DNA from: an uncultured Clostridiaceae bacterium
GTDB taxonomy: Bacteria; Bacillota; Clostridia; TANB77; CAG-465
Direction: 5' to 3'
DNA: 64,000 nucleotides
NCBI GenBank assembly: GCA_947381905.1
Contig: CANCXL010000004.1
Location: forward strand, 1-64,000
Each line of letters begins with the position of its first letter. Position 1 is the stretch's first letter. Below the pieces are notes generated by a model. It had not been told where the DNA came from, did no database searches, and was given only the letters and a program-made list of their open reading frames with translations. The translations under genes and the position numbers were made by a program. Below, piece by piece: positions 1 through 64,000 of this stretch.

Positions 1-96
1 GATATGGCAGTAAAAGTAATGACAATAATACTAATTACATCTTTATGCGGAATAATGTATGTTGTAGTAAAAAATAGAAAATCCAAATTAGATTAA
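1..96 (+). CDS. C-terminal end of a membrane-anchored (probably surface) protein, partial
   Basis: Only the last 31 codons are present, read in frame 1 and ending with TAA at 94-96. They encode an acidic residue, a hydrophobic segment of about 20 residues, then a short basic tail (VKNRKSKLD). This is the layout of a C-terminal membrane anchor or the hydrophobic part of a sorting signal. It resembles the tail of the large Cna_B protein at 5143-10080 (NTGDIAV, hydrophobic stretch, KKKN), so a second surface protein may end here. The part that would identify it lies outside the window. A terminator follows directly. Confidence 0.6.
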   Translation, partial: DMAVKVMTIILITSLCGIMYVVVKNRKSKLD

Positions 97-102
97 CAAT
101 AT

Positions 103-137
103 AAAGATAGCATTAAAAAATGCTATCTTTATATTTT
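103..137 (+). terminator. Intrinsic terminator after the first partial gene
   Basis: AAAGATAGCATT and AATGCTATCTTT form a 12-bp perfect stem with an A-rich loop, followed by a T-rich tail. It closes the transcript of the upstream partial gene. Confidence 0.8.
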
Positions 138-230
138 GCTTTTTAAATAGACTAAAAAAATTAGTCAGATTTTATCTTAAAGATTATGTTATCAATTTGT
201 TACAAATGCAAATTATTTGCATATTTTTTA

Positions 231-259
231 TTGATATGAATGTCGATTTGTGGTATAAT
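231..259 (+). promoter_or_regulatory. Sigma-A promoter of mgtE
   Basis: TTGATA (231-236), a 17-bp spacer and a perfect TATAAT (254-259). The start site would be near 266, giving a leader of about 95 nt before the mgtE start codon. Confidence 0.7.
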
Positions 260-290
260 ATAAATGTAGTTAAATTACTACGTAATTATA

Positions 291-320
291 AAAGACTATA
301 AAAAAGAATAGTCTTTTTTT
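291..320 (+). terminator. Terminator-like hairpin inside the mgtE leader
   Basis: AAAGACTAT (291-299) pairs with ATAGTCTTT (308-316) and runs into seven Ts. It lies between the promoter and the ribosome binding site, so it can only act on the mgtE transcript itself. A small hairpin (GTAGT/ACTAC, about 266-281) precedes it. The leader is too short for the usual Mg2+ M-box, so what would relieve termination is unknown. Confidence 0.55.
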
Positions 321-361
321 ATTACTGTTAAATATTTTTAGGAAAGGTGGGGATTAGTATT

Positions 362-1711
362 ATGATTGAAAAAACTTTTGATGTAGAAGAAGTTCTAGAA
401 CTATTAGAACAAAAGAAATTTAATGAGTTAAAAAAATACTTGGAAAGGATAAATGGTGCTGATTTCCCGAGTATTTTCGAAGCTGTAAAAGATGAAGATA
501 TGATAGTAATATTTAGATTACTAAACAAAGAAGAGGCAGCAGAAATATTTGCAGAGCTTGATTCAGATATGCAAGAAAGGCTTATAAATTCATTTACAGA
601 TAAAGAGTTAAAATATGTCATAGATAATTTATTTATGGATGATACTGTAGATATGATTGAAGAGATGCCTTCAAACGTAGTAAAACGTATTTTAAAGAAT
701 GTGTCAGAACAAGATAGAAAAGTAATAAACGAGATATTGAACTATCCAGACGATAGTGCAGGAAGCATAATGACAACAGAGTTTGTAGACTTAAAAGAGA
801 ACATGACTGTTGATGATGCTTTCAAAAAAATAAAGAAAATTGGACTAAAAAAAGAGACTGTATATAATTGCTTTGTGCTAGATGTAAATAGAAAATTATT
901 AGGTGTTCTAGATTTAAAAGATTTGCTTGTAGCAGAAAGAGATGAAAAAATAACCGATCTAATGGATGAGAATGTTGTCACAGTAACTACATTAGACGAT
1001 AAAGAAGATGTTGCAAATACTTTAGCCAAATATGATTATGTAGCACTTCCAGTTGTAGATAAAGAAAATAGACTAGTAGGTATAGTTACTGTAGATGATG
1101 CCATTGATGTAATGCAAGATGAGGTATCAGAAGACTTTGAGATAATGGCAGCCATTACTCCAAATGAAGATGGTTATTATAAAACATCAGTATTACAACA
1201 TGCTAAAAATAGAATTGTTTGGCTATTGTTTTTGATGGTTTCATCAATTGTAACTGGTGCAGTAATTACTCATTATGAAACTGCTTTTGCAGCACTTCCA
1301 ATACTTGTATCTTTTATTCCTATGATAATGGGAACAGGAGGAAATTGTGGTTCACAATCATCTACTCTAGTTATTCGTGGTTTAGCTGTTGATGAGATAA
1401 AACCAAAAGATTTCTTTAAAGTATGGTGGAAAGAAATAAGAGTTGCACTTATTGTAGGGGTTATTATGGCAGTAGTAAATTGTCTTAGAATTGTAATTCA
1501 ATATAAAGATTTGCAGCTTGGTATAGTTGTAGGACTTACATTAATTATAGCAATAGCACTTGCTAAAAGTATAGGCTGTTTATTGCCACTAGTTTGTAAA
1601 AAACTAAAACTAGATCCAGCAATTATGGCAGCTCCCCTAATTTCAACATTACTAGATACATGTTCTTGTTTAATATTCTTTAATGTTGCTGTAATAATAA
1701 TGGGATTATAA
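362..1711 (+). CDS. mgtE: Magnesium transporter MgtE
   Basis: A 449-residue protein, the normal length for MgtE, an Mg2+-gated inner-membrane Mg2+ channel. It has an N-terminal superhelical domain (about 1-130; IFRLLNKEEAAEIFAELD, MDDTVDMIEEMPSN), a pair of CBS domains (about 130-255; DDSAGSIMTTEFV, LPVVDKENRLVGIVTVDDA) and a C-terminal membrane domain with five helices containing the family motif MIMGTGGNCGSQSS. ATG 362 is preferred over the in-frame GTG at 347, because the ribosome binding site AAAGGTGG (344-350) overlaps that GTG. It is a single-gene transcript with its own promoter, a leader hairpin and a downstream terminator. Family assignment is firm. Confidence 0.95.
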   Translation: MIEKTFDVEEVLELLEQKKFNELKKYLERINGADFPSIFEAVKDEDMIVIFRLLNKEEAAEIFAELDSDMQERLINSFTDKELKYVIDNLFMDDTVDMIEEMPSNVVKRILKNVSEQDRKVINEILNYPDDSAGSIMTTEFVDLKENMTVDDAFKKIKKIGLKKETVYNCFVLDVNRKLLGVLDLKDLLVAERDEKITDLMDENVVTVTTLDDKEDVANTLAKYDYVALPVVDKENRLVGIVTVDDAIDVMQDEVSEDFEIMAAITPNEDGYYKTSVLQHAKNRIVWLLFLMVSSIVTGAVITHYETAFAALPILVSFIPMIMGTGGNCGSQSSTLVIRGLAVDEIKPKDFFKVWWKEIRVALIVGVIMAVVNCLRIVIQYKDLQLGIVVGLTLIIAIALAKSIGCLLPLVCKKLKLDPAIMAAPLISTLLDTCSCLIFFNVAVIIMGL

Positions 1712-1720
1712 ATTAAAAAT

Positions 1721-1776
1721 AAGGTAAAATTTTTTAAAACAAAAAAATGTTTAAATGATTTTACCTTGTTTTTTTT
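1721..1776 (+). terminator. Intrinsic terminator of mgtE
   Basis: AAGGTAAAAT (1721-1730) and ATTTTACCTT (1758-1767) form the stem, followed by G and a run of eight Ts. Confidence 0.75.
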
Positions 1777-1816
1777 ACTTTAAATTATATTTTTGCAAAC
1801 AATTTGCAAAAAACTA

Positions 1817-1845
1817 TAGACAAATAAAGCTAACTAGGATATAAT
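1817..1845 (+). promoter_or_regulatory. Promoter of the radical SAM-aminotransferase / NUDIX unit
   Basis: TAGACA (1817-1822), 17-bp spacer, TATAAT (1840-1845), about 20 bp before the ribosome binding site of the gene at 1871. Confidence 0.6.
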
Positions 1846-1870
1846 GACCAAAAATAAGGAGTGATGCATT

Positions 1871-4015
1871 ATGAATAAAGAGCTAAGACTAATAATAAGC
1901 AGAAGATGTAATTACAACTGCTATTTTTGTCATGGCGAAGGTGTTGAAAAGGGTACTAAAGAAGTATTTAATGCTTCAGATTATAAATATCTTGTAGATT
2001 TTTGTAAAAGAAAGTATGGTTGGAATACAGTCACACTTACTGGTGGTGAGCCTTTAATTAGAGATGATGCATTTGAAATCGTGCAAAACCTAAAAGATTT
2101 AGGAGTTAAAATAACAATAGTAAGTAACGGAGAATTAATAGATAAAAAAATACAATGTCTTGACGGAATAGAAAGACTTAATGTATCTATACATAGTATG
2201 GATAGTGATATTTACGATAGTATTGTGCAAAGAAAAGATAAATTAGGACGAGTTATATATAACTTATCTGAACTTAGAAATTTAAATAAAAAAATAGATA
2301 TAAGAATAAATATGACTGTAGTAAGAGGTCAGAATGATTCTATTGATGAAATGAAAAAGATTGTAGCACTTGCTAAAAAAATTAATGCAAGTATAAAAAT
2401 AATTGAACTTTTTAGCGAAGATAAAAAACAAATAGTACCACTTTATGAGATAAAGGAAAATTTACTTACATTAAATTTTAAAGTTCTTGAAGAATTTACT
2501 CATAAAATTGTTCTTTTTGATGGTAATACCAAAATAATATTATCTAAGATATTTTGTGCAGCAGCAAATGATAGATATAATCCAAATGATTATTGTAATT
2601 CGTTTAATGACTTGTTTGTATCGCCAGATGGTATAATTAAACTTTGTAGATACATAACAGAAGATGTTAGTATAAAAGAAGAAGTTAAAAATAGAGATGA
2701 TAGGGGGTTAGAAAAGAAGATGCAACTTGCAAATAATTTACTTGGCAAGCATTGTCCAATGAATACTGTAACAAAGCTTGCAATAAATGGTGGAAAGCCA
2801 GTAATGAATAAAGAAGAAGGAAGATTTATTCATCCTAAAATTACAAAAGAGATAGAAAAAGCAGTAGTAGAGCAGTTACATGATACTATATCAATTTATG
2901 ATAATAGCAATATATTTAAAAAATTTGAAGAGGAATTTGCAAAATATCATAATAAAAAATATGGACTTGTTACATCATCAGGAACAGCAGCACTTCATTC
3001 ATTATATGATGCAATAAATTTAAAACAAGGGGATGAGGTTATATGTCCTGTTTATACGTTCTTTGCAACAGTAACACCAATTTTTCAAACAGGTGCAAAA
3101 CCAGTATTTGTTGATTGTGATGATACAGGAAATATAGACTACACAAAAATTGAAGAGAAAATAAATAAGAACACAAAAGCAATAATGGTGACTCATATGT
3201 GGGGATATCCATGTAAGATGGATAAATTAAGAGAAATAGCAGACAAATATGGAATTTATCTATTAGAAGACTGCTCTCATGCGCATGGTGGAGAATATAA
3301 AGGTAAAAAACTTGGTGAATGGTCTGATGCAGCAGCTTTTAGTTTACAAGGCAATAAAATAATAACAGGAGGAGAAGGCGGAATTATAATTACAAATAAT
3401 AAGTATATATATAAAAATGCTGTGCTTTTAGGTCATTATAATAAGCGTTGTAAACAAGAAATTTCAAAAGATAGCACAGATTATAACTATGCTGTTACAG
3501 GAAAAGGATTAAAACTAAGAGCTCATCCACTTGCAATAAGAATTGCATATGAACAATTTAAAGATCTAGATAAAATAAATAAAATTAAGCACGATATGGT
3601 TGAAATTGTAAGAAACACAGTAGACAAAATTGATGGATTATCATTAAATGAACCATATGAAGGAAGTAAATGTAGTTATTATGCTTTAATAATAAAATAC
3701 GATCCATCAAAGTTTAATAATCTACCAATAGAGAAGTTTATAGAAGCTTTAAATGAAGAGGGTGGCGTTGAATTTGATAAACCAGGTTCAACTTGTCCGT
3801 TAAATAGACTAGAATTATTCAAAAATCCTAGCTATTTCTACCCAACTTATGATAAAATACTAGACGATAAAGAAATATATGAAGAAGCAGATATATTTTA
3901 TGATAATTCATTTAAAATACCAGTGTGGTATGATCCTCAAGATGAGGACATTGTAATTAAGTATTGTGATATACTAAACAAAGTTTCTAAGTATTATAAA
4001 AACGGGGAGGAATAA
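1871..4015 (+). CDS. Fusion of a radical SAM enzyme and a DegT/DnrJ/EryC1 PLP aminotransferase
   Basis: A 714-residue two-domain enzyme. Residues 1 to about 295 are a MoaA-like radical SAM domain: cluster motif CNYNCYFC (C13, C17, C20), SAM-binding LTGGEP (56-61), and a C-terminal part with C229, C242 and C259 near FVSPDGIIKLCRY that could hold an auxiliary cluster. Residues from about 302 are a complete DegT-family sugar aminotransferase that begins with the typical TKLAINGGKPV and has SSGTAALH (369-376), ED at 466-467 and the PLP lysine K496 in SLQGNKIITGGEGG. The aminotransferase start is reminiscent of inosose or deoxysugar aminotransferases. The fusion suggests one enzyme that oxidises or rearranges a sugar or cyclitol and then transaminates it (inference). 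It is followed after 1 bp by the tandem NUDIX gene, so the two are surely co-transcribed. Substrate unknown. Confidence 0.85.
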   Translation: MNKELRLIISRRCNYNCYFCHGEGVEKGTKEVFNASDYKYLVDFCKRKYGWNTVTLTGGEPLIRDDAFEIVQNLKDLGVKITIVSNGELIDKKIQCLDGIERLNVSIHSMDSDIYDSIVQRKDKLGRVIYNLSELRNLNKKIDIRINMTVVRGQNDSIDEMKKIVALAKKINASIKIIELFSEDKKQIVPLYEIKENLLTLNFKVLEEFTHKIVLFDGNTKIILSKIFCAAANDRYNPNDYCNSFNDLFVSPDGIIKLCRYITEDVSIKEEVKNRDDRGLEKKMQLANNLLGKHCPMNTVTKLAINGGKPVMNKEEGRFIHPKITKEIEKAVVEQLHDTISIYDNSNIFKKFEEEFAKYHNKKYGLVTSSGTAALHSLYDAINLKQGDEVICPVYTFFATVTPIFQTGAKPVFVDCDDTGNIDYTKIEEKINKNTKAIMVTHMWGYPCKMDKLREIADKYGIYLLEDCSHAHGGEYKGKKLGEWSDAAAFSLQGNKIITGGEGGIIITNNKYIYKNAVLLGHYNKRCKQEISKDSTDYNYAVTGKGLKLRAHPLAIRIAYEQFKDLDKINKIKHDMVEIVRNTVDKIDGLSLNEPYEGSKCSYYALIIKYDPSKFNNLPIEKFIEALNEEGGVEFDKPGSTCPLNRLELFKNPSYFYPTYDKILDDKEIYEEADIFYDNSFKIPVWYDPQDEDIVIKYCDILNKVSKYYKNGEE

Positions 4016-4016
4016 T

Positions 4017-4919
4017 ATGAAGTTTTATGATTATCTAATTGAAAAAGGCAAAGAAAATGGCATTGAAAAAAATGTTGTAGGAGCAGTAATTTTAAACGAA
4101 AAAAATGAAGTACTTATCATGAACAGAAAAGAAGATGATTTCATGGGAGGAATAGATGAATTACCAAGTGGAAATATGGAAAAAGGAGAAGATATTCTTG
4201 AGGCACTTACTCGTGAAGTAAAGGAAGAGACAAATTTAGATTTATCAGAGGTAATTTGTTTTATCAATTCTTTTGATTACATTTCTGGTAGTGGAAAAAA
4301 AGCACGTCAATACAATTTTGCTATAAAAGTAAAAAAGGGTGGTACAATAAAGCTTACAGAACATGATTCGTATAAATGGGAATCTATCCAGCAAGCAAGA
4401 GAAAATTCTAAAATAACTGAAGAGGTAAAAGAATGTTTAGAAATATATGCTTTTAATAATAAAGTTTCTGTTCCTAAATTTGAGTGTCATTTTTGTGCTA
4501 CAGCATGTATTGTAAATGCTACAAAAGATAAAATACTATTTATACATCATAAAAAATTAAATAAATGGTTATTTGTTGGAGGTCACATTGAAGAAAATGA
4601 AAATCCAGAACAAGCAGTTTTACGTGAAGTTAAAGAAGAAACAAATTTAGATGTTGAACTTCAAGGAGAAAGATATCCAAGAGAAGAAGATTTTATTAAA
4701 CCATTTGCTTTGCAAAATAATATTGTAAAAGAAAATCATATACATATGGATCTTTTCTATATTGCAGTAGATAAGGAAACATCTCTTCTAAAAAGAAAAG
4801 AAGATGAGGTACTTGGCACTAGATGGTTTAGTAAAGAAGAAATTATAAGTGAAGATTTCGATACTTTCCCAGAGAAAAAACAAATGGCAATAGATGTACT
4901 AGAAAGTTTTAAAAAATAA
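4017..4919 (+). CDS. Tandem NUDIX hydrolase (two complete NUDIX domains)
   Basis: A 300-residue protein of two NUDIX domains in a row (about 15-140 and 155-295). Both boxes fit G-x5-E-x7-REUxEE: the first spans GNMEKGEDILEALT then REVKEETNL, the second GHIEENENPEQAVL then REVKEETNL. The last glycine of the consensus is N in both. All metal-binding glutamates are present, so both domains should hydrolyse a nucleoside-diphosphate-linked compound. The shared REVKEETNL suggests internal duplication. It starts 1 bp after the radical SAM-aminotransferase stop with ribosome binding site GGGGAGG, so it probably acts on a product or precursor of that enzyme (inference). A terminator follows. Confidence 0.88.
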   Translation: MKFYDYLIEKGKENGIEKNVVGAVILNEKNEVLIMNRKEDDFMGGIDELPSGNMEKGEDILEALTREVKEETNLDLSEVICFINSFDYISGSGKKARQYNFAIKVKKGGTIKLTEHDSYKWESIQQARENSKITEEVKECLEIYAFNNKVSVPKFECHFCATACIVNATKDKILFIHHKKLNKWLFVGGHIEENENPEQAVLREVKEETNLDVELQGERYPREEDFIKPFALQNNIVKENHIHMDLFYIAVDKETSLLKRKEDEVLGTRWFSKEEIISEDFDTFPEKKQMAIDVLESFKK

Positions 4920-4928
4920 AAAGATAAG

Positions 4929-4958
4929 GAGATTGAATTAATTTTCAATCTCTTTTTT
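4929..4958 (+). terminator. Intrinsic terminator after the NUDIX gene
   Basis: GAGATTGAA (4929-4937) and TTCAATCTC (4944-4952) form the stem, followed by six Ts. Confidence 0.85.
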
Positions 4959-5037
4959 ATTTATGCAGTTAACGCTTTTTAGTATTCATCTCCTCATGTA
5001 ATATTAATGTTTTTTTTTTTTTGTATGTGTGTAACAA

Positions 5038-5107
5038 TAAAGTAATTATGGTGCAACAATCAATATAAATATAATTTAATACACTTACAAATATTAAAGT
5101 AATTATG
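5038..5107 (+). repeat. Direct repeat TAAAGTAATTATG upstream of the adhesin gene
   Basis: The 13-mer TAAAGTAATTATG occurs at 5038-5050 and again at 5095-5107, a 57-bp period. It lies in the 223-bp gap before the adhesin start. A TATAAT-like sequence lies between the copies, but no convincing -35 is visible. The copies could bind a regulator; that is inference only. Confidence 0.4.
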
Positions 5108-5142
5108 TATTAATTATAAAATTAAAACAAGAGGTGAAAAAA

Positions 5143-8100
5143 ATGAATAAAAAGATAAAATTTTTAGGTGTTTTTATACTAGTATTAATACTTGGAATAA
5201 TTATAATGCCTGAAGATATTTTAGCTTATACAACAGCTAGTTCAAATATTGGTGAAACAAATGTATTGTGGTTGCCTTGGCATCCAAATACTCCAAATAT
5301 GTGGAGAAGATTTTATTTTGAAGAAAATAATCAAACAGTTTTCTGTGTAGAGCCACATGTTATATATAATAGTAATCAGACATATAACAGTTTAGGAAAG
5401 TATGGCGGAGATATTGGAAAACAAATATCATATATATATGACAGTGCGCTACCTGTTGGAACAGAAGAAGAATCGAGACAAGTAAAACAAGTTGTAATTT
5501 GGGCATTAAATGGAGATTATGATATCTATTCTTTAAGAAATTTACCACAAAATGCTAATAATCCTTATGTTGAAATCGCTATAGCAGCATATGATGCGGC
5601 TAAAGCTAATTTCAATGGAGCGGATATAACTAATCAAATGAGCGCTCATGAATTAACATATAATTTAGAAGGAAATAACTGGGTTTCTAATTGGATTTAT
5701 ATTAAACCAGGAACTGCTGTATGGAATAATATAGGTGGACTTCAAAGAGATGGAGATAATTGGAGACTTGTTGTAGATAATAATACACTAACAGGACCAG
5801 TAACAGCTGAAATTTATAGTAGTATGACAACAACTAGATATAATGAAGCAGATATGTGGGGTGGACCAAACAATTTTGGAAATCATGGACAAAATGTAGT
5901 TACAACTGGTGGATCATATCCAGATACAGCAAGCGAGACTGCCTCTGGTTCAATTGTTCCTGTAGGTAATTTATTAATAGAGAAAAAAGATAATCATGAA
6001 AATTATAAAGCAAACGCTAAATTTCATGTTTCAGGACCAGGATACGAAGGCGATGTTGTAACAAACGAATATGGACAAGCTTGGCTAAATAATATAGTGA
6101 TTGGAGATTATGTTATTACAGAACTTGAAGCACCAAATAACATGATTAATCAAGAAGAAGGAAAAGTTTGCACAGTGACAGTTTATGCAGCACAAACAAT
6201 AACATACACTAGAGTTAATCCCTACCAAAGAGGAAGCGTAAGATTAAGAAAATATAATGTAGAAAATAGAGATGGAAATTCTGGTAATGCAAGTTTAAAA
6301 GGGGCAATTTATGAGCTTTATTCTGGAGCAGAGGATATATACGAAGGCCCAACATTAATATATAAAGCTAATACTCGTATTAAAGAGAACATAGTTACAG
6401 ATGAAAATGGAGATACAGAAGCTGTAACAAATTTACCTATTGGAGAATATTATTATAAAGAGATAAAAGCTTCTCCAGGATTTAATATCAATCCAGATTT
6501 AATTCCAGTAAAAATTGTATATGCTGGACAAGATGTTGGTGTAGCTGCAGAAGCATATAACGAAGCACCAGAAAAACAAATGTATAATGATTTAGTAATA
6601 ACAAAATTTAGAGGTGAAACTGCTAATACGCAAAAATCTCCAATTTCTGGAGCAGTGTTTACAGCAAGATTAGATTCTGACCCTACAAAAGAATATATAT
6701 CTACAGTAACAGATGAAAATGGATATTGTATAATAAAAGATATGCCTTATGGCAACTACACTATAGAAGAAACTACAGTACCAGCAGAAACTATGAAATG
6801 TAGTAATTTTAAACTATTTATTCAAAGGGATAAATCACAAGGAATATATACTTTAGATGAAGTAGAATTTGTAGATAAAACAAATGAATTAGACACTGTT
6901 GGAAAACAATGGCTAGATGAAGATGGAAACTTAATAGATGAACCAAAAGTAATGCATATAAAAATAAGAAAAGTAGATAAAGATGGATGGGAAGGTAAAG
7001 AGAAAGTAGACTTTACGCAAGGAGATGCAGTGCTTCAAGGTGCAGTATACTCAATTTATGAATGGGATGATACTATAAATAATTATTCATCTGAACCAAT
7101 AAAAAATATTGAAGTTAATCACAAAGATGAAGAAGGGTATTGGTGTGCAGAACAAGACAATTTAATTGTTGGTAAAAAATATATGGTAAAAGAAAAAGTT
7201 AAATATACAGATACTGTAAATGGAAAAACATATAAATATTCATTTGCAGAAGGATATCTAGTAGACGAAACAGAATTTGAATTTTATCAACAACCAGAAA
7301 CACAGACTACAAAGAGAACATATCACACAGAAGTTTCTAAAGAAGAAGTAGAGCGTGGAAGAATAAGTTTAATAAAATATGATAACCAAGATTTATCATC
7401 AACAGAGTCTCCAGCAAAAGGAGCAATATTAAGACTTACTTTAGATAAAGATAATAGTGTATACTATGATGTAAAAATAGATGAAAAAGGATATGGTGAG
7501 TTTATAGATAGAAATGATGCAGACGGATCTCATGCTTCATCTATTACAACTTGTTATGGAGCAAAATATTATCCATATACAATACCATATGGAAGATATA
7601 CTATAACAGAAGTTAAAGCATCAGATAAAAATGAACATACATCATATTATATACAACCAGTGCATAGAGAAATAGAAAAACAAGCACAAGACATATATAA
7701 TACAATTCTTTCAGATGAACCAATAAAAATGCGTCTAAAAATAGTTAAAAAAGATGCAGATACAAAACAAAATATAACAAATAATCCTGCAATATTCCAA
7801 ATATATGATTGTCAGAATAAAGAAATGATGAAATTTATGACAATGGAAGGTGAAAAAGATAGACTACAAACAAATGAGGAAGGTTGGTTCTATACACCTC
7901 AAGAATTATTACCAGGAAAATATGTATTATATGAAGTAGATTCACCAAATGCATACTATTTAGATCCTAAACTAAAATTACCAGAAAATGAAAAAGATTT
8001 AGGAGACACAAAAATTGCTGGACAAGAAATAAACTTAAATGAAATAATAGAGGCAGAAGTTATAGATAAAAATAATCCAGCAGAGTATGTACATACAATA

Positions 8101-10080
8101 GTAGTAGAAAATAAACCATTAAAAGGAAAAGTTGAAGTAGTAAAACAAGGTGAAATGCTAACAGGATATAAGACAGAAAATGTTACTGCATTAAATGGAG
8201 AAACATATACAGTTACAAAACCAGTATATGAATATAAAGCACTAGAAGGTGTAGAATATACATTTACAGCAAAAGAAGATATAAAATCTCCAGATGGAGT
8301 AATATGGGAGGCAAAAGGAACAAAGCATGTAATTGAAACAAATGCAGAAGGCTATGCGGTAACAGAAGAACTATATTGTGGAACATATACAGTAACTGAA
8401 ACAAAAACACCAAAAGGATTTAAAACAGATACAAATATTCCAGACGTAGTAGTAACAAATACAGACAAAAATGAAAGAGTAAAAACAATTTCAAAAGAGT
8501 ATAAAAACCAAAAAATGCCAACACAAATAGATGTTGAAAAAGTACTTGCAGAAGATGAGTATGATTTAAGTGAGAATAAAGTTGGTGTAATACTTGGAAT
8601 ATATGCAAATGAAGAAATTAAAAACTACAATCAAGAAGAAATACTAATGAAAAAAGGAACATTACTTGATGTAGTAGAAGGAAGAATTGAAGCAGGAGAG
8701 AAAATGACACTTACATCAAATGTAAATTTACCAGAAGGAAAATACTATGTAAAAGAAATATACGTAGATTATCCATATACAGTAGATGTAAATGAAAAAG
8801 GATTTGAAGTAAGATTTGATAGTACAAATGTAGATAAAGTATTAGTTAGTGGAATAGTAATAAATAATGAGATAAACACAGTAGGAAGTTTAGGACTAAT
8901 AAAACTAAGTACATCATTATTTAAAGGAGATTTAAATAGTAAAGTTGGTGGCTTCTTATCAGATAAAGAAATAGAAGAAGAAGAACAAAAACTAAAAGAA
9001 TGGGTAAATAAAGAGTCATTTGATACAGTAGTAAAAGTATTAAGAGGCGAAGAAACACCATCAGATTTAGATATAGCAAGATATAGACTAGACGCTAAGT
9101 ATAAATTATCTGAAGCTACATATGAAATATATAAAGATAAAGAATTGACTAAACCATTAACTAAAAATGGACAAGAAATATCATTTACTACTGATTCTAA
9201 TGGTATTGGAAGAATAGAGAATTTACCAGTTGGAGAATATTATTTAAAAGAAACTAAAGCTCCTAAAATGCTATTTGAAGGAGAACAATTTGAGTACGAT
9301 AAAGAACTTGGAGAAATAAAAATAGAACTATCAATTATGGATACAGATAGAAATGTAGCAAGAGTACTATTTGATGATATTCCATTTGGTGTAACAGTAA
9401 ATAAAACAGATTTCTTTACAGGAGATGTAGTACCAAATTGTAGATTTGAAATAAGAGACAGTAAAGATGAGCTAGTAGTTGATGCAACAACAAATAACAA
9501 AGGAAAATTTGAAATGCCACTAGACTTGTTTACAGAAGGAGAAACTTATACATATACAGAACTAGATGCTCCAGAAGAATATGATATAGATACTACTCCA
9601 CATGAATTTACTCTTAAATTAGATGAAAATGGAAAACCAATTCCAGTAGAAGTAGAAAATATTAGAATCACAAAAGCGTTACAAGTAATAAAGAAAGATG
9701 CAGATACTGGTGAGCTATTGCCAGGATGTGTATTTACAATAGTAATGATTGACGAAGATGGAAATCCAAAAGTTGATCCAAGAACCGGAGAAATAATATA
9801 TATAGCACAAAATGAAGTAACAGATGAAAATGGTCAATGGTATAAAGAAGATGTACCTGTAGGAACATATAGATTTGAAGAAATTAAGGCACCAGAGGGA
9901 TATGAACTTGATGAAGATTTGACAGGATATACATTTACTATTAGTAAGAATTCTCCAGAGCTTACAATATTTGAAGTAACAAATACAGGAGATATAGCAG
10001 TAATTGCAATATCAGCAGTATTTATATTATCTGCAATTGGAATAATAGCAACAATACTAAAAAAGAAGAATATAAATTAA
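5143..10080 (+). CDS. Giant thioester-domain adhesin with about 11 Cna_B/SpaA-like repeats
   Basis: A 1645-residue surface protein. An N-terminal signal peptide (KKIKFLG, hydrophobic core, to about residue 30) precedes a TQXA-type thioester domain. FCVEP is the likely thioester Cys and VKQVVIWAL the matching Gln. Then come about 11 transthyretin-like Cna_B/SpaA units, each starting with a lysine strand (LLIEKKD, VRLRKYN, LVITKF, LQVIKKDADTGELLPG) and ending GxYxxxEIKAPxGY, the pattern that forms intramolecular isopeptide bonds. The C-terminus is VTNTGD, a hydrophobic segment and KKKN, a sorting-signal layout without the LP of LPxTG. ATG 5143 is chosen because GAGGTG (5131-5136) is its ribosome binding site and overlaps the in-frame GTG at 5134. 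Likely an elongated covalent adhesin or pilin. No sortase is in the window. Confidence 0.88.
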   Translation: MNKKIKFLGVFILVLILGIIIMPEDILAYTTASSNIGETNVLWLPWHPNTPNMWRRFYFEENNQTVFCVEPHVIYNSNQTYNSLGKYGGDIGKQISYIYDSALPVGTEEESRQVKQVVIWALNGDYDIYSLRNLPQNANNPYVEIAIAAYDAAKANFNGADITNQMSAHELTYNLEGNNWVSNWIYIKPGTAVWNNIGGLQRDGDNWRLVVDNNTLTGPVTAEIYSSMTTTRYNEADMWGGPNNFGNHGQNVVTTGGSYPDTASETASGSIVPVGNLLIEKKDNHENYKANAKFHVSGPGYEGDVVTNEYGQAWLNNIVIGDYVITELEAPNNMINQEEGKVCTVTVYAAQTITYTRVNPYQRGSVRLRKYNVENRDGNSGNASLKGAIYELYSGAEDIYEGPTLIYKANTRIKENIVTDENGDTEAVTNLPIGEYYYKEIKASPGFNINPDLIPVKIVYAGQDVGVAAEAYNEAPEKQMYNDLVITKFRGETANTQKSPISGAVFTARLDSDPTKEYISTVTDENGYCIIKDMPYGNYTIEETTVPAETMKCSNFKLFIQRDKSQGIYTLDEVEFVDKTNELDTVGKQWLDEDGNLIDEPKVMHIKIRKVDKDGWEGKEKVDFTQGDAVLQGAVYSIYEWDDTINNYSSEPIKNIEVNHKDEEGYWCAEQDNLIVGKKYMVKEKVKYTDTVNGKTYKYSFAEGYLVDETEFEFYQQPETQTTKRTYHTEVSKEEVERGRISLIKYDNQDLSSTESPAKGAILRLTLDKDNSVYYDVKIDEKGYGEFIDRNDADGSHASSITTCYGAKYYPYTIPYGRYTITEVKASDKNEHTSYYIQPVHREIEKQAQDIYNTILSDEPIKMRLKIVKKDADTKQNITNNPAIFQIYDCQNKEMMKFMTMEGEKDRLQTNEEGWFYTPQELLPGKYVLYEVDSPNAYYLDPKLKLPENEKDLGDTKIAGQEINLNEIIEAEVIDKNNPAEYVHTIVVENKPLKGKVEVVKQGEMLTGYKTENVTALNGETYTVTKPVYEYKALEGVEYTFTAKEDIKSPDGVIWEAKGTKHVIETNAEGYAVTEELYCGTYTVTETKTPKGFKTDTNIPDVVVTNTDKNERVKTISKEYKNQKMPTQIDVEKVLAEDEYDLSENKVGVILGIYANEEIKNYNQEEILMKKGTLLDVVEGRIEAGEKMTLTSNVNLPEGKYYVKEIYVDYPYTVDVNEKGFEVRFDSTNVDKVLVSGIVINNEINTVGSLGLIKLSTSLFKGDLNSKVGGFLSDKEIEEEEQKLKEWVNKESFDTVVKVLRGEETPSDLDIARYRLDAKYKLSEATYEIYKDKELTKPLTKNGQEISFTTDSNGIGRIENLPVGEYYLKETKAPKMLFEGEQFEYDKELGEIKIELSIMDTDRNVARVLFDDIPFGVTVNKTDFFTGDVVPNCRFEIRDSKDELVVDATTNNKGKFEMPLDLFTEGETYTYTELDAPEEYDIDTTPHEFTLKLDENGKPIPVEVENIRITKALQVIKKDADTGELLPGCVFTIVMIDEDGNPKVDPRTGEIIYIAQNEVTDENGQWYKEDVPVGTYRFEEIKAPEGYELDEDLTGYTFTISKNSPELTIFEVTNTGDIAVIAISAVFILSAIGIIATILKKKNIN

Positions 10081-10085
10081 TTTTT

Positions 10086-10126
10086 AAATATAGAGTTAGA
10101 GTTTAATCTCTGCTCTATATTTTTTT
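10086..10126 (+). terminator. Intrinsic terminator of the adhesin gene
   Basis: AAATATAGAG (10086-10095) and CTCTATATTT (10113-10122) form the stem, with a T-run to 10126. Confidence 0.75.
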
Positions 10127-10233
10127 CTTTAATTGTAAAATATTAGTGAAAATCTAATGTTTATTATTAATTAAGGTATATTTGTGATATACTATAAGAA
10201 GCAAGGCATGTTTTGCTTGCATAGGAGGTATTT

Positions 10234-11307
10234 ATGAGTAAAATTAAAGTTGCACAATATGGTTGTGGAAAGATGTCAGTATATACAATGAGATATGTAT
10301 ATGAAAAGGGTGCACAAATAGTTGCTGCATTTGACATTGATGAGAAAAAATTTGGAAATGACATTTCCACTATTATGGGAGGAGAAGAAAAAGGCGTAGT
10401 AATTAATAATGCCAAAAATGCTGAAGAAATATTAAAAGAGACTAAACCAGATATTTGTATTATAACTACAATGAGTTTACTTAGTGATGTATATGATGCG
10501 TTTGAAATTTGCGCAAGACTTGGAATTAATGCTATTTCTACTTGTGAGGAAGCTTTTTATCCAGAAAATTCTAATCCTACATTAACAGAAAAACTAGATA
10601 GAATAGCTAAAGAAACAGGATGTACACTAACTGGTGCGGGATATCAAGATGTATTTTGGGGAAATCTAATTACAGTTCTTGGTGGAGCTACACACAAAAT
10701 TACAAAAATAAAAGGAAGTTCAAGTTATAATGTAGAAGACTATGGCATAGCACTTGCTAGAGCTCATGGTTCTGGACTTACATTAGAACAGTTTGATAAA
10801 GAAGTTGCATCAGTAGATAAAGTAAGTGATACTGAACGTCAAGAAACAATAAATAAAGGAGAATATCTACCATCATATATGTGGAATGTTAATGGATGGC
10901 TTGCAGATAAAATGGGACTTACTATTACTCATCAAACACAAGTAACAGTACCTACTACATATAAAACAGATTTAGAGTCATCAACTTTAGGAATGACTGT
11001 AAAAGCAGGAGATGCTACAGGAATGTCTGCAGTAGTTACATCTCAAACAAAAGAAGGAATTATACTTGAGACTGAATGTATAGGTAAAGTATATGGACCA
11101 GATGAATGTGATAAAAATGAATGGACAATTTATGGAGAACCAGATACAACTGTTGTTATAACAAGACCATGTACAGTAGAACTTACTTGTGCAACTATTG
11201 TAAATAGAATACCAGATGTAATTAACGCAAAACCTGGATTTGTTCCGACATCTCAAATGCCAATACTTCAATATAGAACTAAATCATTAGAAGAATATTT
11301 AGATTAA
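10234..11307 (+). CDS. 2,4-diaminopentanoate dehydrogenase-like NAD(P)-dependent oxidoreductase
   Basis: A 357-residue protein with an N-terminal dihydrodipicolinate-reductase-type Rossmann fold (KIKVAQYGCGKMS, VAAFDIDEKKFG) and the motif GAGYQDVFWGNL, which resembles the 2,4-diaminopentanoate dehydrogenase (Ord) family of clostridial ornithine fermentation. That enzyme oxidatively deaminates 2,4-diaminopentanoate with NAD(P). Length fits the family (about 350). No other ornithine-pathway genes (aminomutase subunits, thiolase pair) lie nearby, so the substrate is uncertain and another amine dehydrogenase activity is possible. Ribosome binding site AGGAGG sits 7 bp before ATG. Monocistronic, closed by a strong terminator. 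Confidence 0.7.
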   Translation: MSKIKVAQYGCGKMSVYTMRYVYEKGAQIVAAFDIDEKKFGNDISTIMGGEEKGVVINNAKNAEEILKETKPDICIITTMSLLSDVYDAFEICARLGINAISTCEEAFYPENSNPTLTEKLDRIAKETGCTLTGAGYQDVFWGNLITVLGGATHKITKIKGSSSYNVEDYGIALARAHGSGLTLEQFDKEVASVDKVSDTERQETINKGEYLPSYMWNVNGWLADKMGLTITHQTQVTVPTTYKTDLESSTLGMTVKAGDATGMSAVVTSQTKEGIILETECIGKVYGPDECDKNEWTIYGEPDTTVVITRPCTVELTCATIVNRIPDVINAKPGFVPTSQMPILQYRTKSLEEYLD

Positions 11308-11319
11308 TAATAAGGAGTA

Positions 11320-11345
11320 AAGTACCCTTTTAGGGTACTTTTTCT
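11320..11345 (+). terminator. Intrinsic terminator after the dehydrogenase gene
   Basis: AAGTACCC (11320-11327) and GGGTACTT (11333-11340) form a tight stem with a TTTTAG-type loop and a T-run. Confidence 0.85.
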
Positions 11346-11404
11346 ATTGAAAATATTGTTTATATTTGCTATTATAGTAATATAAAATAATAGAGGTGAT
11401 ATTA

Positions 11405-12562
11405 ATGGAAGAACAATTTGTATTATTAACAGATGATTGTAGTAATTATGCAAGCGTTCAATCAAAAGATATATTAAGAGTAAGAGGTGGACTTAAAGCA
11501 GAATGTGAAGAAATAAAGTGGTATACGCCGCCTTCAAGATTCCCAGAGTATTATTCTAAATGGCAAGAATATGACAGATTAGATTTAACAGATGGTAAGC
11601 CAAATAATGATGAAGTTTTAGATGATGGAAGATATAATCCAGATGTTAGATATGTAATGTATAGCTCAATAAAGCCAACAACAGTAAGAGTAAGACCATC
11701 TCAAATAAAAGATGTTTTATCAAATGTATATGTTAATATAAAAACTCAAAATATTCCAGATACTATAGTAAGAACTGTAGTAGCAAGAGAGGTAGGAAAA
11801 AAATTAAATAATCCAAATATTAAATATGTAATATGTGAAATAGATGATATAAGTGATGTTATAGCACTTGAGGATATATTTTCTGTATCAGATGCTATTG
11901 ATCCAATTGAACATGATATATTAAAAAATGAAATAAAGCTATACATTTTTGATCCACATATGATATATCATGCAACAGAAGAGAAAAAACATAAAGCATA
12001 TATGGATATAAAAATGAGAGTTGAAAATGGATTTTATAAAAAGAAACTAAATTTTTTAGATATGCTTAGATGGGATAAAACTCTAGAGCCTAAATGTAGA
12101 GATTCATATTTAAGATGTGGTGTTATACCAAAAGAAAATGAAACATCAGAGCAGTGCTATGATAGAATTAAATCGTATGTTGAACAAACTTATAGAGATT
12201 TTGAAAGATACAAAGATGACTATGAGGGATTTAAGTTTAATATTTTCAAAAAACTTACAAAATCAGTGTCTCCTGAAAGGCATGAATGGGATGAAAGATA
12301 TAACGATGAGGCAATAACTGAATCTCTAGTTCAAGGATATGTTAGATTCTTTAGTGGGCTTTATATATCTTCAGATGCTGAAAGAAAAATAGTAGAAGAA
12401 GCAGATAAAAGAAGGAGATACAGATACAATAGAAGCTTTCAAGTTACAACTCTTGCAATATTTAATTCTGATTGTCTAGAACTTGAAAAGATCATAGATG
12501 TAGAGGAGATAAGACTAAAAAACATAGAAGCTAAAAAAAGAAGAGAAGAAAATGTTAGATAG
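11405..12562 (+). CDS. Conserved-looking hypothetical protein, 385 aa
   Basis: I do not recognise this protein. It is soluble, with no signal peptide or membrane segment. It is rich in charged and aromatic residues, with an N-terminal part containing paired motifs (WYTPPSRFPEYYSKWQEY) and a strongly charged C-terminal helix (ADKRRRYRYNR, then EEIRLKNIEAKKRREE). Cysteines (ECEEIKW, KCRDSYLRCG, SEQCYD) are scattered without a clear metal motif. ATG 11405 is chosen because GAGGTG is its ribosome binding site and overlaps the upstream in-frame GTG at 11396. It is 10 bp from the C39-like gene and likely forms an operon with it. Confidence 0.7.
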   Translation: MEEQFVLLTDDCSNYASVQSKDILRVRGGLKAECEEIKWYTPPSRFPEYYSKWQEYDRLDLTDGKPNNDEVLDDGRYNPDVRYVMYSSIKPTTVRVRPSQIKDVLSNVYVNIKTQNIPDTIVRTVVAREVGKKLNNPNIKYVICEIDDISDVIALEDIFSVSDAIDPIEHDILKNEIKLYIFDPHMIYHATEEKKHKAYMDIKMRVENGFYKKKLNFLDMLRWDKTLEPKCRDSYLRCGVIPKENETSEQCYDRIKSYVEQTYRDFERYKDDYEGFKFNIFKKLTKSVSPERHEWDERYNDEAITESLVQGYVRFFSGLYISSDAERKIVEEADKRRRYRYNRSFQVTTLAIFNSDCLELEKIIDVEEIRLKNIEAKKRREENVR

Positions 12563-12572
12563 GAGAAATAGT

Positions 12573-13193
12573 ATGGAATATAATCAAATAGACTATGGTA
12601 ATATGAAATCGCCACTTTCATATCAGATAAGCGAATATGATTGTGGACAAGCAACTTTATTAAATGCTATTAGATTTTTATTTAAAAGAGGAGAAATTCC
12701 TCCAATAATTTTAAAATATATTACACAATATACTTTAGATACTATTACTAATGAGGGTCAAATAGGAAAGCATGGAACATCTCCATATGCTATAGAGTAT
12801 TTAGCAAACCTTATAAATTCAACAAATTATATTGACCTTAAAGCAAAAGTTTTAAAGGGTGCAGATGTAAGCATTAATAACATAGACTTACTTAATTGTA
12901 TTTGTAATTATAATGGGGTTGCGATTCTTAGAGTTTGGTCAGATTGTGAACACTATATATTATGTACAGGCTGTAAAGAAAAAAGTGTATATATTTTTGA
13001 CCCATATTATCTTGATGATAGGGCATACGATGATGATACAGAGGTTATTATGATAAATAACAAGCCTTTTGAATATAATAGGATAGTCTCAAAAAAAAGA
13101 ATAGAAGAAAACTCAAAAAATGATTATGCATTAGTTAAAAATGATGAAAGTAAAATATTACTTTTATATAGAGAAAATAAAAACGAAGAGTAA
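12573..13193 (+). CDS. C39-like papain-fold cysteine peptidase
   Basis: A 206-residue protein resembling the stand-alone bacteriocin-peptidase-like (C39-like) group. It has YDCGQATLLNAIRFLF with likely catalytic C24, then CEHYILCTG with H127 and IFDPYY with D143, giving a Cys-His-Asp set in the expected order and spacing. There is no transporter domain and no signal peptide, so it would act in the cytosol. The ATG at 12573 has AGGAG at 12561-12565; the earlier in-frame ATG at 12552 lies inside the upstream gene and has no such site. The upstream 385-aa protein could be its substrate, partner or regulator (inference). Confidence 0.7.
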   Translation: MEYNQIDYGNMKSPLSYQISEYDCGQATLLNAIRFLFKRGEIPPIILKYITQYTLDTITNEGQIGKHGTSPYAIEYLANLINSTNYIDLKAKVLKGADVSINNIDLLNCICNYNGVAILRVWSDCEHYILCTGCKEKSVYIFDPYYLDDRAYDDDTEVIMINNKPFEYNRIVSKKRIEENSKNDYALVKNDESKILLLYRENKNEE

Positions 13194-13207
13194 AAACTCT
13201 TCGTTTT
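13180..13207. terminator. Bidirectional terminator between convergent genes
   Basis: AAAACGAAGAG (13180-13190) and CTCTTCGTTTT (13197-13207) form an 11-bp stem. T-rich sequence follows on both strands. It overlaps the 3' end of the C39-like gene and touches the end of the reverse-strand gene. Confidence 0.8.
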
Positions 13208-13208
13208 G

Positions 13209-14039
13209 TTATATTTCTTCGTAAAGTGCTTCTATAGAATATATTTTGTTTTCGCTTTGTATTTTTTCTTTAAGTTTTTGTATATTTTTATCTATTTTCT
13301 CTAACATAGAATAATAGTCGTTTTTAATAGATTCACTATACATATTTCTTGCAACTTCGTTTTCAAATGAAGTGATTATATATGCAAAATTGTTAGAAAC
13401 TATTGCATTGTTGCCTTTGATCTGTACCATAACATTTTGATATGGAGATAAATTACTCTCTATATCATCAAAAAGATAAAGCATACTATAGTTTGAATTT
13501 GCACAATTATCATAAATATGGTCAAATCTATTATAGAAGTTATTTAGTTTGGTAAGAGAAGTGTCACATTCTAAATATTTGCTTGCAATTTCATCTGAAG
13601 ATTTGTACTTAGATTGAACACTTATATCGTTTATTAGTCTAAAAAAGTTTTTTGCAGATATATTCTTAAACAATCTAAATGAAAAATCATGTTCTGCAGA
13701 TTTTCCAAACTTAATATCTTCTTTAGAAATAGGAGATTTATTGCTTTTAGTTTTTTTATTACCATCATCTGGCTTTAAAGCTATTAGTGCTTTAGCTAGA
13801 GATTCTAGTGCAAGAACACTTATATTAACATCGAAATTTAATGGTTCTTCTAAATCTTCTTCAAATAAACTAAAAATAAAAAATAATGAAGAGTATCTTG
13901 GTAGTGAGACTTTAGAAGATAAATCTCTTCCTACAAGAACTACTTTCTCTTTACCAGTAGCTAAATATTCAATATTTGCTGAATCTTTTACAGCTTCCTT
14001 TACATTGTTTTTTGTTTGTACATTAAATAAATTTTTCAT
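13209..14039 (-). CDS. Hypothetical protein, 276 aa
   Basis: Not recognised. The protein has no signal peptide or clear membrane helix. The N-terminal part (about 1-95) holds a beta-rich segment (EYLATGKEKVVLVGRDLSSK, YSSLFFIFSLFEED). A lysine/serine-rich linker follows (NKKTKSNKSPISKED), and then a helical region that ends in a coiled coil (MLEKIDKNIQKLKEKIQSE). ATG 14039 is preferred because AGGAGG lies 9 bp upstream on this strand; the codon at 14045 is TTG. It is transcribed convergently with the C39-like gene and divergently from rlmI. Confidence 0.65.
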   Translation of the reverse strand: MKNLFNVQTKNNVKEAVKDSANIEYLATGKEKVVLVGRDLSSKVSLPRYSSLFFIFSLFEEDLEEPLNFDVNISVLALESLAKALIALKPDDGNKKTKSNKSPISKEDIKFGKSAEHDFSFRLFKNISAKNFFRLINDISVQSKYKSSDEIASKYLECDTSLTKLNNFYNRFDHIYDNCANSNYSMLYLFDDIESNLSPYQNVMVQIKGNNAIVSNNFAYIITSFENEVARNMYSESIKNDYYSMLEKIDKNIQKLKEKIQSENKIYSIEALYEEI

Positions 14040-14165
14040 ATACAAATTCCTCCTTCAATTTATTAAAATTAAAATATATTTGTTATTCCTATTACGAATA
14101 ACTATGAAAAGTATTTTAAGTGAGACTATATTATATCACACTTTACATAAGTTTACAAGGCTTTC

Positions 14166-14194
14166 TTTACATTTTAGTCATTAAATGATATAAT
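14166..14194 (+). promoter_or_regulatory. Promoter of rlmI
   Basis: TTTACA (14166-14171), 17-bp spacer, TATAAT (14189-14194), about 27 bp before the start codon. Confidence 0.7.
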
Positions 14195-14220
14195 ACGTAA
14201 GTATTTGAAAGGATAAAAAT

Positions 14221-15444
14221 ATGAAAACAGATAGAAAATATACAAAAGTAACTATAGATGAGAAAGGTAGAAAACAACAAGAAGAAGGTCATCCTTGGGT
14301 ATATGATAATGAAGTTGTTAGAATAGATGGAGACTATGAAAATGGAGATATAGTAGATGTAATATCTCAAAAGGGAAAGTATTTAGGTTCTGGGTTTATT
14401 AATAATAATTCTAAAATAATAGTTAGAATTATATCTCGTAATGCAAACGATACTTTTGATAATGATTTTTTTGAAAGAAGATTAAAATATGCATGGGAAT
14501 ATAGAAAAACAGTTATGGGACAAGAAGATAAGAAATGTTGTAGAATAATATTTGGAGAAGCAGATGAGTTCCCAGGTCTTACAATAGATAGATTTAATGA
14601 TATCTTAGTAGCACAGGTTTTATCTTTAGGAATAGAAGTAAGAAAAGACATAATATTTAATGCTATATATAAAATATTAGTAGAAGATGGTGAAAAAATA
14701 TCTGGACTATACGAGAGAAATGATGTTGAAATTAGAAAACTTGAAGGGTTAGAAGAGTATAAAGGATATTATAGATTAAATGGAGTTGAAGTTCCAAAAC
14801 ATACTATAACAGAAATAGTAGAAAATGGAATAAAATATAAAGTGGATGTTGAAAATGGTCAAAAAACAGGTTTCTTCTTAGATCAAAAATATAACAGACT
14901 AGCAATATCTAAAATTGCTAAAGGAAAGAGAGTATTAGATTGTTTTACTCATACTGGTTCTTTTGCATTAAATGCTGCAAAAGGGGGAGCAAAACATGTT
15001 CATGCAGTAGATATATCTGATACTGCAATAGAGATGGCAAAAGAAAATGCAAAATTAAATGGATTAGAAGACACAATGACTTTTGAAGCAATAAATGTAT
15101 TTGATCTCTTACCACAAATAAAATCTAATGATTATGATTTTATTATACTTGATCCTCCAGCATTTACTAAATCTAGAAAAACAATAGAAAATGCTAAAAA
15201 AGGTTATAAACAAATAAATTATAGGGCAATGAAGGCACTTCCAAGAGGAGGATATCTTGCCACATGTTCATGCTCACATTTTATGGATGAAGAGAGATTT
15301 ATTAAAATGCTAAAAGACGCAGCAAAAGACGCAGGAGTAAGACTTAGACAGATAGAAAAAAGACAACAATCTCCAGATCATCCAATACTTTTAAATGTTG
15401 GAGAGACAGATTACTTAAAGTTCTTTATTTTTCAAATTGTATAA
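14221..15444 (+). CDS. rlmI: Class I SAM-dependent rRNA methyltransferase, RlmI family
   Basis: A 407-residue protein close in length to RlmI (about 396), which methylates a cytosine C5 in 23S rRNA. The N-terminal PUA domain (about 1-80; GHPWVYDNEVVRIDGDYENG) is followed by an alpha/beta domain and a Rossmann methyltransferase. The latter has GFFLDQKYNR, VLDCFTHTGSFALNAAKGGA, the SAM-binding acidic residue in VHAVDIS, the catalytic-loop DPPAFTKS and CSCSHFM with the nucleophile cysteine region. It is monocistronic with its own promoter. The exact target nucleotide cannot be told from sequence. Confidence 0.88.
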   Translation: MKTDRKYTKVTIDEKGRKQQEEGHPWVYDNEVVRIDGDYENGDIVDVISQKGKYLGSGFINNNSKIIVRIISRNANDTFDNDFFERRLKYAWEYRKTVMGQEDKKCCRIIFGEADEFPGLTIDRFNDILVAQVLSLGIEVRKDIIFNAIYKILVEDGEKISGLYERNDVEIRKLEGLEEYKGYYRLNGVEVPKHTITEIVENGIKYKVDVENGQKTGFFLDQKYNRLAISKIAKGKRVLDCFTHTGSFALNAAKGGAKHVHAVDISDTAIEMAKENAKLNGLEDTMTFEAINVFDLLPQIKSNDYDFIILDPPAFTKSRKTIENAKKGYKQINYRAMKALPRGGYLATCSCSHFMDEERFIKMLKDAAKDAGVRLRQIEKRQQSPDHPILLNVGETDYLKFFIFQIV

Positions 15445-15450
15445 AATAAA

Positions 15451-15479
15451 AAGGAGTAGAAAATTTTTTTCTACTCCTT
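15451..15479 (-). terminator. Terminator for the reverse-strand membrane protein
   Basis: AAGGAGTAGAAAA (15451-15463) and TTTTCTACTCCTT (15467-15479). On the reverse strand the stem is followed by TTTTTATTTTAT, so it ends the gene at 15471-15947. It may also serve rlmI, but lacks a T-run on that side. Confidence 0.7.
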
Positions 15480-15947
15480 AATAGTATTAGTTACTAATTT
15501 ATAACTTATTGAGTTATTCTTTTTATCTTTTCCAAGTTTATATGAATATATTTTTTCACTTAAATTTTCTTTATTTTTTAAGCTAATATTTAGTGTAAGT
15601 GTCTTTAAATCAAATTCATTACTAAGTATAAAATTTAAAGATTCTGAATTGTTTTCTGTAATAAATTTTCCTTTTAAACTTTCGTTAATTTTTGTTTCAT
15701 TGCTTATTACATAATGACCATATGTAATAAAATTAATGTATATTGAAGTATCTTTAGTTAAATTCGTAGGTGCATTAACTTCTTCATTAAGTATTTGAGA
15801 ATATAAATCGCATACTAAAGCGATTTGTCTTGAGTCGTCTGAAATAAATCCTAAAGTATTATTTTTATTAGATAAATTAATAACGAATATAAAAATCGTT
15901 AAAATAACAATAGACAAAGCTATTATAACCAAATTTCTTTTTCTCAT
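15471..15947 (-). CDS. Small single-pass membrane protein of unknown function
   Basis: A 158-residue protein with a basic N-terminus (MRKRN), one transmembrane segment (about 5-25) and an extracellular, beta-looking domain (FITYGHYVISNETKINESL, LKTLTLNISLKNKENL). It lacks a lipobox, so it is probably an N-terminally anchored exported protein. ATG 15947 follows GAGGTG on the reverse strand; the GTG at the ORF start is part of that ribosome binding site. No family recognised. It faces away from the next operon. Confidence 0.65.
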   Translation of the reverse strand: MRKRNLVIIALSIVILTIFIFVINLSNKNNTLGFISDDSRQIALVCDLYSQILNEEVNAPTNLTKDTSIYINFITYGHYVISNETKINESLKGKFITENNSESLNFILSNEFDLKTLTLNISLKNKENLSEKIYSYKLGKDKKNNSISYKLVTNTIKE

Positions 15948-16017
15948 ATACAACACCTCTTAAAAAAATTATAGCATTAAGAAAAAAATTAAACAATATT
16001 TTTTGTTAAAAATACCC

Positions 16018-16046
16018 TTTTCATTTTACATGCTTTATAGTATAAT
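16018..16046 (+). promoter_or_regulatory. Promoter of the gltD-like/birA/tetR unit
   Basis: TTTTCA (16018-16023), 17-bp spacer, TATAAT (16041-16046). The ribosome binding site AAGGGAG follows closely before ATG 16071. Confidence 0.6.
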
Positions 16047-16070
16047 GCAAAAAAAGGGAGAAAAAAATAT

Positions 16071-17321
16071 ATGAGTATCAAAGAAAAGTCTAGTTATTGC
16101 TTAAGCTGTAAGAGCAAAAATTGCATGAAAGGATGTCCTTTATCTAATGATATAACTGATGCAATAAAGTATGTAAAAGAAGAAGAATATGAAAAAGCAT
16201 ATAATAAATTTTTAGAGACTACTGTGCTTTCAAGTATTTGTGGAAGAATATGTCCTCATACAAAACAATGTCAAGGAAGCTGTATAAGAGGAATTAAGGG
16301 AGATGCAGTAGATATAGGTTCTATAGAGTCTTTTGTTGGAGATTATGGAATACAAAATGATATTAAAATAACAAATTTTGAAGAATATAAAAAGATAGAT
16401 AAGAAAGTGGCCGTAATTGGTAGTGGACCATGTGGTATTACTTGTGCTGCAACACTTAAAAGACTTGGTGTATCTAAAGTTACACTACTTGAAAAAAAGA
16501 ACTACCTTGGTGGGTTATTAGTTCATGGAATACCAGAATTTAGATTGCCAAAAGATATAGTAGATAGTGTATATCAAAAAATAATAACAGATTTGGATAT
16601 TGAGGTAAAACTAAGGATAGAACTTGGAAAAGATATTACTATAGAGAACTTAATGAAAGAATATGATAGCATATTTTTAGCAATAGGTGCTAATACATCG
16701 TCTAAAATGGGAATACCTGGTGAAGAATTAGATGGAGTTTATGGCGGAAATGAGCTTCTAGAATATAAAAACTTTCCAGATTTTAAAAATAAAAATGTAG
16801 TTGTATCCGGTGGCGGAAATGTGGCAATGGATACTGCAAGAACTATAAAAAGACTAGGAGCAGACAAAGTATATGTTGTATATAGAAGAGCAGAAGAACA
16901 GATGCCAGCAGAAAAAATAGAAATTAAAGAGGCAAAGCTTGAAGGAATAGAATTTGTATTTTTAAATAATATTGTAAAAATTATTGGAAAAGATAAGGTT
17001 GAAAAAATAGAGTGCATAAAGACTAAACTTATTGAAAATCAAGGAGAAAGACCATATCCTGTAAATATAGAAGGATCGAATTATACTATAGATACAGATT
17101 ATGTTGTTATGGCAATAGGCTCCAAATTAGATAATGATGTTTTGACAGAGATTAAAAGAAATGACTGGGGAAAAATACAAATAGATGAAAAATATAGGAC
17201 AAATTTAAATGGAGTATATGCTGCTGGAGACCTAGCAGGAGTAAAATCTACAGTAGCTTATGCAAGTAATTCTGGAAAAGAAGCCGCAAAGAGCATATAT
17301 GAGGACTTAATAAATGGATAA
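16071..17321 (+). CDS. GltD-type FAD/NAD(P)-binding oxidoreductase with N-terminal Fe-S domain
   Basis: A 416-residue flavoprotein of the glutamate-synthase small-subunit/NfnB group. The N-terminal Fer4-like domain has C10, C13, C18, C22 and the second set CGRICPHTKQCQGSC. The FAD site is VAVIGSGPCGITCAATL, the NAD(P) site VVSGGGNVAMDTARTIKRLG with VYVVYRRAEEQMPA, and the FAD-closing motif GVYAAGDLAG. Such proteins pass electrons from NAD(P)H to a partner. No GltB, NfnA or dihydropyrimidine dehydrogenase partner is nearby. Its stop overlaps birA by 8 bp, giving a translationally coupled unit with birA and tetR next to the fatty-acid operon. A redox role in lipid metabolism is conceivable but not shown. 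Confidence 0.8.
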   Translation: MSIKEKSSYCLSCKSKNCMKGCPLSNDITDAIKYVKEEEYEKAYNKFLETTVLSSICGRICPHTKQCQGSCIRGIKGDAVDIGSIESFVGDYGIQNDIKITNFEEYKKIDKKVAVIGSGPCGITCAATLKRLGVSKVTLLEKKNYLGGLLVHGIPEFRLPKDIVDSVYQKIITDLDIEVKLRIELGKDITIENLMKEYDSIFLAIGANTSSKMGIPGEELDGVYGGNELLEYKNFPDFKNKNVVVSGGGNVAMDTARTIKRLGADKVYVVYRRAEEQMPAEKIEIKEAKLEGIEFVFLNNIVKIIGKDKVEKIECIKTKLIENQGERPYPVNIEGSNYTIDTDYVVMAIGSKLDNDVLTEIKRNDWGKIQIDEKYRTNLNGVYAAGDLAGVKSTVAYASNSGKEAAKSIYEDLING

Positions 17322-17907
17322 ATCATTAATATATAATAATTTAACAACTAAGACACTTGCAAGGAAAATTGAAGTGTATGATACTATTGATTCAACACAA
17401 ACAGAGTTAAAAAGAAGAAATGAAGTTTGTGATGGTCTTTTAATAATTGCAGAGTCACAGACAAATGGTAGTGGTACACATGGAAGAAAATGGTATACTG
17501 AAACGAAAAATAAAAATATAGCAATGAGTTTTGTATTAATTCCTAATGATAATATTGCAAAATTTGATACTTTAACAATACTTATTGCAAAATGTATTGT
17601 AAAAGCTTTTAAAAGTATATATAATATAGAATTGAAAATAAAGCATCCAAATGATATTGTATATAATAAAAAGAAAATTGGTGGAATATTAACACAAACA
17701 AGCCTTAAAGGTGAAATTGTTAGTGAAATTTTCGTTGGAATTGGTATTAATGTACTTCAGGAAGATTTTAATGATGAAATAAAGGATATAGCTTCGTCAA
17801 TATACAATGAATTTAATATAAAATGTAATAGAGAAAAAATAATTGCAGAATTTTTTAATATTTTCGAGCCAGAATATATTAAATTAATGGAGGGAACATA
17901 TGAATAG
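17314..17907 (+). CDS. birA: Biotin--[acetyl-CoA-carboxylase] ligase, catalytic domain only
   Basis: A 197-residue class I biotin protein ligase. It attaches biotin, via biotinyl-AMP, to the lysine of the carboxyl carrier protein encoded in the next operon. Visible motifs are the N-terminal DTIDSTQTELKRR, the biotin/ATP loop as GSGTHGRKWYT (the family usually has GRGRxGRxW), the lysine motif IKHPNDIVYNKKKIGGIL and GIGINV. There is no N-terminal winged-helix domain, so it cannot be a BirA-type repressor. The C-terminal SH3-like domain is also very short or absent. It overlaps its neighbours on both sides (8 bp each). Confidence 0.85.
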   Translation: MDKSLIYNNLTTKTLARKIEVYDTIDSTQTELKRRNEVCDGLLIIAESQTNGSGTHGRKWYTETKNKNIAMSFVLIPNDNIAKFDTLTILIAKCIVKAFKSIYNIELKIKHPNDIVYNKKKIGGILTQTSLKGEIVSEIFVGIGINVLQEDFNDEIKDIASSIYNEFNIKCNREKIIAEFFNIFEPEYIKLMEGTYE

Positions 17908-18466
17908 AACTAAAAGAAAAATATTTCAAACTTCAATGGATTTGTTTGCTAAAAAAGGATATGATGCAACAAGTATTGAAGAAATAACATCTATAGTAGG
18001 TATTGCTAAGGGAACATTATATTATCATTTTTCTAGTAAAGAGCAGATTCTTGAGTTTTTAATTTCAGAAGGAATGAAACTCTTAAAGCATAGTATTGAA
18101 CTGAAGGTAAGAATGGCAGATACTTTTGAAGATAAAATTAGAGCAATAATTCTTGTGGAAGTAAAAGTGGTAGATAGATATGAGAATCTAATTAATCTAA
18201 TTATGAACGAATTTTGTGGAGACAGCAAAAGAAATGAAATATGTAGAAAAAATGTGTATGAGTGTGTAGACGTTATTGAAAATATTTTAATTGAGGGAAT
18301 TAAAAATGGTGATTTAAAAGAATGTGATACAAAAGATGTGGCATTTGAAATATTTGGCACAATATGTTCTGGAGTAATGTTAAGATATAAAAATAATAAA
18401 AATATAGACATAGCACAAACCGCTAAAAAGTATAGTGACATTATATTAAACGGTATCCTTGGATAG
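17900..18466 (+). CDS. TetR-family transcriptional regulator, likely controlling the FASII operon
   Basis: A 188-residue TetR/AcrR protein. The N-terminal helix-turn-helix is typical: KRKIFQTSMDLFAKKGYDATSIEEITSIVGIAKGTLYYHFSSKEQ (split across residues 5-50). The C-terminal ligand domain is helical and specific to this lineage. It is the last gene of the gltD-like/birA unit and sits 140 bp before fabH, with a palindrome GACTG-AC-CAGTC in between. Lipid-responsive TetR regulators control fatty-acid genes in several bacteria, and no FapR or FabT gene is present here, so it is the best candidate for the FASII regulator (inference from position). Confidence 0.8.
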   Translation: MNRTKRKIFQTSMDLFAKKGYDATSIEEITSIVGIAKGTLYYHFSSKEQILEFLISEGMKLLKHSIELKVRMADTFEDKIRAIILVEVKVVDRYENLINLIMNEFCGDSKRNEICRKNVYECVDVIENILIEGIKNGDLKECDTKDVAFEIFGTICSGVMLRYKNNKNIDIAQTAKKYSDIILNGILG

Positions 18467-18484
18467 TATATATGAAAGTACAAA

Positions 18485-18521
18485 AAAGAAGATAGCAACT
18501 TAGGTTGTTATCTTCTTTTTT
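18485..18521 (+). terminator. Intrinsic terminator after tetR
   Basis: AAAGAAGATAGCAAC (18485-18499) pairs with GTTGTTATCTTCTTT (18504-18518) with one G-T pair, followed by a T-run. It insulates the FASII operon from the tetR unit. Confidence 0.85.
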
Positions 18522-18537
18522 TCTATATTATGTAGTA

Positions 18538-18549
18538 GACTGACCAGTC
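18538..18549. promoter_or_regulatory. Candidate TetR operator upstream of fabH
   Basis: GACTG-AC-CAGTC is a perfect 12-bp inverted repeat located 57 bp before fabH and just after the tetR terminator. CAGTC-containing palindromes are common TetR/AcrR operators. No strong promoter can be assigned here; AT-rich -10-like sequences occur on both sides (about 18525 and 18585). Confidence 0.55.
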
Positions 18550-18605
18550 ATATTAATGATTTTTATATTTTTTTAAGATAAACTTATTATAGGTGAAGAA
18601 GAACA

Positions 18606-19523
18606 ATGAGTATAAAAATAGTTTCTACAGGAAAATACTTACCAGAAAATATGGTAAGTAATGAAAGTTTAGAAAAAGATAGTAACCTAGAATGTGGATA
18701 TATATTTAAAAGAACGGGAATAAAGAATAGATTTTATACAAATGATGAGACAGTAGATATTCTTGCTATAAAATCTGTAGAGAATATGCTAAAGAAAAAT
18801 AAAAGTATAGATATTCATGATATAGATTTAATTGTAAGTGCATCAACCTCTTATGATAGTTTAATGCCATCGATTTCTTTTAAAATACAAAAACATTTTA
18901 AAATTGAAAATTGTATATGTTTAGACATTATGGCAGGATGTAGTGGATATATTAATGCACTAAGTGTTGCACAAAAATATATACTTTCAGGTAGTGTAAA
19001 AAAAGCCTTAGTAATCGGAGTAGAGTGTTTATCTAAAAATAAGTATAAAGATATTAAATCTAAAATGTTATTTGGAGATGGCGCTGGATGTACTCTTATT
19101 GAGTATAGTAAGATCAGTAAAATATACTTTGAGAAAATAGAAAGCTACGAGGACGAAAATGGCATATTAACTTGTACAGATAATCATGTTTTTAATATGA
19201 ATGGTAAAGAGATATATAAATTTGCTGTAACTAAAACTGTTGAAAATATAGATAAGATACTTAAAGAATCAAATATAAATAAATCAGAGATTTGCTATAT
19301 CATTCCTCATCAATCAAATATTAAGATATTAAATAAAATTTATCAAAAAACAAATATGAGAGTTTTTTCTAACATAGAGAATTATGCAAATACATTTTGT
19401 GCAAGCATTCCAATAGCACTAAACGATATGTTAGAAAATAAAGTTATAAAAGATAAAGATAAAATTATACTTTTAGGATATGGCGGTGGACTAAATCTTG
19501 GAAGTATATTAATGGAGGTGTAA
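18606..19523 (+). CDS. fabH: Beta-ketoacyl-ACP synthase III
   Basis: A 305-residue FabH, the initiating condensing enzyme of type II fatty-acid synthesis (acyl-CoA plus malonyl-ACP). The catalytic triad is visible: Cys in DIMAGCSGY, His in IPHQSNIK, Asn in ENYANTFCASIP. The C-terminal GYGGGLNLGSILM is family-typical. It is the first gene of a tightly packed operon; the next gene starts 3 bp after the stop. It lies downstream of the candidate TetR operator. Confidence 0.92.
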   Translation: MSIKIVSTGKYLPENMVSNESLEKDSNLECGYIFKRTGIKNRFYTNDETVDILAIKSVENMLKKNKSIDIHDIDLIVSASTSYDSLMPSISFKIQKHFKIENCICLDIMAGCSGYINALSVAQKYILSGSVKKALVIGVECLSKNKYKDIKSKMLFGDGAGCTLIEYSKISKIYFEKIESYEDENGILTCTDNHVFNMNGKEIYKFAVTKTVENIDKILKESNINKSEICYIIPHQSNIKILNKIYQKTNMRVFSNIENYANTFCASIPIALNDMLENKVIKDKDKIILLGYGGGLNLGSILMEV

Positions 19524-19526
19524 ACT

Positions 19527-20456
19527 ATGAAGATTGCTTTTTTATTTCCGGGTCAAGGAGCCCAAACAGTAGGAATGTGTAAAGACATATATGATAAGTA
19601 TGAAGAAGCAAGAACATTATATGAAAAAGCAAGTGAGGTCTTAGGTATAGATATAGAAAAACTTTGCTTTAGCGGTCCAGAGGAAGAACTAAATAAGACA
19701 AAAAACACACAACTTGCAATACTTGTTACTTCTCTTGCAATATGCAAAGTGCTAAAAAAATATGGCATAGAACCAGATATATGTGCAGGTCTTTCTCTTG
19801 GAGAATATACAGCTTTAATTGAAAGTGGAATTTTAAGCTTTAAAGATGGACTAAACCTTGTAAAATTTAGGGGGCAAGTAATGGAAAAGGAATCATCAGA
19901 TGAGTATATGATGGCAGCAATTATTGGTCTTGATAGTAAGGCAATTGAGAATGTGTGTAATAGTATTGATGGTTTTATAGTTCCTGCAAATTATAATTAT
20001 TCATCTCAAACAGTTGTAACTGGAAAAAGAGATGTTATAAATCATGCAGTAGACATTTTTAAAGAAAAAGGTGCAAAAAGAGTAATACCCCTTAATACAT
20101 CAGGACCTTTTCATACCGAAAAATTAGAAAATGCCAGTAACAAATTAAAAAATGAACTAGCTAAAATTAAATTTTATGATGGAAATTCTAAGGTGCTAAA
20201 AAATATAGATGCAACCGAGTATGATAAAAATAGTGATTTTGTACAGATATTATCTAAGCATATGGTAAATCCAGTTAGAATGGATAAGATAATAAAAAAA
20301 TTAGAAAAGGAAAATGTAGAATTGTATGTTGAAGTAGGCCCTGGTAAAGCGCTAGGAGGTTTTGTAAAGAAAGAATTAAAAGATGCAAAGGTTATAAGTG
20401 TTAATGATTTAAAATCATTAGATAGCTTAATAGAAATAGTAAAGGAGTGTAAATAA
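19527..20456 (+). CDS. fabD: Malonyl-CoA:ACP transacylase
   Basis: A 309-residue FabD, which transfers malonyl from CoA to ACP. It has FLFPGQGAQTVGMCKD, the nucleophile elbow CAGLSLGEYTAL (catalytic Ser), the conserved arginine in LVKFRGQVME and the histidine in NTSGPFHTEKL. Length is normal. It sits 3 bp after fabH and 2 bp before fabG, inside the FASII operon. The place between fabH/fabD where many clostridia carry acpP is empty here. Confidence 0.94.
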   Translation: MKIAFLFPGQGAQTVGMCKDIYDKYEEARTLYEKASEVLGIDIEKLCFSGPEEELNKTKNTQLAILVTSLAICKVLKKYGIEPDICAGLSLGEYTALIESGILSFKDGLNLVKFRGQVMEKESSDEYMMAAIIGLDSKAIENVCNSIDGFIVPANYNYSSQTVVTGKRDVINHAVDIFKEKGAKRVIPLNTSGPFHTEKLENASNKLKNELAKIKFYDGNSKVLKNIDATEYDKNSDFVQILSKHMVNPVRMDKIIKKLEKENVELYVEVGPGKALGGFVKKELKDAKVISVNDLKSLDSLIEIVKECK

Positions 20457-20458
20457 AA

Positions 20459-21199
20459 ATGGAAGAAAAAAAGATAGCTTTAATTACAGGTGGAGCAAGA
20501 GGAATAGGAAAACAAATAGCATTAAAATATGCGATAAATGGCTATAATATAGTTTTAAACTATGTATCAGATAGTACTGATATAAAAGCACTTGAGGAAG
20601 AATTTTCAAGTTTTGGCATTGAGGTTTTACTTGTTAAAGCAGATGTGTCAAATTATTTAGAATGTGAACAAATGGTAAAAAAGGCAATGGACAAATTTGG
20701 AAAAATTGATGTTTTAGTAAATAATGCTGGAATAACAAAAGATGGACTTATTGCTATGATGAAGGAAGAAGCCTTTGATAAAGTAATAGATATAAATCTT
20801 AAAGGTACTTTTAATGTTGTAAGAAACGTTGTACCATTTATGATAAAAAAAAGAAATGGATGTATTGTAAACATTTCATCTGTTGTGGGGGTATGTGGAA
20901 ATGCTGGACAGTCTAATTATTCTGCTTCAAAAGCAGGAATAATTGGATTTACAAAATCTCTTGCAAAAGAGCTTGCAGCAAGAAATATAAGAGTAAATGC
21001 TGTTGCACCTGGTTTTATTGATACTGATATGACAAGTGTATTAAAAGACCAAGTAAAAGATAGTATAAATGCACAAATACCATTAAAAAGGATGGGAGAA
21101 GCAAAAGAAGTTGCAAATGTAGTATATTTTTTATCATCAGACGAAAGCTCATATATAACTGGGCAAGTAATAAATGTTGATGGCGGTATGGTAATGTAG
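20459..21199 (+). CDS. fabG: 3-oxoacyl-ACP reductase
   Basis: A 246-residue short-chain dehydrogenase that reduces beta-ketoacyl-ACP with NADPH. It has the cofactor motif TGGARGIGKQIA, NNAGITKDG, catalytic Ser in NISSVVG, and YSASKAG with the Tyr-Lys pair. The C-terminal SSYITGQVINVDGGMVM is typical FabG. Position in the FASII operon makes the substrate assignment secure. Confidence 0.94.
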   Translation: MEEKKIALITGGARGIGKQIALKYAINGYNIVLNYVSDSTDIKALEEEFSSFGIEVLLVKADVSNYLECEQMVKKAMDKFGKIDVLVNNAGITKDGLIAMMKEEAFDKVIDINLKGTFNVVRNVVPFMIKKRNGCIVNISSVVGVCGNAGQSNYSASKAGIIGFTKSLAKELAARNIRVNAVAPGFIDTDMTSVLKDQVKDSINAQIPLKRMGEAKEVANVVYFLSSDESSYITGQVINVDGGMVM

Positions 21200-21209
21200 G
21201 AGGTCGAAA

Positions 21210-22448
21210 ATGGAAAATAGAGTTGTAATTACTGGTATGGGAGCAATAACTCCAATAGGAAAAAACGTAGATGAATTCTTCAAAAGCATAGTATCAGGTA
21301 AATGTGGTATAGATAATATTACTCTTTTTGATACAACAGATTTTAAAGTAAAACTTGCTTCAGAGGTAAAGGAATATAATTCAGAAAATTATTTTGATAG
21401 AAAATCTGCTAAAAGATTAGATAGATTTACTCAATTTGGAATGATTGCAGCACGTGAGGCAATAAAAGATAGTGGAATAAATGAAGAAAACACTAATCTT
21501 GAAAGAGTGGGAATAATTGTAAGTTCTGGAATTGGCGGACTTAATACAATAGAAGAGCAAAATTTAAACTTAAATACCAAAGGACCAGATAGAGTATCAC
21601 CAATGTATATACCTATGGCAATATCTAATATGGCTGCGGGAAACATTGCTATAGATTTAGGTCTTAAAGGGGAATCATCCTCAATTGTTACAGCATGTGC
21701 AAGTGGCACACATTCTTTAGGAGAAGCTTTTAGACTAATAAGACATGGATATCAAGACGCAGTTTTGGCTGGAGGATGTGAAGCTTCAATTACTCCATCA
21801 GGAATTGCAGGATTTACTACAATTAAGGCATTAAATACAACAGGAGATAAAACTCGTGCAAGCATTCCTTTTGATAAAGAAAGAGCAGGATTTGTAATGG
21901 GAGAAGGAGCTGGAGTTTTAGTTCTTGAAGAACTAGAACATGCAAAAGCAAGAGGAGCTAAAATATATGCAGAGGTTGTAGGATATGGAGCGTCTTCTGA
22001 TGCTTATCATATAACTTCTCCTGCTCCAAATGGCGAAGGCGGAAAAAGAGCGATGCTTAATGCTATAAAAGATGCAAACATTAAACCAGAAGACATCACA
22101 TATATAAATGCTCATGGTACATCAACACATTTAAATGATATGTATGAGACAGCAGCAATAAAGAGTGCTTTTGCAAATTGCTATGAAAAATTATATGTAA
22201 GTTCTACAAAAGGTCATACTGGACATTTACTTGGAGCTGCAGGAGCAATTGAGGCTATTGTTTGTGCAAAGGCAATTGAAAATGGAATCATCCCTCAAAC
22301 AATAGGATATAAACAAAAAGATGATGATTGTGATCTAAATGTTGTTCCAAATGTACCAATAAATAAAGATATCGAGTATGCAATGTCAAATTCTTTAGGA
22401 TTTGGTGGTCATAATAGCAGTATTATAATAAAGAAATATCATGAGTAA
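21210..22448 (+). CDS. fabF: Beta-ketoacyl-ACP synthase II
   Basis: A 412-residue KAS II, the elongating condensing enzyme. It has VVITGMGAITPIG at the N-terminus, the active-site cysteine in VTACASGTHSLGEAF, the first histidine in NAHGTSTHLND, the lysine in SSTKGHTGHLLGAAGAIE with the second histidine, and NSLGFGGHNSS at the C-terminus. Ribosome binding site AGGAGG lies 7 bp before ATG. Confidence 0.95.
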   Translation: MENRVVITGMGAITPIGKNVDEFFKSIVSGKCGIDNITLFDTTDFKVKLASEVKEYNSENYFDRKSAKRLDRFTQFGMIAAREAIKDSGINEENTNLERVGIIVSSGIGGLNTIEEQNLNLNTKGPDRVSPMYIPMAISNMAAGNIAIDLGLKGESSSIVTACASGTHSLGEAFRLIRHGYQDAVLAGGCEASITPSGIAGFTTIKALNTTGDKTRASIPFDKERAGFVMGEGAGVLVLEELEHAKARGAKIYAEVVGYGASSDAYHITSPAPNGEGGKRAMLNAIKDANIKPEDITYINAHGTSTHLNDMYETAAIKSAFANCYEKLYVSSTKGHTGHLLGAAGAIEAIVCAKAIENGIIPQTIGYKQKDDDCDLNVVPNVPINKDIEYAMSNSLGFGGHNSSIIIKKYHE

Positions 22449-22462
22449 AGGAGAATAAAACT

Positions 22463-22894
22463 ATGGAATATGATCAAATAAAAAAGATAATAAATGATAT
22501 GAGTGAATCTTCTCTAAATAGCTTAAATATAGAGTTTCCAGATGGCGTAAAGATAAATATAACAAAAGATAATAACGTGGCTAAAAATACTGTTTTAAAC
22601 GAATCAATCACTGCAAAAGCTATAGTACAAGCAAAGACTTCATCAAATGATGATCAAGATTTAAATATAGTAAAATCTCCGATGGTTGGAACACTATATT
22701 TAAAACCATCTCCAGATGAAAAAGAATTTGTTAAAGTTGGAGATAAAGTAAAAAAAGGTCAAGTACTATGTATAATTGAGGCTATGAAATTAATGAATGA
22801 AATAGAGTCTGAATATGATGGAGAAATTATAGAAATATGTCAGACTAATGAGGCTATGGTTGAATATGGTAAGCCATTATTTAAAATAAAGTAG
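22463..22894 (+). CDS. accB: Biotin carboxyl carrier protein of acetyl-CoA carboxylase
   Basis: A 143-residue BCCP. The N-terminal helix (YDQIKKIINDMSESSLNSL) and flexible linker precede a biotinyl domain with SPMVGTLYLKPSPDE and the biotinylation motif IEAMKLMNEIES, whose lysine is modified. It also has the BCCP thumb-like insertion region (SPDEKEFVKVGD). It is the substrate of the BirA encoded just upstream of this operon. Confidence 0.94.
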   Translation: MEYDQIKKIINDMSESSLNSLNIEFPDGVKINITKDNNVAKNTVLNESITAKAIVQAKTSSNDDQDLNIVKSPMVGTLYLKPSPDEKEFVKVGDKVKKGQVLCIIEAMKLMNEIESEYDGEIIEICQTNEAMVEYGKPLFKIK

Positions 22895-22903
22895 GAGGAA
22901 GAT

Positions 22904-23326
22904 ATGTTAGATATTAAAGAAATTATGAATATTATTCCTCAAAGAGCGCCTTTTTTAATGATAGATAGAGTTGAAGATTACGAACCTGGTAAATTTTGTA
23001 TAGCATACAAAAATGTATGTATAAATGAGCCACATTTTGCTGGTCACTTCCCAGGTGAGCCAATTATGCCTGGTGTTTTAATAGTTGAAGCATTAGCACA
23101 AGCGGGTGCTGTAGCAATATTATCTAAAGAAGAAAATAAAGGCAAAAATGCTCTTTTTGGTGGAATAGATAAAATGAAATTTAAAAAACAAGTTGTACCT
23201 GGGGATGTATTAAGACTTGAAGTAAAGATAATAAAGGAAAAAGGTCCTATTGGAATTGGAGAAGCTATAGCATATGTTGGAGATAAAATCGCTGCTAAAG
23301 GTGAACTTACTTTTGCTATAGTATAA
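22904..23326 (+). CDS. fabZ: 3-hydroxyacyl-ACP dehydratase
   Basis: A 140-residue hot-dog-fold dehydratase: [17 protein letters not shown], catalytic His in [21 protein letters not shown] with the catalytic Glu in the following helix, and [15 protein letters not shown]. FabZ-type rather than FabA by length and motifs. It lies between accB and accC, 9 and 11 bp away. Confidence 0.95.
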
Positions 23327-23337
23327 GGAGAAAAGAT

Positions 23338-24681
23338 ATGTTAGAGAAAGTATTAATTGCAAATAGAGGGGAAATTGCTGTAAGAGTAATTAGAGCATGC
23401 AAAGAATTAGGTATAAAGACAGTCGCTGTATATTCTGAGGCAGATAAAGAATCAATACATGTAAAACTTGCAGACGAGTCTGTATGTATTGGACCTGCAG
23501 AATCATATAAAAGCTATTTAAATGAAAAAAATATACTTGAGGCTGCATGTCTTATGGGAGCAGATAGCATTCACCCAGGTTTTGGATTCCTATCTGAAAA
23601 TGCAAAATTTGCAAAAATGTGCGAAGAATGTAATCTTAAATTTATTGGTCCATCAAGTAGCACAATAGAGCTTATGGGAAACAAGATAAATAGTAAAAAC
23701 TTGATGATAGAAAACAATGTTTCAGTAATAAAAGGCTCAAAGGGAAAGTTAAATTCATATAAGGATGCACAAAAAATAGCAAAAGATATAGGATATCCTG
23801 TTATACTAAAAGCTTCTGCTGGTGGCGGAGGAAAGGGAATAAGGATAGTAAAGAAAGAAGAAGACTTAAAAGAGCAATTAGACTTAGTAAAAAAAGAGTC
23901 AAAAAGTTCTTTTAATGATGATACTATTTTTATGGAAAAATTTATTGAAAATCCAAGGCATGTTGAAATTCAAATTTTATCAGATAAGTATGGTAACACT
24001 ATATATCTTGGTGAAAGAGATTGTTCTGTTCAAAGAAATAATCAAAAAATGCTTGAAGAGAGTCCATCTACAATACTTGATGAAAAAATAAGAAGAGAAA
24101 TGGGAAATGCTGCTGTAAGAGCGGCAAAAGCTGCAAATTATGAAGGAGCAGGAACAGTTGAATTTCTTGTAGATAAAAATAATAATTATTATTTTATGGA
24201 AATGAATACAAGAATACAAGTAGAACATCCTGTAACAGAAATGATGACAGGCATAGATCTAGTAAAAGCACAACTAAAAATTGCATCTGAAGAGAAACTA
24301 GAAATATTACAAGAAAATATAATACCTAAAGGACATAGTATTGAATGCAGAATAAATGCAGAAAATCCGTATAAAAAATTTGTACCATCACCAGGGAAAA
24401 TAGAAAAATTAATTCTTCCTGGTGGAAATGGAACAAGAGTAGATACTGCTATGTATGAAAATTATACAATACCGCCATATTATGATTCTATGATAGCAAA
24501 GATAATAGTACATGCAGATACCAGAGACGAGGCGATATCTAAAATGAAGAGGGCACTTGAAGAATGTGTAATTGAGGGTATAGATACTAATATAAAATTT
24601 CTGTTAGAAATATTAGAAAATGAAAAGTTCAAATCTGGAAAATTTACGACATCATTAATTAAAGAGGAGTTTGATATATAA
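23338..24681 (+). CDS. accC: Biotin carboxylase subunit of acetyl-CoA carboxylase
   Basis: A 447-residue ATP-grasp enzyme that carboxylates biotin on AccB. It has VLIANRGEIAVRVIRAC, HPGFGFLSEN, the glycine-rich ATP loop KASAGGGGKGIRIV, ERDCSVQRNNQKMLEESPS and the active-site MNTRIQVEHPVTEM. Length is standard. The terminal A of its stop TAA at 24681 is shared with the ATG of accD, giving tight translational coupling. Confidence 0.95.
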   Translation: MLEKVLIANRGEIAVRVIRACKELGIKTVAVYSEADKESIHVKLADESVCIGPAESYKSYLNEKNILEAACLMGADSIHPGFGFLSENAKFAKMCEECNLKFIGPSSSTIELMGNKINSKNLMIENNVSVIKGSKGKLNSYKDAQKIAKDIGYPVILKASAGGGGKGIRIVKKEEDLKEQLDLVKKESKSSFNDDTIFMEKFIENPRHVEIQILSDKYGNTIYLGERDCSVQRNNQKMLEESPSTILDEKIRREMGNAAVRAAKAANYEGAGTVEFLVDKNNNYYFMEMNTRIQVEHPVTEMMTGIDLVKAQLKIASEEKLEILQENIIPKGHSIECRINAENPYKKFVPSPGKIEKLILPGGNGTRVDTAMYENYTIPPYYDSMIAKIIVHADTRDEAISKMKRALEECVIEGIDTNIKFLLEILENEKFKSGKFTTSLIKEEFDI

Positions 24682-25487
24682 TGGAATCAAAAGCAGATAT
24701 ACCAATTGGAAAATGGATTAAATGTCCAAAATGTAAAGAAATATTATACAAAGAAGATGTAAAGGAAAAATTTAGTATATGTCCTAAATGTAATTATTAT
24801 TTTAGACTATCTAGTAGACGTAGGATAGATCAAATAGTAGATGAAGACACATTTGAAGAGTTTAATTTAAATATTGAATCTAATGATCCATTAAATATGC
24901 CAGAATATATTAGCAAAATACAAGGATTAAGACAAAAGACTGGACTTAAAGAGGCAGTAAAATGTGGTATAGGTAAAATAGAAGGACAAGAGGCAGTAGT
25001 TTGTGCAATGGATTCAAATTTCTTTATGGGAAGTATGGGATATGTTGTGGGCGAATATATAACATATTCAATAGAGATGGCTATTAAAAAGAAATTACCA
25101 ATAGTTATATTTACAGTATCTGGTGGAGCAAGAATGCAAGAAGGAATTGTGTCCTTAATGCAAATGGCAAAAACGAGTAGTGCAGTAGCAAAGCTAAATG
25201 AGGCTGGTGTTTTATATATTTCTGTTTTAACTGACCCTACATATGGAGGAGTTACGGCAAGTTTTGCAACTCTTGCAGATGTGGTTATAGCAGAGCCTGG
25301 AGCAATGATTGGATTTGCGGGGAAAAGAGTAATAGAACAAACAATAAATGAAAATTTACCAGAAGATTTCCAATCAGCAGAATTTTTGTTTAAACATGGC
25401 TTTGTAGATAAAATTGTTAAAAGGCAAGATTTGAAACATACAATATCAGATATCATTAGATTAAGTAAAGGAGCATATCATGGATAA
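24681..25487 (+). CDS. accD: Acetyl-CoA carboxylase carboxyltransferase, beta subunit
   Basis: A 268-residue AccD. The N-terminal zinc ribbon is complete (KCPKCKEILYKEDV and ICPKCNYYFRLS, four cysteines in two CxxC pairs). The crotonase-fold core has VFTVSGGARMQEG and DPTYGGVTASFATLADV with GFAGKRVIEQT. It pairs with AccA, whose start overlaps its 3' end by 8 bp, to move the carboxyl group from biotin to acetyl-CoA. Confidence 0.95.
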   Translation: MESKADIPIGKWIKCPKCKEILYKEDVKEKFSICPKCNYYFRLSSRRRIDQIVDEDTFEEFNLNIESNDPLNMPEYISKIQGLRQKTGLKEAVKCGIGKIEGQEAVVCAMDSNFFMGSMGYVVGEYITYSIEMAIKKKLPIVIFTVSGGARMQEGIVSLMQMAKTSSAVAKLNEAGVLYISVLTDPTYGGVTASFATLADVVIAEPGAMIGFAGKRVIEQTINENLPEDFQSAEFLFKHGFVDKIVKRQDLKHTISDIIRLSKGAYHG

Positions 25488-26286
25488 AATAACAGCTTGG
25501 GACAAAGTTCAAATTGCAAGAGACAAAGATAGGCCTACGGCATTAGATTATATAGAAAATATTTTTGACGAATTTATGGAGCTTCATGGAGATAGAGATT
25601 ATATGGAAGATGGTGCTATAGTTTGTGGAGTTGCAAGTCTTAATGGCATAAATTATACAATTATTGCTGAACAAAAAGGCAGAGATACAAAAGAAAATAT
25701 CAAAAGAAATTTTGGAATGCCAAACCCAGAAAGCTATAAAAAAGCAATAAGGTTTATGAAGCAATCAGAAAAATTTAAAAGACCTATAATTACATTTATC
25801 GATACAAAGGGTGCATATCCTGGTATTGGCGCAGAAGAAAGAGGGCAAGGTCAAGCAATAGCTAAGGCAATTGAGACTATGTCTTGCGTTAAGGTGCCTA
25901 CTATAAGTTATGTAATAGGAGAGGGATCTAGTGGAGGAGCACTTGCAGTTGGTGTTGCAGATAGTGTTGTAATGCTTGAAAACGCAATATATTCTATTCT
26001 TTCACCAGAAGGATATGCAAGTATATTATGGAAAGATTCATCAAGAAAAGAAGAAGCAGCAGATAAGATGAGACTTACAGCAAAAGATTTACTTGAGCTT
26101 GATGTAATAGATAAAATTTTACTTGAGCCAGAAGGAAATGCTAAGTATGATATAAATAGAATGAGCGAAATTATTAAAGAAGATATAATAAATACTACCA
26201 ATATTCTTATGAAAAAAGATGTAGTATCACTTCTTGCTAATAGATATAAAAAATATAGAAATATGGGAGGTAATACAAAATGTTAA
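25480..26286 (+). CDS. accA: Acetyl-CoA carboxylase carboxyltransferase, alpha subunit
   Basis: A 268-residue AccA with ELHGDRDYMEDGAIVCG, EQKGRDTKENIKRNFGMPNPE, FIDTKGAYPGIGAEERGQG and GEGSSGGALAVGVAD, all family hallmarks. It is shorter than E. coli AccA because the N-terminal helical extension is missing, as is usual in Bacillota. It overlaps accD by 8 bp and fabI by 7 bp. Confidence 0.95.
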   Translation: MDKITAWDKVQIARDKDRPTALDYIENIFDEFMELHGDRDYMEDGAIVCGVASLNGINYTIIAEQKGRDTKENIKRNFGMPNPESYKKAIRFMKQSEKFKRPIITFIDTKGAYPGIGAEERGQGQAIAKAIETMSCVKVPTISYVIGEGSSGGALAVGVADSVVMLENAIYSILSPEGYASILWKDSSRKEEAADKMRLTAKDLLELDVIDKILLEPEGNAKYDINRMSEIIKEDIINTTNILMKKDVVSLLANRYKKYRNMGGNTKC

Positions 26287-27047
26287 AAAAGAAAAAAGTT
26301 TTAATCATGGGTATTAGAAATAAATGGTCAATTGCATATGGAGCTGCAAAAGCTGCATATGAGCAAGGCGCTAAATTATATTTTACTTATATGGGAGAAG
26401 AAAATAAAGAAAAGATCGAGGAATTAATAAGTGAATTTAAGGGTGCTAAAGCATATGAATGCGATGTATCAGATGAGATAAAAGTTGAACTCCTTTTTTC
26501 TAAACTTAAAGCTAAATATGATAAATTTGATGCTATAGTTCATTGTATTGCTCATGCAAATACTCAAGATTTAAGAGGAGAATTTATATATACAAGTAAA
26601 GAGGGATTTAATCATGCAAACGAAGTTAGTGCATATTCTCTTGTACTTGTTGCAAGAAAAGCAAAAGAAATTGAATTACTTCAAGAGGGGGGAAGTCTTG
26701 TATGTCTTACATATCATGGCTCAACTAAGGTATTTCCAGGATACAATGTAATGGGAGTAGCAAAAGCAGCTCTTGAGGCAAGTGTTAGATATCTTGCTTC
26801 AAATCTAGGTGAGGATGGTATAAGAGTAAATGCAGTTTCTGCTGGACCAATAAAAACATTATCTGCCAAAGGAATACAAAACTTTAGTACAATATTAAAT
26901 GTTGTAGAAGATAGAGCACCTCTTAAGAAAAATGTAACAATTGATGAAGTTGGAAATGTTATATCATTTTTGTGTAGTCCACTATCTTCTTGCATTACTG
27001 GTCAAGTAGTATACGCGGATAATGGATATTCAATAATGGGACTATGA
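26280..27047 (+). CDS. fabI: Enoyl-ACP reductase FabI
   Basis: A 255-residue SDR-type enoyl-ACP reductase. It has the FabI N-terminal VLIMGIRNKWSIAYGAAKA, IVHCIAHAN, and TYHGSTKVFPGYNVMGVAKAAL, which carries the YxxxxxxK spacing distinctive of FabI. SAGPIKTLSAKGI matches the substrate loop. It catalyses the last reduction of each elongation cycle. It is followed by a second, unrelated reductase-like flavoprotein. Confidence 0.93.
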   Translation: MLKKKKVLIMGIRNKWSIAYGAAKAAYEQGAKLYFTYMGEENKEKIEELISEFKGAKAYECDVSDEIKVELLFSKLKAKYDKFDAIVHCIAHANTQDLRGEFIYTSKEGFNHANEVSAYSLVLVARKAKEIELLQEGGSLVCLTYHGSTKVFPGYNVMGVAKAALEASVRYLASNLGEDGIRVNAVSAGPIKTLSAKGIQNFSTILNVVEDRAPLKKNVTIDEVGNVISFLCSPLSSCITGQVVYADNGYSIMGL

Positions 27048-27057
27048 GGTGATTGTA

Positions 27058-28134
27058 ATGGATTTACCAAAATTAAAGATAGGTGATTTAGTTGCAGACA
27101 TACCAATTATTCAAGGTGGTATGGGAGTAGGGGTATCATTATCTAACCTTGCAGGAAATGTTGCAAAGTGTGGCGGTATTGGAATTATTTCTAGCGCACA
27201 AATTGGTTTTAAAGAATCAGATTTTAAAACAAATACATATGAGGCAAATTATAGAGCTTTAAAAAACGAAATAGTTAAAGCAAAAGAGATATCTGGTAAT
27301 AACGGAATTATAGGTGTAAATATAATGTGTGTTACCACAAATTATGAAGACATGGTCAGAGTAGCTATAAAAAGCGGTGCAGATATTATAATTTCAGGCG
27401 CAGGTCTTCCTAAAAACTTACCTGAGCTTGTAAAAGGATATAAAACAAAAATTGCACCTATTGTATCTAGTGACAGAGCTGCCAATTTAATATGCAAATT
27501 ATGGACTTCTAAATATAATTATGTACCAGATATGATTGTTGTTGAAGGACCAAAAGCTGGTGGACATTTAGGCTTTAAAAAGGAAGATTTAGATGTTGAA
27601 GAAAATGATATATTTAATATAGTAAAAAAAGTAAAAATGGTAGTAAAAGTGTATGAAGAAAAGTATAATAAAGTCATCCCAGTAATTGCTGCAGGTGGAA
27701 TATATAATGGAAAAGACATTGCAATGTCTTTAAAATCTGGAGCATCTGGCGTACAAATTGCAACAAGATTTGTTGCAACAGATGAATGCGATGCAGATAT
27801 TAGATTTAAAGAGGCATATGTAAATGTCAAAAAAGAAGATATATGTATAATAAAGAGTCCAGTTGGAATGCCTGGAAGAGCTATAAAAAATAAATTTTTG
27901 GAAAATCTTGATTCATATAAAATTAATAGATGCTATAATTGTATTAAAACGTGTGACAGAAAAACAGTTCCATATTGTATAACACAAGCCTTAATAAATT
28001 CAGTTACAGGGGATGTGGATAATGGACTTATATTTTGTGGAAGTAATGTAGATAGAATAGATAAAATTGTTAAAGTAGAAGATTTAATAGATGAACTAAT
28101 TAACGAGGTGAAGTGCTATGAAGAAAATATTTAG
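27058..28134 (+). CDS. FabK/nitronate-monooxygenase-like FMN flavoprotein
   Basis: A 358-residue TIM-barrel protein of the NPD/FabK family. It has IPIIQGGMGVGVSLSNLAGNVA at the N-terminus, GVNIM, the phosphate-binding PVIAAGGIYNGKD and SGASGVQIATRFVATDEC. A C-terminal cysteine set (CYNCIKTCDRKTVPYC) is present, common in nitronate monooxygenase-like clostridial members. It could be a second enoyl-ACP reductase (FabK role) or a housekeeping nitronate oxidase; location after fabI favours a lipid role. ATG 27058 follows GAGGTG; the in-frame GTG at 27049 is part of that ribosome binding site. Confidence 0.8.
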   Translation: MDLPKLKIGDLVADIPIIQGGMGVGVSLSNLAGNVAKCGGIGIISSAQIGFKESDFKTNTYEANYRALKNEIVKAKEISGNNGIIGVNIMCVTTNYEDMVRVAIKSGADIIISGAGLPKNLPELVKGYKTKIAPIVSSDRAANLICKLWTSKYNYVPDMIVVEGPKAGGHLGFKKEDLDVEENDIFNIVKKVKMVVKVYEEKYNKVIPVIAAGGIYNGKDIAMSLKSGASGVQIATRFVATDECDADIRFKEAYVNVKKEDICIIKSPVGMPGRAIKNKFLENLDSYKINRCYNCIKTCDRKTVPYCITQALINSVTGDVDNGLIFCGSNVDRIDKIVKVEDLIDELINEVKCYEENI

Positions 28135-28348
28135 AGAAAATAAATTAATTAATGATGGTGTTGAAAAACTTGAATTAAATAATACAATTTGTACAAAATT
28201 AAAATTTAATAAAATAGATACAATAGGAAAATTATGTGAGCATACAAGAAGAGAATTAAAAAACATAGATTTAGTTCAAGGCGAGATTCAAACGATTGTA
28301 ACTAAACTTCAACTTCAAGGATTAGATATAAAAGGAAATGATTATTAA
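28118..28348 (+). CDS. Free-standing RNA polymerase alpha-CTD-like helix-hairpin-helix protein
   Basis: A 76-residue protein whose residues about 14-72 match the pattern of the RNA polymerase alpha-subunit C-terminal domain: GVEKLELNNTICTKLK, then FNKIDTIGKLCEHTRRELKN and IVTKLQLQGLDIKGND, compared with the family pattern IEDLELSVRSYNCLKR / INTVGDLxxKTEEDL / VKxKLxExGLSL. The alpha-CTD binds UP-element DNA and activators. No alpha N-terminal domain is present. It overlaps the flavoprotein gene by 17 bp and ends the FASII operon, with ribosome binding site GAGGTG 7 bp before ATG. The function is unknown; a regulator is plausible. It is not an acyl carrier protein, because no DSL serine motif occurs. 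Confidence 0.7.
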   Translation: MKKIFRENKLINDGVEKLELNNTICTKLKFNKIDTIGKLCEHTRRELKNIDLVQGEIQTIVTKLQLQGLDIKGNDY

Positions 28349-28351
28349 AAT

Positions 28352-28385
28352 AAAAGCATTTTAGTTTAATACTAAAGTGCTTTTT
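28352..28385 (+). terminator. Intrinsic terminator of the FASII operon
   Basis: AAAAGCATTTTAGT (28352-28365) pairs with ACTAAAGTGCTTTT (28371-28384), one G-T pair, with a T-run. Confidence 0.8.
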
Positions 28386-28497
28386 AACATATATTAATAG
28401 TATTTTTTCAAAATTAGATTAATAATATTATTGTTTATTATAATAAAATAATTATAAAATATATTTTTGTTCTAAAAATATATAATAGAGGTGCTAT

Positions 28498-31400
28498 ATG
28501 AAAAAGAATAAAATGTATATAATAATATTATTGTTTTTTTCATTAATATTTTTTAATTATAAAGTTTATGCAACAAACGGAAAACCTGCAACACAAGTTG
28601 GGAACATTACATCTGTAAATATTGGAACACAGATGGATTCAAAATATTCTTTTACAATAAAAAATAATAATGATACAAAAATAGAATTTTGGGGAAATAC
28701 AGGAAAAAATTTCATTTTTACAGATGGTTCATATGAGGTGTATGCAATTTATCCTCAAGATGATAAATTGTCTGGAAATATAGGGTGTTGGATATATAAT
28801 GTTGGTACATACAATGGTCAAAAGGTTGCTGTTAAATGTACATTTTATTGGAAGCCATTAACAGTAAATGGAAACAAAATTTATCCATACATAGGAGTAA
28901 ATAGAAATAGGCAAACATTAGGCTTTCAATTTTGTCATCAAGCTTATGAGGTTAAATATGAACTTTATACAGTTTCAAGTAATGGTGAGAAAAAAGAATT
29001 ATATGCTGATTTGGGGATGTCTATAGGAGATATAGATTATAGCCAGTATTTTGGATTAAAAACTGATGCTAGAATAAATAAAATTATATGTAGTAAAGAC
29101 ACTATTGTATATTATGAATATGCAGATGGATATCACTGGAACTATGACTCCAATAATATTGGTTCTGAGGAAGGACCTGAAAGTATGATAAGATACGAGG
29201 TAGAAAATGTTCATCAGTTTTATTTAGTGATGGGAGCAGAATATGATGGATATTCGTATTATATAACAACAGATAAAAGCAGCAATCACAAAACAGATGG
29301 TACAATAGTCCAAGTAAATAACGAATACAAAGCTTTTTGGAACAATTCAAGTAATATTTCTGGTAGAAGATATATGTCTTCAGAGTTAAAAAATGTCTTA
29401 TCTGTTGGTGGTGGCGGATATTTTAATGCTGTTGGATTTGGACCATATAGTGTAGCTGATCCAATTAAAAGTGTTAATAAAGCGCAGATAAACAATGAAG
29501 AAAAATTTATATATAATATATCACATAGAATACCAGATAATTCAACATATCCATATAAATCTTATCAGTTTAAAGATACCTTAGCAGAATGCTTAAAGGT
29601 AGACTCAATCTCAGATATTGTTATAACAAATGATAAAGGAGAAAATGTTACGTCAAAATTTAATGTGAGTATATCTGGTCAAGTAATACTAGCAACATTA
29701 AAGGATCCATCTCAAAGTTCTTTTTATAATAATGAATATACAGTATCAATTGCAGCACATAAAAAAGCAGATTATAATAATATAGAAAATGAGATTGTAT
29801 ATGAGGGAATAAAGTATAAATATAATAAAGAAAATGGTATATATTCTGTACCAAATATTGCACATTATATAATTGATGGAAAGGATTATAAGAGTAATGC
29901 ATCATATGCAAATATTAAAATAACTCATAATATAACAACTTCTGTAAATGGAAATGGAGGAACTATATCTGGACAAAATGATGCAGTATATGAAAATGTT
30001 ATACATAGAGCGGATGCTAAAAAAAGTATAGTTATTACACCTAAAGCAAATTATAAAATCAAAAGTATAAGTATAAATGGTAAAGATATAGAATTTACGC
30101 CATCACAGGATAAAATATATACATTAAAACTTACAGATATTACTGAAGATAAAAATGTGGTTGTGACTTTTGAAAGAGTACCAACACATATAGTTATAAA
30201 TTATGTAGATAAATATGATACTGAAAATATATTAGATACTAAAAGAATAGAAGGACTTGCAGGAGACGTGTATGATACAACTAAAAAAGAAATAAATGGA
30301 TATATTTATTCTGATGAAATAAATGAGGCATCAAATGGTTATTTACCAGAATCTCCTATTACAATAACATATTATTATATTAAACAATCAAATGTAGTAT
30401 CAAAATATATAGATGAGAATTCAAATAGCAATATAATTGATGACATTTTGCAAATTTATAAGGAAAAAGAAGAATATACTACAGAGGAAAAGCAATTTGA
30501 AGGATATAGATTAGTAGGAAAAACAGATAATACTTCAGGAATAGTTGCAAGAGAAAATATAGATGTAATATATAAGTATAAGAAAATATCTGCTGGAGTG
30601 GAAATAAAATATATAGATCAAGTTACATTAGAAGAAATATCAGAAACAGAATACATTGAAGGACTTGAAAATGATACGTATTCTTCAGAATCAAGAATAA
30701 TAGATGGCTATGAACTGGTAGTAACACCTCAAAATAAAAGCGGAAATATGTCTGTAGATAAAACTATAGTTACATATGAGTATAGAAAAAAATCTAATGT
30801 AACTGTAAAATATATTGATGAAAATACTAGTAAAGAAATTGTGCCAAGTATTGTAACTACATATAAAGAAGGAGACTCATATGATAGTGAAAATAAGGCT
30901 TTAGATAAATACACATATACAGGAGATACAGGTAATACAAAAGGCATAGTTGGAAGGGAAGAGATAGAAGTAATATATAAATATAAGAAAAATTCATATG
31001 GAGTAGAGATCAGACATATAGATCAAGCAACAAATAGAATTATAGCAGAATCTACATTTATTACAGGACTAGAAATGGATGAGTATACAAGTAATCCACA
31101 AGAAATTGAAGAATATGAATTAGTAAAAATACCAGAAAACTCTAGCGGTAACATGGCTGTAGATAGAATAGTTGTAATTTATGAATATAGAAAAAATTAT
31201 AATGTTTTAACTAGATATATAGATGAAAATAGTGGCAATGTGTTACATGAGGAAGTAATTGAAAAGTATAAACAGGGAGATAAATACTCAACTGTTAAAG
31301 AAGATATAGAAGGATATACTTATACTAAAATTGATGGTAAAGAAATAGGGACTGTAGAAAATAAAAATATAATTGTAACATATTATTATAAGAAAAATAC

Positions 31401-32919
31401 ATCCATTATAGTTAGGTATGTAGATATGCTAAATGGAAATATCAAAATAGCAGATGATGTTATAATAAATGGTTTGGAAGGAGACGAATACAGCACAGAA
31501 TCTATAGATGTTTCTCAATATAAATTAGAAAAAATAGATGGAAACAAAAATGGTACTATGCTTTCTGACACTATTATCATTGTATATAATTACAAAAGAG
31601 TTGCAAACTTAATTACGATCCATATTGATGAAAATACAAACGAAAAGATAACAGATGATATTGTAACATTATATAAGCAAGGTGAGTCATATGAAGCACA
31701 TGCTCAAAATATACAAGGATATGTACTTGTAAGTGAGCCAGAAGATAAAACAGGAATAATGGGTACAGATGACATTATTAAAGAATTTTATTATAAAAGA
31801 ATATCAGGTGGACTAATAGTAAAATATGTAGATAAAATTACTGGAGAGCAACTAGAACAAAAATTATATGAAGGAAACGAAAATGATATAATAAAGCCAG
31901 AACAAAAGTCGTTTGATGGATATGTTTTAGTAGATAATCCTTCGTTTGACGATGTGAAATTAGGAGTGGAGCCTAAAGAGTTAGTTTATTATTATAAAAA
32001 AGAGATTAATATTGATATAATAGGAATAGATGAGGAAACGTCAGAAGTTATATATAGTGATAAAATATCAGGTTTAGAGGGTGAAAAATATGAAACAACA
32101 CCTATGGAAATAGAAAAATATAATCTAGTTTCTATTCCAGATAATCAAAATGGAATTTACTCTAGAGAAAATAACGAAATAGTATATAAATATAGAAAAA
32201 AATCTGGAGGATTGGTAGTAAAATACATAGACAAAGACTTTGACAAAGAATTAGATTCGTATACGATAGATGGAAACTCAGGAGATAATTATATTATAAA
32301 CCGTAAAGAGTTTGAAAATTATAATTTTGTAGAAATAATTGGTGAAGAGATAGGAAAATTGTCTGAAAATAAAAAAGAGGTTATTTTATATTATACAAGA
32401 AAAACTGGTAAGGTAGTTATAAAGTATGTCGACGTAGTTGGAAATGTACTATTAAAAGATCAAATTACAGGAAAAGTAGAAGAACAATATAAAGTAGACC
32501 AAAAGGAAATAGAAGGATATAATATTATAACTATTCCAGAAAAAACAGAAGGAACATTTATAGATGGTATAATTGAATTAATATTTATTTTAGATAAAAA
32601 AGAAAGTGGAGTAATTATAATTAAATATTTAGATGAAAATGGTAATATAATAAAAGAGCAATATTATGAAGAGGGCGAAGTTGGAAAAGAATTTCTTAAT
32701 GAATTGCCACAAATACCAGGATATGAACTAATAAGCGAAAATAAAATAAAAACAGAATTTGTAAGTGGGGAGACTGTGTTTGTAGCAAAATATAGAAAAG
32801 TGGATAATTATATTCCAGATACTTCAGATGTATTAAAGCCAACGATACTTATAACAATTATTACATGTATTTTTGGAATATTATATGTTATATTAAAAAA
32901 TAAAAAAGAAGAAAACTAA
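28498..32919 (+). CDS. Giant surface protein with about 13 MucBP-like repeats
   Basis: A 1473-residue exported protein. Signal peptide MKKNKM plus a hydrophobic core ends near KVYATNG. An N-terminal globular region (about 30-480) and an InlB/Bacterial-repeat-like segment (ISGQNDAVYENV, about 480-560) precede about 13 units of about 68 residues, each starting with a pattern such as VEIKYIDQVT or VTVKYIDENTS and ending with VxYxYKK. This is the MucBP pattern seen in mucin-binding and other adhesins. The C-terminus has YIPDTSD, a hydrophobic helix and KNKKEEN, a sorting-signal layout with IPDTS instead of LPxTG. ATG 28498 is preceded by GAGGTG. It may bind mucus or host glycans (inference). Confidence 0.87.
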   Translation: MKKNKMYIIILLFFSLIFFNYKVYATNGKPATQVGNITSVNIGTQMDSKYSFTIKNNNDTKIEFWGNTGKNFIFTDGSYEVYAIYPQDDKLSGNIGCWIYNVGTYNGQKVAVKCTFYWKPLTVNGNKIYPYIGVNRNRQTLGFQFCHQAYEVKYELYTVSSNGEKKELYADLGMSIGDIDYSQYFGLKTDARINKIICSKDTIVYYEYADGYHWNYDSNNIGSEEGPESMIRYEVENVHQFYLVMGAEYDGYSYYITTDKSSNHKTDGTIVQVNNEYKAFWNNSSNISGRRYMSSELKNVLSVGGGGYFNAVGFGPYSVADPIKSVNKAQINNEEKFIYNISHRIPDNSTYPYKSYQFKDTLAECLKVDSISDIVITNDKGENVTSKFNVSISGQVILATLKDPSQSSFYNNEYTVSIAAHKKADYNNIENEIVYEGIKYKYNKENGIYSVPNIAHYIIDGKDYKSNASYANIKITHNITTSVNGNGGTISGQNDAVYENVIHRADAKKSIVITPKANYKIKSISINGKDIEFTPSQDKIYTLKLTDITEDKNVVVTFERVPTHIVINYVDKYDTENILDTKRIEGLAGDVYDTTKKEINGYIYSDEINEASNGYLPESPITITYYYIKQSNVVSKYIDENSNSNIIDDILQIYKEKEEYTTEEKQFEGYRLVGKTDNTSGIVARENIDVIYKYKKISAGVEIKYIDQVTLEEISETEYIEGLENDTYSSESRIIDGYELVVTPQNKSGNMSVDKTIVTYEYRKKSNVTVKYIDENTSKEIVPSIVTTYKEGDSYDSENKALDKYTYTGDTGNTKGIVGREEIEVIYKYKKNSYGVEIRHIDQATNRIIAESTFITGLEMDEYTSNPQEIEEYELVKIPENSSGNMAVDRIVVIYEYRKNYNVLTRYIDENSGNVLHEEVIEKYKQGDKYSTVKEDIEGYTYTKIDGKEIGTVENKNIIVTYYYKKNTSIIVRYVDMLNGNIKIADDVIINGLEGDEYSTESIDVSQYKLEKIDGNKNGTMLSDTIIIVYNYKRVANLITIHIDENTNEKITDDIVTLYKQGESYEAHAQNIQGYVLVSEPEDKTGIMGTDDIIKEFYYKRISGGLIVKYVDKITGEQLEQKLYEGNENDIIKPEQKSFDGYVLVDNPSFDDVKLGVEPKELVYYYKKEINIDIIGIDEETSEVIYSDKISGLEGEKYETTPMEIEKYNLVSIPDNQNGIYSRENNEIVYKYRKKSGGLVVKYIDKDFDKELDSYTIDGNSGDNYIINRKEFENYNFVEIIGEEIGKLSENKKEVILYYTRKTGKVVIKYVDVVGNVLLKDQITGKVEEQYKVDQKEIEGYNIITIPEKTEGTFIDGIIELIFILDKKESGVIIIKYLDENGNIIKEQYYEEGEVGKEFLNELPQIPGYELISENKIKTEFVSGETVFVAKYRKVDNYIPDTSDVLKPTILITIITCIFGILYVILKNKKEEN

Positions 32920-32920
32920 T

Positions 32921-32956
32921 AGTAAAATAGCACTTTAAATCAAAGTGCTATTTTAC
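32921..32956 (+). terminator. 3' hairpin after the MucBP gene
   Basis: AGTAAAATAGCACTTT and AAAGTGCTATTTTAC make a stem of about 15 bp. The T-run after it is poor, so termination may be weaker or the hairpin may protect the 3' end. Confidence 0.6.
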
Positions 32957-33017
32957 ATATTTATTATCATAATTTATGTTTGTTGCATAGAGTATATGAG
33001 AAAGAGAGGTTAAAAAT

Positions 33018-33911
33018 ATGTATCCAGAATACAATTACATAGGTTATGAAAAAGAATGTAAAGAAACGCCATATGCGTTTCCTCCACAACATCAATTATT
33101 ACAACCAGGAATTGAATATATAATGGATCCTTTGCCAATTTATGAAGATCCAGATTATATACCAAGTAATAAACTAAATAATAAAGTAGCTATAATAACT
33201 GGTGGAGATAGCGGAATTGGAAGAGCAGTATCAATTTTATTTGCAAAAGAAGGAGCAGATATTGTTATAGTTTATTATAACGAAGATGAGGACGCAAATT
33301 ATACAAAAGAAGTTATAGAGCAACTTGGTAGACGTTGTTTATTAATAAGAGGAGATATGAGAAATGAAGAGTTCTCAAAACACATTGTTAATTGTACTCT
33401 AAAATGTTATGGTAAAATAGATATTTTAGTAAATAATTGTGGTGTGCAATTTCCACAAAAAAGTATATTAGATATAACTAGTGAACAATTAAAGAATACT
33501 TTTGAAATTAATATTTTTTCATTTTTCTATTTAACAAAAGCTGTACTTCCATATTTAGATGAAAACTCTTGTATCATTAATACAACGTCTATTACAGCTT
33601 TTGATGGTAAAAAGAACTTAATAGACTATTCTGCAACAAAAGGTGCTATAACTGTATTTACTAAGTCTTTAGCGTTATCTCTTGCAGAACAAAAAATAAG
33701 AGTTAATGCAGTAGCTCCTGGTCCTATATGGACACCATTAATACCTGCATCTTTTACAAAGGATGAAGTTAAAGTGTTTGGAACTGAGGTACCTTTAAAA
33801 AGAGCAGGTCAGCCATTTGAACTTGCACCTGCATATTTATATCTTGCATGTGATGATTCAAGATATGTTACAGGACAAATAATTCATGTAAATGGTGGAA
33901 CTATAGTTTAA
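33018..33911 (+). CDS. Short-chain dehydrogenase/reductase, general-stress type
   Basis: A 297-residue SDR of the group with an N-terminal extension (PQHQLLQPGIEYIMDPLP) found in YghA and Bacillus YdaD/YhdF stress proteins. It has the cofactor motif ITGGDSGIGRAVSILFAKEGA, NNCGVQFPQ, catalytic Ser in NTTSITAF, YSATKGAI with Tyr-Lys, and the C-terminal VTGQIIHVNGG. It probably uses NADP(H); the substrate is unknown. Single gene ending about 40 bp before apt. Confidence 0.85.
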   Translation: MYPEYNYIGYEKECKETPYAFPPQHQLLQPGIEYIMDPLPIYEDPDYIPSNKLNNKVAIITGGDSGIGRAVSILFAKEGADIVIVYYNEDEDANYTKEVIEQLGRRCLLIRGDMRNEEFSKHIVNCTLKCYGKIDILVNNCGVQFPQKSILDITSEQLKNTFEINIFSFFYLTKAVLPYLDENSCIINTTSITAFDGKKNLIDYSATKGAITVFTKSLALSLAEQKIRVNAVAPGPIWTPLIPASFTKDEVKVFGTEVPLKRAGQPFELAPAYLYLACDDSRYVTGQIIHVNGGTIV

Positions 33912-33918
33912 TATATGG

Positions 33919-33924
33919 TATAAT
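33919..33924 (+). promoter_or_regulatory. -10 element of a likely apt-mtnN promoter
   Basis: A perfect TATAAT with no good -35 at 17 bp (TGGAAC). It lies 28 bp before the apt start codon. Confidence 0.4.
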
Positions 33925-33951
33925 TTCTATGTAAAAATGGAGGTTATACAC

Positions 33952-34476
33952 ATGAAAAGATTAGAAGATTATATTGAAAGTATAGAAGATTTTCCAAAAA
34001 AAGGAATAATATTTAGAGATGTTACGTCTGTTCTTTCTGACAGAGAAGGCTTAAAGCTTGCAATTGACAGTATGCAAGAATTAGTTGAAGATATTGATTT
34101 TGATGTTATTATTGCACCAGAATCAAGAGGCTTTATTTTTGGTATGCCGATAGCATATAACTTAAATAAAGCATTCGTGCCAGTAAGAAAAAAAGGAAAA
34201 CTACCAAGAGAAACTATATCGCAAGAGTATGAGCTAGAATATGGTACAGCTATACTTGAGATGCATAAAGACAGTATAAAACCTGGTGATAGAGTAGTAA
34301 TTATTGACGATCTTATAGCAACAGGAGGAACAATTGAGGCTATGATTAAACTTGTAGAGTCCCTTGGTGGAACTGTTGTTAGAGTATGTGCTTTAATTGA
34401 ACTTGTAGATTTGAAGGCAAGAGAATTACTAAATTATGTAGATATAAAATCATGTGTAACATATAAAGGAGAATAA
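33952..34476 (+). CDS. apt: Adenine phosphoribosyltransferase
   Basis: A 174-residue purine-salvage enzyme that makes AMP from adenine and PRPP. It has IEDFPKKGIIFRDVTSVL, APESRGFIFG and the PRPP-binding VVIIDDLIATGGT. ATG 33952 has GGAGG about 8 bp upstream; the in-frame ATG at 33937 overlaps that site. MtnN follows after 3 bp. Together they salvage adenine released from S-adenosylhomocysteine and methylthioadenosine, a coherent pair in a cell with several SAM-dependent enzymes. Confidence 0.95.
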   Translation: MKRLEDYIESIEDFPKKGIIFRDVTSVLSDREGLKLAIDSMQELVEDIDFDVIIAPESRGFIFGMPIAYNLNKAFVPVRKKGKLPRETISQEYELEYGTAILEMHKDSIKPGDRVVIIDDLIATGGTIEAMIKLVESLGGTVVRVCALIELVDLKARELLNYVDIKSCVTYKGE

Positions 34477-34479
34477 AAA

Positions 34480-35178
34480 ATGAAAAACATAGGAATTATT
34501 GCCGCAATGAATGAAGAAATGCAAGAGATAAAAAATATTATGACAGATATTTCTTGTAAAGAAATATATAATTTAAAATTTTATATTGGAAAAATTGAAA
34601 ATATAAATTGTGTTTTAGTAGAGTGTGGAATAGGAAAAGTAAATGCGGCAAGAACTACTCAAATATTAATAGATAATTTTAAAATAGACTTTATTGTAAA
34701 TATTGGAACTGCTGGAGCAATAAGTGATAAGGTAAATATTAAAGATGTAGTTATAGGCCAAAAGCTTGTTCAATATGATTTTGATCTTACTGCTTTTGGA
34801 CGAGAAAAGGGATATATAACAGATATTGGTAAGTTTATAGAGTCAGATAAAAAACTTGTAGAAAAATGTTTAATTGCAATGGAAAACTTAGACAAAAATA
34901 ATGATTTTAATGTACATGTTGGGACAATAGCATCTGCAGATCAATTTTGTACTGATAGAAAAATAGCAAATGAAGTATATAAAGAATTTGGAGCAATATG
35001 TGTCGAAATGGAAAGCGCTGCTGTTGCACAAATTTGTAAGCTAGACAATATTCCATTTGTAATAATAAGAAGTATATCAGATAGTCCAAATGGAAATAAT
35101 AGTATAGATTTTGACGAATATTTAAAAATTGCGTCAAAACGTGCAGCAATATTTTTAAAAGAACTTGTAAAAATATAG
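34480..35178 (+). CDS. mtnN: 5'-methylthioadenosine/S-adenosylhomocysteine nucleosidase
   Basis: A 232-residue nucleosidase (usual length about 230). It has GIIAAMNEEMQEI at the N-terminus, VECGIGKVNAARTTQ, NIGTAGAI, DQFCTDR and the substrate-binding EMESAAVAQIC with SISDSPNG. It releases adenine, the substrate of the co-transcribed apt. The stop codon lies inside the terminator stem. Confidence 0.95.
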   Translation: MKNIGIIAAMNEEMQEIKNIMTDISCKEIYNLKFYIGKIENINCVLVECGIGKVNAARTTQILIDNFKIDFIVNIGTAGAISDKVNIKDVVIGQKLVQYDFDLTAFGREKGYITDIGKFIESDKKLVEKCLIAMENLDKNNDFNVHVGTIASADQFCTDRKIANEVYKEFGAICVEMESAAVAQICKLDNIPFVIIRSISDSPNGNNSIDFDEYLKIASKRAAIFLKELVKI

Positions 35179-35206
35179 TAAGTTTTGTACTTACTATATT
35201 TTTTTG
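35171..35206 (+). terminator. Intrinsic terminator of apt-mtnN
   Basis: AAATATAGTAAG (35171-35182) and CTTACTATATTT (35190-35201) with a T-run. Confidence 0.85.
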
Positions 35207-35331
35207 TTCAAAATAATTGAAAATCAGTTGCAAAAGTGGTATAATACTCTTTGCATAATTTTTTTAAATCGTTCATAGATTTATGAATGAATCAACTTAG
35301 AATAAATTTATATTAAGGAAGGATGATGCGC

Positions 35332-36276
35332 ATGATACAGAGTATTGTATTTATTGCTATAGGTTTTGCAATGTTAATGCTTGGAGCACAATGGCTTGTT
35401 GATGGTTCAAGTGCTATTGCAAGAAAATATCATATACCAGAGATAATTATTGGACTTACTATAGTCTCAATTGGAACATCTATGCCAGAGCTTATGGTAA
35501 GTCTTACGTCAGCTTTGGAGGGACATTCAGATATTTCAATTGGAAATGTTATTGGAAGTAATCTTTGTAACTTATTATTAATTCTTGGTCTTACTTCATT
35601 AATCGCACCACTAAAGTTTCAAAAAAATACCAAAAAGTATGAAATACCAATTATGGTTGATGCGACAATTTTAGTATTTATACTTGCAAATGTAGGTAAA
35701 AGCATAAGCAGATTTGATGGACTTATTATATCAATTGTTTTTATTATGTTTATTCTATATACCATATTTTCTGCAAAGAAATCGATGAATAACGATATAA
35801 AACAAGATACTAAGAAAGATAAAAAACAAAACGCTTTTATGGCTATATTAAAAATTGTTTTAGGTATTGTCTTATTAAAAATAGGTGGAGATGTTAGTGT
35901 AGACAATGCAATAATTGTTGCAAGAGAGTTAGGTGTTACAGAAAAAGTAATTGGACTTACAATTATTGCAATAGGAACAAGTTTACCTGAACTTATAACA
36001 TCTGTTGTTGCAGCACATAAAGGTGATATAGATATTGCGATTGGTAATATAGTTGGATCTAATATATTTAATGTATTGCTAATACTTGGAGTATCTTCTA
36101 TGATTAGTCCAATAACTTATTCTTTATCTTATAACTTTGAGTTTATATATGTTATTATCGCAAGTATATTGTTATATATGTTTGCAGCAACTGGAAAAAA
36201 ATATACAATGACTAGGTTAAACGGTTTAATATATCTATTAATGTATGGAGCATATATGATGTTATTATTGCTATAA
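35332..36276 (+). CDS. Calcium/sodium:cation antiporter, CaCA family
   Basis: A 314-residue integral membrane protein with two inverted repeats of about five helices. The alpha motifs are [13 protein letters not shown] and GSNLCN in the first half, and [13 protein letters not shown] and GSNIFN in the second. These are the ion-binding segments of the YrbG/NCKX-type exchangers. A lysine-rich cytoplasmic loop ([19 protein letters not shown]) divides the halves. ATG 35332 is 9 bp after AAGGAAGG; ATGs at 35323 and 35326 are too close to it. Monocistronic. Confidence 0.9.
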
Positions 36277-36283
36277 TATTTTT

Positions 36284-36312
36284 AAGAGTTTCTAATATAG
36301 AAGCTCTTTTAT
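36284..36312 (+). terminator. Intrinsic terminator of the antiporter gene
   Basis: AAGAGTTTCT and AGAAGCTCTT form a 10-bp stem (one G-T pair) followed by Ts. Confidence 0.7.
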
Positions 36313-36340
36313 TTATTATTTTTAACGATTATGATATAAT
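36312..36340 (+). promoter_or_regulatory. Promoter of the membrane-NUDIX gene
   Basis: TTTATT (36312-36317), 17-bp spacer, TATAAT (36335-36340); the ribosome binding site AAAGGAG follows. Confidence 0.5.
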
Positions 36341-36363
36341 ACAAGAGTTAAAGGAGAAAAAAT

Positions 36364-37341
36364 ATGGGACAAATAGATTTATATAATGTAAATAGTTCAC
36401 CAAATTTTGGAATTGTACTTGCAATTTTGTCTATGCTTCCATGGATATTAATATATACAATATTTAAGCCTAAATTTAAGAGAGTAAAGAGCTCACAAAA
36501 AGCTGTAAAACTTGAGATAGCAAACATAATAATATATATAACAAATATAATAATATTAGTAGGATATAAAGATAGATTTGACATTAAAACCGCAAATATA
36601 TGGTTTGGAGTTATGACATTTTTTTATTTAATATATTACGAACTATTTATTAGGTATATTATAAGAGGAAGAGCACAAAAAGAATTATATATGCCATTTA
36701 TGTATATAAAAGTGCCATTATTTATATCAATGTCACTTGCACTTGTATTTGCAGGAATTTGGGCAAAATGCATGCCATTAATATATTTTTCTATATTATT
36801 TACTATAACTAATTGTTATATAGCATATAAAAAATATATGAGGTTTTTTACTGAGTATAGAGATTTATACGATGAAAATAGAAAGCCAACTGGCAAGAAA
36901 ATGTTAATGGATGGAGTAAGACCAAAAGGGCTAAAATATGTGACAGTCATTGTATTTATATATAATAATAAAAATCACAAATGGCTTATGCAAAAAAGAA
37001 GCAAAGATAAAGGTGGCAAGTGGGCCACAACATCTGGTCATCCTGTATCAGGTAAATCAAGTATTGAAGGTATGATTACAGAAATAAAAGAAGAACTAGG
37101 ATTAGTAGTAAATGAAGATGAACTAGAATTAGTTACTACTGTTAATAGAAAAGAGAAGTTTGCAGATATTTATTATTTAGAAAAAGATATAAATATAGAC
37201 AATTTAGTATTACAAAAAGAAGAAGTAGAAGATGTTAAGTGGATGAGCAAGAATGATATAGATGCTTTTTACAATGCAAAAAAATATAAAAAAACACATT
37301 ATAATTATTTTAAAGAATTATTAATAAAAATGAAAAAGTAA
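36364..37341 (+). CDS. Multi-pass membrane protein fused to a NUDIX domain
   Basis: A 325-residue protein. Residues 1 to about 160 hold about five transmembrane helices (LAILSMLPWILIYTIF, IIIYITNIIILVGY, FGVMTFFYLIYYELF, PLFISMSLALVFAGIW, IYFSILFTITNCYIAY). The rest is a cytoplasmic NUDIX domain. Its box is degenerate: G-HPVSG-K-SSIEGMI-T-EIKEELGL has K and T where the consensus has E and R, while the EIKEE metal ligands are kept. The domain resembles the group related to isopentenyl-diphosphate isomerase-like NUDIX proteins. It may act on a lipid-linked or membrane-delivered diphosphate (inference). No partner gene is evident. Confidence 0.75.
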   Translation: MGQIDLYNVNSSPNFGIVLAILSMLPWILIYTIFKPKFKRVKSSQKAVKLEIANIIIYITNIIILVGYKDRFDIKTANIWFGVMTFFYLIYYELFIRYIIRGRAQKELYMPFMYIKVPLFISMSLALVFAGIWAKCMPLIYFSILFTITNCYIAYKKYMRFFTEYRDLYDENRKPTGKKMLMDGVRPKGLKYVTVIVFIYNNKNHKWLMQKRSKDKGGKWATTSGHPVSGKSSIEGMITEIKEELGLVVNEDELELVTTVNRKEKFADIYYLEKDINIDNLVLQKEEVEDVKWMSKNDIDAFYNAKKYKKTHYNYFKELLIKMKK

Positions 37342-37363
37342 TCAATTGGATTACATAACAAAT

Positions 37364-37392
37364 TTGACAACATAAAATAAATATAGTATAAT
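37364..37392 (+). promoter_or_regulatory. Promoter of the glycine-riboswitch transcript
   Basis: Perfect TTGACA (37364-37369) and TATAAT (37387-37392) separated by 17 bp. One of the strongest promoters in the window; the start site would be near 37399, just before the riboswitch. Confidence 0.85.
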
Positions 37393-37412
37393 ATAATACG
37401 TAAAGCAAATAT

Positions 37413-37592
37413 TTTCGGATGATAAAAACCCTAGAGACTACTTAAATGTAGAGCCGAAGAAGCAAGAGTTTTAGGTCAAGTCTACTAAAACTTGAAACTA
37501 TCAGGCAAAAGGAAGGTTATTTGACGATACTTTGGAGAGAACGTGTAAACGTCGCCTACGAGGATACAACCAACTGGCAAAAGGACAGAGAA
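37413..37592 (+). promoter_or_regulatory. Tandem glycine riboswitch
   Basis: Two consecutive aptamers with glycine-riboswitch signatures fill most of this 350-bp gene-free gap. The first (about 37425-37520) has AGCCGAAGAAGCAAG followed by TATCAGGCAAAAGGAAGG. The second (about 37529-37592) has TTTGGAGAGAACG, GTCGCCTACGAGG and CTGGCAAAAGGACAGAG. P1 pairings are visible: AACC/GGTT for the first, CTTTG/CAGAG for the second. The tandem arrangement with a short linker is the classical glycine-sensing form. A terminator hairpin follows, so control is by transcription attenuation, probably on at high glycine as is usual for this class. Confidence 0.85.
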
Positions 37593-37636
37593 TATAAGAT
37601 GTAAAATAAGAATTATTTTATCTTATATTCTTTTTT
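37590..37636 (+). terminator. Expression-platform terminator of the glycine riboswitch
   Basis: GAATATAAGAT and ATCTTATATTC form an 11-bp stem around an A/T-rich loop, followed by six Ts. The stem begins directly at the 3' side of the second aptamer's P1, so ligand binding can affect its formation. Confidence 0.75.
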
Positions 37637-37691
37637 CAGCTTAAATTATATTTGGTAGACAAATTTTAATTAAGGTAGGAGATGTTAGAAA

Positions 37692-38582
37692 TTGAAAGAA
37701 AAACTAAAAAAAGAGGGGAAAATATTAAAGCTCTCGGTACTTTTGAGTACTTTATTTACAATGTCAGAAATAATTATGGCATTTATAAGTAATTCTAAAG
37801 CATTACTTATGGACAGCATATTTGCTATAGCAGATGTAATAATAATTTTAATCATATCATTTTTATTGCCGCTTATATATAAGCCAGTAACGGAAAAAAG
37901 ACCATATGGATATTCTCAAATAGAATCTATTTTTATAATTATAAAGGGAATATCTGTAGCAATAATTGCAGCATTCTTAATTAAAGATAATATCGAGGTA
38001 CTTGCAACAGGTGGTAGTGAACTTGACTGTGCACTATTAATGTTTTATCAAATAATTGAGGTTATTTTATTTATAGGTGTATATTCTTATTTAAAGAAAA
38101 AAGCTAAAAAAGTTGATACTCCTGTAATTGAGTCTGATCTTGTTGGATGGAAAATAGATACAGCTCAGGGTATGGGAATGTTTGTATCATTCTTTTTACA
38201 GTTTATTTTAAAATACACAAATTTATCATTTATTGTTCCATATATTGATTCTACAGTTGCAATATTAATATCTATACTTATGATAAAAGAACCTATAGAA
38301 ATGGTAATAGATGCATTTAAAAGTTTAGTACTATTTGCACCAGAAAAAGAAACAATGGAAGAAATAAAAGAGATTGTAAGCAGAAAAATTAAAAAATATC
38401 CATATGAAGTTACTTTTTATGATATTGTAAGAACTGGAAGAATGATATGGATAGAGTTATATATAAAATCTGATGATATGAATATTAATTTAAAAGAGCT
38501 AAAAAAAGCAAAAAAAGATGTTGAATCGAGTCTTAAAAAAGAATTTGATGAAATTTATGTAGAATTTACACCAGAAATATAA
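37692..38582 (+). CDS. CDF-family (cation-efflux-like) transporter under a glycine riboswitch
   Basis: A 296-residue protein with the cation diffusion facilitator layout: about six helices (to about residue 205) and a C-terminal cytoplasmic ferredoxin-like domain (EIVSRKIKKYPYEVTFYDIVRTG). It keeps the family loop RPYGYSQIES. The two metal-site motifs, normally H/DxxxD in helices 2 and 5, read FAIAD (44-48) and GWKID (152-156). The second Asp is kept in each, but the first ligand is missing. It may therefore not transport Zn2+/Mn2+ in the usual way. The start is TTG 37692 with AGGAG 10 bp upstream; an out-of-frame ATG nearby soon meets a stop. Glycine-responsive export is a plausible role (inference). 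Confidence 0.8.
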   Translation: MKEKLKKEGKILKLSVLLSTLFTMSEIIMAFISNSKALLMDSIFAIADVIIILIISFLLPLIYKPVTEKRPYGYSQIESIFIIIKGISVAIIAAFLIKDNIEVLATGGSELDCALLMFYQIIEVILFIGVYSYLKKKAKKVDTPVIESDLVGWKIDTAQGMGMFVSFFLQFILKYTNLSFIVPYIDSTVAILISILMIKEPIEMVIDAFKSLVLFAPEKETMEEIKEIVSRKIKKYPYEVTFYDIVRTGRMIWIELYIKSDDMNINLKELKKAKKDVESSLKKEFDEIYVEFTPEI

Positions 38583-38590
38583 AGTTTTCT

Positions 38591-38626
38591 AAAGTGGAGC
38601 AAAATTATAGATTTTTGCTCCACTTT
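38591..38626 (+). terminator. 3' hairpin after the CDF-like gene
   Basis: AAAGTGGAGCAAAA and TTTTGCTCCACTTT form a 14-bp perfect stem. The tail is ATGCTATT rather than a full T-run. Confidence 0.65.
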
Positions 38627-38658
38627 ATGCTATTATAGGTTTATGTGGGAGGAAGAAT

Positions 38659-39402
38659 ATGGAAAATATAGACAATACACATTTAATTGAATTAATACAA
38701 AAATTAAAAGAAGAAAAAACAATGGAGATACAAAATCAGGTTATATCAGAGGTATTAAAATCTAGATTTATGTGTCCAGTTGTACTTGAAAATGCACCTA
38801 AAGGTGGCGGAAAAATAGAGGTTAATAAGGATACTAAAATTCAGTTTTCTATTATAAAAACTCAAGACGGAAAAAATTATCTTATGGCATTTACAAGTGA
38901 TCCTGAAGTTCATAAATGGCAAAAAACAAAAGTACAGCAATCTATTATATATACATTTGAAGACTATGCAAAAATAGTAACAAGTAATGACAATTTAGCT
39001 GGATTTGTAATAGATCCTATGGGGTGTAATATAGTATTTACTGCCGATATGATTAAAGAAATAAAAAACAATATAACAAAAGAGACCGTAGTAGAAAAAG
39101 ATACTGAAGTTCAGCTTGGAATACCAAAGGATTATCCAGAAGAACTTGCAAATAAATTAAGAGATGTATTTAGAAATATTGAGGAAGTTAAAGAGGCATA
39201 TCTTTTACTTATGACAAATGGTGATGAACTTAGCTATTTAGTAATACTAGATGCAGATGGAAAAGAAAAAGAGCATTTTAATACTATTGCAAGTGCTGCA
39301 ATACCATTTTTAGATAAAATGCCATTAAATTTACTTGCAGCTAATACTGAATTTGGAGAAACAGCAAAAAAAGATTTCAAACCATTTTACACTAAAGATT
39401 AA
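38659..39402 (+). CDS. SseB-family protein
   Basis: A 247-residue cytosolic protein with an SseB N-terminal domain (CPVVLENAPKGGGKIEV, YLMAFTSDPEVHKWQ, LAGFVIDPMGCNIVF) and an SseB-type C-terminal domain (DVFRNIEEVKEAYLLLM, YLVILDADGK). SseB in E. coli was named for enhanced serine sensitivity; the molecular role is unknown. It follows the glycine-controlled transporter gene but has its own ribosome binding site and a hairpin between them. The proximity of a glycine switch and a serine-sensitivity homologue is suggestive but may be chance. Confidence 0.8.
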   Translation: MENIDNTHLIELIQKLKEEKTMEIQNQVISEVLKSRFMCPVVLENAPKGGGKIEVNKDTKIQFSIIKTQDGKNYLMAFTSDPEVHKWQKTKVQQSIIYTFEDYAKIVTSNDNLAGFVIDPMGCNIVFTADMIKEIKNNITKETVVEKDTEVQLGIPKDYPEELANKLRDVFRNIEEVKEAYLLLMTNGDELSYLVILDADGKEKEHFNTIASAAIPFLDKMPLNLLAANTEFGETAKKDFKPFYTKD

Positions 39403-39429
39403 AAATTAGAATAATAATAAATAAACATG

Positions 39430-39456
39430 AGCAAAGTATTTATGATACTTTGCTTT
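39430..39456 (+). terminator. Intrinsic terminator after the sseB-like gene
   Basis: AGCAAAGTAT (39430-39439) and ATACTTTGCT (39445-39454), T-rich tail. Confidence 0.7.
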
Positions 39457-39495
39457 ATTGTGATAAAAATTTCACATTTTTTATGAAAATATGTA

Positions 39496-39524
39496 TTGAC
39501 ATATAGCCTTTTTGGGTGTATAAC
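39496..39524 (+). promoter_or_regulatory. Sigma-A promoter of the hrcA-grpE-dnaK-dnaJ operon
   Basis: TTGACA (39496-39501), 17-bp spacer, TATAAC (39519-39524). The expected start site at about 39531 lies directly before the CIRCE element. Confidence 0.8.
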
Positions 39525-39534
39525 ATAGTTGTGT

Positions 39535-39561
39535 TTAGCACTCGACACTTTAAAGTGCTAA
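39535..39561. promoter_or_regulatory. CIRCE operator (HrcA binding site)
   Basis: TTAGCACTC-N9-AAGTGCTAA matches the CIRCE consensus TTAGCACTC-N9-GAGTGCTAA with one change (A for G in the right arm). It is located just after the promoter and before hrcA, the place where HrcA represses the operon. Confidence 0.92.
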
Positions 39562-39574
39562 AGATGGTGATAAG

Positions 39575-40603
39575 ATGAGTTTAGATGAAAGAAAGAAAAA
39601 AATACTTTCTTCTGTAGTAGAAGATTATATTGAATCTGCAGAACCAGTAGGATCTAAAACTTTGGTAGAAAAATATCATTTAGACTATAGTAGTGCTACT
39701 ATAAGAAATGATATGAAATACTTAGAAGAAGAGGGATATTTAGAACAGCCACACGTATCGGCTGGAAGAATACCATCTACTAAAGGTTATAGATACTATG
39801 TAGATAATTTGATGAAAGAAAGAAAGTTATCTATGCTTGATATAGACTACATTAATAATACAATAAATGGATTTGGAGATGTAGATTCTATATTTGAACA
39901 AGTTGCAGATGTTGTATCTAAAATTCTTTCAACACCTACTGTTATTACAAAAAATAATACAGATACTATAGATAGTATTAAAGTTGTAAAAATCTCAGAG
40001 AATTTATTGTTAATAGTTTTAATGTCAAAAAATGGAACTGTAAAGGACTGTATAGCAAAAGTTACAAATACAGTAGAGGATAAAGTGATAGAGAAAATGA
40101 CAAGTATATTAAATGAAAATCTATCAGGAACTCCACTTAAAGAACTCCACTTAGCATTAAATACTGTTATAAAAAAAGATTTAGAAGCTTTTTCTGGAAT
40201 AATGGAAGAAATAGTAAATAGCATCAAGTATGAAATGTCTAAAGAGATGAAAAAGCTAAATAGTGGTGTAGAAAAGATACTAGAAAATCCAGAATTTTCA
40301 GATATAGAAACAGTTAAAAACTTTATGAATATGATTACAACAAAAGAAATAATAGATTCTACTTTAGAAAAGAGTAAACATAACAAATTAAGTATTGTTA
40401 TAGGTTCAGAAAACAAGGAAGTCTTACTAAATGATTACACTGTAATCTCCTTGGATATAGAAAAAGATAATAAATATTTAGGTAAATTATCTGTTATAGG
40501 ACCTAAAAGAATGAATTATGCAAAAACAATATCAACTTTAAAGTACATTAGCGATAAGTTTAATGGAAATATAAAGTTAAATAGAAAAAATAAAGGGGGA
40601 TAA
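39575..40603 (+). CDS. hrcA: Heat-inducible transcription repressor HrcA
   Basis: A 342-residue HrcA, the repressor that binds CIRCE and depends on chaperone activity. The N-terminal winged helix is clear: LDERKKKILSSVVEDYIESAEPVGSKTL, SSATIRNDMKYLEEEGYLEQPH and SAGRIPSTKGYRYYVD. The C-terminal part ends with GPKRMNYAKTISTLKYI, typical of the family. First gene of the heat-shock operon. Confidence 0.95.
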   Translation: MSLDERKKKILSSVVEDYIESAEPVGSKTLVEKYHLDYSSATIRNDMKYLEEEGYLEQPHVSAGRIPSTKGYRYYVDNLMKERKLSMLDIDYINNTINGFGDVDSIFEQVADVVSKILSTPTVITKNNTDTIDSIKVVKISENLLLIVLMSKNGTVKDCIAKVTNTVEDKVIEKMTSILNENLSGTPLKELHLALNTVIKKDLEAFSGIMEEIVNSIKYEMSKEMKKLNSGVEKILENPEFSDIETVKNFMNMITTKEIIDSTLEKSKHNKLSIVIGSENKEVLLNDYTVISLDIEKDNKYLGKLSVIGPKRMNYAKTISTLKYISDKFNGNIKLNRKNKGG

Positions 40604-40605
40604 TA

Positions 40606-41142
40606 GTGAAAAAAGAAGAAGATAACAATATAGAAGAAATGCAAGATGAAGAATCTCAAGAAACAACACAAACAAGTGAAGATAGTGCTATAGAAGACTT
40701 GAAAGCACAATTAAAACAAGAAAGAGAAAAATCTGATGAATATTATGATCATTTAAAACGTAATATGGCAGAATTTGATAATTTTAAAAAAAGAATTTCT
40801 AAAGAAAAAGATATGATGTATAATACAATATCAGCAGATTTAGTATCAAATTTATTACCAATATTAGATAATTTTGAAAAAGCATTAAATGCTCAAACAG
40901 AAGATGAGTCATATAAACAAGGTATGATGATGATATACACACAATTCCAAGATACTTTAAAAAATATTGGTGTTGAAGAAATAGAAGCATTAAATAAAAC
41001 TTTTGATCCTAATTTTCATGAAGCAGTAATGCATGTTGAAGATGAAAATTATGGTGAAAAAGAAGTAACTGATGTTTTAAGAAAAGGATATAAAATAGGC
41101 GATAAAATAATTCGTCATGCTATGGTAAAAGTAGCAAATTAA
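40606..41142 (+). CDS. grpE: Nucleotide exchange factor GrpE
   Basis: A 178-residue GrpE. The acidic, disordered N-terminus and long coiled coil (about 25-75) are followed by the four-helix and beta-wing region with NLLPILDNFEKAL, FDPNFHEAVMHVEDENYGE and VLRKGYKIGDKIIRHAMVKVA. It starts with GTG 2 bp after the hrcA stop, with ribosome binding site GGGGGA. It releases ADP from DnaK. Confidence 0.95.
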   Translation: MKKEEDNNIEEMQDEESQETTQTSEDSAIEDLKAQLKQEREKSDEYYDHLKRNMAEFDNFKKRISKEKDMMYNTISADLVSNLLPILDNFEKALNAQTEDESYKQGMMMIYTQFQDTLKNIGVEEIEALNKTFDPNFHEAVMHVEDENYGEKEVTDVLRKGYKIGDKIIRHAMVKVAN

Positions 41143-41149
41143 ATTTTAG

Positions 41150-41190
41150 TTAATTACTTAATTAATTATTTTATATTTAATTAAGTATAT
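41150..41190 (+). other. Intercistronic AT-rich hairpin between grpE and dnaK
   Basis: TACTTAATTA and TAATTAAGTA flank a T-rich loop in the 89-bp gap before dnaK. There is no T-run typical of a terminator; it could be an RNA processing or stability element in the heat-shock transcript. Confidence 0.4.
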
Positions 41191-41231
41191 ATAATAATAT
41201 GTAACTTTGTATTTTTAGGAGGTAATTTAAT

Positions 41232-43061
41232 ATGTCAAAAGTTATAGGTATAGACTTAGGAACAACAAACTCATGTGTTGCCGTTATTGAAAATGGTGAA
41301 CCAACAGTAATTCCAAACGCAGAAGGAGCAAGAACAACTCCATCAATTGTAGCATTTGCTAAAAATGGTGAAAGACTTGTAGGTCAAGTAGCAAAAAGAC
41401 AAGCGGTTACAAACCACGATAGAACAGTAATCTCAATAAAAAGAGATATGGGATCAGATAAAAAAATAAAAATAGAAAATAAAGATTATACACCACAAGA
41501 AATTTCAGCAATGGTTCTTCAAAAATTAAAAGAAGACGCTGAAAACTATCTTGGAGAAAAAGTGACACAAGCTGTTATTACAGTTCCAGCTTATTTTACA
41601 GATTCTCAAAGACAAGCAACAAAAGATGCAGGAAGAATTGCAGGTCTTGAAGTATTAAGAATAGTTAACGAACCAACAGCAGCTTCTCTTGCTCATGGTT
41701 TTGATAAAGATACAGAACAAAAAATAATGGTATATGACCTTGGTGGTGGTACATTTGATGTATCTATTCTAGATATTGCAGATGGTGTATTTGAAGTTAT
41801 GGCTACTGCTGGTAACAACAGACTTGGTGGAGATGACTTTGACCAAAGAATTATGGATTATTTAGTAGGAGAATTCAAAAAAGATAATGGTATTGATTTA
41901 TCTACAGATAGTATGGCTATGCAAAGATTAAAAGAAGCAGCAGAAAAAGCAAAAATTGAGCTTTCTGGTGTAATGCAAGCACAAATTAATCTACCATTTA
42001 TTACAGCTGATTCTACTGGACCAAAACATATGGATATAACTCTAACAAGATCTAAATTTGAAGAACTAGTTGGAGATTTAGTAGAATCTACAGTAGGACC
42101 TGTTAACCAAGCATTAAAAGATTCAGGACTTACTTTTGATAAACTAGATAAAATATTACTTGTTGGTGGATCAACTCGTATTCCACTTGTACAAGAAACA
42201 GTTAAAAAAATAACTGGTAAAGAACCATATAAAGGAATAAACCCAGATGAATGTGTTGCAATTGGTGCTGCAATTCAAGGTGGTGTACTTACTGGAGAAG
42301 TTAAAGATCTTGTATTATTAGACGTTACTCCATTATCACTTGGAATTGAGACTTATGGTGGTGTATTTACAAAATTAATTGATAGAAATACAACAATCCC
42401 AACTAAAAAATCTCAAATATTCTCTACAGCAGCAGATGGTCAAACTTCAGTTGAAGTTCACGTTCTACAAGGTGAAAGAGAAATGGCATCATACAATAAA
42501 ACTTTAGGAAGATTTAGCTTAACTGGAATTCCAGCAGCTCCAAGAGGAGTACCTCAAATCGAAGTTACTTTTGATATTGATGCTAACGGAATTGTTCATG
42601 TATCTGCAAAAGATATGGCAACAAATAACGAACAAAAAATTGCTATTACTGCAAGCACTAACCTAACAGAAGAAGAAATTCAAAACGCTGTTAAAGAAGC
42701 AGAAGCTCATGCAGCAGAAGATAAGAAGAAAAAAGAAGATGTTGAAGTTAGAAATAATGCAGACTCTTTAGTATATAATACAGAAAAAACATTAAAAGAA
42801 CTTGAAGGAAAAGTATCTGAAGAAGAAAAATCTAAAGTTGAATCTGAACTTGCAAACTTAAAGAAAACTCTTGAAGGAACAGATACAGCTGCAATTAAAT
42901 CTGCAACAGATAAGTTAACACAAGTATTTTATGATTTAACTTCTAAATTATATTCTCAAGCAAGTCAACAAGGAGCACAAGCAGAATCTACAGCTGATGC
43001 TTCAGGTGCAGATAATGTTGTTCATGATGCAGATTATAAAGTAGAAGATGACAATAAATAA
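41232..43061 (+). CDS. dnaK: Hsp70 chaperone DnaK
   Basis: A 609-residue DnaK. The ATPase domain starts [15 protein letters not shown] and has IINEPTAAS-type [26 protein letters not shown] and [12 protein letters not shown]. The interdomain linker [13 protein letters not shown] leads to the substrate-binding domain, with the lid and a C-terminal tail ending in acidic residues. Ribosome binding site AGGAGG at 7-8 bp. Its codon choice is more biased than the unknown genes, as expected for a highly expressed protein. Confidence 0.97.
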
Positions 43062-43092
43062 TTGTTAAGTATTATTATAATGTTATAGATTA

Positions 43093-43120
43093 AGGGTGGT
43101 AATACTACCACCCTATATTT
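43093..43120 (+). terminator. Attenuating hairpin between dnaK and dnaJ
   Basis: AGGGTGGTA (43093-43101), 4-nt loop, TACCACCCT (43106-43114), then ATATTTTT. The G/C-rich stem is unusual for this genome. It may reduce dnaJ transcription relative to dnaK or protect the dnaK 3' end. Confidence 0.6.
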
Positions 43121-43154
43121 TTAGCAATATTATAAATTTTAGGAGGAAAAATTA

Positions 43155-44309
43155 GTGGCAGAATCTAAAGATTATTATGAGATTTTAGGTGTTTCAAAAG
43201 ATGCGACTGCTGATGATTTAAAAAGAGCATATAGAAAACTTGCCAAAAAGTATCACCCTGATGCTCAACATACAGATGAAGATAAAAAGAACGCTGAAGC
43301 AAAATTTAAAGAGATAAATGAAGCATATTCAGTTTTATCTGATGATAGTAAGAGGGCACAATATGACAGATTCGGTTCAAATTTTGAACAAGCTGGATTT
43401 GGTGGCGGAAACTATGGCTCAGGAGCATACGGCTTTAATGGGTTTAATGGATTTGGCGGAATGGACATTGATCTTGAAGATATACTTGGTAGTGTATTTG
43501 GTGGTGGATTTGGTTCATCTGCAAGAAAATCTCAAGGACCAACAAGAGGAGCAGATATAAAAACTACTCTTTCACTAAAGTTTGAAGAAGCGGCATTTGG
43601 CGTAAAAAAAGAAATAAATGTTACTAGAAATGAAAAATGCGATTGCTGTAACGGAAGCGGAGCAAAGCCTGGAAGTAAAATAATTACTTGCGATAAATGT
43701 GGTGGTAGAGGTAAAATTCAAGTTACTCAAAACACTATAATGGGAGCTTTTTCTACTGTAAAAACATGTGATAAATGTAGCGGAACAGGTAAGGTTATTG
43801 AAACTCCTTGTGAAAAATGTACAGGAAAAGGCATTGTAAAGAAATCTAGAAAAATAGAAATAAATGTACCAGCTGGAATAGATGATGGTCAAGCAATCTC
43901 TTTAAGGGGAGAAGGAGATGCAGGCAAAAAAGGAGGACCAAATGGCGACTTATATGTTGTTATGAAAGTTGGTTCTCATAAATACTTCAAAAGAAATGGA
44001 TTTGATATCTCTGCAAATGTAAGAGTACCTTTTGCTAAAATGGCTTTAGGTGGAGATATCAAAATACCTACTTTAGAAGGAGAAATGGAATTTAGTATTC
44101 CAGAAGGAACAACATGTGGTACTAAATTTAGAGTTAAAGAACAAGGTATTCCAATACTTAATGGTAAAGGAAGAGGAACATTAGAATTTACAGTAGATGT
44201 AGACGTTCCAAAAAAATTAACTGATGAACAAAGAGAGATATTAGCTCAGTTTGCTAAAACTTTTGGAGACGAAGTATCACCTAAGAAAAAGGGATTTTTC
44301 AGTAGATAA
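43155..44309 (+). CDS. dnaJ: Hsp40 co-chaperone DnaJ
   Basis: A 384-residue type I DnaJ. The J domain (DYYEILGVSKDATADDLKRAYR, catalytic HPD at KYHPDAQH) is followed by a Gly/Phe-rich region (GFGGGNYGSGAYGFNGFNG), a zinc domain with four CxxCxGxG-like repeats (CDCCNGSG, CDKCGGRG, CDKCSGTG, CEKCTGKG) and C-terminal substrate domains. It starts with GTG, ribosome binding site AGGAGG. Last gene of the CIRCE operon. Confidence 0.96.
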   Translation: MAESKDYYEILGVSKDATADDLKRAYRKLAKKYHPDAQHTDEDKKNAEAKFKEINEAYSVLSDDSKRAQYDRFGSNFEQAGFGGGNYGSGAYGFNGFNGFGGMDIDLEDILGSVFGGGFGSSARKSQGPTRGADIKTTLSLKFEEAAFGVKKEINVTRNEKCDCCNGSGAKPGSKIITCDKCGGRGKIQVTQNTIMGAFSTVKTCDKCSGTGKVIETPCEKCTGKGIVKKSRKIEINVPAGIDDGQAISLRGEGDAGKKGGPNGDLYVVMKVGSHKYFKRNGFDISANVRVPFAKMALGGDIKIPTLEGEMEFSIPEGTTCGTKFRVKEQGIPILNGKGRGTLEFTVDVDVPKKLTDEQREILAQFAKTFGDEVSPKKKGFFSR

Positions 44310-44320
44310 AATATAAACTA

Positions 44321-44349
44321 AAAAGAAGACTATAAAGTCTTCTTTTTTT
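44321..44349. terminator. Terminator after dnaJ, shared with the reverse-strand gene
   Basis: AAAAGAAGACT (44321-44331) and AGTCTTCTTTT (44336-44346) with a T-run; A-rich on the other side, so it can act in both directions. Confidence 0.85.
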
Positions 44350-44551
44350 AGTTTTCTCCGTAGTATGAAATATCAGATTTGTTAAATGTTTTTGTGTCAC
44401 TACCAATACCTGTGAAATCTATTACTCGAACAGTTATAGTGGAATTACTATCTTCCATCTTTTTCTTTAAGTCATAATAAGAATCTTCAAGGTATTGTCT
44501 GCTACCATACTTTAAGTCTATGTACGACTTAGCGAAAATAAAATCAAACAT
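44348..44551 (-). CDS. Small hypothetical protein, 67 aa
   Basis: A 67-residue protein with no recognised family: MFDFIFAKSYIDLKYGSRQY, a charged helix (YDLKKKMEDSN) and a short beta-like end (TVRVIDFTGIG). ATG 44551 has AAAGGAG on the reverse strand about 8 bp upstream; the longer open frame upstream of it lacks a ribosome binding site. A possible promoter lies about 60 bp upstream on this strand. Convergent with dnaJ. Confidence 0.55.
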   Translation of the reverse strand: MFDFIFAKSYIDLKYGSRQYLEDSYYDLKKKMEDSNSTITVRVIDFTGIGSDTKTFNKSDISYYGEN

Positions 44552-44695
44552 TTTAACCACTCCTTTAATTATAAAATATGTACTCTCATATAATATATAG
44601 ATATTATACAACATAATTTTTAATAAGTAAATAGCAAAGATTATGTTATGTTTCATTTATTTACATTATTTTTGCCAAAAAAGAGTTTAAACGTA

Positions 44696-44724
44696 TTGCA
44701 AAATCTTTTTGTTTTATATATAAT
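44696..44724 (+). promoter_or_regulatory. Promoter of spoVS
   Basis: TTGCAA (44696-44701), 17-bp spacer, TATAAT (44719-44724). A small hairpin (AAGTTTG/CAAACTT, about 44731-44750) lies in the leader. Confidence 0.75.
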
Positions 44725-44780
44725 CAAAGTAAGTTTGGAAAACAAACTTAAGCAAAAGATAAAATCATAGGAGGTAGAAA

Positions 44781-45044
44781 ATGGATATATTAAAAATTTC
44801 AGCAAAATCTAGCCCTAATTCTGTAGCAGGAGCAATAGCTGGTCTTGTTAAAGAAAACGGAAGAGCAGAAATGCAAGCGATTGGCGCAGGGGCTATAAAT
44901 CAAGCAGTAAAGGCAGTAGCAATCGCAAGAGGATTTGTTGCACCAACAGGTGTAGAACTTGTATGTTCTCCAGCATTTACGGAGGTTACAATAGATAACG
45001 AAGATAAAACAGGAATTAAATTCGTAGTTGAACCTAAACTTTAA
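44781..45044 (+). CDS. spoVS: Stage V sporulation protein S
   Basis: An 87-residue Alba-like protein with the near-invariant SpoVS core: LKISAKSSPNSVAGAIAGL, MQAIGAGAINQAVKAVAIAR and GFVAPTGVELVC. In Bacillus subtilis it affects spore coat assembly and septation; it also occurs in non-sporulating bacteria, so it does not prove sporulation. Monocistronic with strong promoter, AGGAGG ribosome binding site and terminator, suggesting high expression. Confidence 0.95.
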   Translation: MDILKISAKSSPNSVAGAIAGLVKENGRAEMQAIGAGAINQAVKAVAIARGFVAPTGVELVCSPAFTEVTIDNEDKTGIKFVVEPKL

Positions 45045-45066
45045 TAAAATTATATAAATTAATATG

Positions 45067-45106
45067 AACTCAAAAAGATAAAATACTATCTTTTTGAGTT
45101 TTTTTA
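45067..45106 (+). terminator. Intrinsic terminator of spoVS
   Basis: AACTCAAAAAGATA (45067-45080) and TATCTTTTTGAGTT (45087-45100) form a 14-bp stem with a T-run. Confidence 0.88.
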
Positions 45107-45162
45107 TGATATAATTGCAAAGGATATAATTAAGCGAAAAAAGAAAAGTAGGTGTGAATGAA

Positions 45163-46938
45163 TTGAGTGCTAAAATTATAGATTCTAAAAGATATAAGAC
45201 TATAACTAAAACGCAGTTAGAAAAGAAAAAAAGACAAAATCAATATGAAATTAAGTCTCAAAAATCTAGTATAAAAAAGAAGAATAAAAATACAATAAAC
45301 GATAACAATTCATTTATATCTAACTTAAGAATAAAAAAACATAGAGAAAAGAAAATAGAACAGGAGATGTTACTATATTCTAGACCTCAAAAAACAGTTT
45401 TAAAGGAGCCTAAAGATAAGATTTACATTCCTAAATCATTTATTATTATTTGCTCTTTTATGTGTGCAATTATTTTAGTATATGTTTCTGCAAAAATAAT
45501 GATAAAAGATAGTAGTGATACTACAACAGTATTTGGAAATAATGAGGAAAAAACAACTAATGTAGCAATTCCTTTAGAAACAAATTATGATTTAAAAATT
45601 GGTCTAAATTCAATAGATACAACAGATATTAGTAAATCACACAATTTAATAATAAATGATTTATATAAAAAGATATCATATAGTCTAGTAAAAATAGAAA
45701 ACAATTATGATATAAAATATCAGATTGCTAAAAATATTGAAAAACTAAATGATAATAGTTATAAGGTGATGTTAAACCCAGATTATAAAATACAAGTAGA
45801 AGATGTAATATACTCTGTAGAGAAAATAAGAACATATGGAGAGGAAAATATGTATTATGATAGGATAGATAATATTGCATCTATTGATACTACTGAAGAC
45901 AAGAATACATTAATATTAAATCTAAAAGAGGCTAATCCATATTATGTGTATATGTTAGATTTTCCAATAGAGGATAAAGATGGAAAGATTAATTCTGGAT
46001 TTAATATAGAATATATTCAAAATGGAATATTATTTAAAAAGATAAGTAAAGACATAATTCCAAATTTATCTAGTATTAGTATAACAAATTATGGAAGTAT
46101 AGATGAGAGTGTTAATACTTTTACATCAGGAAATATAGATATGTTTTTTGCATCATCAAACAATGATATGCAACTTATTGGTAAAAATGATTATAATGTA
46201 AAAAAATATAAAGACGGAGAAACCCTATTCTTATTTGGTAATAAAGATTCACAAGTATTTTCAATATCAGAAATTAGAAATGCATTAATGTACTCTCTAA
46301 ACCGTGAAGAGATAGTAAAAAACAGTGATAACAACTTTATAGAGCTTATAGATTTACCTTTTTTATATTCTAGTATAAAATATAAATATGATATTGTTGG
46401 AGCACAAAATATAATGAGTTCTAATGGATGGAATAAAAATGGATATGGAATATTTGAAAAGAATATAAATGGAAAATATAGTAGTGCATCTTTAAGACTT
46501 TTAGTAAATTCACAAGATGAAAATAAGATAAATGTAGCAAATAATATAAAAAATATGGCACAAAATGCAGGAATTAGTATTGAAATTGAAGCATTAAATC
46601 AAGAAGAAATAAATGAGAAAATAAGTGCTAAAGATTATGATTTAGTTCTTGCAACTGTATATTTAAATGAAACACCAGATATAAACTTTTTAAAAGACTA
46701 TTTAAATATTAACAATGCAACAAATCAAGCATTTATACAAGTTGAACAAAGTAGTGTAGAACAATTAGATAAGAATGTTCAAAATCTACAGTTTGTATTA
46801 TCTGAACAAGTTGCATGCATTGGAATATATGCAAGAAATATTAACTTAGTATATCAAAAGTATATATATGGCTTTGATAATATAAATTATATGACTATTT
46901 TTAATAACATAGATAATATTGGTAAGAAAATAGAATAG
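45163..46938 (+). CDS. Membrane-tethered protein with an oligopeptide-binding (SBP family 5-like) domain
   Basis: A 591-residue protein. Its first about 90 residues are very basic and cytoplasmic (KKKRQNQYEIKSQKSSIKKK, RIKKHREKKIEQE). One transmembrane helix follows (SFIIICSFMCAIILVYVSA), then an extracellular domain resembling DppA/OppA solute-binding proteins (DVIYSVEKIRTYG, FSISEIRNALMYSLNREEIV, the family's ARQALxYAIDR-like element, and VANNIKNMAQNAGISIEIEAL). It lacks a lipobox, and no ABC permease or ATPase is nearby. The start is probably TTG 45163, 8 bp after AGGTG; the in-frame GTG at 45154 overlaps that site. It may be a sensor or scaffold rather than a transporter subunit (inference). 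Confidence 0.7.
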   Translation: MSAKIIDSKRYKTITKTQLEKKKRQNQYEIKSQKSSIKKKNKNTINDNNSFISNLRIKKHREKKIEQEMLLYSRPQKTVLKEPKDKIYIPKSFIIICSFMCAIILVYVSAKIMIKDSSDTTTVFGNNEEKTTNVAIPLETNYDLKIGLNSIDTTDISKSHNLIINDLYKKISYSLVKIENNYDIKYQIAKNIEKLNDNSYKVMLNPDYKIQVEDVIYSVEKIRTYGEENMYYDRIDNIASIDTTEDKNTLILNLKEANPYYVYMLDFPIEDKDGKINSGFNIEYIQNGILFKKISKDIIPNLSSISITNYGSIDESVNTFTSGNIDMFFASSNNDMQLIGKNDYNVKKYKDGETLFLFGNKDSQVFSISEIRNALMYSLNREEIVKNSDNNFIELIDLPFLYSSIKYKYDIVGAQNIMSSNGWNKNGYGIFEKNINGKYSSASLRLLVNSQDENKINVANNIKNMAQNAGISIEIEALNQEEINEKISAKDYDLVLATVYLNETPDINFLKDYLNINNATNQAFIQVEQSSVEQLDKNVQNLQFVLSEQVACIGIYARNINLVYQKYIYGFDNINYMTIFNNIDNIGKKIE

Positions 46939-46947
46939 GTGAGATAC

Positions 46948-47303
46948 ATGTTATATGAAGAATTTCCAGAGTGGAAGCAATTAAAAAGGGAAAAGAAATA
47001 TAAAGAGGCAGTAGAAAAGCTAATGTATGAAATTGCTGTAAATTTGATGAGAGTTAGTAATCTATATTGTGATGATAAATATGATCCATACAAAAAATAT
47101 TACATAGCTTGTGGACCATGTTATGGAGAAAATATGAATGGACTAGTAGAAAAAAATTACACGATTATACATATCTTGCGGGGTATCTTCAATCTTTAAA
47201 TATGTTTTTAGAAGATGATGATGTACTAGATAGCTGTAAGTACTTATTTAGAAAATTAAGAGAAATAAAGAAATCTTTAATAAGATTAATGAAAAATATA
47301 TAG
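46948..47303 (+). pseudogene. Frameshifted first copy of a duplicated gene
   Basis: The 5' part reads YEEFPEWKQLKREKKYKEAV, KLMYEIAVNL and ACGPCYGENMNGLVEK, nearly identical to the intact gene at 47494-47874. After an A7 run (47150-47156) the homology continues in another frame (KLHDYTYLAGYLQSLNMFL, LIRLMKNI) to the stop at 47301-47303. One extra A would restore a protein of about 119 residues. It may be a true pseudogene, a base-calling error in the homopolymer, or slippage-dependent expression. ATG 46948 has AGGTGAG upstream and follows the SBP-like gene by 9 bp. Confidence 0.8.
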
Positions 47304-47493
47304 AAAGAAATGGTATAAACATATGTTAAAAAATATCTTAAGTATAAAAAACAAGTTTAGAGTAAATGATTATGGTATAAAAATAATTAAAAAATAAAAA
47401 AATGCTTATAAAAAATATGAAAAAAATAAAAGAGGCATAGCTTATATAAAATTAATAGTGCCTAAACTTCATATAAGAATAGGGGGAGTATGT

Positions 47494-47874
47494 ATGGTAT
47501 ACGAAGAGTTTCCAGAGTGGAAACAATTAAAAAAAGAAAAAAAATATAAAGAGGCAGTAGAAAAGCTAATGTATGAGATTGCTGTAAACTTGATAAAGGT
47601 TAGCAACTTGTATTGTGAAAGAAAACATGATCCATATGAAGAATATTATGTCGCGTGTGGACCATGTTATGGAGAAAATATGAATAGACAAGTAGAAGAA
47701 AGAGTATATGACTATATTCCAATAGCAGGAAGGATGGAAAGTCTAGATATGTACCTAAAAGATTTGGATGAGGAAGATGATATTCCATATCATTGTAAGT
47801 ATCTTATAAAAGAATTATTAAAAAATAAAAAGAAACTATTGAAATTAATGAAATGTATAGAAGAGGAAGAATAA
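47494..47874 (+). CDS. Hypothetical protein, intact copy of the tandem duplicate
   Basis: A 126-127-residue protein of unknown family. It is lysine/glutamate-rich and helical: EEFPEWKQLKKEKKYKEAVEKL, then VSNLYCERKHDPYEEYY, a conserved cysteine pair ACGPCYGENMN and a C-terminal basic helix (KELLKNKKKLLKLMK). ATG 47494 lies 5 bp after AGGGGGAG. The next gene starts directly after its TAA. The 190-bp gap before it holds only AT-rich sequence and a weak 24-codon frame at about 47323. Confidence 0.65.
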   Translation: MVYEEFPEWKQLKKEKKYKEAVEKLMYEIAVNLIKVSNLYCERKHDPYEEYYVACGPCYGENMNRQVEERVYDYIPIAGRMESLDMYLKDLDEEDDIPYHCKYLIKELLKNKKKLLKLMKCIEEEE

Positions 47875-48918
47875 ATGAATTTAGATAATGTAAGTAGAAT
47901 AAGAGACAGATTTAAGAAAAATAAATATTCTATAGAAAATAGTACAATTGATGACGAAGAGGAATTCTATGATGTTTGTACAGACTTTATGGAAGAATTC
48001 GAGGAAATAAAAGAATTAGTACTAACACAAGAAAATATAAAAAAATATTCCAAAGAAGGTCAAAGAGAGCTAATGTCGAGAATTAATTCAGTGACTGAAC
48101 TTAATGCCGAATTAAACAATTCATATTATTTAGGAGAAGAAGACTCAATAGGAAATGATCCTATTGAATATACTAAAAGAATGGCTATATTTACAGAAAT
48201 GTGTAATAGCTGTGCACATATTATTGAAGAGTACATAAACAAGAATGATTTAAGAAAAGATAAAGAGTTTAAGGATATAAAGAATACATTATTTTCAATG
48301 AAAAAAGATGCCATAGAAAAGATAGTAGCAAATTCGTTAGGAAGAGAAGAAAAAGGAATTATTGCTGGACTAAAAAAAGATACTAGTAAGTATGAAAATA
48401 GTAATGTTTTTGTAGTAGATATACCAGGTATCGGACAAGTATCATGGCATATAGCAATAGATAATATGGATAAAGAACTTAAAGAAATGCTTAATAAAAA
48501 TCCATATCCATTTGAAGTTGAAAAGAATAATATAAGCGGAAGAAAAGTTTTAAATTCAGAATTACTTCTTGGACAAATAAATAATAAATACTTAAGTATT
48601 CATAATAAAATAGATTCAAATATTCCTGTAGGTAATGAGAATGAGTTAAAACTTGCTTTAGAAATATATAATGAACTTTTAGAACTTGAGGGAAGCTATG
48701 AAGAGTTAGATGCGGGTGTAACAGATATAAGTAGTGATGAAAAGATTTATCGTAGAATTTTAAAGGCTTGTCAAAGACATGGAATACCTTCTAAAGAGAC
48801 GATGGACATGTTACTAGATCAAATGGTAGATAATATGTTTCCAGATATAGAGTATAATAAAGAAAGTATAAGAAAATGGAGGGATAGTGAAGATGGAAAA
48901 CAACAACTTAAGTCCTAG
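47875..48918 (+). CDS. Hypothetical protein, 347 aa
   Basis: Not recognised. A soluble, mostly helical acidic protein: N-terminal helical bundle (about 1-150, IKELVLTQENIKKYSKEGQ, EYTKRMAIFTEMCNSCAHII), a compact middle with FVVDIPGIGQVSWHIAIDNM (about 180-200), and a C-terminal helical part (EKIYRRILKACQRHGIPS). The VSWHIAID segment could be a small beta core. It starts directly after the previous stop (TAA-ATG), so it is translationally coupled with the duplicated gene, and overlaps the next gene. Confidence 0.65.
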   Translation: MNLDNVSRIRDRFKKNKYSIENSTIDDEEEFYDVCTDFMEEFEEIKELVLTQENIKKYSKEGQRELMSRINSVTELNAELNNSYYLGEEDSIGNDPIEYTKRMAIFTEMCNSCAHIIEEYINKNDLRKDKEFKDIKNTLFSMKKDAIEKIVANSLGREEKGIIAGLKKDTSKYENSNVFVVDIPGIGQVSWHIAIDNMDKELKEMLNKNPYPFEVEKNNISGRKVLNSELLLGQINNKYLSIHNKIDSNIPVGNENELKLALEIYNELLELEGSYEELDAGVTDISSDEKIYRRILKACQRHGIPSKETMDMLLDQMVDNMFPDIEYNKESIRKWRDSEDGKQQLKS

Positions 48919-49465
48919 AGTAATTAATGAAGTGTATCAAATTGTAGAGATGCTTCCAGATGAAGAGAAAAAACAAATTCCTCAAATTATATTAGATTAC
49001 TTAAAAAATAATGCAACTAAAATAGAAGAATATAAAGTAGAAAAAGATATTCCAATAGATAAGCAAAATTTAGATGATAATACATATAACTATGTATATG
49101 TATTGATGAATTACATTAAACCAAGAGTTAAATACGAAGAGATAAAGCCGTCATGGAATGAATTAGATGATATTAAAGATAAAGTTAAACAACTAGAAAT
49201 TGAAATAGAAACTAATTTTTTTAATGTAAATAATAGTTTAGCAGACAGAAAATTAACAAATATTGAATTTGTCCTTAATTTTTATTATTTCGGACTTACA
49301 TCAGATGAAAATAAGCAAAAAAAATTAGCACCTTTTATAGCACTATGTAAAGTATTTATTATAGTTCATGATAATTTACAAAAAGATAGTGATTATGAAA
49401 AAGCTTTTAATCAATATAAATATATAAGCGAACAATTAAAGTTAAATATAGAAAATACATTTTAA
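48893..49465 (+). CDS. Hypothetical protein, 190 aa
   Basis: Not recognised as a characterised family. The first about 35 residues (SPRVINEVYQIVEMLPDEEK, QIPQIILDYLKNN) form the small helical motif often seen at the start of unknown clostridial proteins of this type. The rest is helical with DDIKDKVKQLEIEIETNFF. ATG 48893 is 9 bp after GGAGGG and overlaps the end of the preceding gene by 26 bp. It precedes pta by 20 bp; co-transcription with pta-ackA is possible. Confidence 0.6.
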   Translation: MENNNLSPRVINEVYQIVEMLPDEEKKQIPQIILDYLKNNATKIEEYKVEKDIPIDKQNLDDNTYNYVYVLMNYIKPRVKYEEIKPSWNELDDIKDKVKQLEIEIETNFFNVNNSLADRKLTNIEFVLNFYYFGLTSDENKQKKLAPFIALCKVFIIVHDNLQKDSDYEKAFNQYKYISEQLKLNIENTF

Positions 49466-49485
49466 AGGAGGAGGAAAAAATTAAA

Positions 49486-50493
49486 ATGGAATTAAATGGA
49501 ATTGTAGCTAAAATGGCAGAAAAGGTAAAGCAAAACAAAAGAAAGATTGTACTTCCTGAAACAGAAGATAAGAGAGTACTAAAGGCTGCAGCAATAGTTG
49601 CAACAGAAGATATTGCAGACATTGTTCTTATTGGAAATAAAGAAGATATTAGCAATGTATGTAATGCTGAAGGTATTGATATGCCTTATGATAAAATAGA
49701 GATAATAGATAGTGTTACAGACCCTAAAAAAGGGGATTATGCAAATCTATTATATGAATTAAGAAAGCATAAAGGAATGACTATAGAAGAAGCACAAAAA
49801 ATAGCACAAGATAAAGTGTATTTTGGTACTTTGATGATTAAAGCAGGAGACGCAGATGGACTTGTAAGTGGAGCAATACACTCTACTGCAAATACTTTAA
49901 GACCTGCACTTCAAATTATTAAAGCTGCTGAAGGAGTAAAAAATGTTTCATCATTTTTCTTAATGGAAACACATAAAAAAGAATTAGGAGAAGATGGAGT
50001 ATTAATATTTTCAGATTGTGGACTTATAGAGTTCCCAACTAAAGAACAACTAGTAGACATAGCAATAGAATCAGCAGAAAGTTATAAAATGCTTACAGGG
50101 TATGAACCAAAGGTTGCACTTTTATCTTATTCTACAAAAGGCAGTGCTAAAAATGAAGCAATAGATAAATTAAATGATGTATTAGCTATGTTAAAAGAAA
50201 AAAATGTAGATTTTGAAGTTGATGGTGAATTTCAACTTGATGCAGCTCTTATTCCAGAAGTTGCAAAACTAAAAGCACCTGGAAGTAAAGTGGCAGGAAA
50301 CGCAAACGTGTTAATCTTTCCAAATTTAGAAGCAGGAAATATCGGATATAAGATGGCACAAAGATTTGGAGATTGCTTAGCAATCGGACCAGTTACACAA
50401 GGATTACAAAAGCCAGTAAATGATCTTTCTCGTGGAAGTTTGGTAGAAGATATAGTAGGTACAATAATAGTTACTTGTATGCAAGTTAAGTAG
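49486..50493 (+). CDS. pta: Phosphate acetyltransferase
   Basis: A 335-residue short-form Pta converting acetyl-CoA and phosphate to acetyl phosphate. It has KIVLPETEDKRVLKAAAI, KAGDADGLVSGAIHSTANTLRPALQII, SSFFLMET, ALLSYSTKGSA, VDGEFQLDAALIPEVA and the C-terminal GPVTQGLQKPVNDLSRG. With AckA it yields ATP and acetate in fermentation. Ribosome binding site AGGAGG about 14 bp before ATG. Confidence 0.96.
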   Translation: MELNGIVAKMAEKVKQNKRKIVLPETEDKRVLKAAAIVATEDIADIVLIGNKEDISNVCNAEGIDMPYDKIEIIDSVTDPKKGDYANLLYELRKHKGMTIEEAQKIAQDKVYFGTLMIKAGDADGLVSGAIHSTANTLRPALQIIKAAEGVKNVSSFFLMETHKKELGEDGVLIFSDCGLIEFPTKEQLVDIAIESAESYKMLTGYEPKVALLSYSTKGSAKNEAIDKLNDVLAMLKEKNVDFEVDGEFQLDAALIPEVAKLKAPGSKVAGNANVLIFPNLEAGNIGYKMAQRFGDCLAIGPVTQGLQKPVNDLSRGSLVEDIVGTIIVTCMQVK

Positions 50494-50513
50494 AATTAAG
50501 GGAGGAATAAAAA

Positions 50514-51722
50514 ATGAAGAATATTTTAGTTATTAACTGTGGTAGTTCAACTATTAAATTTCAACTTATTGATGTTGAAAACAATGATGCTGTAATAGCA
50601 AAAGGTAGATGTGATATGGTAGGATATAAGGATTCTAATATCATATACAATAATGTAAGAGATGGATATAAAAATAATGAACCAGCTCCTATGCCAACAC
50701 ATAAAGAAGGTATGGAAGTATTACTTAATACATTAATGGATAAAGAACATGGTGTAATTGAATCAATAGATGAAATATATGCTATTGGACATAGAGTAGT
50801 TCATGGAGGAGAAAAATTTAGCTCATCAGTTCTTGTAGATGATGAAGTAATAAATACTATAGAAGAATTAATTCCACTTGCACCACTACATAATCCTGGA
50901 TGCTTAATGGGAATAAAAGCAATGATGGAAATTGCACCAGATAAAAAGAATGTTGCAGTTTTTGATACAGCATTCCATCAAACAATGCCAGTATATAATT
51001 ACTTATATGCAATAGATTATAAATTCTATACAAATAATAAAATTAGAAGATATGGATTCCATGGAACATCTTACCAATTTATTTTAGGTAGACTTGAAGA
51101 ATTACTTGGAAAGAAAAAAGAAGATATAAATGCTATTGTTTGCCATATTGGAGGGGGGGCTTCAATGTGTGCTATTAAGAATGGTAAATCATATGATACA
51201 TCAATGGGATTTACTCCTCTTGAAGGTCTTGTAATGGAGACAAGATGTGGAGATATTGATCCATCAATTGTTACAAAACTTATGAAAGATGAAAATATGA
51301 CTATTGAAGAAATTGAAGCAGAACTTAATAAAAAATCTGGAAGACTTGGTCTTGCAGGAATTGGTGATCAAAGACAATTAATAGAAGCATCTGAATCTGG
51401 AAATGAACAAGCTACACTTACAAGAAAAATTCAAGCACAAAGAATTAAAAAATACATAGGATCATATATTGCAGAATTAAATAGAGTAGATGCTATAGTA
51501 TTTACTGGTGGTATTGGAGAAAATAACGCTTGTGAAAGAGAAGCATATGTTGCAGACATGGAATGTTTAGGAATTGAACTTGATAGAGAAGTAAATGATG
51601 TTTCTTCATGTAAAGAGGCAAGAATTTCTAAAGAATCATCTAAAATTGGAGTTTATGTAATACCAACAAACGAAGAGCTAGAAATAGCAAGACAAACTGT
51701 AGATATAGTTTCTAAATGCTAA
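50514..51722 (+). CDS. ackA: Acetate kinase
   Basis: A 402-residue AckA: NILVINCGSSTIKFQLID, AIGHRVVHGGEKFS, FDTAFHQTMP, RRYGFHGTSYQFI, VCHIGGGASMCAIKNGKS, DTSMGFTPLEGLVM-type segment and FTGGIGENNACERE. It forms ATP from acetyl phosphate made by Pta, 20 bp upstream. The M24 gene overlaps its end by 7 bp. Confidence 0.97.
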   Translation: MKNILVINCGSSTIKFQLIDVENNDAVIAKGRCDMVGYKDSNIIYNNVRDGYKNNEPAPMPTHKEGMEVLLNTLMDKEHGVIESIDEIYAIGHRVVHGGEKFSSSVLVDDEVINTIEELIPLAPLHNPGCLMGIKAMMEIAPDKKNVAVFDTAFHQTMPVYNYLYAIDYKFYTNNKIRRYGFHGTSYQFILGRLEELLGKKKEDINAIVCHIGGGASMCAIKNGKSYDTSMGFTPLEGLVMETRCGDIDPSIVTKLMKDENMTIEEIEAELNKKSGRLGLAGIGDQRQLIEASESGNEQATLTRKIQAQRIKKYIGSYIAELNRVDAIVFTGGIGENNACEREAYVADMECLGIELDREVNDVSSCKEARISKESSKIGVYVIPTNEELEIARQTVDIVSKC

Positions 51723-52921
51723 TAGACTTAATTAAAAGTATAAAAAATAATGATACAATATGGGTGATGGAAAATAGAGAAAATAGTGACAAATTTTTCA
51801 AAGAATATGTTACAGATAAACTATTTTCCTCAACCTATGTTATTGTATCAAGTGAGTTGGTATATGTTTTTGTACATAAATTAGACGAAGGAAATGTACA
51901 TGTATTAGATGAAAATTATAGTAGAGTATATATTTATTCTACAGCAGAAGAATTAAGAGTTAAGCTTTTAGAAGTATTAAAAGAACTTAGTTTTCCTAAA
52001 CAAATGCTTTTATCATATACGACTATGTCAGATGAAAATACAGACATAATATCTTATAGTTCATATAAGAGGGTTACCAAATTATTTAGAAGCATGTATA
52101 AGGAAAATGATAAAAAAATAAAAGTAAACTCTGCACAAATGAATATTTATGATATTATTTCTAAAAATACTAAAGAGGATATAGAAAGGTTAAAAAAACT
52201 TGCAAGTATTACAGATAAAATTTTAAAAGAGTCATTCTATAGTATAAAAGTAGGCCAATCAGAAAAAGATATTGCGTTAAATACAAAAAATATAACTAAA
52301 AAAATAATGGATAATAAAAAGGAAAGTCTTAAACTTTTGTCTTACGATTTTGCTTGGGATATTTGTCCTATTGTACTTGTTGGAGATAATCTTCAAAAAG
52401 GCGGCCATGCAGAGCCTAGTAATACTAGAATAAAAAAAGGTGATACAATATATTATGATTTTGGAATTAGTGCAACTTTTGAAGATGGAAAGACATTATA
52501 TACAGATATGCAAAGAATGGGATATATGTTAAAAGATAATGAAAAAGACGCACCAGGAGATGTAAAAAAAGTATTTAATGTATTAGTAGAATCAATATCT
52601 GATGGAATAAAATCTATGAAGCCAGGAGTAAAAGGATACAAAGTAGATAATATTGTTAGAAGTAAGATTGTAAAAAACGGTTTTCCAGATTACCCTCATG
52701 CAACAGGACATCCAGTTGGAAAAGAAGTGCATGCAGCAGGAGCTCTAATTTCATATAGAACAGGAAAAAGAGCAAAATTAAATCTTGTTGAAAATGGTGT
52801 ATATACACTAGAACCAAGAGTAAATATAAAAAATGGTGGTTCAATAGAAGAGATGATTTTAGTTACAAATAGTGGAGGCATTCCACTTTGTAATATACAA
52901 AAAGAATTATATTTAATATAG
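51716..52921 (+). CDS. M24-family metallopeptidase (Xaa-Pro aminopeptidase-like)
   Basis: A 401-residue pita-bread-fold peptidase. The five metal ligands are visible in order: Asp in YYDFGIS, Asp in LYTDMQRMGY, His in HATGHPVGKEVHAAG, Glu in YTLEPRVN and Glu in SIEEMILV. The N-terminal half is a creatinase-like domain that is poorly conserved. It likely cleaves N-terminal residues next to proline in the cytosol. It overlaps ackA (ATGCTAA) and is followed after 16 bp by a second aminopeptidase. Confidence 0.85.
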   Translation: MLIDLIKSIKNNDTIWVMENRENSDKFFKEYVTDKLFSSTYVIVSSELVYVFVHKLDEGNVHVLDENYSRVYIYSTAEELRVKLLEVLKELSFPKQMLLSYTTMSDENTDIISYSSYKRVTKLFRSMYKENDKKIKVNSAQMNIYDIISKNTKEDIERLKKLASITDKILKESFYSIKVGQSEKDIALNTKNITKKIMDNKKESLKLLSYDFAWDICPIVLVGDNLQKGGHAEPSNTRIKKGDTIYYDFGISATFEDGKTLYTDMQRMGYMLKDNEKDAPGDVKKVFNVLVESISDGIKSMKPGVKGYKVDNIVRSKIVKNGFPDYPHATGHPVGKEVHAAGALISYRTGKRAKLNLVENGVYTLEPRVNIKNGGSIEEMILVTNSGGIPLCNIQKELYLI

Positions 52922-52937
52922 AAAAGAGGTAGAGAGT

Positions 52938-54335
52938 ATGAGTTTAAAATATGAAAAAAAAGATATTTATTCAGCGTTTTCTCAAGAAGAAATAGATAAT
53001 GCTAATGGATATGCAAAAAGCTATATGAATTTTCTAGATAAGGCAAGAACTGAGTATTTAGCAGTAGAAGAAGCAATTACTATTCTTGAAGCTAATGGTT
53101 TCATTTCTTTAGATGAAAAGGAAAATTTAGAAGTAGGAGATAGAATTTATTTTGTCAACAAAAATAAATCATTATATGTAGCTGTAATTGGTAAAGATGA
53201 TTTAGTAAATGGTGTTAATATAGTAGGTGCACATATAGATAGTCCAAGACTTGATACAAAGCCAATGCCACTTATAGAAAAAAGTGGTACAGCACTTTTG
53301 AAAACACAATATTATGGTGGTATAAAAAAATATCAATGGATGTCTATACCTCTTGCAATGTATGGAGTAATGTATAATAAAAATGGTGAAAAAATAAAAA
53401 TTGCTGTTGGCGAAAATGATGATGATCCTGTATTTACAATTGCAGATTTATTACCTCATCTTGCAAAAGATCAAATGAAAGCAAATGCTAATGATTTTAT
53501 TGATCCAGAAAAAATGAGCGTTTTAGTAGGATCTTTAAAGGATAAAGAATCTGAAGATAGTGTTACAGATAAAGTAAAAATGAATGTGTTAAAAATATTA
53601 AATGCTAAATATGGCGTAGAGGAAATTGACTTTGCAAGAAGTGAACTTTCTTTTGTACCAGCATTTAAGACAAAATTTATTGGACTTGACAGAGGTTTAA
53701 TTGGTGGATATGGTCAAGACGATAGAGTATGTGCATATGCTACAATAAGAGCTATAATTGATGCAGCAGATGAAATGGGACCTAGTCAAAATAAAACAGC
53801 TATTGCTATGATCGTAGATAAAGAAGAAATTGGAAGTACAGGTACAACTTCAATGAGCTCTCGTGCTTTTGATATGTTTGTAAATAAACTAATTGAAAAA
53901 ACAAACAGTATGGGAACAGATAAACTAGAAGTATACTATAATTCTAAAGTTTTATCTGCAGATGTAACAGCAGGTGTTGCACCAGAATATGAAGAGGTAT
54001 CAGATATACAAAATGGAAGCATGATAGGATGCGGTATTTCTATAGAAAAATATACTGGTTCAGGTGGAAAGTATAATGCAAGTGATGCAAATGCAAGTTA
54101 TATGTCAGAAATAATGTCAATATTAGATAGAAATAATATTATGTACCAAGTAGGAACTCTTGGTAAAATCGGAAAAGGTGGCGGTGGAACAATCGCATAT
54201 ATTCTTGCAGATAAAGGATGTGAAGTAGTAGATTGTGGAACACCAGTTCTTGCAATGCATTCACCTTTTGAAGTAACATCTAAATTTGATGTTTATATGA
54301 CATATTTAACATATAAAGCATTCTTTAAGGAATAA
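52938..54335 (+). CDS. M18-family aminopeptidase
   Basis: A 465-residue zinc aminopeptidase (aspartyl aminopeptidase/Lap4 group). Visible motifs are VGAHIDSPRLDTKP (metal His, Asp), GYGQDDRVCAYATIRAI, IVDKEEIGSTGTTSM (catalytic and metal Glu) and the C-terminal DCGTPVLAMHSPFEVTSKFD (metal His). Length is typical. It works in peptide turnover together with the adjacent M24 enzyme. The rodA start lies 2 bp after its stop. Confidence 0.92.
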   Translation: MSLKYEKKDIYSAFSQEEIDNANGYAKSYMNFLDKARTEYLAVEEAITILEANGFISLDEKENLEVGDRIYFVNKNKSLYVAVIGKDDLVNGVNIVGAHIDSPRLDTKPMPLIEKSGTALLKTQYYGGIKKYQWMSIPLAMYGVMYNKNGEKIKIAVGENDDDPVFTIADLLPHLAKDQMKANANDFIDPEKMSVLVGSLKDKESEDSVTDKVKMNVLKILNAKYGVEEIDFARSELSFVPAFKTKFIGLDRGLIGGYGQDDRVCAYATIRAIIDAADEMGPSQNKTAIAMIVDKEEIGSTGTTSMSSRAFDMFVNKLIEKTNSMGTDKLEVYYNSKVLSADVTAGVAPEYEEVSDIQNGSMIGCGISIEKYTGSGGKYNASDANASYMSEIMSILDRNNIMYQVGTLGKIGKGGGGTIAYILADKGCEVVDCGTPVLAMHSPFEVTSKFDVYMTYLTYKAFFKE

Positions 54336-54337
54336 AA

Positions 54338-55459
54338 TTGTTTAGAAATTTATTAAAGAATACAGACTATATATTAATTATAACTATTATTGCACTCTTT
54401 GTTATAGGTGTGTTTGGCATATATAGTGCTGGATATAGTGATACTGATGGGAGTAAAACAGAATATCAAAAACAGATAATGTGGTTTGGTATAGTCGTAG
54501 TTATTGCATTATTTTTGTGGGCAATAGATACATCAATGTTTAGCCTCATAGGATATGCGCTTTATGGCGTAAGTCTAGTATTATTAGTTCTGGTACTTGC
54601 CATGCCGTCAGCTTATGGTGCTACGAGTTGGTTTAGAATTGGAAGTGTATCATATCAACCATCAGAACTTATGAAAATAGGATTTATATTGTGTGCGGCA
54701 AAAGTTATGACAATGTATATAGAAAACAAAGAATCACCTCAACCAAATAATACAAAATCATATATATTACTAGGTGTTATTGCTGTTTTATTTATTGTAC
54801 CAGTCTTTTTAATTATACTACAACCAGATTATGGTACGGCATTAGTTTACTTTATGATTTTAATTTTTATGATATTTAAAATGGGAATAAAATATAGATA
54901 TATTTTTGCGCTGCTATGTATCTTATTAGTTTTAATTCCTATAATATACAACTTTTTACCAACTCATGCTAAGACAAGAATTGATGTATTCCTAAATCCA
55001 GAACTTGATCCACTAGGAGATGGATATAATGCAATACAATCAAAAATAGCAGTTGGTGCAGGAATGTTTTTAGGAACAGGCCTTCTTAAAGGCTCACAAA
55101 CACAATATGGCTATTTGCCAGTACAATCCTCAGATTTTATATTTTCAGTTATATCAGAAGAACTAGGATTTGTTGTATCTGCAACTGTAGTAATATTATA
55201 TCTTGTGATGCTAACTAGAATATTAAAAATTGCATCAAATGCTAAAGATAAATATTCTTCTTTTATAGCGGTAGGTATTGCTGGAATGTTTACATTTCAT
55301 TTTATAGAAAATATTGGTATGACTATTGGTCTATTACCAATAACAGGTGTACCTTTACCATTTGTTAGTTATGGTGGAAGTAATTTATTAACATCTGGAG
55401 TTGCAATGGGAATTGTACTTAATATTTCAGCTAGAAAAGATAGAGATGTAATGTTTTAA
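54338..55459 (+). CDS. rodA: RodA/FtsW-family peptidoglycan glycosyltransferase
   Basis: A 373-residue SEDS protein with about ten membrane helices. It has SWFRIGSVSYQPSELMKIGF, QPDYGTALVYF (with the catalytic-region Asp), GYLPVQSSDFIFSVISEELGF and GLLPITGVPLPFVSYGGSNLL. RodA polymerises peptidoglycan in the elongation complex with MreB, part of which is encoded at the end of this window. The start is TTG 54338 with AAGGAA just upstream. Assigned to RodA rather than FtsW by length and context. Confidence 0.88.
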   Translation: MFRNLLKNTDYILIITIIALFVIGVFGIYSAGYSDTDGSKTEYQKQIMWFGIVVVIALFLWAIDTSMFSLIGYALYGVSLVLLVLVLAMPSAYGATSWFRIGSVSYQPSELMKIGFILCAAKVMTMYIENKESPQPNNTKSYILLGVIAVLFIVPVFLIILQPDYGTALVYFMILIFMIFKMGIKYRYIFALLCILLVLIPIIYNFLPTHAKTRIDVFLNPELDPLGDGYNAIQSKIAVGAGMFLGTGLLKGSQTQYGYLPVQSSDFIFSVISEELGFVVSATVVILYLVMLTRILKIASNAKDKYSSFIAVGIAGMFTFHFIENIGMTIGLLPITGVPLPFVSYGGSNLLTSGVAMGIVLNISARKDRDVMF

Positions 55460-55490
55460 AATGATAGTAATTTTTACTATCATTTTTTTA
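55458..55490 (+). terminator. Intrinsic terminator of rodA
   Basis: AAATGATAGTAA and TTACTATCATTT form the stem, overlapping the rodA stop codon, with a run of Ts. Confidence 0.85.
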
Positions 55491-55507
55491 CAATTTTTCG
55501 TTAAATA

Positions 55508-55536
55508 TTGCCAAAATACAAGAATTGTGGTATATT
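55508..55536 (+). promoter_or_regulatory. Promoter of the small membrane protein gene
   Basis: TTGCCA (55508-55513), 17-bp spacer, TATATT (55531-55536). Confidence 0.6.
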
Positions 55537-55589
55537 TAATACACATAATATATATGTGCCTCAAGGTAATTAAAAAGGAGGAATTGAAA

Positions 55590-55739
55590 ATGATTATTAA
55601 GATAATTATTGGAGTTTTATGCTACATTGCATTACTTGTGTTGTTTTGTATCTTTTTAAAAGGTGCAACAAAGCTTGGTAATGAATACGATGAGCAAATG
55701 GAAGCTTTAAAGCGCATTGAGGAATTAAAGAATAAATAA
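55590..55739 (+). CDS. Small single-pass membrane protein, 49 aa
   Basis: A 49-residue protein: one transmembrane helix (IIIGVLCYIALLVLFCIFL) followed by a charged cytoplasmic tail (NEYDEQMEALKRIEELKNK). ATG 55590 is 7 bp after AAAGGAGG. It has its own promoter and terminator, so it is likely expressed. No known family recognised. Confidence 0.65.
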   Translation: MIIKIIIGVLCYIALLVLFCIFLKGATKLGNEYDEQMEALKRIEELKNK

Positions 55740-55772
55740 GGACATAAAGCATAGATTTATGCATGTGATATT

Positions 55773-55803
55773 AAATAGATACTGGAAACAGTGTCTATTT
55801 TTT
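55773..55803 (+). terminator. Intrinsic terminator of the small membrane protein gene
   Basis: AAATAGATACTG and CAGTGTCTATTT form a 12-bp stem with a GAAA tetraloop, followed by Ts. Confidence 0.8.
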
Positions 55804-55894
55804 ATGTTTACAGATATTTTTCAACTTACATTTTTTCTTGATTTTTGCGCTAAAATATAGTAATATATTATATGTAGAATTTTGAGGAAGAATA

Positions 55895-56893
55895 ATGCTT
55901 AAAGAATATATAAAAGAAATAAAAATAGGAAATATAGTTATAAAAAATAATGTTTTTCTTGCTCCTATGGCTGGAGTAACAGATATACCATTTAGAAAAA
56001 TTTGTAGAAAATTTAATCCAGGACTTACATTTACAGAAATGGCAAGTACTAAAGCTATGGAATTTAATAGTGTAAGAACAGATAAAATACTTCATATAAT
56101 GGATGATGAAAGACCATCTGTTGTGCAAATATTTGGTAGTGATAAAGAGGTAATTAAAAATACTATTGAAAAATTAAATGAAGATGATAGTATAGATATT
56201 ATAGATATTAACATGGGATGCCCAGCACCAAAGCTAGTAAAAAATGGCGATGGAGCAGGACTTCTATTAAATCTTCAAAATGTAGAAGATATTATTAAAG
56301 AAGCAACAAGTGTATCTAAAAAGCCAATTACTGTCAAAACAAGAAAGGGTTTTAATAATGATATCATTACAGCAGTTGATGTGGCTAAAATATGTGAAAA
56401 GTATGGTGTTGCAATGATTACTATTCATGGTAGAACAAGAGAACAGTACTATAGTGGTACAGCAGATTTAGATATTATAAAAGCAGTTAAAGAAGCCGTT
56501 TCTATTCCAGTAATAGGAAATGGAGATATAGTAGATATAGAAAGTGCCAAGAAAATGTTTGAATATACAAAGTGTGATGGCATAATGATTGCAAGAGGAG
56601 CACAAGGAAATCCTTGGATATTTAAAGAAATAATAGAAGATAAAGAATACATACCATCATATAAAGAAAGATTAGACGTTATTCTTGAACATATAAGATA
56701 TGCTATAGAAAATGAAGAAAGTCAAAAAATGGCTGTGTTTAAACTTAGAAAACACATTGCATGGTATTTAAAAGGTCTTAAAAATAGTACTGCTATAAAA
56801 GACAAAATAAATAGAGAAGAAGATATAGATGTTGTTATTAGTATATTAAAAGAATATTTTAGCATGCTTGAGGAGGACTCTTGTGATAAGTAA
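55895..56893 (+). CDS. dusB: tRNA-dihydrouridine synthase
   Basis: A 332-residue FMN TIM-barrel Dus enzyme. It has VFLAPMAGVTDIPFRKICRKF, FTEMASTKAM, VQIFGSDKE, IDINMGCPAPKLVKNGDGAGLL with the catalytic Cys, ITIHGRTREQYYSG, IPVIGNGDIVD and IMIARGAQGNPWIFKEI. It reduces uridines in the tRNA D-loop. First of a tRNA/ribosome-linked set (dusB-ylmH-mtaB); ylmH overlaps its end by 11 bp. Confidence 0.93.
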   Translation: MLKEYIKEIKIGNIVIKNNVFLAPMAGVTDIPFRKICRKFNPGLTFTEMASTKAMEFNSVRTDKILHIMDDERPSVVQIFGSDKEVIKNTIEKLNEDDSIDIIDINMGCPAPKLVKNGDGAGLLLNLQNVEDIIKEATSVSKKPITVKTRKGFNNDIITAVDVAKICEKYGVAMITIHGRTREQYYSGTADLDIIKAVKEAVSIPVIGNGDIVDIESAKKMFEYTKCDGIMIARGAQGNPWIFKEIIEDKEYIPSYKERLDVILEHIRYAIENEESQKMAVFKLRKHIAWYLKGLKNSTAIKDKINREEDIDVVISILKEYFSMLEEDSCDK

Positions 56894-57686
56894 AGGACAA
56901 AAGCAAGAAGCATTAGCAAGTATTAAAGATAAAGATTTAAGAATGAAGATATCAAATGTTGTAGATAAGGCAAATAAATCAGATGTTGGATATAAAATTG
57001 AGGCAACATCATTTCTCAATTTAAATGAAAAAGATGTTGCAGTACGTATTCTTAACTTCTTAAAATTTAAATATAAAGTTATATTTGCAAATGAATTTTG
57101 TGAGAAAAGTATTATATTCTTTATTCCAGATTATATAGGACAAGAAGAAATTGATTTAAAAAACTATATATCATGTATAAGAATAGAACCAAAAGATATG
57201 TCTAAATTAAAACACAAAGATTTTATGGGAAGTATATATAATTTGGGGATAAAGGAAGAACATATCGGAGATATTTTTTTAAATAATAAATATGGATATG
57301 TATTTGTTACAAATAGTGTAAAGGAATATATATTAGATAATTTATTTAATGTATCAAATCAAGAAGTAATATGTAGTGAAGCATCTTTAGATTCTTATGA
57401 AGTTAAAAATCTTAGAGTAGACTATTTAGAAAAAAGTTATATTATAGCTTCAAAAAGAATAGATGTAATAGTTGCTGAAGTATATAATTTAGGAAGAAAA
57501 GAGGCAAAGGACAAGATTGTTGCAGGAGATTTATGTATTAATGCAAGAATATGTATAAATCCTGCACAAGAGTTTAAAATGGGAGACATTGTTTCTTTTA
57601 GAAAATGTGGCAAATTTAAAGTCGGAGAAGAAATTCGTACCACAAAGAGTGGAAATATATGCATACAAGTATATAAATATAAATAA
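56883..57686 (+). CDS. ylmH: YlmH-family S4-domain RNA-binding protein
   Basis: A 267-residue protein with an N-terminal domain, an RRM-like middle and a C-terminal S4 domain (SKRIDVIVAEVYNLGRKEAK, LCINARICINPAQEFKMGDI). YlmH (RqcP2) binds stalled 50S subunits in ribosome quality control and lies near division genes in Bacillota. The start is GTG 56883, 6 bp after AGGAGG; the in-frame TTG at 56868 overlaps that site. In the uninterrupted genome mtaB would follow 15 bp downstream. Confidence 0.88.
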   Translation: MISKGQKQEALASIKDKDLRMKISNVVDKANKSDVGYKIEATSFLNLNEKDVAVRILNFLKFKYKVIFANEFCEKSIIFFIPDYIGQEEIDLKNYISCIRIEPKDMSKLKHKDFMGSIYNLGIKEEHIGDIFLNNKYGYVFVTNSVKEYILDNLFNVSNQEVICSEASLDSYEVKNLRVDYLEKSYIIASKRIDVIVAEVYNLGRKEAKDKIVAGDLCINARICINPAQEFKMGDIVSFRKCGKFKVGEEIRTTKSGNICIQVYKYK

Positions 57687-57701
57687 AGAAGGAGATAAAA
57701 A

Positions 57702-57737
57702 ATGAAGGTAGCTTTTTTTACCCTTGGTTGTCCGTAA
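57702..57737 (+). pseudogene. mtaB: 5' stump of mtaB, cut by the mobile element
   Basis: A good ribosome binding site (AAGGAG, 57688-57693) and ATG lead into MKVAFFTLGCP and a stop. MKVAFFTLGC is the normal N-terminus of MtaB, whose next residues should be KVNQYE. The reading frame leaves mtaB at the second base or so of the cysteine codon (about 57729-57731) and enters element DNA. The rest of mtaB is at 62045-63376. Confidence 0.88.
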
Positions 57738-57755
57738 GTAATATCAAATATGATT

Positions 57756-57804
57756 TAAAGAAAAGCTTAGAGCCTCAATGGTTTGAGTACTTGGGCTTTT
57801 TTCT
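57756..57804. terminator. Hairpin at the left end of the element
   Basis: CTCAA-TGGT-TTGAG sits inside a longer imperfect stem (AGCC...GGGCT) followed by TTTTTTCTTT on the forward strand. It lies between the attachment junction and the recombinase 3' end, and would stop read-through from ylmH into the antisense of the recombinase. Confidence 0.6.
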
Positions 57805-59502
57805 TTATTTATATATAAAATGATGTGTTATTCCATTTTTAAAGGTAATATTTTGTATCTTTTTATCATTTATTTCTATATTTGAAATGATTTTGCCAAT
57901 AAAATCTTTTAATATTTGCATGTCAACTGTTTCTAGTAAATGTCTACCATCTATGTTTTTACTCTCAGATAGATATTTAGACAAGATAAAGAAACTAGCC
58001 TTTAGACTTGAATAAAATTCATCATTACTTACAAATGTATTTTTGTTTTCATTATTTGAGTCTAAAATTTCTTTATTAATTTTTTCTATATTTTCATTTA
58101 TGGAATTTCTTTTATTAGCAAACTCTTTAGGAGTAAGTAAAGACTCAGAGAATAGATATAAATTATCTAGTTTTTCTAGAGCTTTTTCATAACGTTTTCT
58201 TTCATTCATTAAAATAGAAATTTTACTAGATTTAATATTTGTTTCTTTTTTGTCATTATCAGTTAATTCATAAGATATACTATTATGCTCAAGTAATATA
58301 TTATATGTTTCTTTTAAGTCATCTTTCTCAATATGATCTATTTTATCAAATAAAGAACCTCTTAGTAATCTTCTTTCCATATCCCTTAAAGTATATTTAT
58401 TGGTTATTCTATTTTGTAGATTTATATAATTGTTAATATAATTTATTACGAATGGAAATACAGATAAATCGCTCATAAATATTTTACATTTTCCTTTAGA
58501 GGTATAATTATAGCAAGTATATTTAGACGGAGTAAAGTTATTTTCTCTTGGTCTATCATTACTGCTAACTAAATTATTACCACATCTTGCACAAGTTAGT
58601 ATTCCTGAAAATATGTGAGTATATGTTTTTACTCTTTGATGATTTTTATTTCCTCTCAAGTTTTTATCTAATATTTCATTAACAAGAGCAAATTGGTCTT
58701 TAGATATAATTGGTTCGTGGTTATCTTCCAAGACAACCCAATCTTTTTTATCTTTCCATCTTCTAGTTTTTTTAGTTTTAGTGTTATATCTATATGTTCC
58801 AATATAAAATGGATTTCTTAAAATATCATTTACAGTTTTATGGGTCCATTTACCATTTCTTTTAGTAGGTATTCCTTCCATATTTAACAAATGAGCAACT
58901 TTTGTTGTAGACTCTAATTCTTCATAATAATTAAATATAGCTTGTACTATTTCAGCTTCATCATAGTTTACTACTGGAAATTTTATCTCTTCGTTAAAAT
59001 CATATCCTAGAGGAACAGTAGCACCATTCCATAGTCCTTTTTGAGCTCTTGAAATCATAATTGCATATACACGCTCAGAGGTAAGTTTTCTTTCAAGTTC
59101 TGCAAATACTAATATGATTTTTAACATAGCTTCTCCCATAGCAGAAGATGTGTCAAATTGTTCGTTTTTAGATATAAAAGTAACATCATATTTTTTAAAT
59201 TCTTCATACATATCAGAGAAGTCTCTTAAATTTCTACTAATACGGTCTATTTTCCACACAAGAACATGAGTAAATTCTTGTTTCTTTATCCTTTTAATCA
59301 TGTCTTGATAAGCTGGCCTTTCAGTTGTACCACCAGAATATCCTGCATCTTCAAATATTTCATAGTTTTCTGTATTTAAAACATACTTACTATAATTTAT
59401 TAAATCACTTTTTTGGAGTGGGAGAGAGTCCTTATCAATTTGATGTAAAGTGGATACTCTAACATATATTGCAACCTTTATTATTTTTTCTATATTTTCC
59501 AT
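57805..59502 (-). CDS. Large serine recombinase (integrase) of the element
   Basis: A 565-residue large serine integrase. The catalytic resolvase domain (1-150) begins AIYVRVSTLHQ with the nucleophile serine and has DAGYSGGTTERPAYQ, WKIDRISRNLRDF and FAELERKLTSERV. The Recombinase domain (about 170-270; GIPTKRNGKWTHKTVNDIL) is followed by a zinc ribbon (LTCARCGNNL ... YTCYNYTSKGKC) and a coiled coil (about 410-490). It catalyses attP x attB integration and lies at the left end with its 3' end 75 bp from the junction, the usual place for an integrase. ATG 59502 has AGGAGG on the reverse strand. Confidence 0.95.
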   Translation of the reverse strand: MENIEKIIKVAIYVRVSTLHQIDKDSLPLQKSDLINYSKYVLNTENYEIFEDAGYSGGTTERPAYQDMIKRIKKQEFTHVLVWKIDRISRNLRDFSDMYEEFKKYDVTFISKNEQFDTSSAMGEAMLKIILVFAELERKLTSERVYAIMISRAQKGLWNGATVPLGYDFNEEIKFPVVNYDEAEIVQAIFNYYEELESTTKVAHLLNMEGIPTKRNGKWTHKTVNDILRNPFYIGTYRYNTKTKKTRRWKDKKDWVVLEDNHEPIISKDQFALVNEILDKNLRGNKNHQRVKTYTHIFSGILTCARCGNNLVSSNDRPRENNFTPSKYTCYNYTSKGKCKIFMSDLSVFPFVINYINNYINLQNRITNKYTLRDMERRLLRGSLFDKIDHIEKDDLKETYNILLEHNSISYELTDNDKKETNIKSSKISILMNERKRYEKALEKLDNLYLFSESLLTPKEFANKRNSINENIEKINKEILDSNNENKNTFVSNDEFYSSLKASFFILSKYLSESKNIDGRHLLETVDMQILKDFIGKIISNIEINDKKIQNITFKNGITHHFIYK

Positions 59503-59587
59503 AAAAATTCCTCCTTACAATACTTGCAAGAAGGATACGTATATGTTAAAATAATAGTATCTATCTTACAAGATAGGTATTTGTGTT

Positions 59588-59629
59588 GTAGGTAATGTAC
59601 AAAATTTGGCGATGGAGTACATTATCTAC
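59588..59629. repeat. 13-bp inverted repeat between integrase and membrane-protein gene
   Basis: GTAGGTAATGTAC (59588-59600) and GTACATTATCTAC (59617-59629) are inverted with one mismatch, 16 bp apart. A T-run follows on the forward strand only, so for the reverse-strand genes it is not a classical terminator. A second perfect palindrome, CTATCTTACAAGATAG, lies nearby at about 59562-59577. One of them may be an operator or recombination-factor site upstream of the integrase. Confidence 0.5.
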
Positions 59630-59633
59630 TTTT

Positions 59634-60176
59634 TTATTGTTTTGTATTAACTAGTATTTCATTATCAAATACTAAATATATAATATTTAATTTGTTATCA
59701 TATTCAGCATAGAAAGTTGAATTAACAGTTCCACCAAAACTATTTTCTGCTGCAACATCTCCTTTAACTCTATATATTTGTTGTTCTTCATCAAAAATAG
59801 CTTGTTGATTTGAAAATTTTGCTGTTTGTGGTACTTTTAATCTATTTTTTATTACTTGTTCAGTGGTAGCATATAAAGACCAAGCTGTGTTTTCTATATT
59901 TTCTTTTCTTTCTTTTTCGTTTTTTTCTTCTAACTCTTTTTGTTCTTTTTCTTCTCTAGCAATTCGTTCTTCTTCTGTTTCTATTTTTTCTTCTTTAACA
60001 ATATTTTTTTTTGGAATATCAGATTTTTGTGTTATTGTACTATCTTCGGGTGCAAATATGTCTGTTATTAGTCCATAAACAACTGAAATTGCTATAATCC
60101 AAAAATACCATTTTTTTAATAAGATTTTTGGAGAAGATTTTATTTCATCAATTTGTTTTAAAAAATAATCTTTCAT
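59634..60176 (-). CDS. Element-borne single-pass membrane protein with charged linker
   Basis: A 180-residue protein. A cytoplasmic N-terminus (KDYFLKQIDEIKSSPKILLKK) and one transmembrane helix (WYFWIIAISVVYGLIT) precede a highly charged coiled linker (EEERIAREEKEQKELEEKN) and a C-terminal domain. The latter has VIKNRLKVPQTAKFSNQQAI, VKGDVAAENSFGGTVNSTFY. Similar terminal domains (SxTAKFP ... ENxFGGxxRxxF) occur in many phage and mobile-element membrane proteins of unknown role. ATG 60176 follows AAAGGAG on the reverse strand. It is 13 bp downstream of the repressor gene and probably co-transcribed, so it could be a lysogeny-expressed surface or exclusion protein (inference). Confidence 0.7.
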   Translation of the reverse strand: MKDYFLKQIDEIKSSPKILLKKWYFWIIAISVVYGLITDIFAPEDSTITQKSDIPKKNIVKEEKIETEEERIAREEKEQKELEEKNEKERKENIENTAWSLYATTEQVIKNRLKVPQTAKFSNQQAIFDEEQQIYRVKGDVAAENSFGGTVNSTFYAEYDNKLNIIYLVFDNEILVNTKQ

Positions 60177-60189
60177 ATAAAGCTCCTTT

Positions 60190-60753
60190 CTATTTAAAAG
60201 CACTTGAATTTTCTGCTTTTATTACTTTTCCTATAATTTCAATTTCATCTTTTGATACATTAGCAATAGGGTAATATGGGTTCATAGCTTGTAATGTTAT
60301 ATTATTACCATTATCTATTATTTTTCTTATTATAATTCTATTTTTATATCTAAGTAAATGAGTTTTACTATTTTCTAAAATATCACTTTTTTGAATTATT
60401 GCAATATCCCCAACATCTAATAGTGGTGCCATTTCGTCGTTTATAGCTTTATAACCAAATGTTTTTAAATTAATATCTTTAGATATATTACTTAATATAG
60501 GAATATCTTTTATTTCTTCTTTGGATTCAGGTATATTAGTTTTTAATAATAAATATTCTATATTAGTGTTAGTCATATCTGCAATTTCTGCAATAATTAG
60601 CATATCTATATTTTTTATTTCGCCACTTTCATATTTGGCAACAGTAGTAAACTTTTTCCCAATTTTATTTCCAACTTGTTCTTGAGTTAAACCAGATAAT
60701 TCTCTTCTTTCTTTGATTCTTTTTCCAATCAACTCTCTATCAATCACATTCAT
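60190..60753 (-). CDS. Phage-type repressor: HTH plus S24-like domain lacking the catalytic serine
   Basis: A 187-residue CI/LexA-like repressor. The N-terminal HTH_3 domain (IGKRIKERRELSGLTQEQVG, TTVAKYESGEIKNID) is followed by an S24-type domain. The canonical GDSMxP is here INDEMAPLLDVGDIAII, with Glu in place of the cleavage serine; the later lysine region (IIIRKI) is kept. Self-cleavage should therefore not occur by the normal mechanism. ATG 60753 has GAGGTG upstream. It is transcribed from a promoter whose -35 lies in an operator copy, suggesting autoregulation. Confidence 0.85.
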   Translation of the reverse strand: MNVIDRELIGKRIKERRELSGLTQEQVGNKIGKKFTTVAKYESGEIKNIDMLIIAEIADMTNTNIEYLLLKTNIPESKEEIKDIPILSNISKDINLKTFGYKAINDEMAPLLDVGDIAIIQKSDILENSKTHLLRYKNRIIIRKIIDNGNNITLQAMNPYYPIANVSKDEIEIIGKVIKAENSSAFK

Positions 60754-60785
60754 TTAATTCACCTCGAAAAAATTTTGATATTAAA

Positions 60786-60814
60786 ATTATAGCATTTATA
60801 ATTTACCGTGTCAA
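60786..60814 (-). promoter_or_regulatory. Repressor promoter (leftward) with operator O1 over its -35
   Basis: On the reverse strand TTGACA (60814-60809), 17-bp spacer and TATAAT (60791-60786). The -35 is part of TTGACACGGTAAA (60814-60802), the same 13-mer as at the rightward promoter. Confidence 0.8.
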
Positions 60815-60875
60815 TAGAATTTACATAACTTTCTTGAGACGGTAAAAAATAATTAAAATATATTGACACGGTAAA
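60802..60875. promoter_or_regulatory. Three-copy operator array of the element's genetic switch
   Basis: TTGACACGGTAAA occurs at 60863-60875 (O3, forward) and 60814-60802 (O1, reverse). A variant TTGAGACGGTAAA is at 60834-60846 (O2, forward). The shared CGGTAAA half-site also makes the palindrome TACCG-TATTA-CGGTA at 61151-61165, just after the Cro-like gene. This looks like the binding motif of the repressor and/or the Cro-like protein. Confidence 0.75.
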
Positions 60876-60891
60876 AATAATAGTATATAAT
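60863..60891 (+). promoter_or_regulatory. Cro-gene promoter (rightward) with operator O3 over its -35
   Basis: TTGACA (60863-60868), 17-bp spacer, TATAAT (60886-60891). The -35 is embedded in operator copy O3, mirror image of the repressor promoter. Confidence 0.82.
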
Positions 60892-60920
60892 TACCTTATC
60901 AAGAAAGAGAGGTGCAATAA

Positions 60921-61148
60921 ATGAAAGAAAAAATTTGTAGAAATATAAAAAATAGAAGAATTTTTTTGGGATATAGTGCTAATAAAGTTACTGATATTAT
61001 TAATGTGACAAGAAAAAAGCGAGGAGCAAAACCTATTGTTGCTAGTACTTATTACAAAAAGGAAAATGGAGAAATACCTATATATGTAGAAGAACTTGAA
61101 GATATTGCAATAGCATTGAAAGTAGAGCCTAAATTTTTTTATCAATAA
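60921..61148 (+). CDS. Cro-like small HTH regulator
   Basis: A 75-residue XRE/Cro-like DNA-binding protein: CRNIKNRRIFLGYSANKVTD, then ASTYYKKENGEIPIYVEELE and IAIALKVEPKFFYQ. It has an insertion of basic residues (NVTRKKRGAKPIV) between helices. It is transcribed divergently from the repressor from a promoter that overlaps operator O3, the arrangement of a lysogeny/excision switch. Ribosome binding site GAGAGGTG. Confidence 0.78.
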   Translation: MKEKICRNIKNRRIFLGYSANKVTDIINVTRKKRGAKPIVASTYYKKENGEIPIYVEELEDIAIALKVEPKFFYQ

Positions 61149-61150
61149 TT

Positions 61151-61165
61151 TACCGTATTACGGTA
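61151..61165. promoter_or_regulatory. Palindromic operator downstream of the Cro-like gene
   Basis: TACCG-TATTA-CGGTA, a perfect 5-bp-arm palindrome using the same CGGTA half-site as O1-O3. It lies 2 bp after the Cro-like stop codon and before a ribosome binding site (AAAGGAGAG) for a truncated frame. Confidence 0.6.
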
Positions 61166-61182
61166 GAAAGGAGAGCGATAAT

Positions 61183-61215
61183 ATGCCAGAAAAAATAAAA
61201 AAAAGTATTTACTAA
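61183..61215 (+). pseudogene. Ten-codon remnant of an early element gene
   Basis: A good ribosome binding site (AAAGGAG, 61168-61174) leads to MPEKIKKSIY and stop. A strong start with an immediate stop suggests that a gene once followed the Cro-like gene and was removed by deletion. It overlaps the end of the opposite-strand frame at 61150-61302. Confidence 0.5.
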
Positions 61216-61311
61216 ATCTATATTTTTAATTTCATTTATTATTTTTTCTTTTTCACTTTTTTTCTTTTTCTTTTGATTATATATCTTTAAAAAATTACTC
61301 ATATTTTTACC

Positions 61312-61509
61312 TCACTTTATACATAGTATATCTCCTGGTTCGCATTCTAAAACAGCACATATTCTTTCTAGTGTTGAAAATCTAATGGCCATTGTTTCAT
61401 TATTCATTAAATTTGATAGAGACTGATAGCCGCCTTCCATATTTTTTATAAACCAGTATTTACTTTTCCCCTTTTGTTTTAAAATATCATTTATTTTTAC
61501 ATAAATCAT
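61312..61509 (-). CDS. Small XRE-family HTH protein
   Basis: A 65-residue helix-turn-helix protein of the short YozG-like group: YVKINDILKQKGKSKYWFIK, GGYQSLSNLMNNETMAIRFS and LERICAVLECEPGDILCIK. It is nearly all DNA-binding domain. Ribosome binding site GGAGGAG on the reverse strand just before ATG. It is a third regulator in a 4.4-kb element. Confidence 0.75.
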   Translation of the reverse strand: MIYVKINDILKQKGKSKYWFIKNMEGGYQSLSNLMNNETMAIRFSTLERICAVLECEPGDILCIK

Positions 61510-61569
61510 TAAATTACTCCTCCTTTATTCTAAATTTTACAAAATATGCACGTATTATTTTAACTAGGT

Positions 61570-61611
61570 TTGACAGCAACTATTGTCGAAATAAGTTATT
61601 TCTGCTATAAT
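61570..61611 (+). promoter_or_regulatory. Promoter of the small forward gene, with a dyad over the -35
   Basis: TTGTCG (61583-61588), 17-bp spacer and TATAAT (61606-61611). An imperfect dyad, TTTGACA ... TGTCGAA, covers 61570-61590 and the -35, so a regulator such as the adjacent HTH protein may bind here (inference). Confidence 0.6.
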
Positions 61612-61627
61612 ATTTTAGGTGGTAGTT

Positions 61628-61804
61628 ATGGATATAAAAAAAGAAATTTTAGATGTGCTTTTTCAAGTTGAAACGATGCTTTCTTTAGGTAAACCTAATG
61701 GGGAGATAATTGAATATATAGAAAAAAAGAAAAAGGAAATTGAAGAAGTGTCAATAGATAAAACAACAGAGTATATTGATGATTTAGTGAATAATCTAAA
61801 ATAG
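61628..61804 (+). CDS. Small hypothetical protein, 58 aa
   Basis: A 58-residue helical, acidic/lysine-rich protein: KKEILDVLFQVETMLSLGKP, GEIIEYIEKKKKEIEE, TTEYIDDLVNNLK. ATG 61628 is 5-6 bp after AGGTGG; the earlier in-frame GTG is part of that region. It has its own promoter. No family recognised; small proteins of this type are common accessory genes of integrative elements. Confidence 0.6.
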   Translation: MDIKKEILDVLFQVETMLSLGKPNGEIIEYIEKKKKEIEEVSIDKTTEYIDDLVNNLK

Positions 61805-61843
61805 CTATTTTATAAAGTAGTTAAATAAGTTAACATAAGATGG

Positions 61844-61849
61844 TATAAT
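61844..61849 (+). promoter_or_regulatory. -10 element at the right end of the element, reading into mtaB
   Basis: A perfect TATAAT with a weak -35 (TTAAAT at 17 bp). It is the nearest promoter to the re-formed mtaB gene and lies inside element DNA. Confidence 0.5.
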
Positions 61850-61874
61850 ATAAACAATTAAAGAAGGTGTTTAT

Positions 61875-62015
61875 ATGTATCAACAATTAAAGAATGAATT
61901 GAACTTTTTTGAAAGAGTACTTTTTATGTTATTTAAAAAGTACTCTATTAAAGTATATAAGGTAGGTGTAAAAGTTGGATTTAATTGGTCTAATTTTGAA
62001 ACTTGGCAAAAATAG
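61875..62015 (+). CDS. Small hypothetical protein, 46 aa, leader of the re-formed mtaB
   Basis: A 46-residue frame with ribosome binding site GAAGGTG: MYQQLKNELNFFERVLFML, then a basic and aromatic end (KVGFNWSNFETWQK). No family is recognised. It ends 29 bp before the mtaB start and would be on the same transcript, so it may be an element accessory gene or a leader that keeps ribosomes entering mtaB. Confidence 0.5.
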   Translation: MYQQLKNELNFFERVLFMLFKKYSIKVYKVGVKVGFNWSNFETWQK

Positions 62016-62044
62016 TAAAATGTAAAAATGGAGGAAATGCAGTA

Positions 62045-63376
62045 ATGACAACGGATAGAGAAAATAATAAAAGGAAAATGCTCGTATCTTTCCGCACTTT
62101 AGGGTGCAAAGTCAATCAATATGAGACAGACTTAATGATGAAAAGTTTTATAGATTATGGATATGAAATAGTAGATTTTAAGGATAAAGCACAAATATAT
62201 GTTATTAATTCATGTAGTGTTACTAACCTATCTACAAGAAAGACAAGGCAGTATTTAAGTAGAGCAAAAAAAATGGGAGGAATAGTAGTACTTGCAGGAT
62301 GTTATGCTCAAGAACTTGGTAGTGATAAAGAGATAGAAAATGTAGATATTATAATTGGAAATCAAGAGAAAAACAATATTGTTCAAACAATAGAAGAATA
62401 TATAAAGCTAAAAGAAGAAAACAAAAAAATATTATATAAGGTTAGTGAAATTGGAACACAAAAAAAATACATACAACCAGAAAATTTAGTTAAAGGCAGA
62501 GAAATTAGGGAAAGTATTAAAATTGAGGATGGTTGTAATAATTTTTGCTCATATTGTATTATTCCATATGTTAGGGGAAGAGTCAGAAGTAGAAATTTAG
62601 ATGAGATAATAAAAGAAGTTAAGATGCTTGTTAAAAGTGGTGTTGGTGAAGTTGTTTTAGTAGGTATTGAAATAGCGTCATATGGAAAAGATTTACAAAA
62701 TGGTATAACAATGATTGATGTTATTGAATCTGTATCTAAAGTTGATGGGCTAAAGAGAATTAGACTTGGATCTATCGAGCCAAGAGTGTTAACGTTAGAT
62801 AATATTAAACGTATGGCAAAAATTGAAAAACTTTGCCCACATTTTCATATATCTGTACAAAGTCTAGATAACAATGTTTTAAAAAGAATGAACCGTAAAT
62901 ATACAAGAGAAGATATATTTGAAATTGTAGAAAACATTAGAAATAATTTTGTAAACCCTGCTTTTACATGTGATATTATTGTTGGTTTTCCAGGCGAAAC
63001 AGATGAGGAATATGAAAATACAATAGATGGTGTTAAAAAAGTAGGATTTTATGAGGTGCATGCATTTAAATACTCAAAGAGAAAATGGACAGTTGCAGCT
63101 AAAATGGAGAATCAAGTTGATGGAAATATTGCTCAAAAAAGAAGTGAAAAACTCATAGGACTTGCTCAAGAACTTAAGCTTAAATACATGCAAAATATGA
63201 TAGGACAAGTATCAAGTATATTAGTAGAATCACAAAAAGAAGGCTATGTACAAGGATATACACCAAATTATGTTATGGTAAAATGTATTGGAGATAAAGA
63301 ATTAATAGGTAAAGAGTTAAAAGTAACAATAGATAGAACAGATGGACAATTAATGAGTGGTAATATTGTATATTAA
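62045..63376 (+). CDS. mtaB: tRNA t6A37 methylthiotransferase MtaB with element-derived N-terminus
   Basis: A 443-residue radical SAM methylthiotransferase that turns t6A37 into ms2t6A in tRNA. The N-terminal UPF0004 domain (FRTLGCKVNQYETDLM, NSCSVTNLS, LAGCYAQE) has three cluster cysteines. The radical SAM core has DGCNNFCSYCIIPYVRGRVRSR, and the C-terminal TRAM domain completes the protein. ATG 62045 lies 10 bp after GGAGG; 62078 (MLVSFRTLGC) is an alternative with a poorer site, and 62003 overlaps the upstream gene. The first about 20 residues come from the element and replace MKVAFFTLG of the original gene. Full-length and apparently functional. Confidence 0.92.
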   Translation: MTTDRENNKRKMLVSFRTLGCKVNQYETDLMMKSFIDYGYEIVDFKDKAQIYVINSCSVTNLSTRKTRQYLSRAKKMGGIVVLAGCYAQELGSDKEIENVDIIIGNQEKNNIVQTIEEYIKLKEENKKILYKVSEIGTQKKYIQPENLVKGREIRESIKIEDGCNNFCSYCIIPYVRGRVRSRNLDEIIKEVKMLVKSGVGEVVLVGIEIASYGKDLQNGITMIDVIESVSKVDGLKRIRLGSIEPRVLTLDNIKRMAKIEKLCPHFHISVQSLDNNVLKRMNRKYTREDIFEIVENIRNNFVNPAFTCDIIVGFPGETDEEYENTIDGVKKVGFYEVHAFKYSKRKWTVAAKMENQVDGNIAQKRSEKLIGLAQELKLKYMQNMIGQVSSILVESQKEGYVQGYTPNYVMVKCIGDKELIGKELKVTIDRTDGQLMSGNIVY

Positions 63377-63377
63377 C

Positions 63378-63406
63378 TTGAAAATTGTATAAAAACGTTA
63401 TATAAT
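63378..63406 (+). promoter_or_regulatory. Promoter of the DUF4321-mreB unit
   Basis: TTGAAA (63378-63383), 17-bp spacer, TATAAT (63401-63406), 35 bp before the DUF4321 start codon. Confidence 0.75.
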
Positions 63407-63440
63407 CTGGTATAGATTTAAATTTTGGAGGTAGAGATAT

Positions 63441-63698
63441 ATGAGAAAAGCATTAATAATTATATTATGCGCTTTAGGATTAATAGTAGGAGTACTTGTT
63501 GGAGATCAAATGGCAGGAACTGCTCTAAATTGGTTATCAATTGGAGGAAGTATAGGTCTTGAAAACCCAATAACTCTAAATTTAGGAGTAATTACTTTAA
63601 CACTAGGATTTTGGTCTAGAATAAACATTGGAGGAGTATTTGGTCTTGTAATATTTGCAGTAATTGCTAAATGGATTACAAGTTGGTTAAAAATATAA
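63441..63698 (+). CDS. DUF4321 small membrane protein
   Basis: An 85-residue protein with two membrane helices: IIILCALGLIVGVLVGDQMA at the N-terminus and VFGLVIFAVIAKWITSWLKI at the C-terminus, linked by a Gly/Leu-rich loop (SIGGSIGLENPITLNLGV). This matches DUF4321 proteins found near mreB and maf/radC genes in clostridia. The function is unknown; position suggests a link to cell shape. Ribosome binding site TGGAGG. Confidence 0.75.
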   Translation: MRKALIIILCALGLIVGVLVGDQMAGTALNWLSIGGSIGLENPITLNLGVITLTLGFWSRINIGGVFGLVIFAVIAKWITSWLKI

Positions 63699-63729
63699 TA
63701 GTAAATAATGCATAAGAAGGAGAAATAAT

Positions 63730-64000
63730 ATGAAATCAATATCAAAGGAAATAGGAATAGATTTAGGAACATCACATACAAGAATTTGTGTAAGAGGAAG
63801 AGGAGTTGTTCTTTCTGAGCCCACAGTAGTTGCTATAAATAAAATAACAGGAGAAATACTTGCTGTTGGAAATCAAGCAAAAGAAATGCTTGGCAGAACC
63901 CCAGACAATATAGTTGCAGTAAGACCATTAAAAGATGGAATTATAGCAGACTTTGAAGCAACTAGAATGCTAATACAAAATCTTGTTTATAGAGTTGTTC
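63730..64000 (+). CDS. mreB: Rod-shape-determining protein MreB/Mbl, N-terminal part
   Basis: The first 90 residues of an actin-like protein, cut by the window end. It has the phosphate-1 loop EIGIDLGTSHTRICVRGRG, LSEPTVVAINK, VGNQAKEMLGRTPDNIVAVRPLKDGIIADFEA. The loop has SHTR where typical MreB has ANTL, so a paralogue such as Mbl is possible. It polymerises under the membrane to direct RodA-dependent wall synthesis. Ribosome binding site AAGGAG. Confidence 0.9.
   Translation, partial: MKSISKEIGIDLGTSHTRICVRGRGVVLSEPTVVAINKITGEILAVGNQAKEMLGRTPDNIVAVRPLKDGIIADFEATRMLIQNLVYRVV

Follow-up and report, generated by a model that had tools for sequence, protein, structure and literature searches.

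Metal riboswitches control czcD-type CDFs, and CDFs generally work as exporters. Ordinary tandem glycine riboswitches (Rfam RF00504) are found before gcvT, serA or a glycine permease; in 27 such loci from Clostridia the targets included 10 gcvT, nine serA-like and two PTS_EIIC_2 genes, and CDF was not among the 25 commonest target families listed for them. The tandems at loci L066 and L090 lie upstream of PTS_EIIC_2 (PF13303) membrane proteins. The riboswitch before the glycine-cleavage genes of C. difficile has been described as an ON switch (PMC11477304), whereas a glycine riboswitch of S. pyogenes acts as a repressor of the transporter operon in which a Na:alanine symporter gene is followed by a cation-efflux gene under the same control (PMC5829553). 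A review citing Weinberg 2017 holds that variants of the glycine riboswitch reject glycine when one or both of their cores carry mutations (PMC9481103). On the protein side, metal CDFs carry [H/D/N]xxxD in TM2 and [H/D]xxxD in TM5 (PMC1868760), and some CDFs, either auxiliary or divergent, lack the site residues (PMC1868760, PMC5666860).

The locus described here lies in a window of 64,000 nucleotides from an uncultured gut Clostridiaceae bacterium (contig CANCXL010000004.1), and its promoter, leader and gene are all on the + strand. A sigma-70 type promoter, TTGACA-17-TATAAT, occupies positions 37364–37392 and agrees with the consensus at 12 of 12 positions; comparable -35 and -10 elements stand upstream of the riboswitch in all five relatives. 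A full-length tandem riboswitch follows at 37415–37592, and then an intrinsic terminator at 37588–37636, consisting of a hairpin (RNAfold, -14.1 kcal/mol for the hairpin alone) and a T tract. This hairpin is not listed by a consensus terminator scanner, since the scanner requires at least three G-C pairs and a loop of 3–8. A comparable terminator hairpin was folded by RNAfold in four of the five other species; in the sixth species (L023/L002) the terminator-only script halted at an internal T tract, and the hairpin is the same when the full tail is folded. The ribosome-binding site is GGTAGGAG (37674–37681), and a GTAGGAG before the start codon is conserved among the relatives; the gene at 37692–38582 opens with TTG and encodes a CDF-fold transporter of 296 residues with no histidine and one cysteine. 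The promoter, the terminator and the two aptamers before a CDF-family gene had all been called in a preliminary description of this DNA, and each is borne out. Between the CDF and SseB genes (38582–38640) there is an inverted repeat, AAAGTGGAGCAAAA/TTTTTGCTCCACTTT, possibly a terminator. Read from the sequence, the locus is best explained as a one-gene regulon in which a variant glycine-class riboswitch, with its own promoter and terminator, would control a CDF-fold transporter.

When the whole window was scanned with cmscan, the only RNA above threshold was a member of the rare class glycine-GGAnGA (RF03166) at 37415–37592, + strand, with 151 bits where the gathering cut-off is 110 (E 9e-33) and coverage of model positions 1–177 of 177. 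RF03166 is presumably a family from Weinberg 2017, the study that defined glycine riboswitch variants. The ordinary model RF00504 recognizes aptamer I (37419–37526) at 44 bits and leaves aptamer II (37522–37598) at 31.7 bits, just under its cut-off of 32, so that only one of the two aptamers exceeds its gathering score. The covariance-model scan thus upholds the tandem aptamers of the preliminary description and corrects their class, the best model being RF03166. An RF00504 scan found no further glycine-type riboswitch elsewhere in the 1.73 Mb genome.

Across the six species that carry the element, RF03166 scores run from 148 to 154 bits. Assignment by this score alone was considered and rejected, because gcvT-linked tandems in a phylum sample reach 117–125 bits, above 110, and the gathering score is therefore not class-specific. 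The tandems concerned, at L095–L097 and L099, are linked to gcvT-like genes and have a shortened or altered aptamer II. The rewritten aptamer II core of the family, CCuAcGaGG...AACCAACUGG, is present in all six species. The consensus aptamer I core ACugACaGG, with A at position 69, is replaced in all six by ACUAUCAGG; the letter in the model is a majority and not a stated requirement, and since the total score lies 40 bits over the cut-off we weighed the mismatch as variation within RF03166. On the aptamer II core together with scores of 148–154 bits, the six loci are assigned to glycine-GGAnGA.

The two aptamers depart from the ordinary type to different degrees. The 5' strand UCG GAU GA (37415–37422) and the 3' strand UGACGA (37522–37527) were recognized from the RF03166 structure line and the sequence, and we read them as a leader-linker kink-turn, CGA pairing with UCG in all six. 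Position numbers (G32, A33, C66–U69) follow the V. cholerae aptamer II structure, in which G32, A33, C66, U67, C68 and U69 surround a Mg site (PMC11205036); the residues equivalent to U81 and G69 contact glycine, and U80 moves (PMC12060979), the mapping of U80/U81 onto 68/69 being our own. Aptamer I, whose P3 and ligand pocket (37453–37506) are formed by GCCGAAG (37453–37459) and CUAUCAGGC (37498–37506), retains GCC-GAAG and the U of CUNUCAGG, which is U37501 or U69, together with G32-A33-A34-G35, the equivalents of glycine-contacting bases. Just before that U, at position 68, A37500 replaces the pyrimidine; position 68 is A in all six variants and C or U in the listed motifs of the comparison set, 29 ordinary tandem glycine riboswitches from Clostridia. 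The otherwise ordinary tandem at L098, which precedes a membrane protein, has CUAUCAGG in its aptamer II, with the same A at position 68.

Aptamer II (37530–37590) is closed by P1, CUUUG (37530–37534) with CAGAG (37586–37590), all five pairs of which are present in the six species. Where ordinary aptamers read GCC-GAAGG...CU[C/U]UCA-GGC, the pocket at 37554–37578 reads GCC-UAC-G-A-GG-AUACAA-CC-AA-C-U-GGC, with UAC for GAA and two opposite bases missing, and is identical in 6/6 except for one C/U. The canonical GAAG and CU[C/U]UCA pocket is therefore intact in neither aptamer, the first differing at position 68 and the second over most of its length. The RNA element is 93% column-identical across the six species, while the adjacent CDF coding sequences differ at 39–46% of third codon positions. 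In the helices of aptamer I five pairs have changed on both sides, a number matched in five of 500 shuffles, and the covariation score was reached by none of the 500; the paired positions of aptamer II are invariant. Searches for viral copies of the CDF or of the RNA core, and for plasmid copies of the leader RNA, found none.

The preliminary description took glycine to be the ligand, and this is not supported, as the RNA belongs to glycine-GGAnGA and core-mutated variants are reported to reject glycine (PMC9481103). Glycine nevertheless keeps some standing, because aptamer I holds G32-A33-A34-G35 and U69, glycine-contact equivalents (PMC12060979, PMC11205036), and because this clade has U69 where the RF03166 consensus has A. 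Ordinary glycine sensing, in which aptamer I would bind glycine, aptamer II would be only a structural partner and glycine would turn the transporter on, is thus a credible if rather unlikely account: RF00504 does recognize aptamer I, an A68 aptamer occurs in the ordinary tandem at L098, and a singlet aptamer beside a ghost partner has precedents (PMC9481103). Against it stand the A at position 68 in all six, which the listed ordinary motifs lack, the reported rejection of glycine by the class, and aptamer II itself, which adjoins the terminator and whose pocket is rewritten yet invariant, a combination that argues for selection on a ligand bound there.

The position of the terminator bears on the direction of the switch. 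Its 5' arm begins within the CAGAG strand of P1(II) and takes the GAG of that 3' strand, an overlap of three to four bases, in the same register as at several ordinary loci, gcvT-linked ones included. Since the terminator overlaps P1(II) as in gcvT-linked glycine riboswitches, the analogy suggests an ON switch: ligand binding would stabilize P1 of aptamer II, and the stabilized P1(II) would deprive the terminator stem of its 5' base, by which ligand would turn the CDF gene on. The opposite arrangement, an OFF switch on an importer, in which ligand would shut down uptake as it does where glycine riboswitches precede Na:alanine symporters, has its precedent in the repressed transporter operon of S. 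pyogenes (PMC5829553). It might also draw on the distribution of the AGCS (Na:alanine) symporter, which is absent from all six genomes with the riboswitch-linked CDF and present in 14 of the 22 other members of the genus. The genus, however, seems to split into two groups, AGCS occurring in 14 of 28 genomes and the SseB neighbor in the other 14 without overlap, so that the absence in the six is not independent evidence; it tracks the subclade, AGCS being missing likewise from the eight genomes that carry SseB but no intact CDF. As the terminator register matches that of gcvT-linked riboswitches, the C. difficile glycine-cleavage riboswitch is described as an ON switch (PMC11477304) and CDFs generally act as exporters, we consider repression of an importer improbable.

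The gene product is a CDF by every measure applied, as the preliminary description had it. It scores 106.1 bits with PF01545 (2.7e-30; cut-off 26.6) and 99.6 with TIGR01297 (cut-off 82.35), and its AlphaFold model (pLDDT 85.9) has the YiiP/ZnT fold, the fifty PDB matches listed (all E <= 0.001) being YiiP or ZnT/SLC30 chains with TM-scores up to 0.75. As modeled, the window protein has a genuine CDF fold. Its TM2 and TM5 motifs, F44-A45-I46-A47-D48 (37821–37835) and G152-W153-K154-I155-D156 (38145–38159), replace H/DxxxD. FAIAD and GWKID had been placed at the metal motifs from the start, and they do fall opposite the ligand motifs in TM2 and TM5 when aligned with another CDF encoded by this genome, which has an intact DxxxD in TM5 and NxxxD in TM2. 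With FxxxD and GxxxD the protein departs from the metal-CDF pattern of the Zn, Fe/Zn and Mn groups. The loss extends to all the riboswitch-linked proteins, as a survey of them confirmed: Phe44 occurs in 6/6, and position 152 is Gly, Val, Glu or Ala, without H or D. The preliminary claim that the metal ligands are lost stands for the first H/D of both motifs and fails for the second Asp of each, D48 and D156, which is kept, so that two of the four site-A ligands are gone. D41 and D149 are also retained, and D156 is Gly in L023. A shifted ligand at position 45, one residue past the lost one, was considered and rejected: Asp45 occurs in 36 of 39 relatives outside the six, but the six riboswitch-linked proteins all have Ala or Gly there, and the alignments showed no replacement nearby, which speaks against the counter-reading of intact ligands at displaced positions. 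On these alignments the transition-metal site appears dismantled, not erased.

The four acidic residues on TM2 and TM5 lend themselves to a reading in which the protein is still an ion exporter, for instance of Mg, Na/K or another hard cation, through a site reorganized on D41, D48, D149 and D156, the riboswitch ligand then being an indirect signal or a metal chelate. Non-canonical ligands do have precedents among CDFs, such as ZnT9-like VxxxD (PMC1868760), and in S. pyogenes a cation-efflux gene shares its regulation with a transporter gene under a glycine riboswitch (PMC5829553). We think this reading unlikely, given that K154 places a lysine in the site in 44 of 47 branch members, that the window protein lacks histidine, that D156 has been lost in L023 and that each of the six genomes has at least one other CDF-family gene.

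Further comparisons place the window protein, by its motifs, in a wider 'WK' branch of Clostridia CDFs, other members of which lack the riboswitch. A scan of genome contigs found 46 relatives, nearly all labeled Clostridia, Lachnospiraceae or other Bacillota, and W153 is present in 47/47 and K154 in 44/47 of the aligned branch sequences. These two residues lie outside the pattern used for the scan; the E68–E78 block lies inside it, and its conservation is therefore biased. The proteins at L053, L054 and L056 form a CDF sub-branch whose TM5 motif is WYMD, not WKxD, and whose TM2 motif is CDMxE/CDLAE. No glycine-type riboswitch reached the gathering threshold before the 35 further, more distant WK-CDF loci that were scanned (6 of 46 loci being unscanned), and among 42 WK-CDF neighbors there was no consistent functional partner, amino-acid permeases appearing in three.

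The invariance of the W-K motif also bears on whether the protein transports anything. In ZnT5-ZnT6 heterodimers ZnT6 plays the auxiliary part (PMC5666860), and on that precedent the riboswitch-linked CDF could be a non-transporting or modulatory subunit that pairs with another CDF of the same genome, at least one of which is found in each of the six. Such a partner is unlinked, however, and CDF-family genes (at least one per genome) occur in 28/28 members of the genus, the riboswitch-linked CDF in six; a motif that is the branch's own and invariant does not look like drift, and a modulator has no need of a small-molecule riboswitch. This strikes us as very doubtful.

Among 287 genomes sampled from the order, only six have RF03166, and these six are also the only ones with a CDF ortholog of at least 64% identity; within the genus the riboswitch is found in 6 of 28 genomes, together with the CDF in 6/6. 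Five of the six turn up again as named metagenome bins, from the gut or elsewhere, and in each of these the RNA lies directly before the CDF. The site sits between a NUDIX gene and an SseB-domain gene, and at the same NUDIX/SseB site in two sister genomes (G038 and G035) only broken pieces of the CDF are left, together with a degenerate form of the leader RNA. Both leader remnants (L101, L103) have kept the terminator and lost aptamer II, a deletion in L101 joining the GGCAAAA repeats of the two aptamers, and their alignments to the window leader exceed 50 shuffles (246.5 vs 86.5, and 118.5 vs 74). G041 holds at most a trace of the CDF end, seen by eye, and its leader alignment is above shuffles in only one of four comparisons; in G060, G063, G080 and G090 the NUDIX gene directly precedes SseB. 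The six-of-six co-occurrence and the joint decay in two sister genomes, although adjacency alone could also yield joint loss, are good evidence that riboswitch and CDF form one functional unit. Judged by these comparisons the pair is real and under selection, and the 22 members of the genus that lack an intact pair, of which two retain clearly decayed remnants, serve as natural comparisons.

The explanation that we favor, though as a whole we hold it at somewhat less than probable, is a ligand-induced one-gene regulon whose CDF exports the glycine-like solute that is sensed. The ligand would be glycine itself or some small amine or amino acid resembling it; it might accumulate since the cells lack the glycine cleavage T-protein, GCV_T being absent from 28/28 genomes of the genus; and the CDF might export the sensed solute, not a metal ion. 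Several points count against this regulon: the acidic residues D48, D156, D41 and D149 remain, the closest relatives without the riboswitch lack consistent glycine-related neighbors, ON polarity relies on three to four shared bases and an analogy, and glycine in particular is reportedly rejected by variant-core riboswitches (PMC9481103). Nor are CDFs known to move amino acids, which also counts against it. Glycine export, the suggestion of the preliminary description, is one of several readings. More broadly, the branch could tentatively be seen as having switched from metal efflux to exporting a small organic compound close to glycine, whether amino acid or amine, with glycine-GGAnGA sensing that solute; if so, this would be the first CDF with an organic substrate, as far as we know, and the ligand of an orphan riboswitch would be identified. 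Kept and lost together, riboswitch and CDF each hint at what the other senses or moves: a consistent single target with a partly dismantled metal site narrows the ligand candidates to solutes that a CDF-fold protein could move after losing that site, and, conversely, the riboswitch offers a binding assay for the substrate of an uncharacterized CDF branch found in many Clostridia.

By sequence, then, the RNA falls into an orphan variant class already described, while the protein represents a divergent branch within an established family, and each can be set beside its nearest relatives. ZnT6 has non-canonical site-A residues as well, and ZnT6 and Zrg17 are eukaryotic groups without the W-K motif or riboswitch control. 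Zrg17 and ZnT9-like CDFs likewise resemble the window protein in joining a CDF fold to non-canonical site-A residues, site A being TxxxS/T in Zrg17 and VxxxD in ZnT9 (PMC1868760). With YiiP/FieF and ZnT CDFs (PF01545) the window protein shares the fold, the predicted helices of the membrane domain, the C-terminal cytosolic domain, the second Asp of both motifs and the TM6 Asp; it differs in having Phe for the TM2 H/D, Gly, Val, Glu or Ala followed by Trp-Lys at the TM5 H/D, and no His. The RNA has in common with the RF00504 tandem type its architecture, kink-turn, P1–P3 junctions and a terminator overlapping P1(II) as before gcvT, and differs in pocket II, where GCC-GAAGG/CUCUCA-GGC has become GCC-UACGAGG/CC-AA-CU-GGC, and in having a CDF as its target. 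It shares with RF03166 the full-length match, the kink-turn leader, the rewritten aptamer II pocket and the tandem layout, and departs from the consensus in aptamer I, with U69 and A68 in place of A at position 69 and G at position 68. In titles and abstracts from an incomplete library no paper joined CDF, riboswitch and glycine, and the pairing of 'glycine riboswitch' with 'cation efflux' led, within that library, to the S. pyogenes paper and a genome-wide prediction. A glycine-class riboswitch upstream of a cation-efflux-family gene is shared with the S. pyogenes operon, and to call the CDF a new riboswitch target class, as had been proposed, was an overstatement; there the cation-efflux gene stands second behind a symporter gene and the RNA is assigned to RF00504 and represses (PMC5829553), whereas here, and as far as we have checked this is new, a CDF alone is the target of the variant class and that control is coupled to loss of the metal site.
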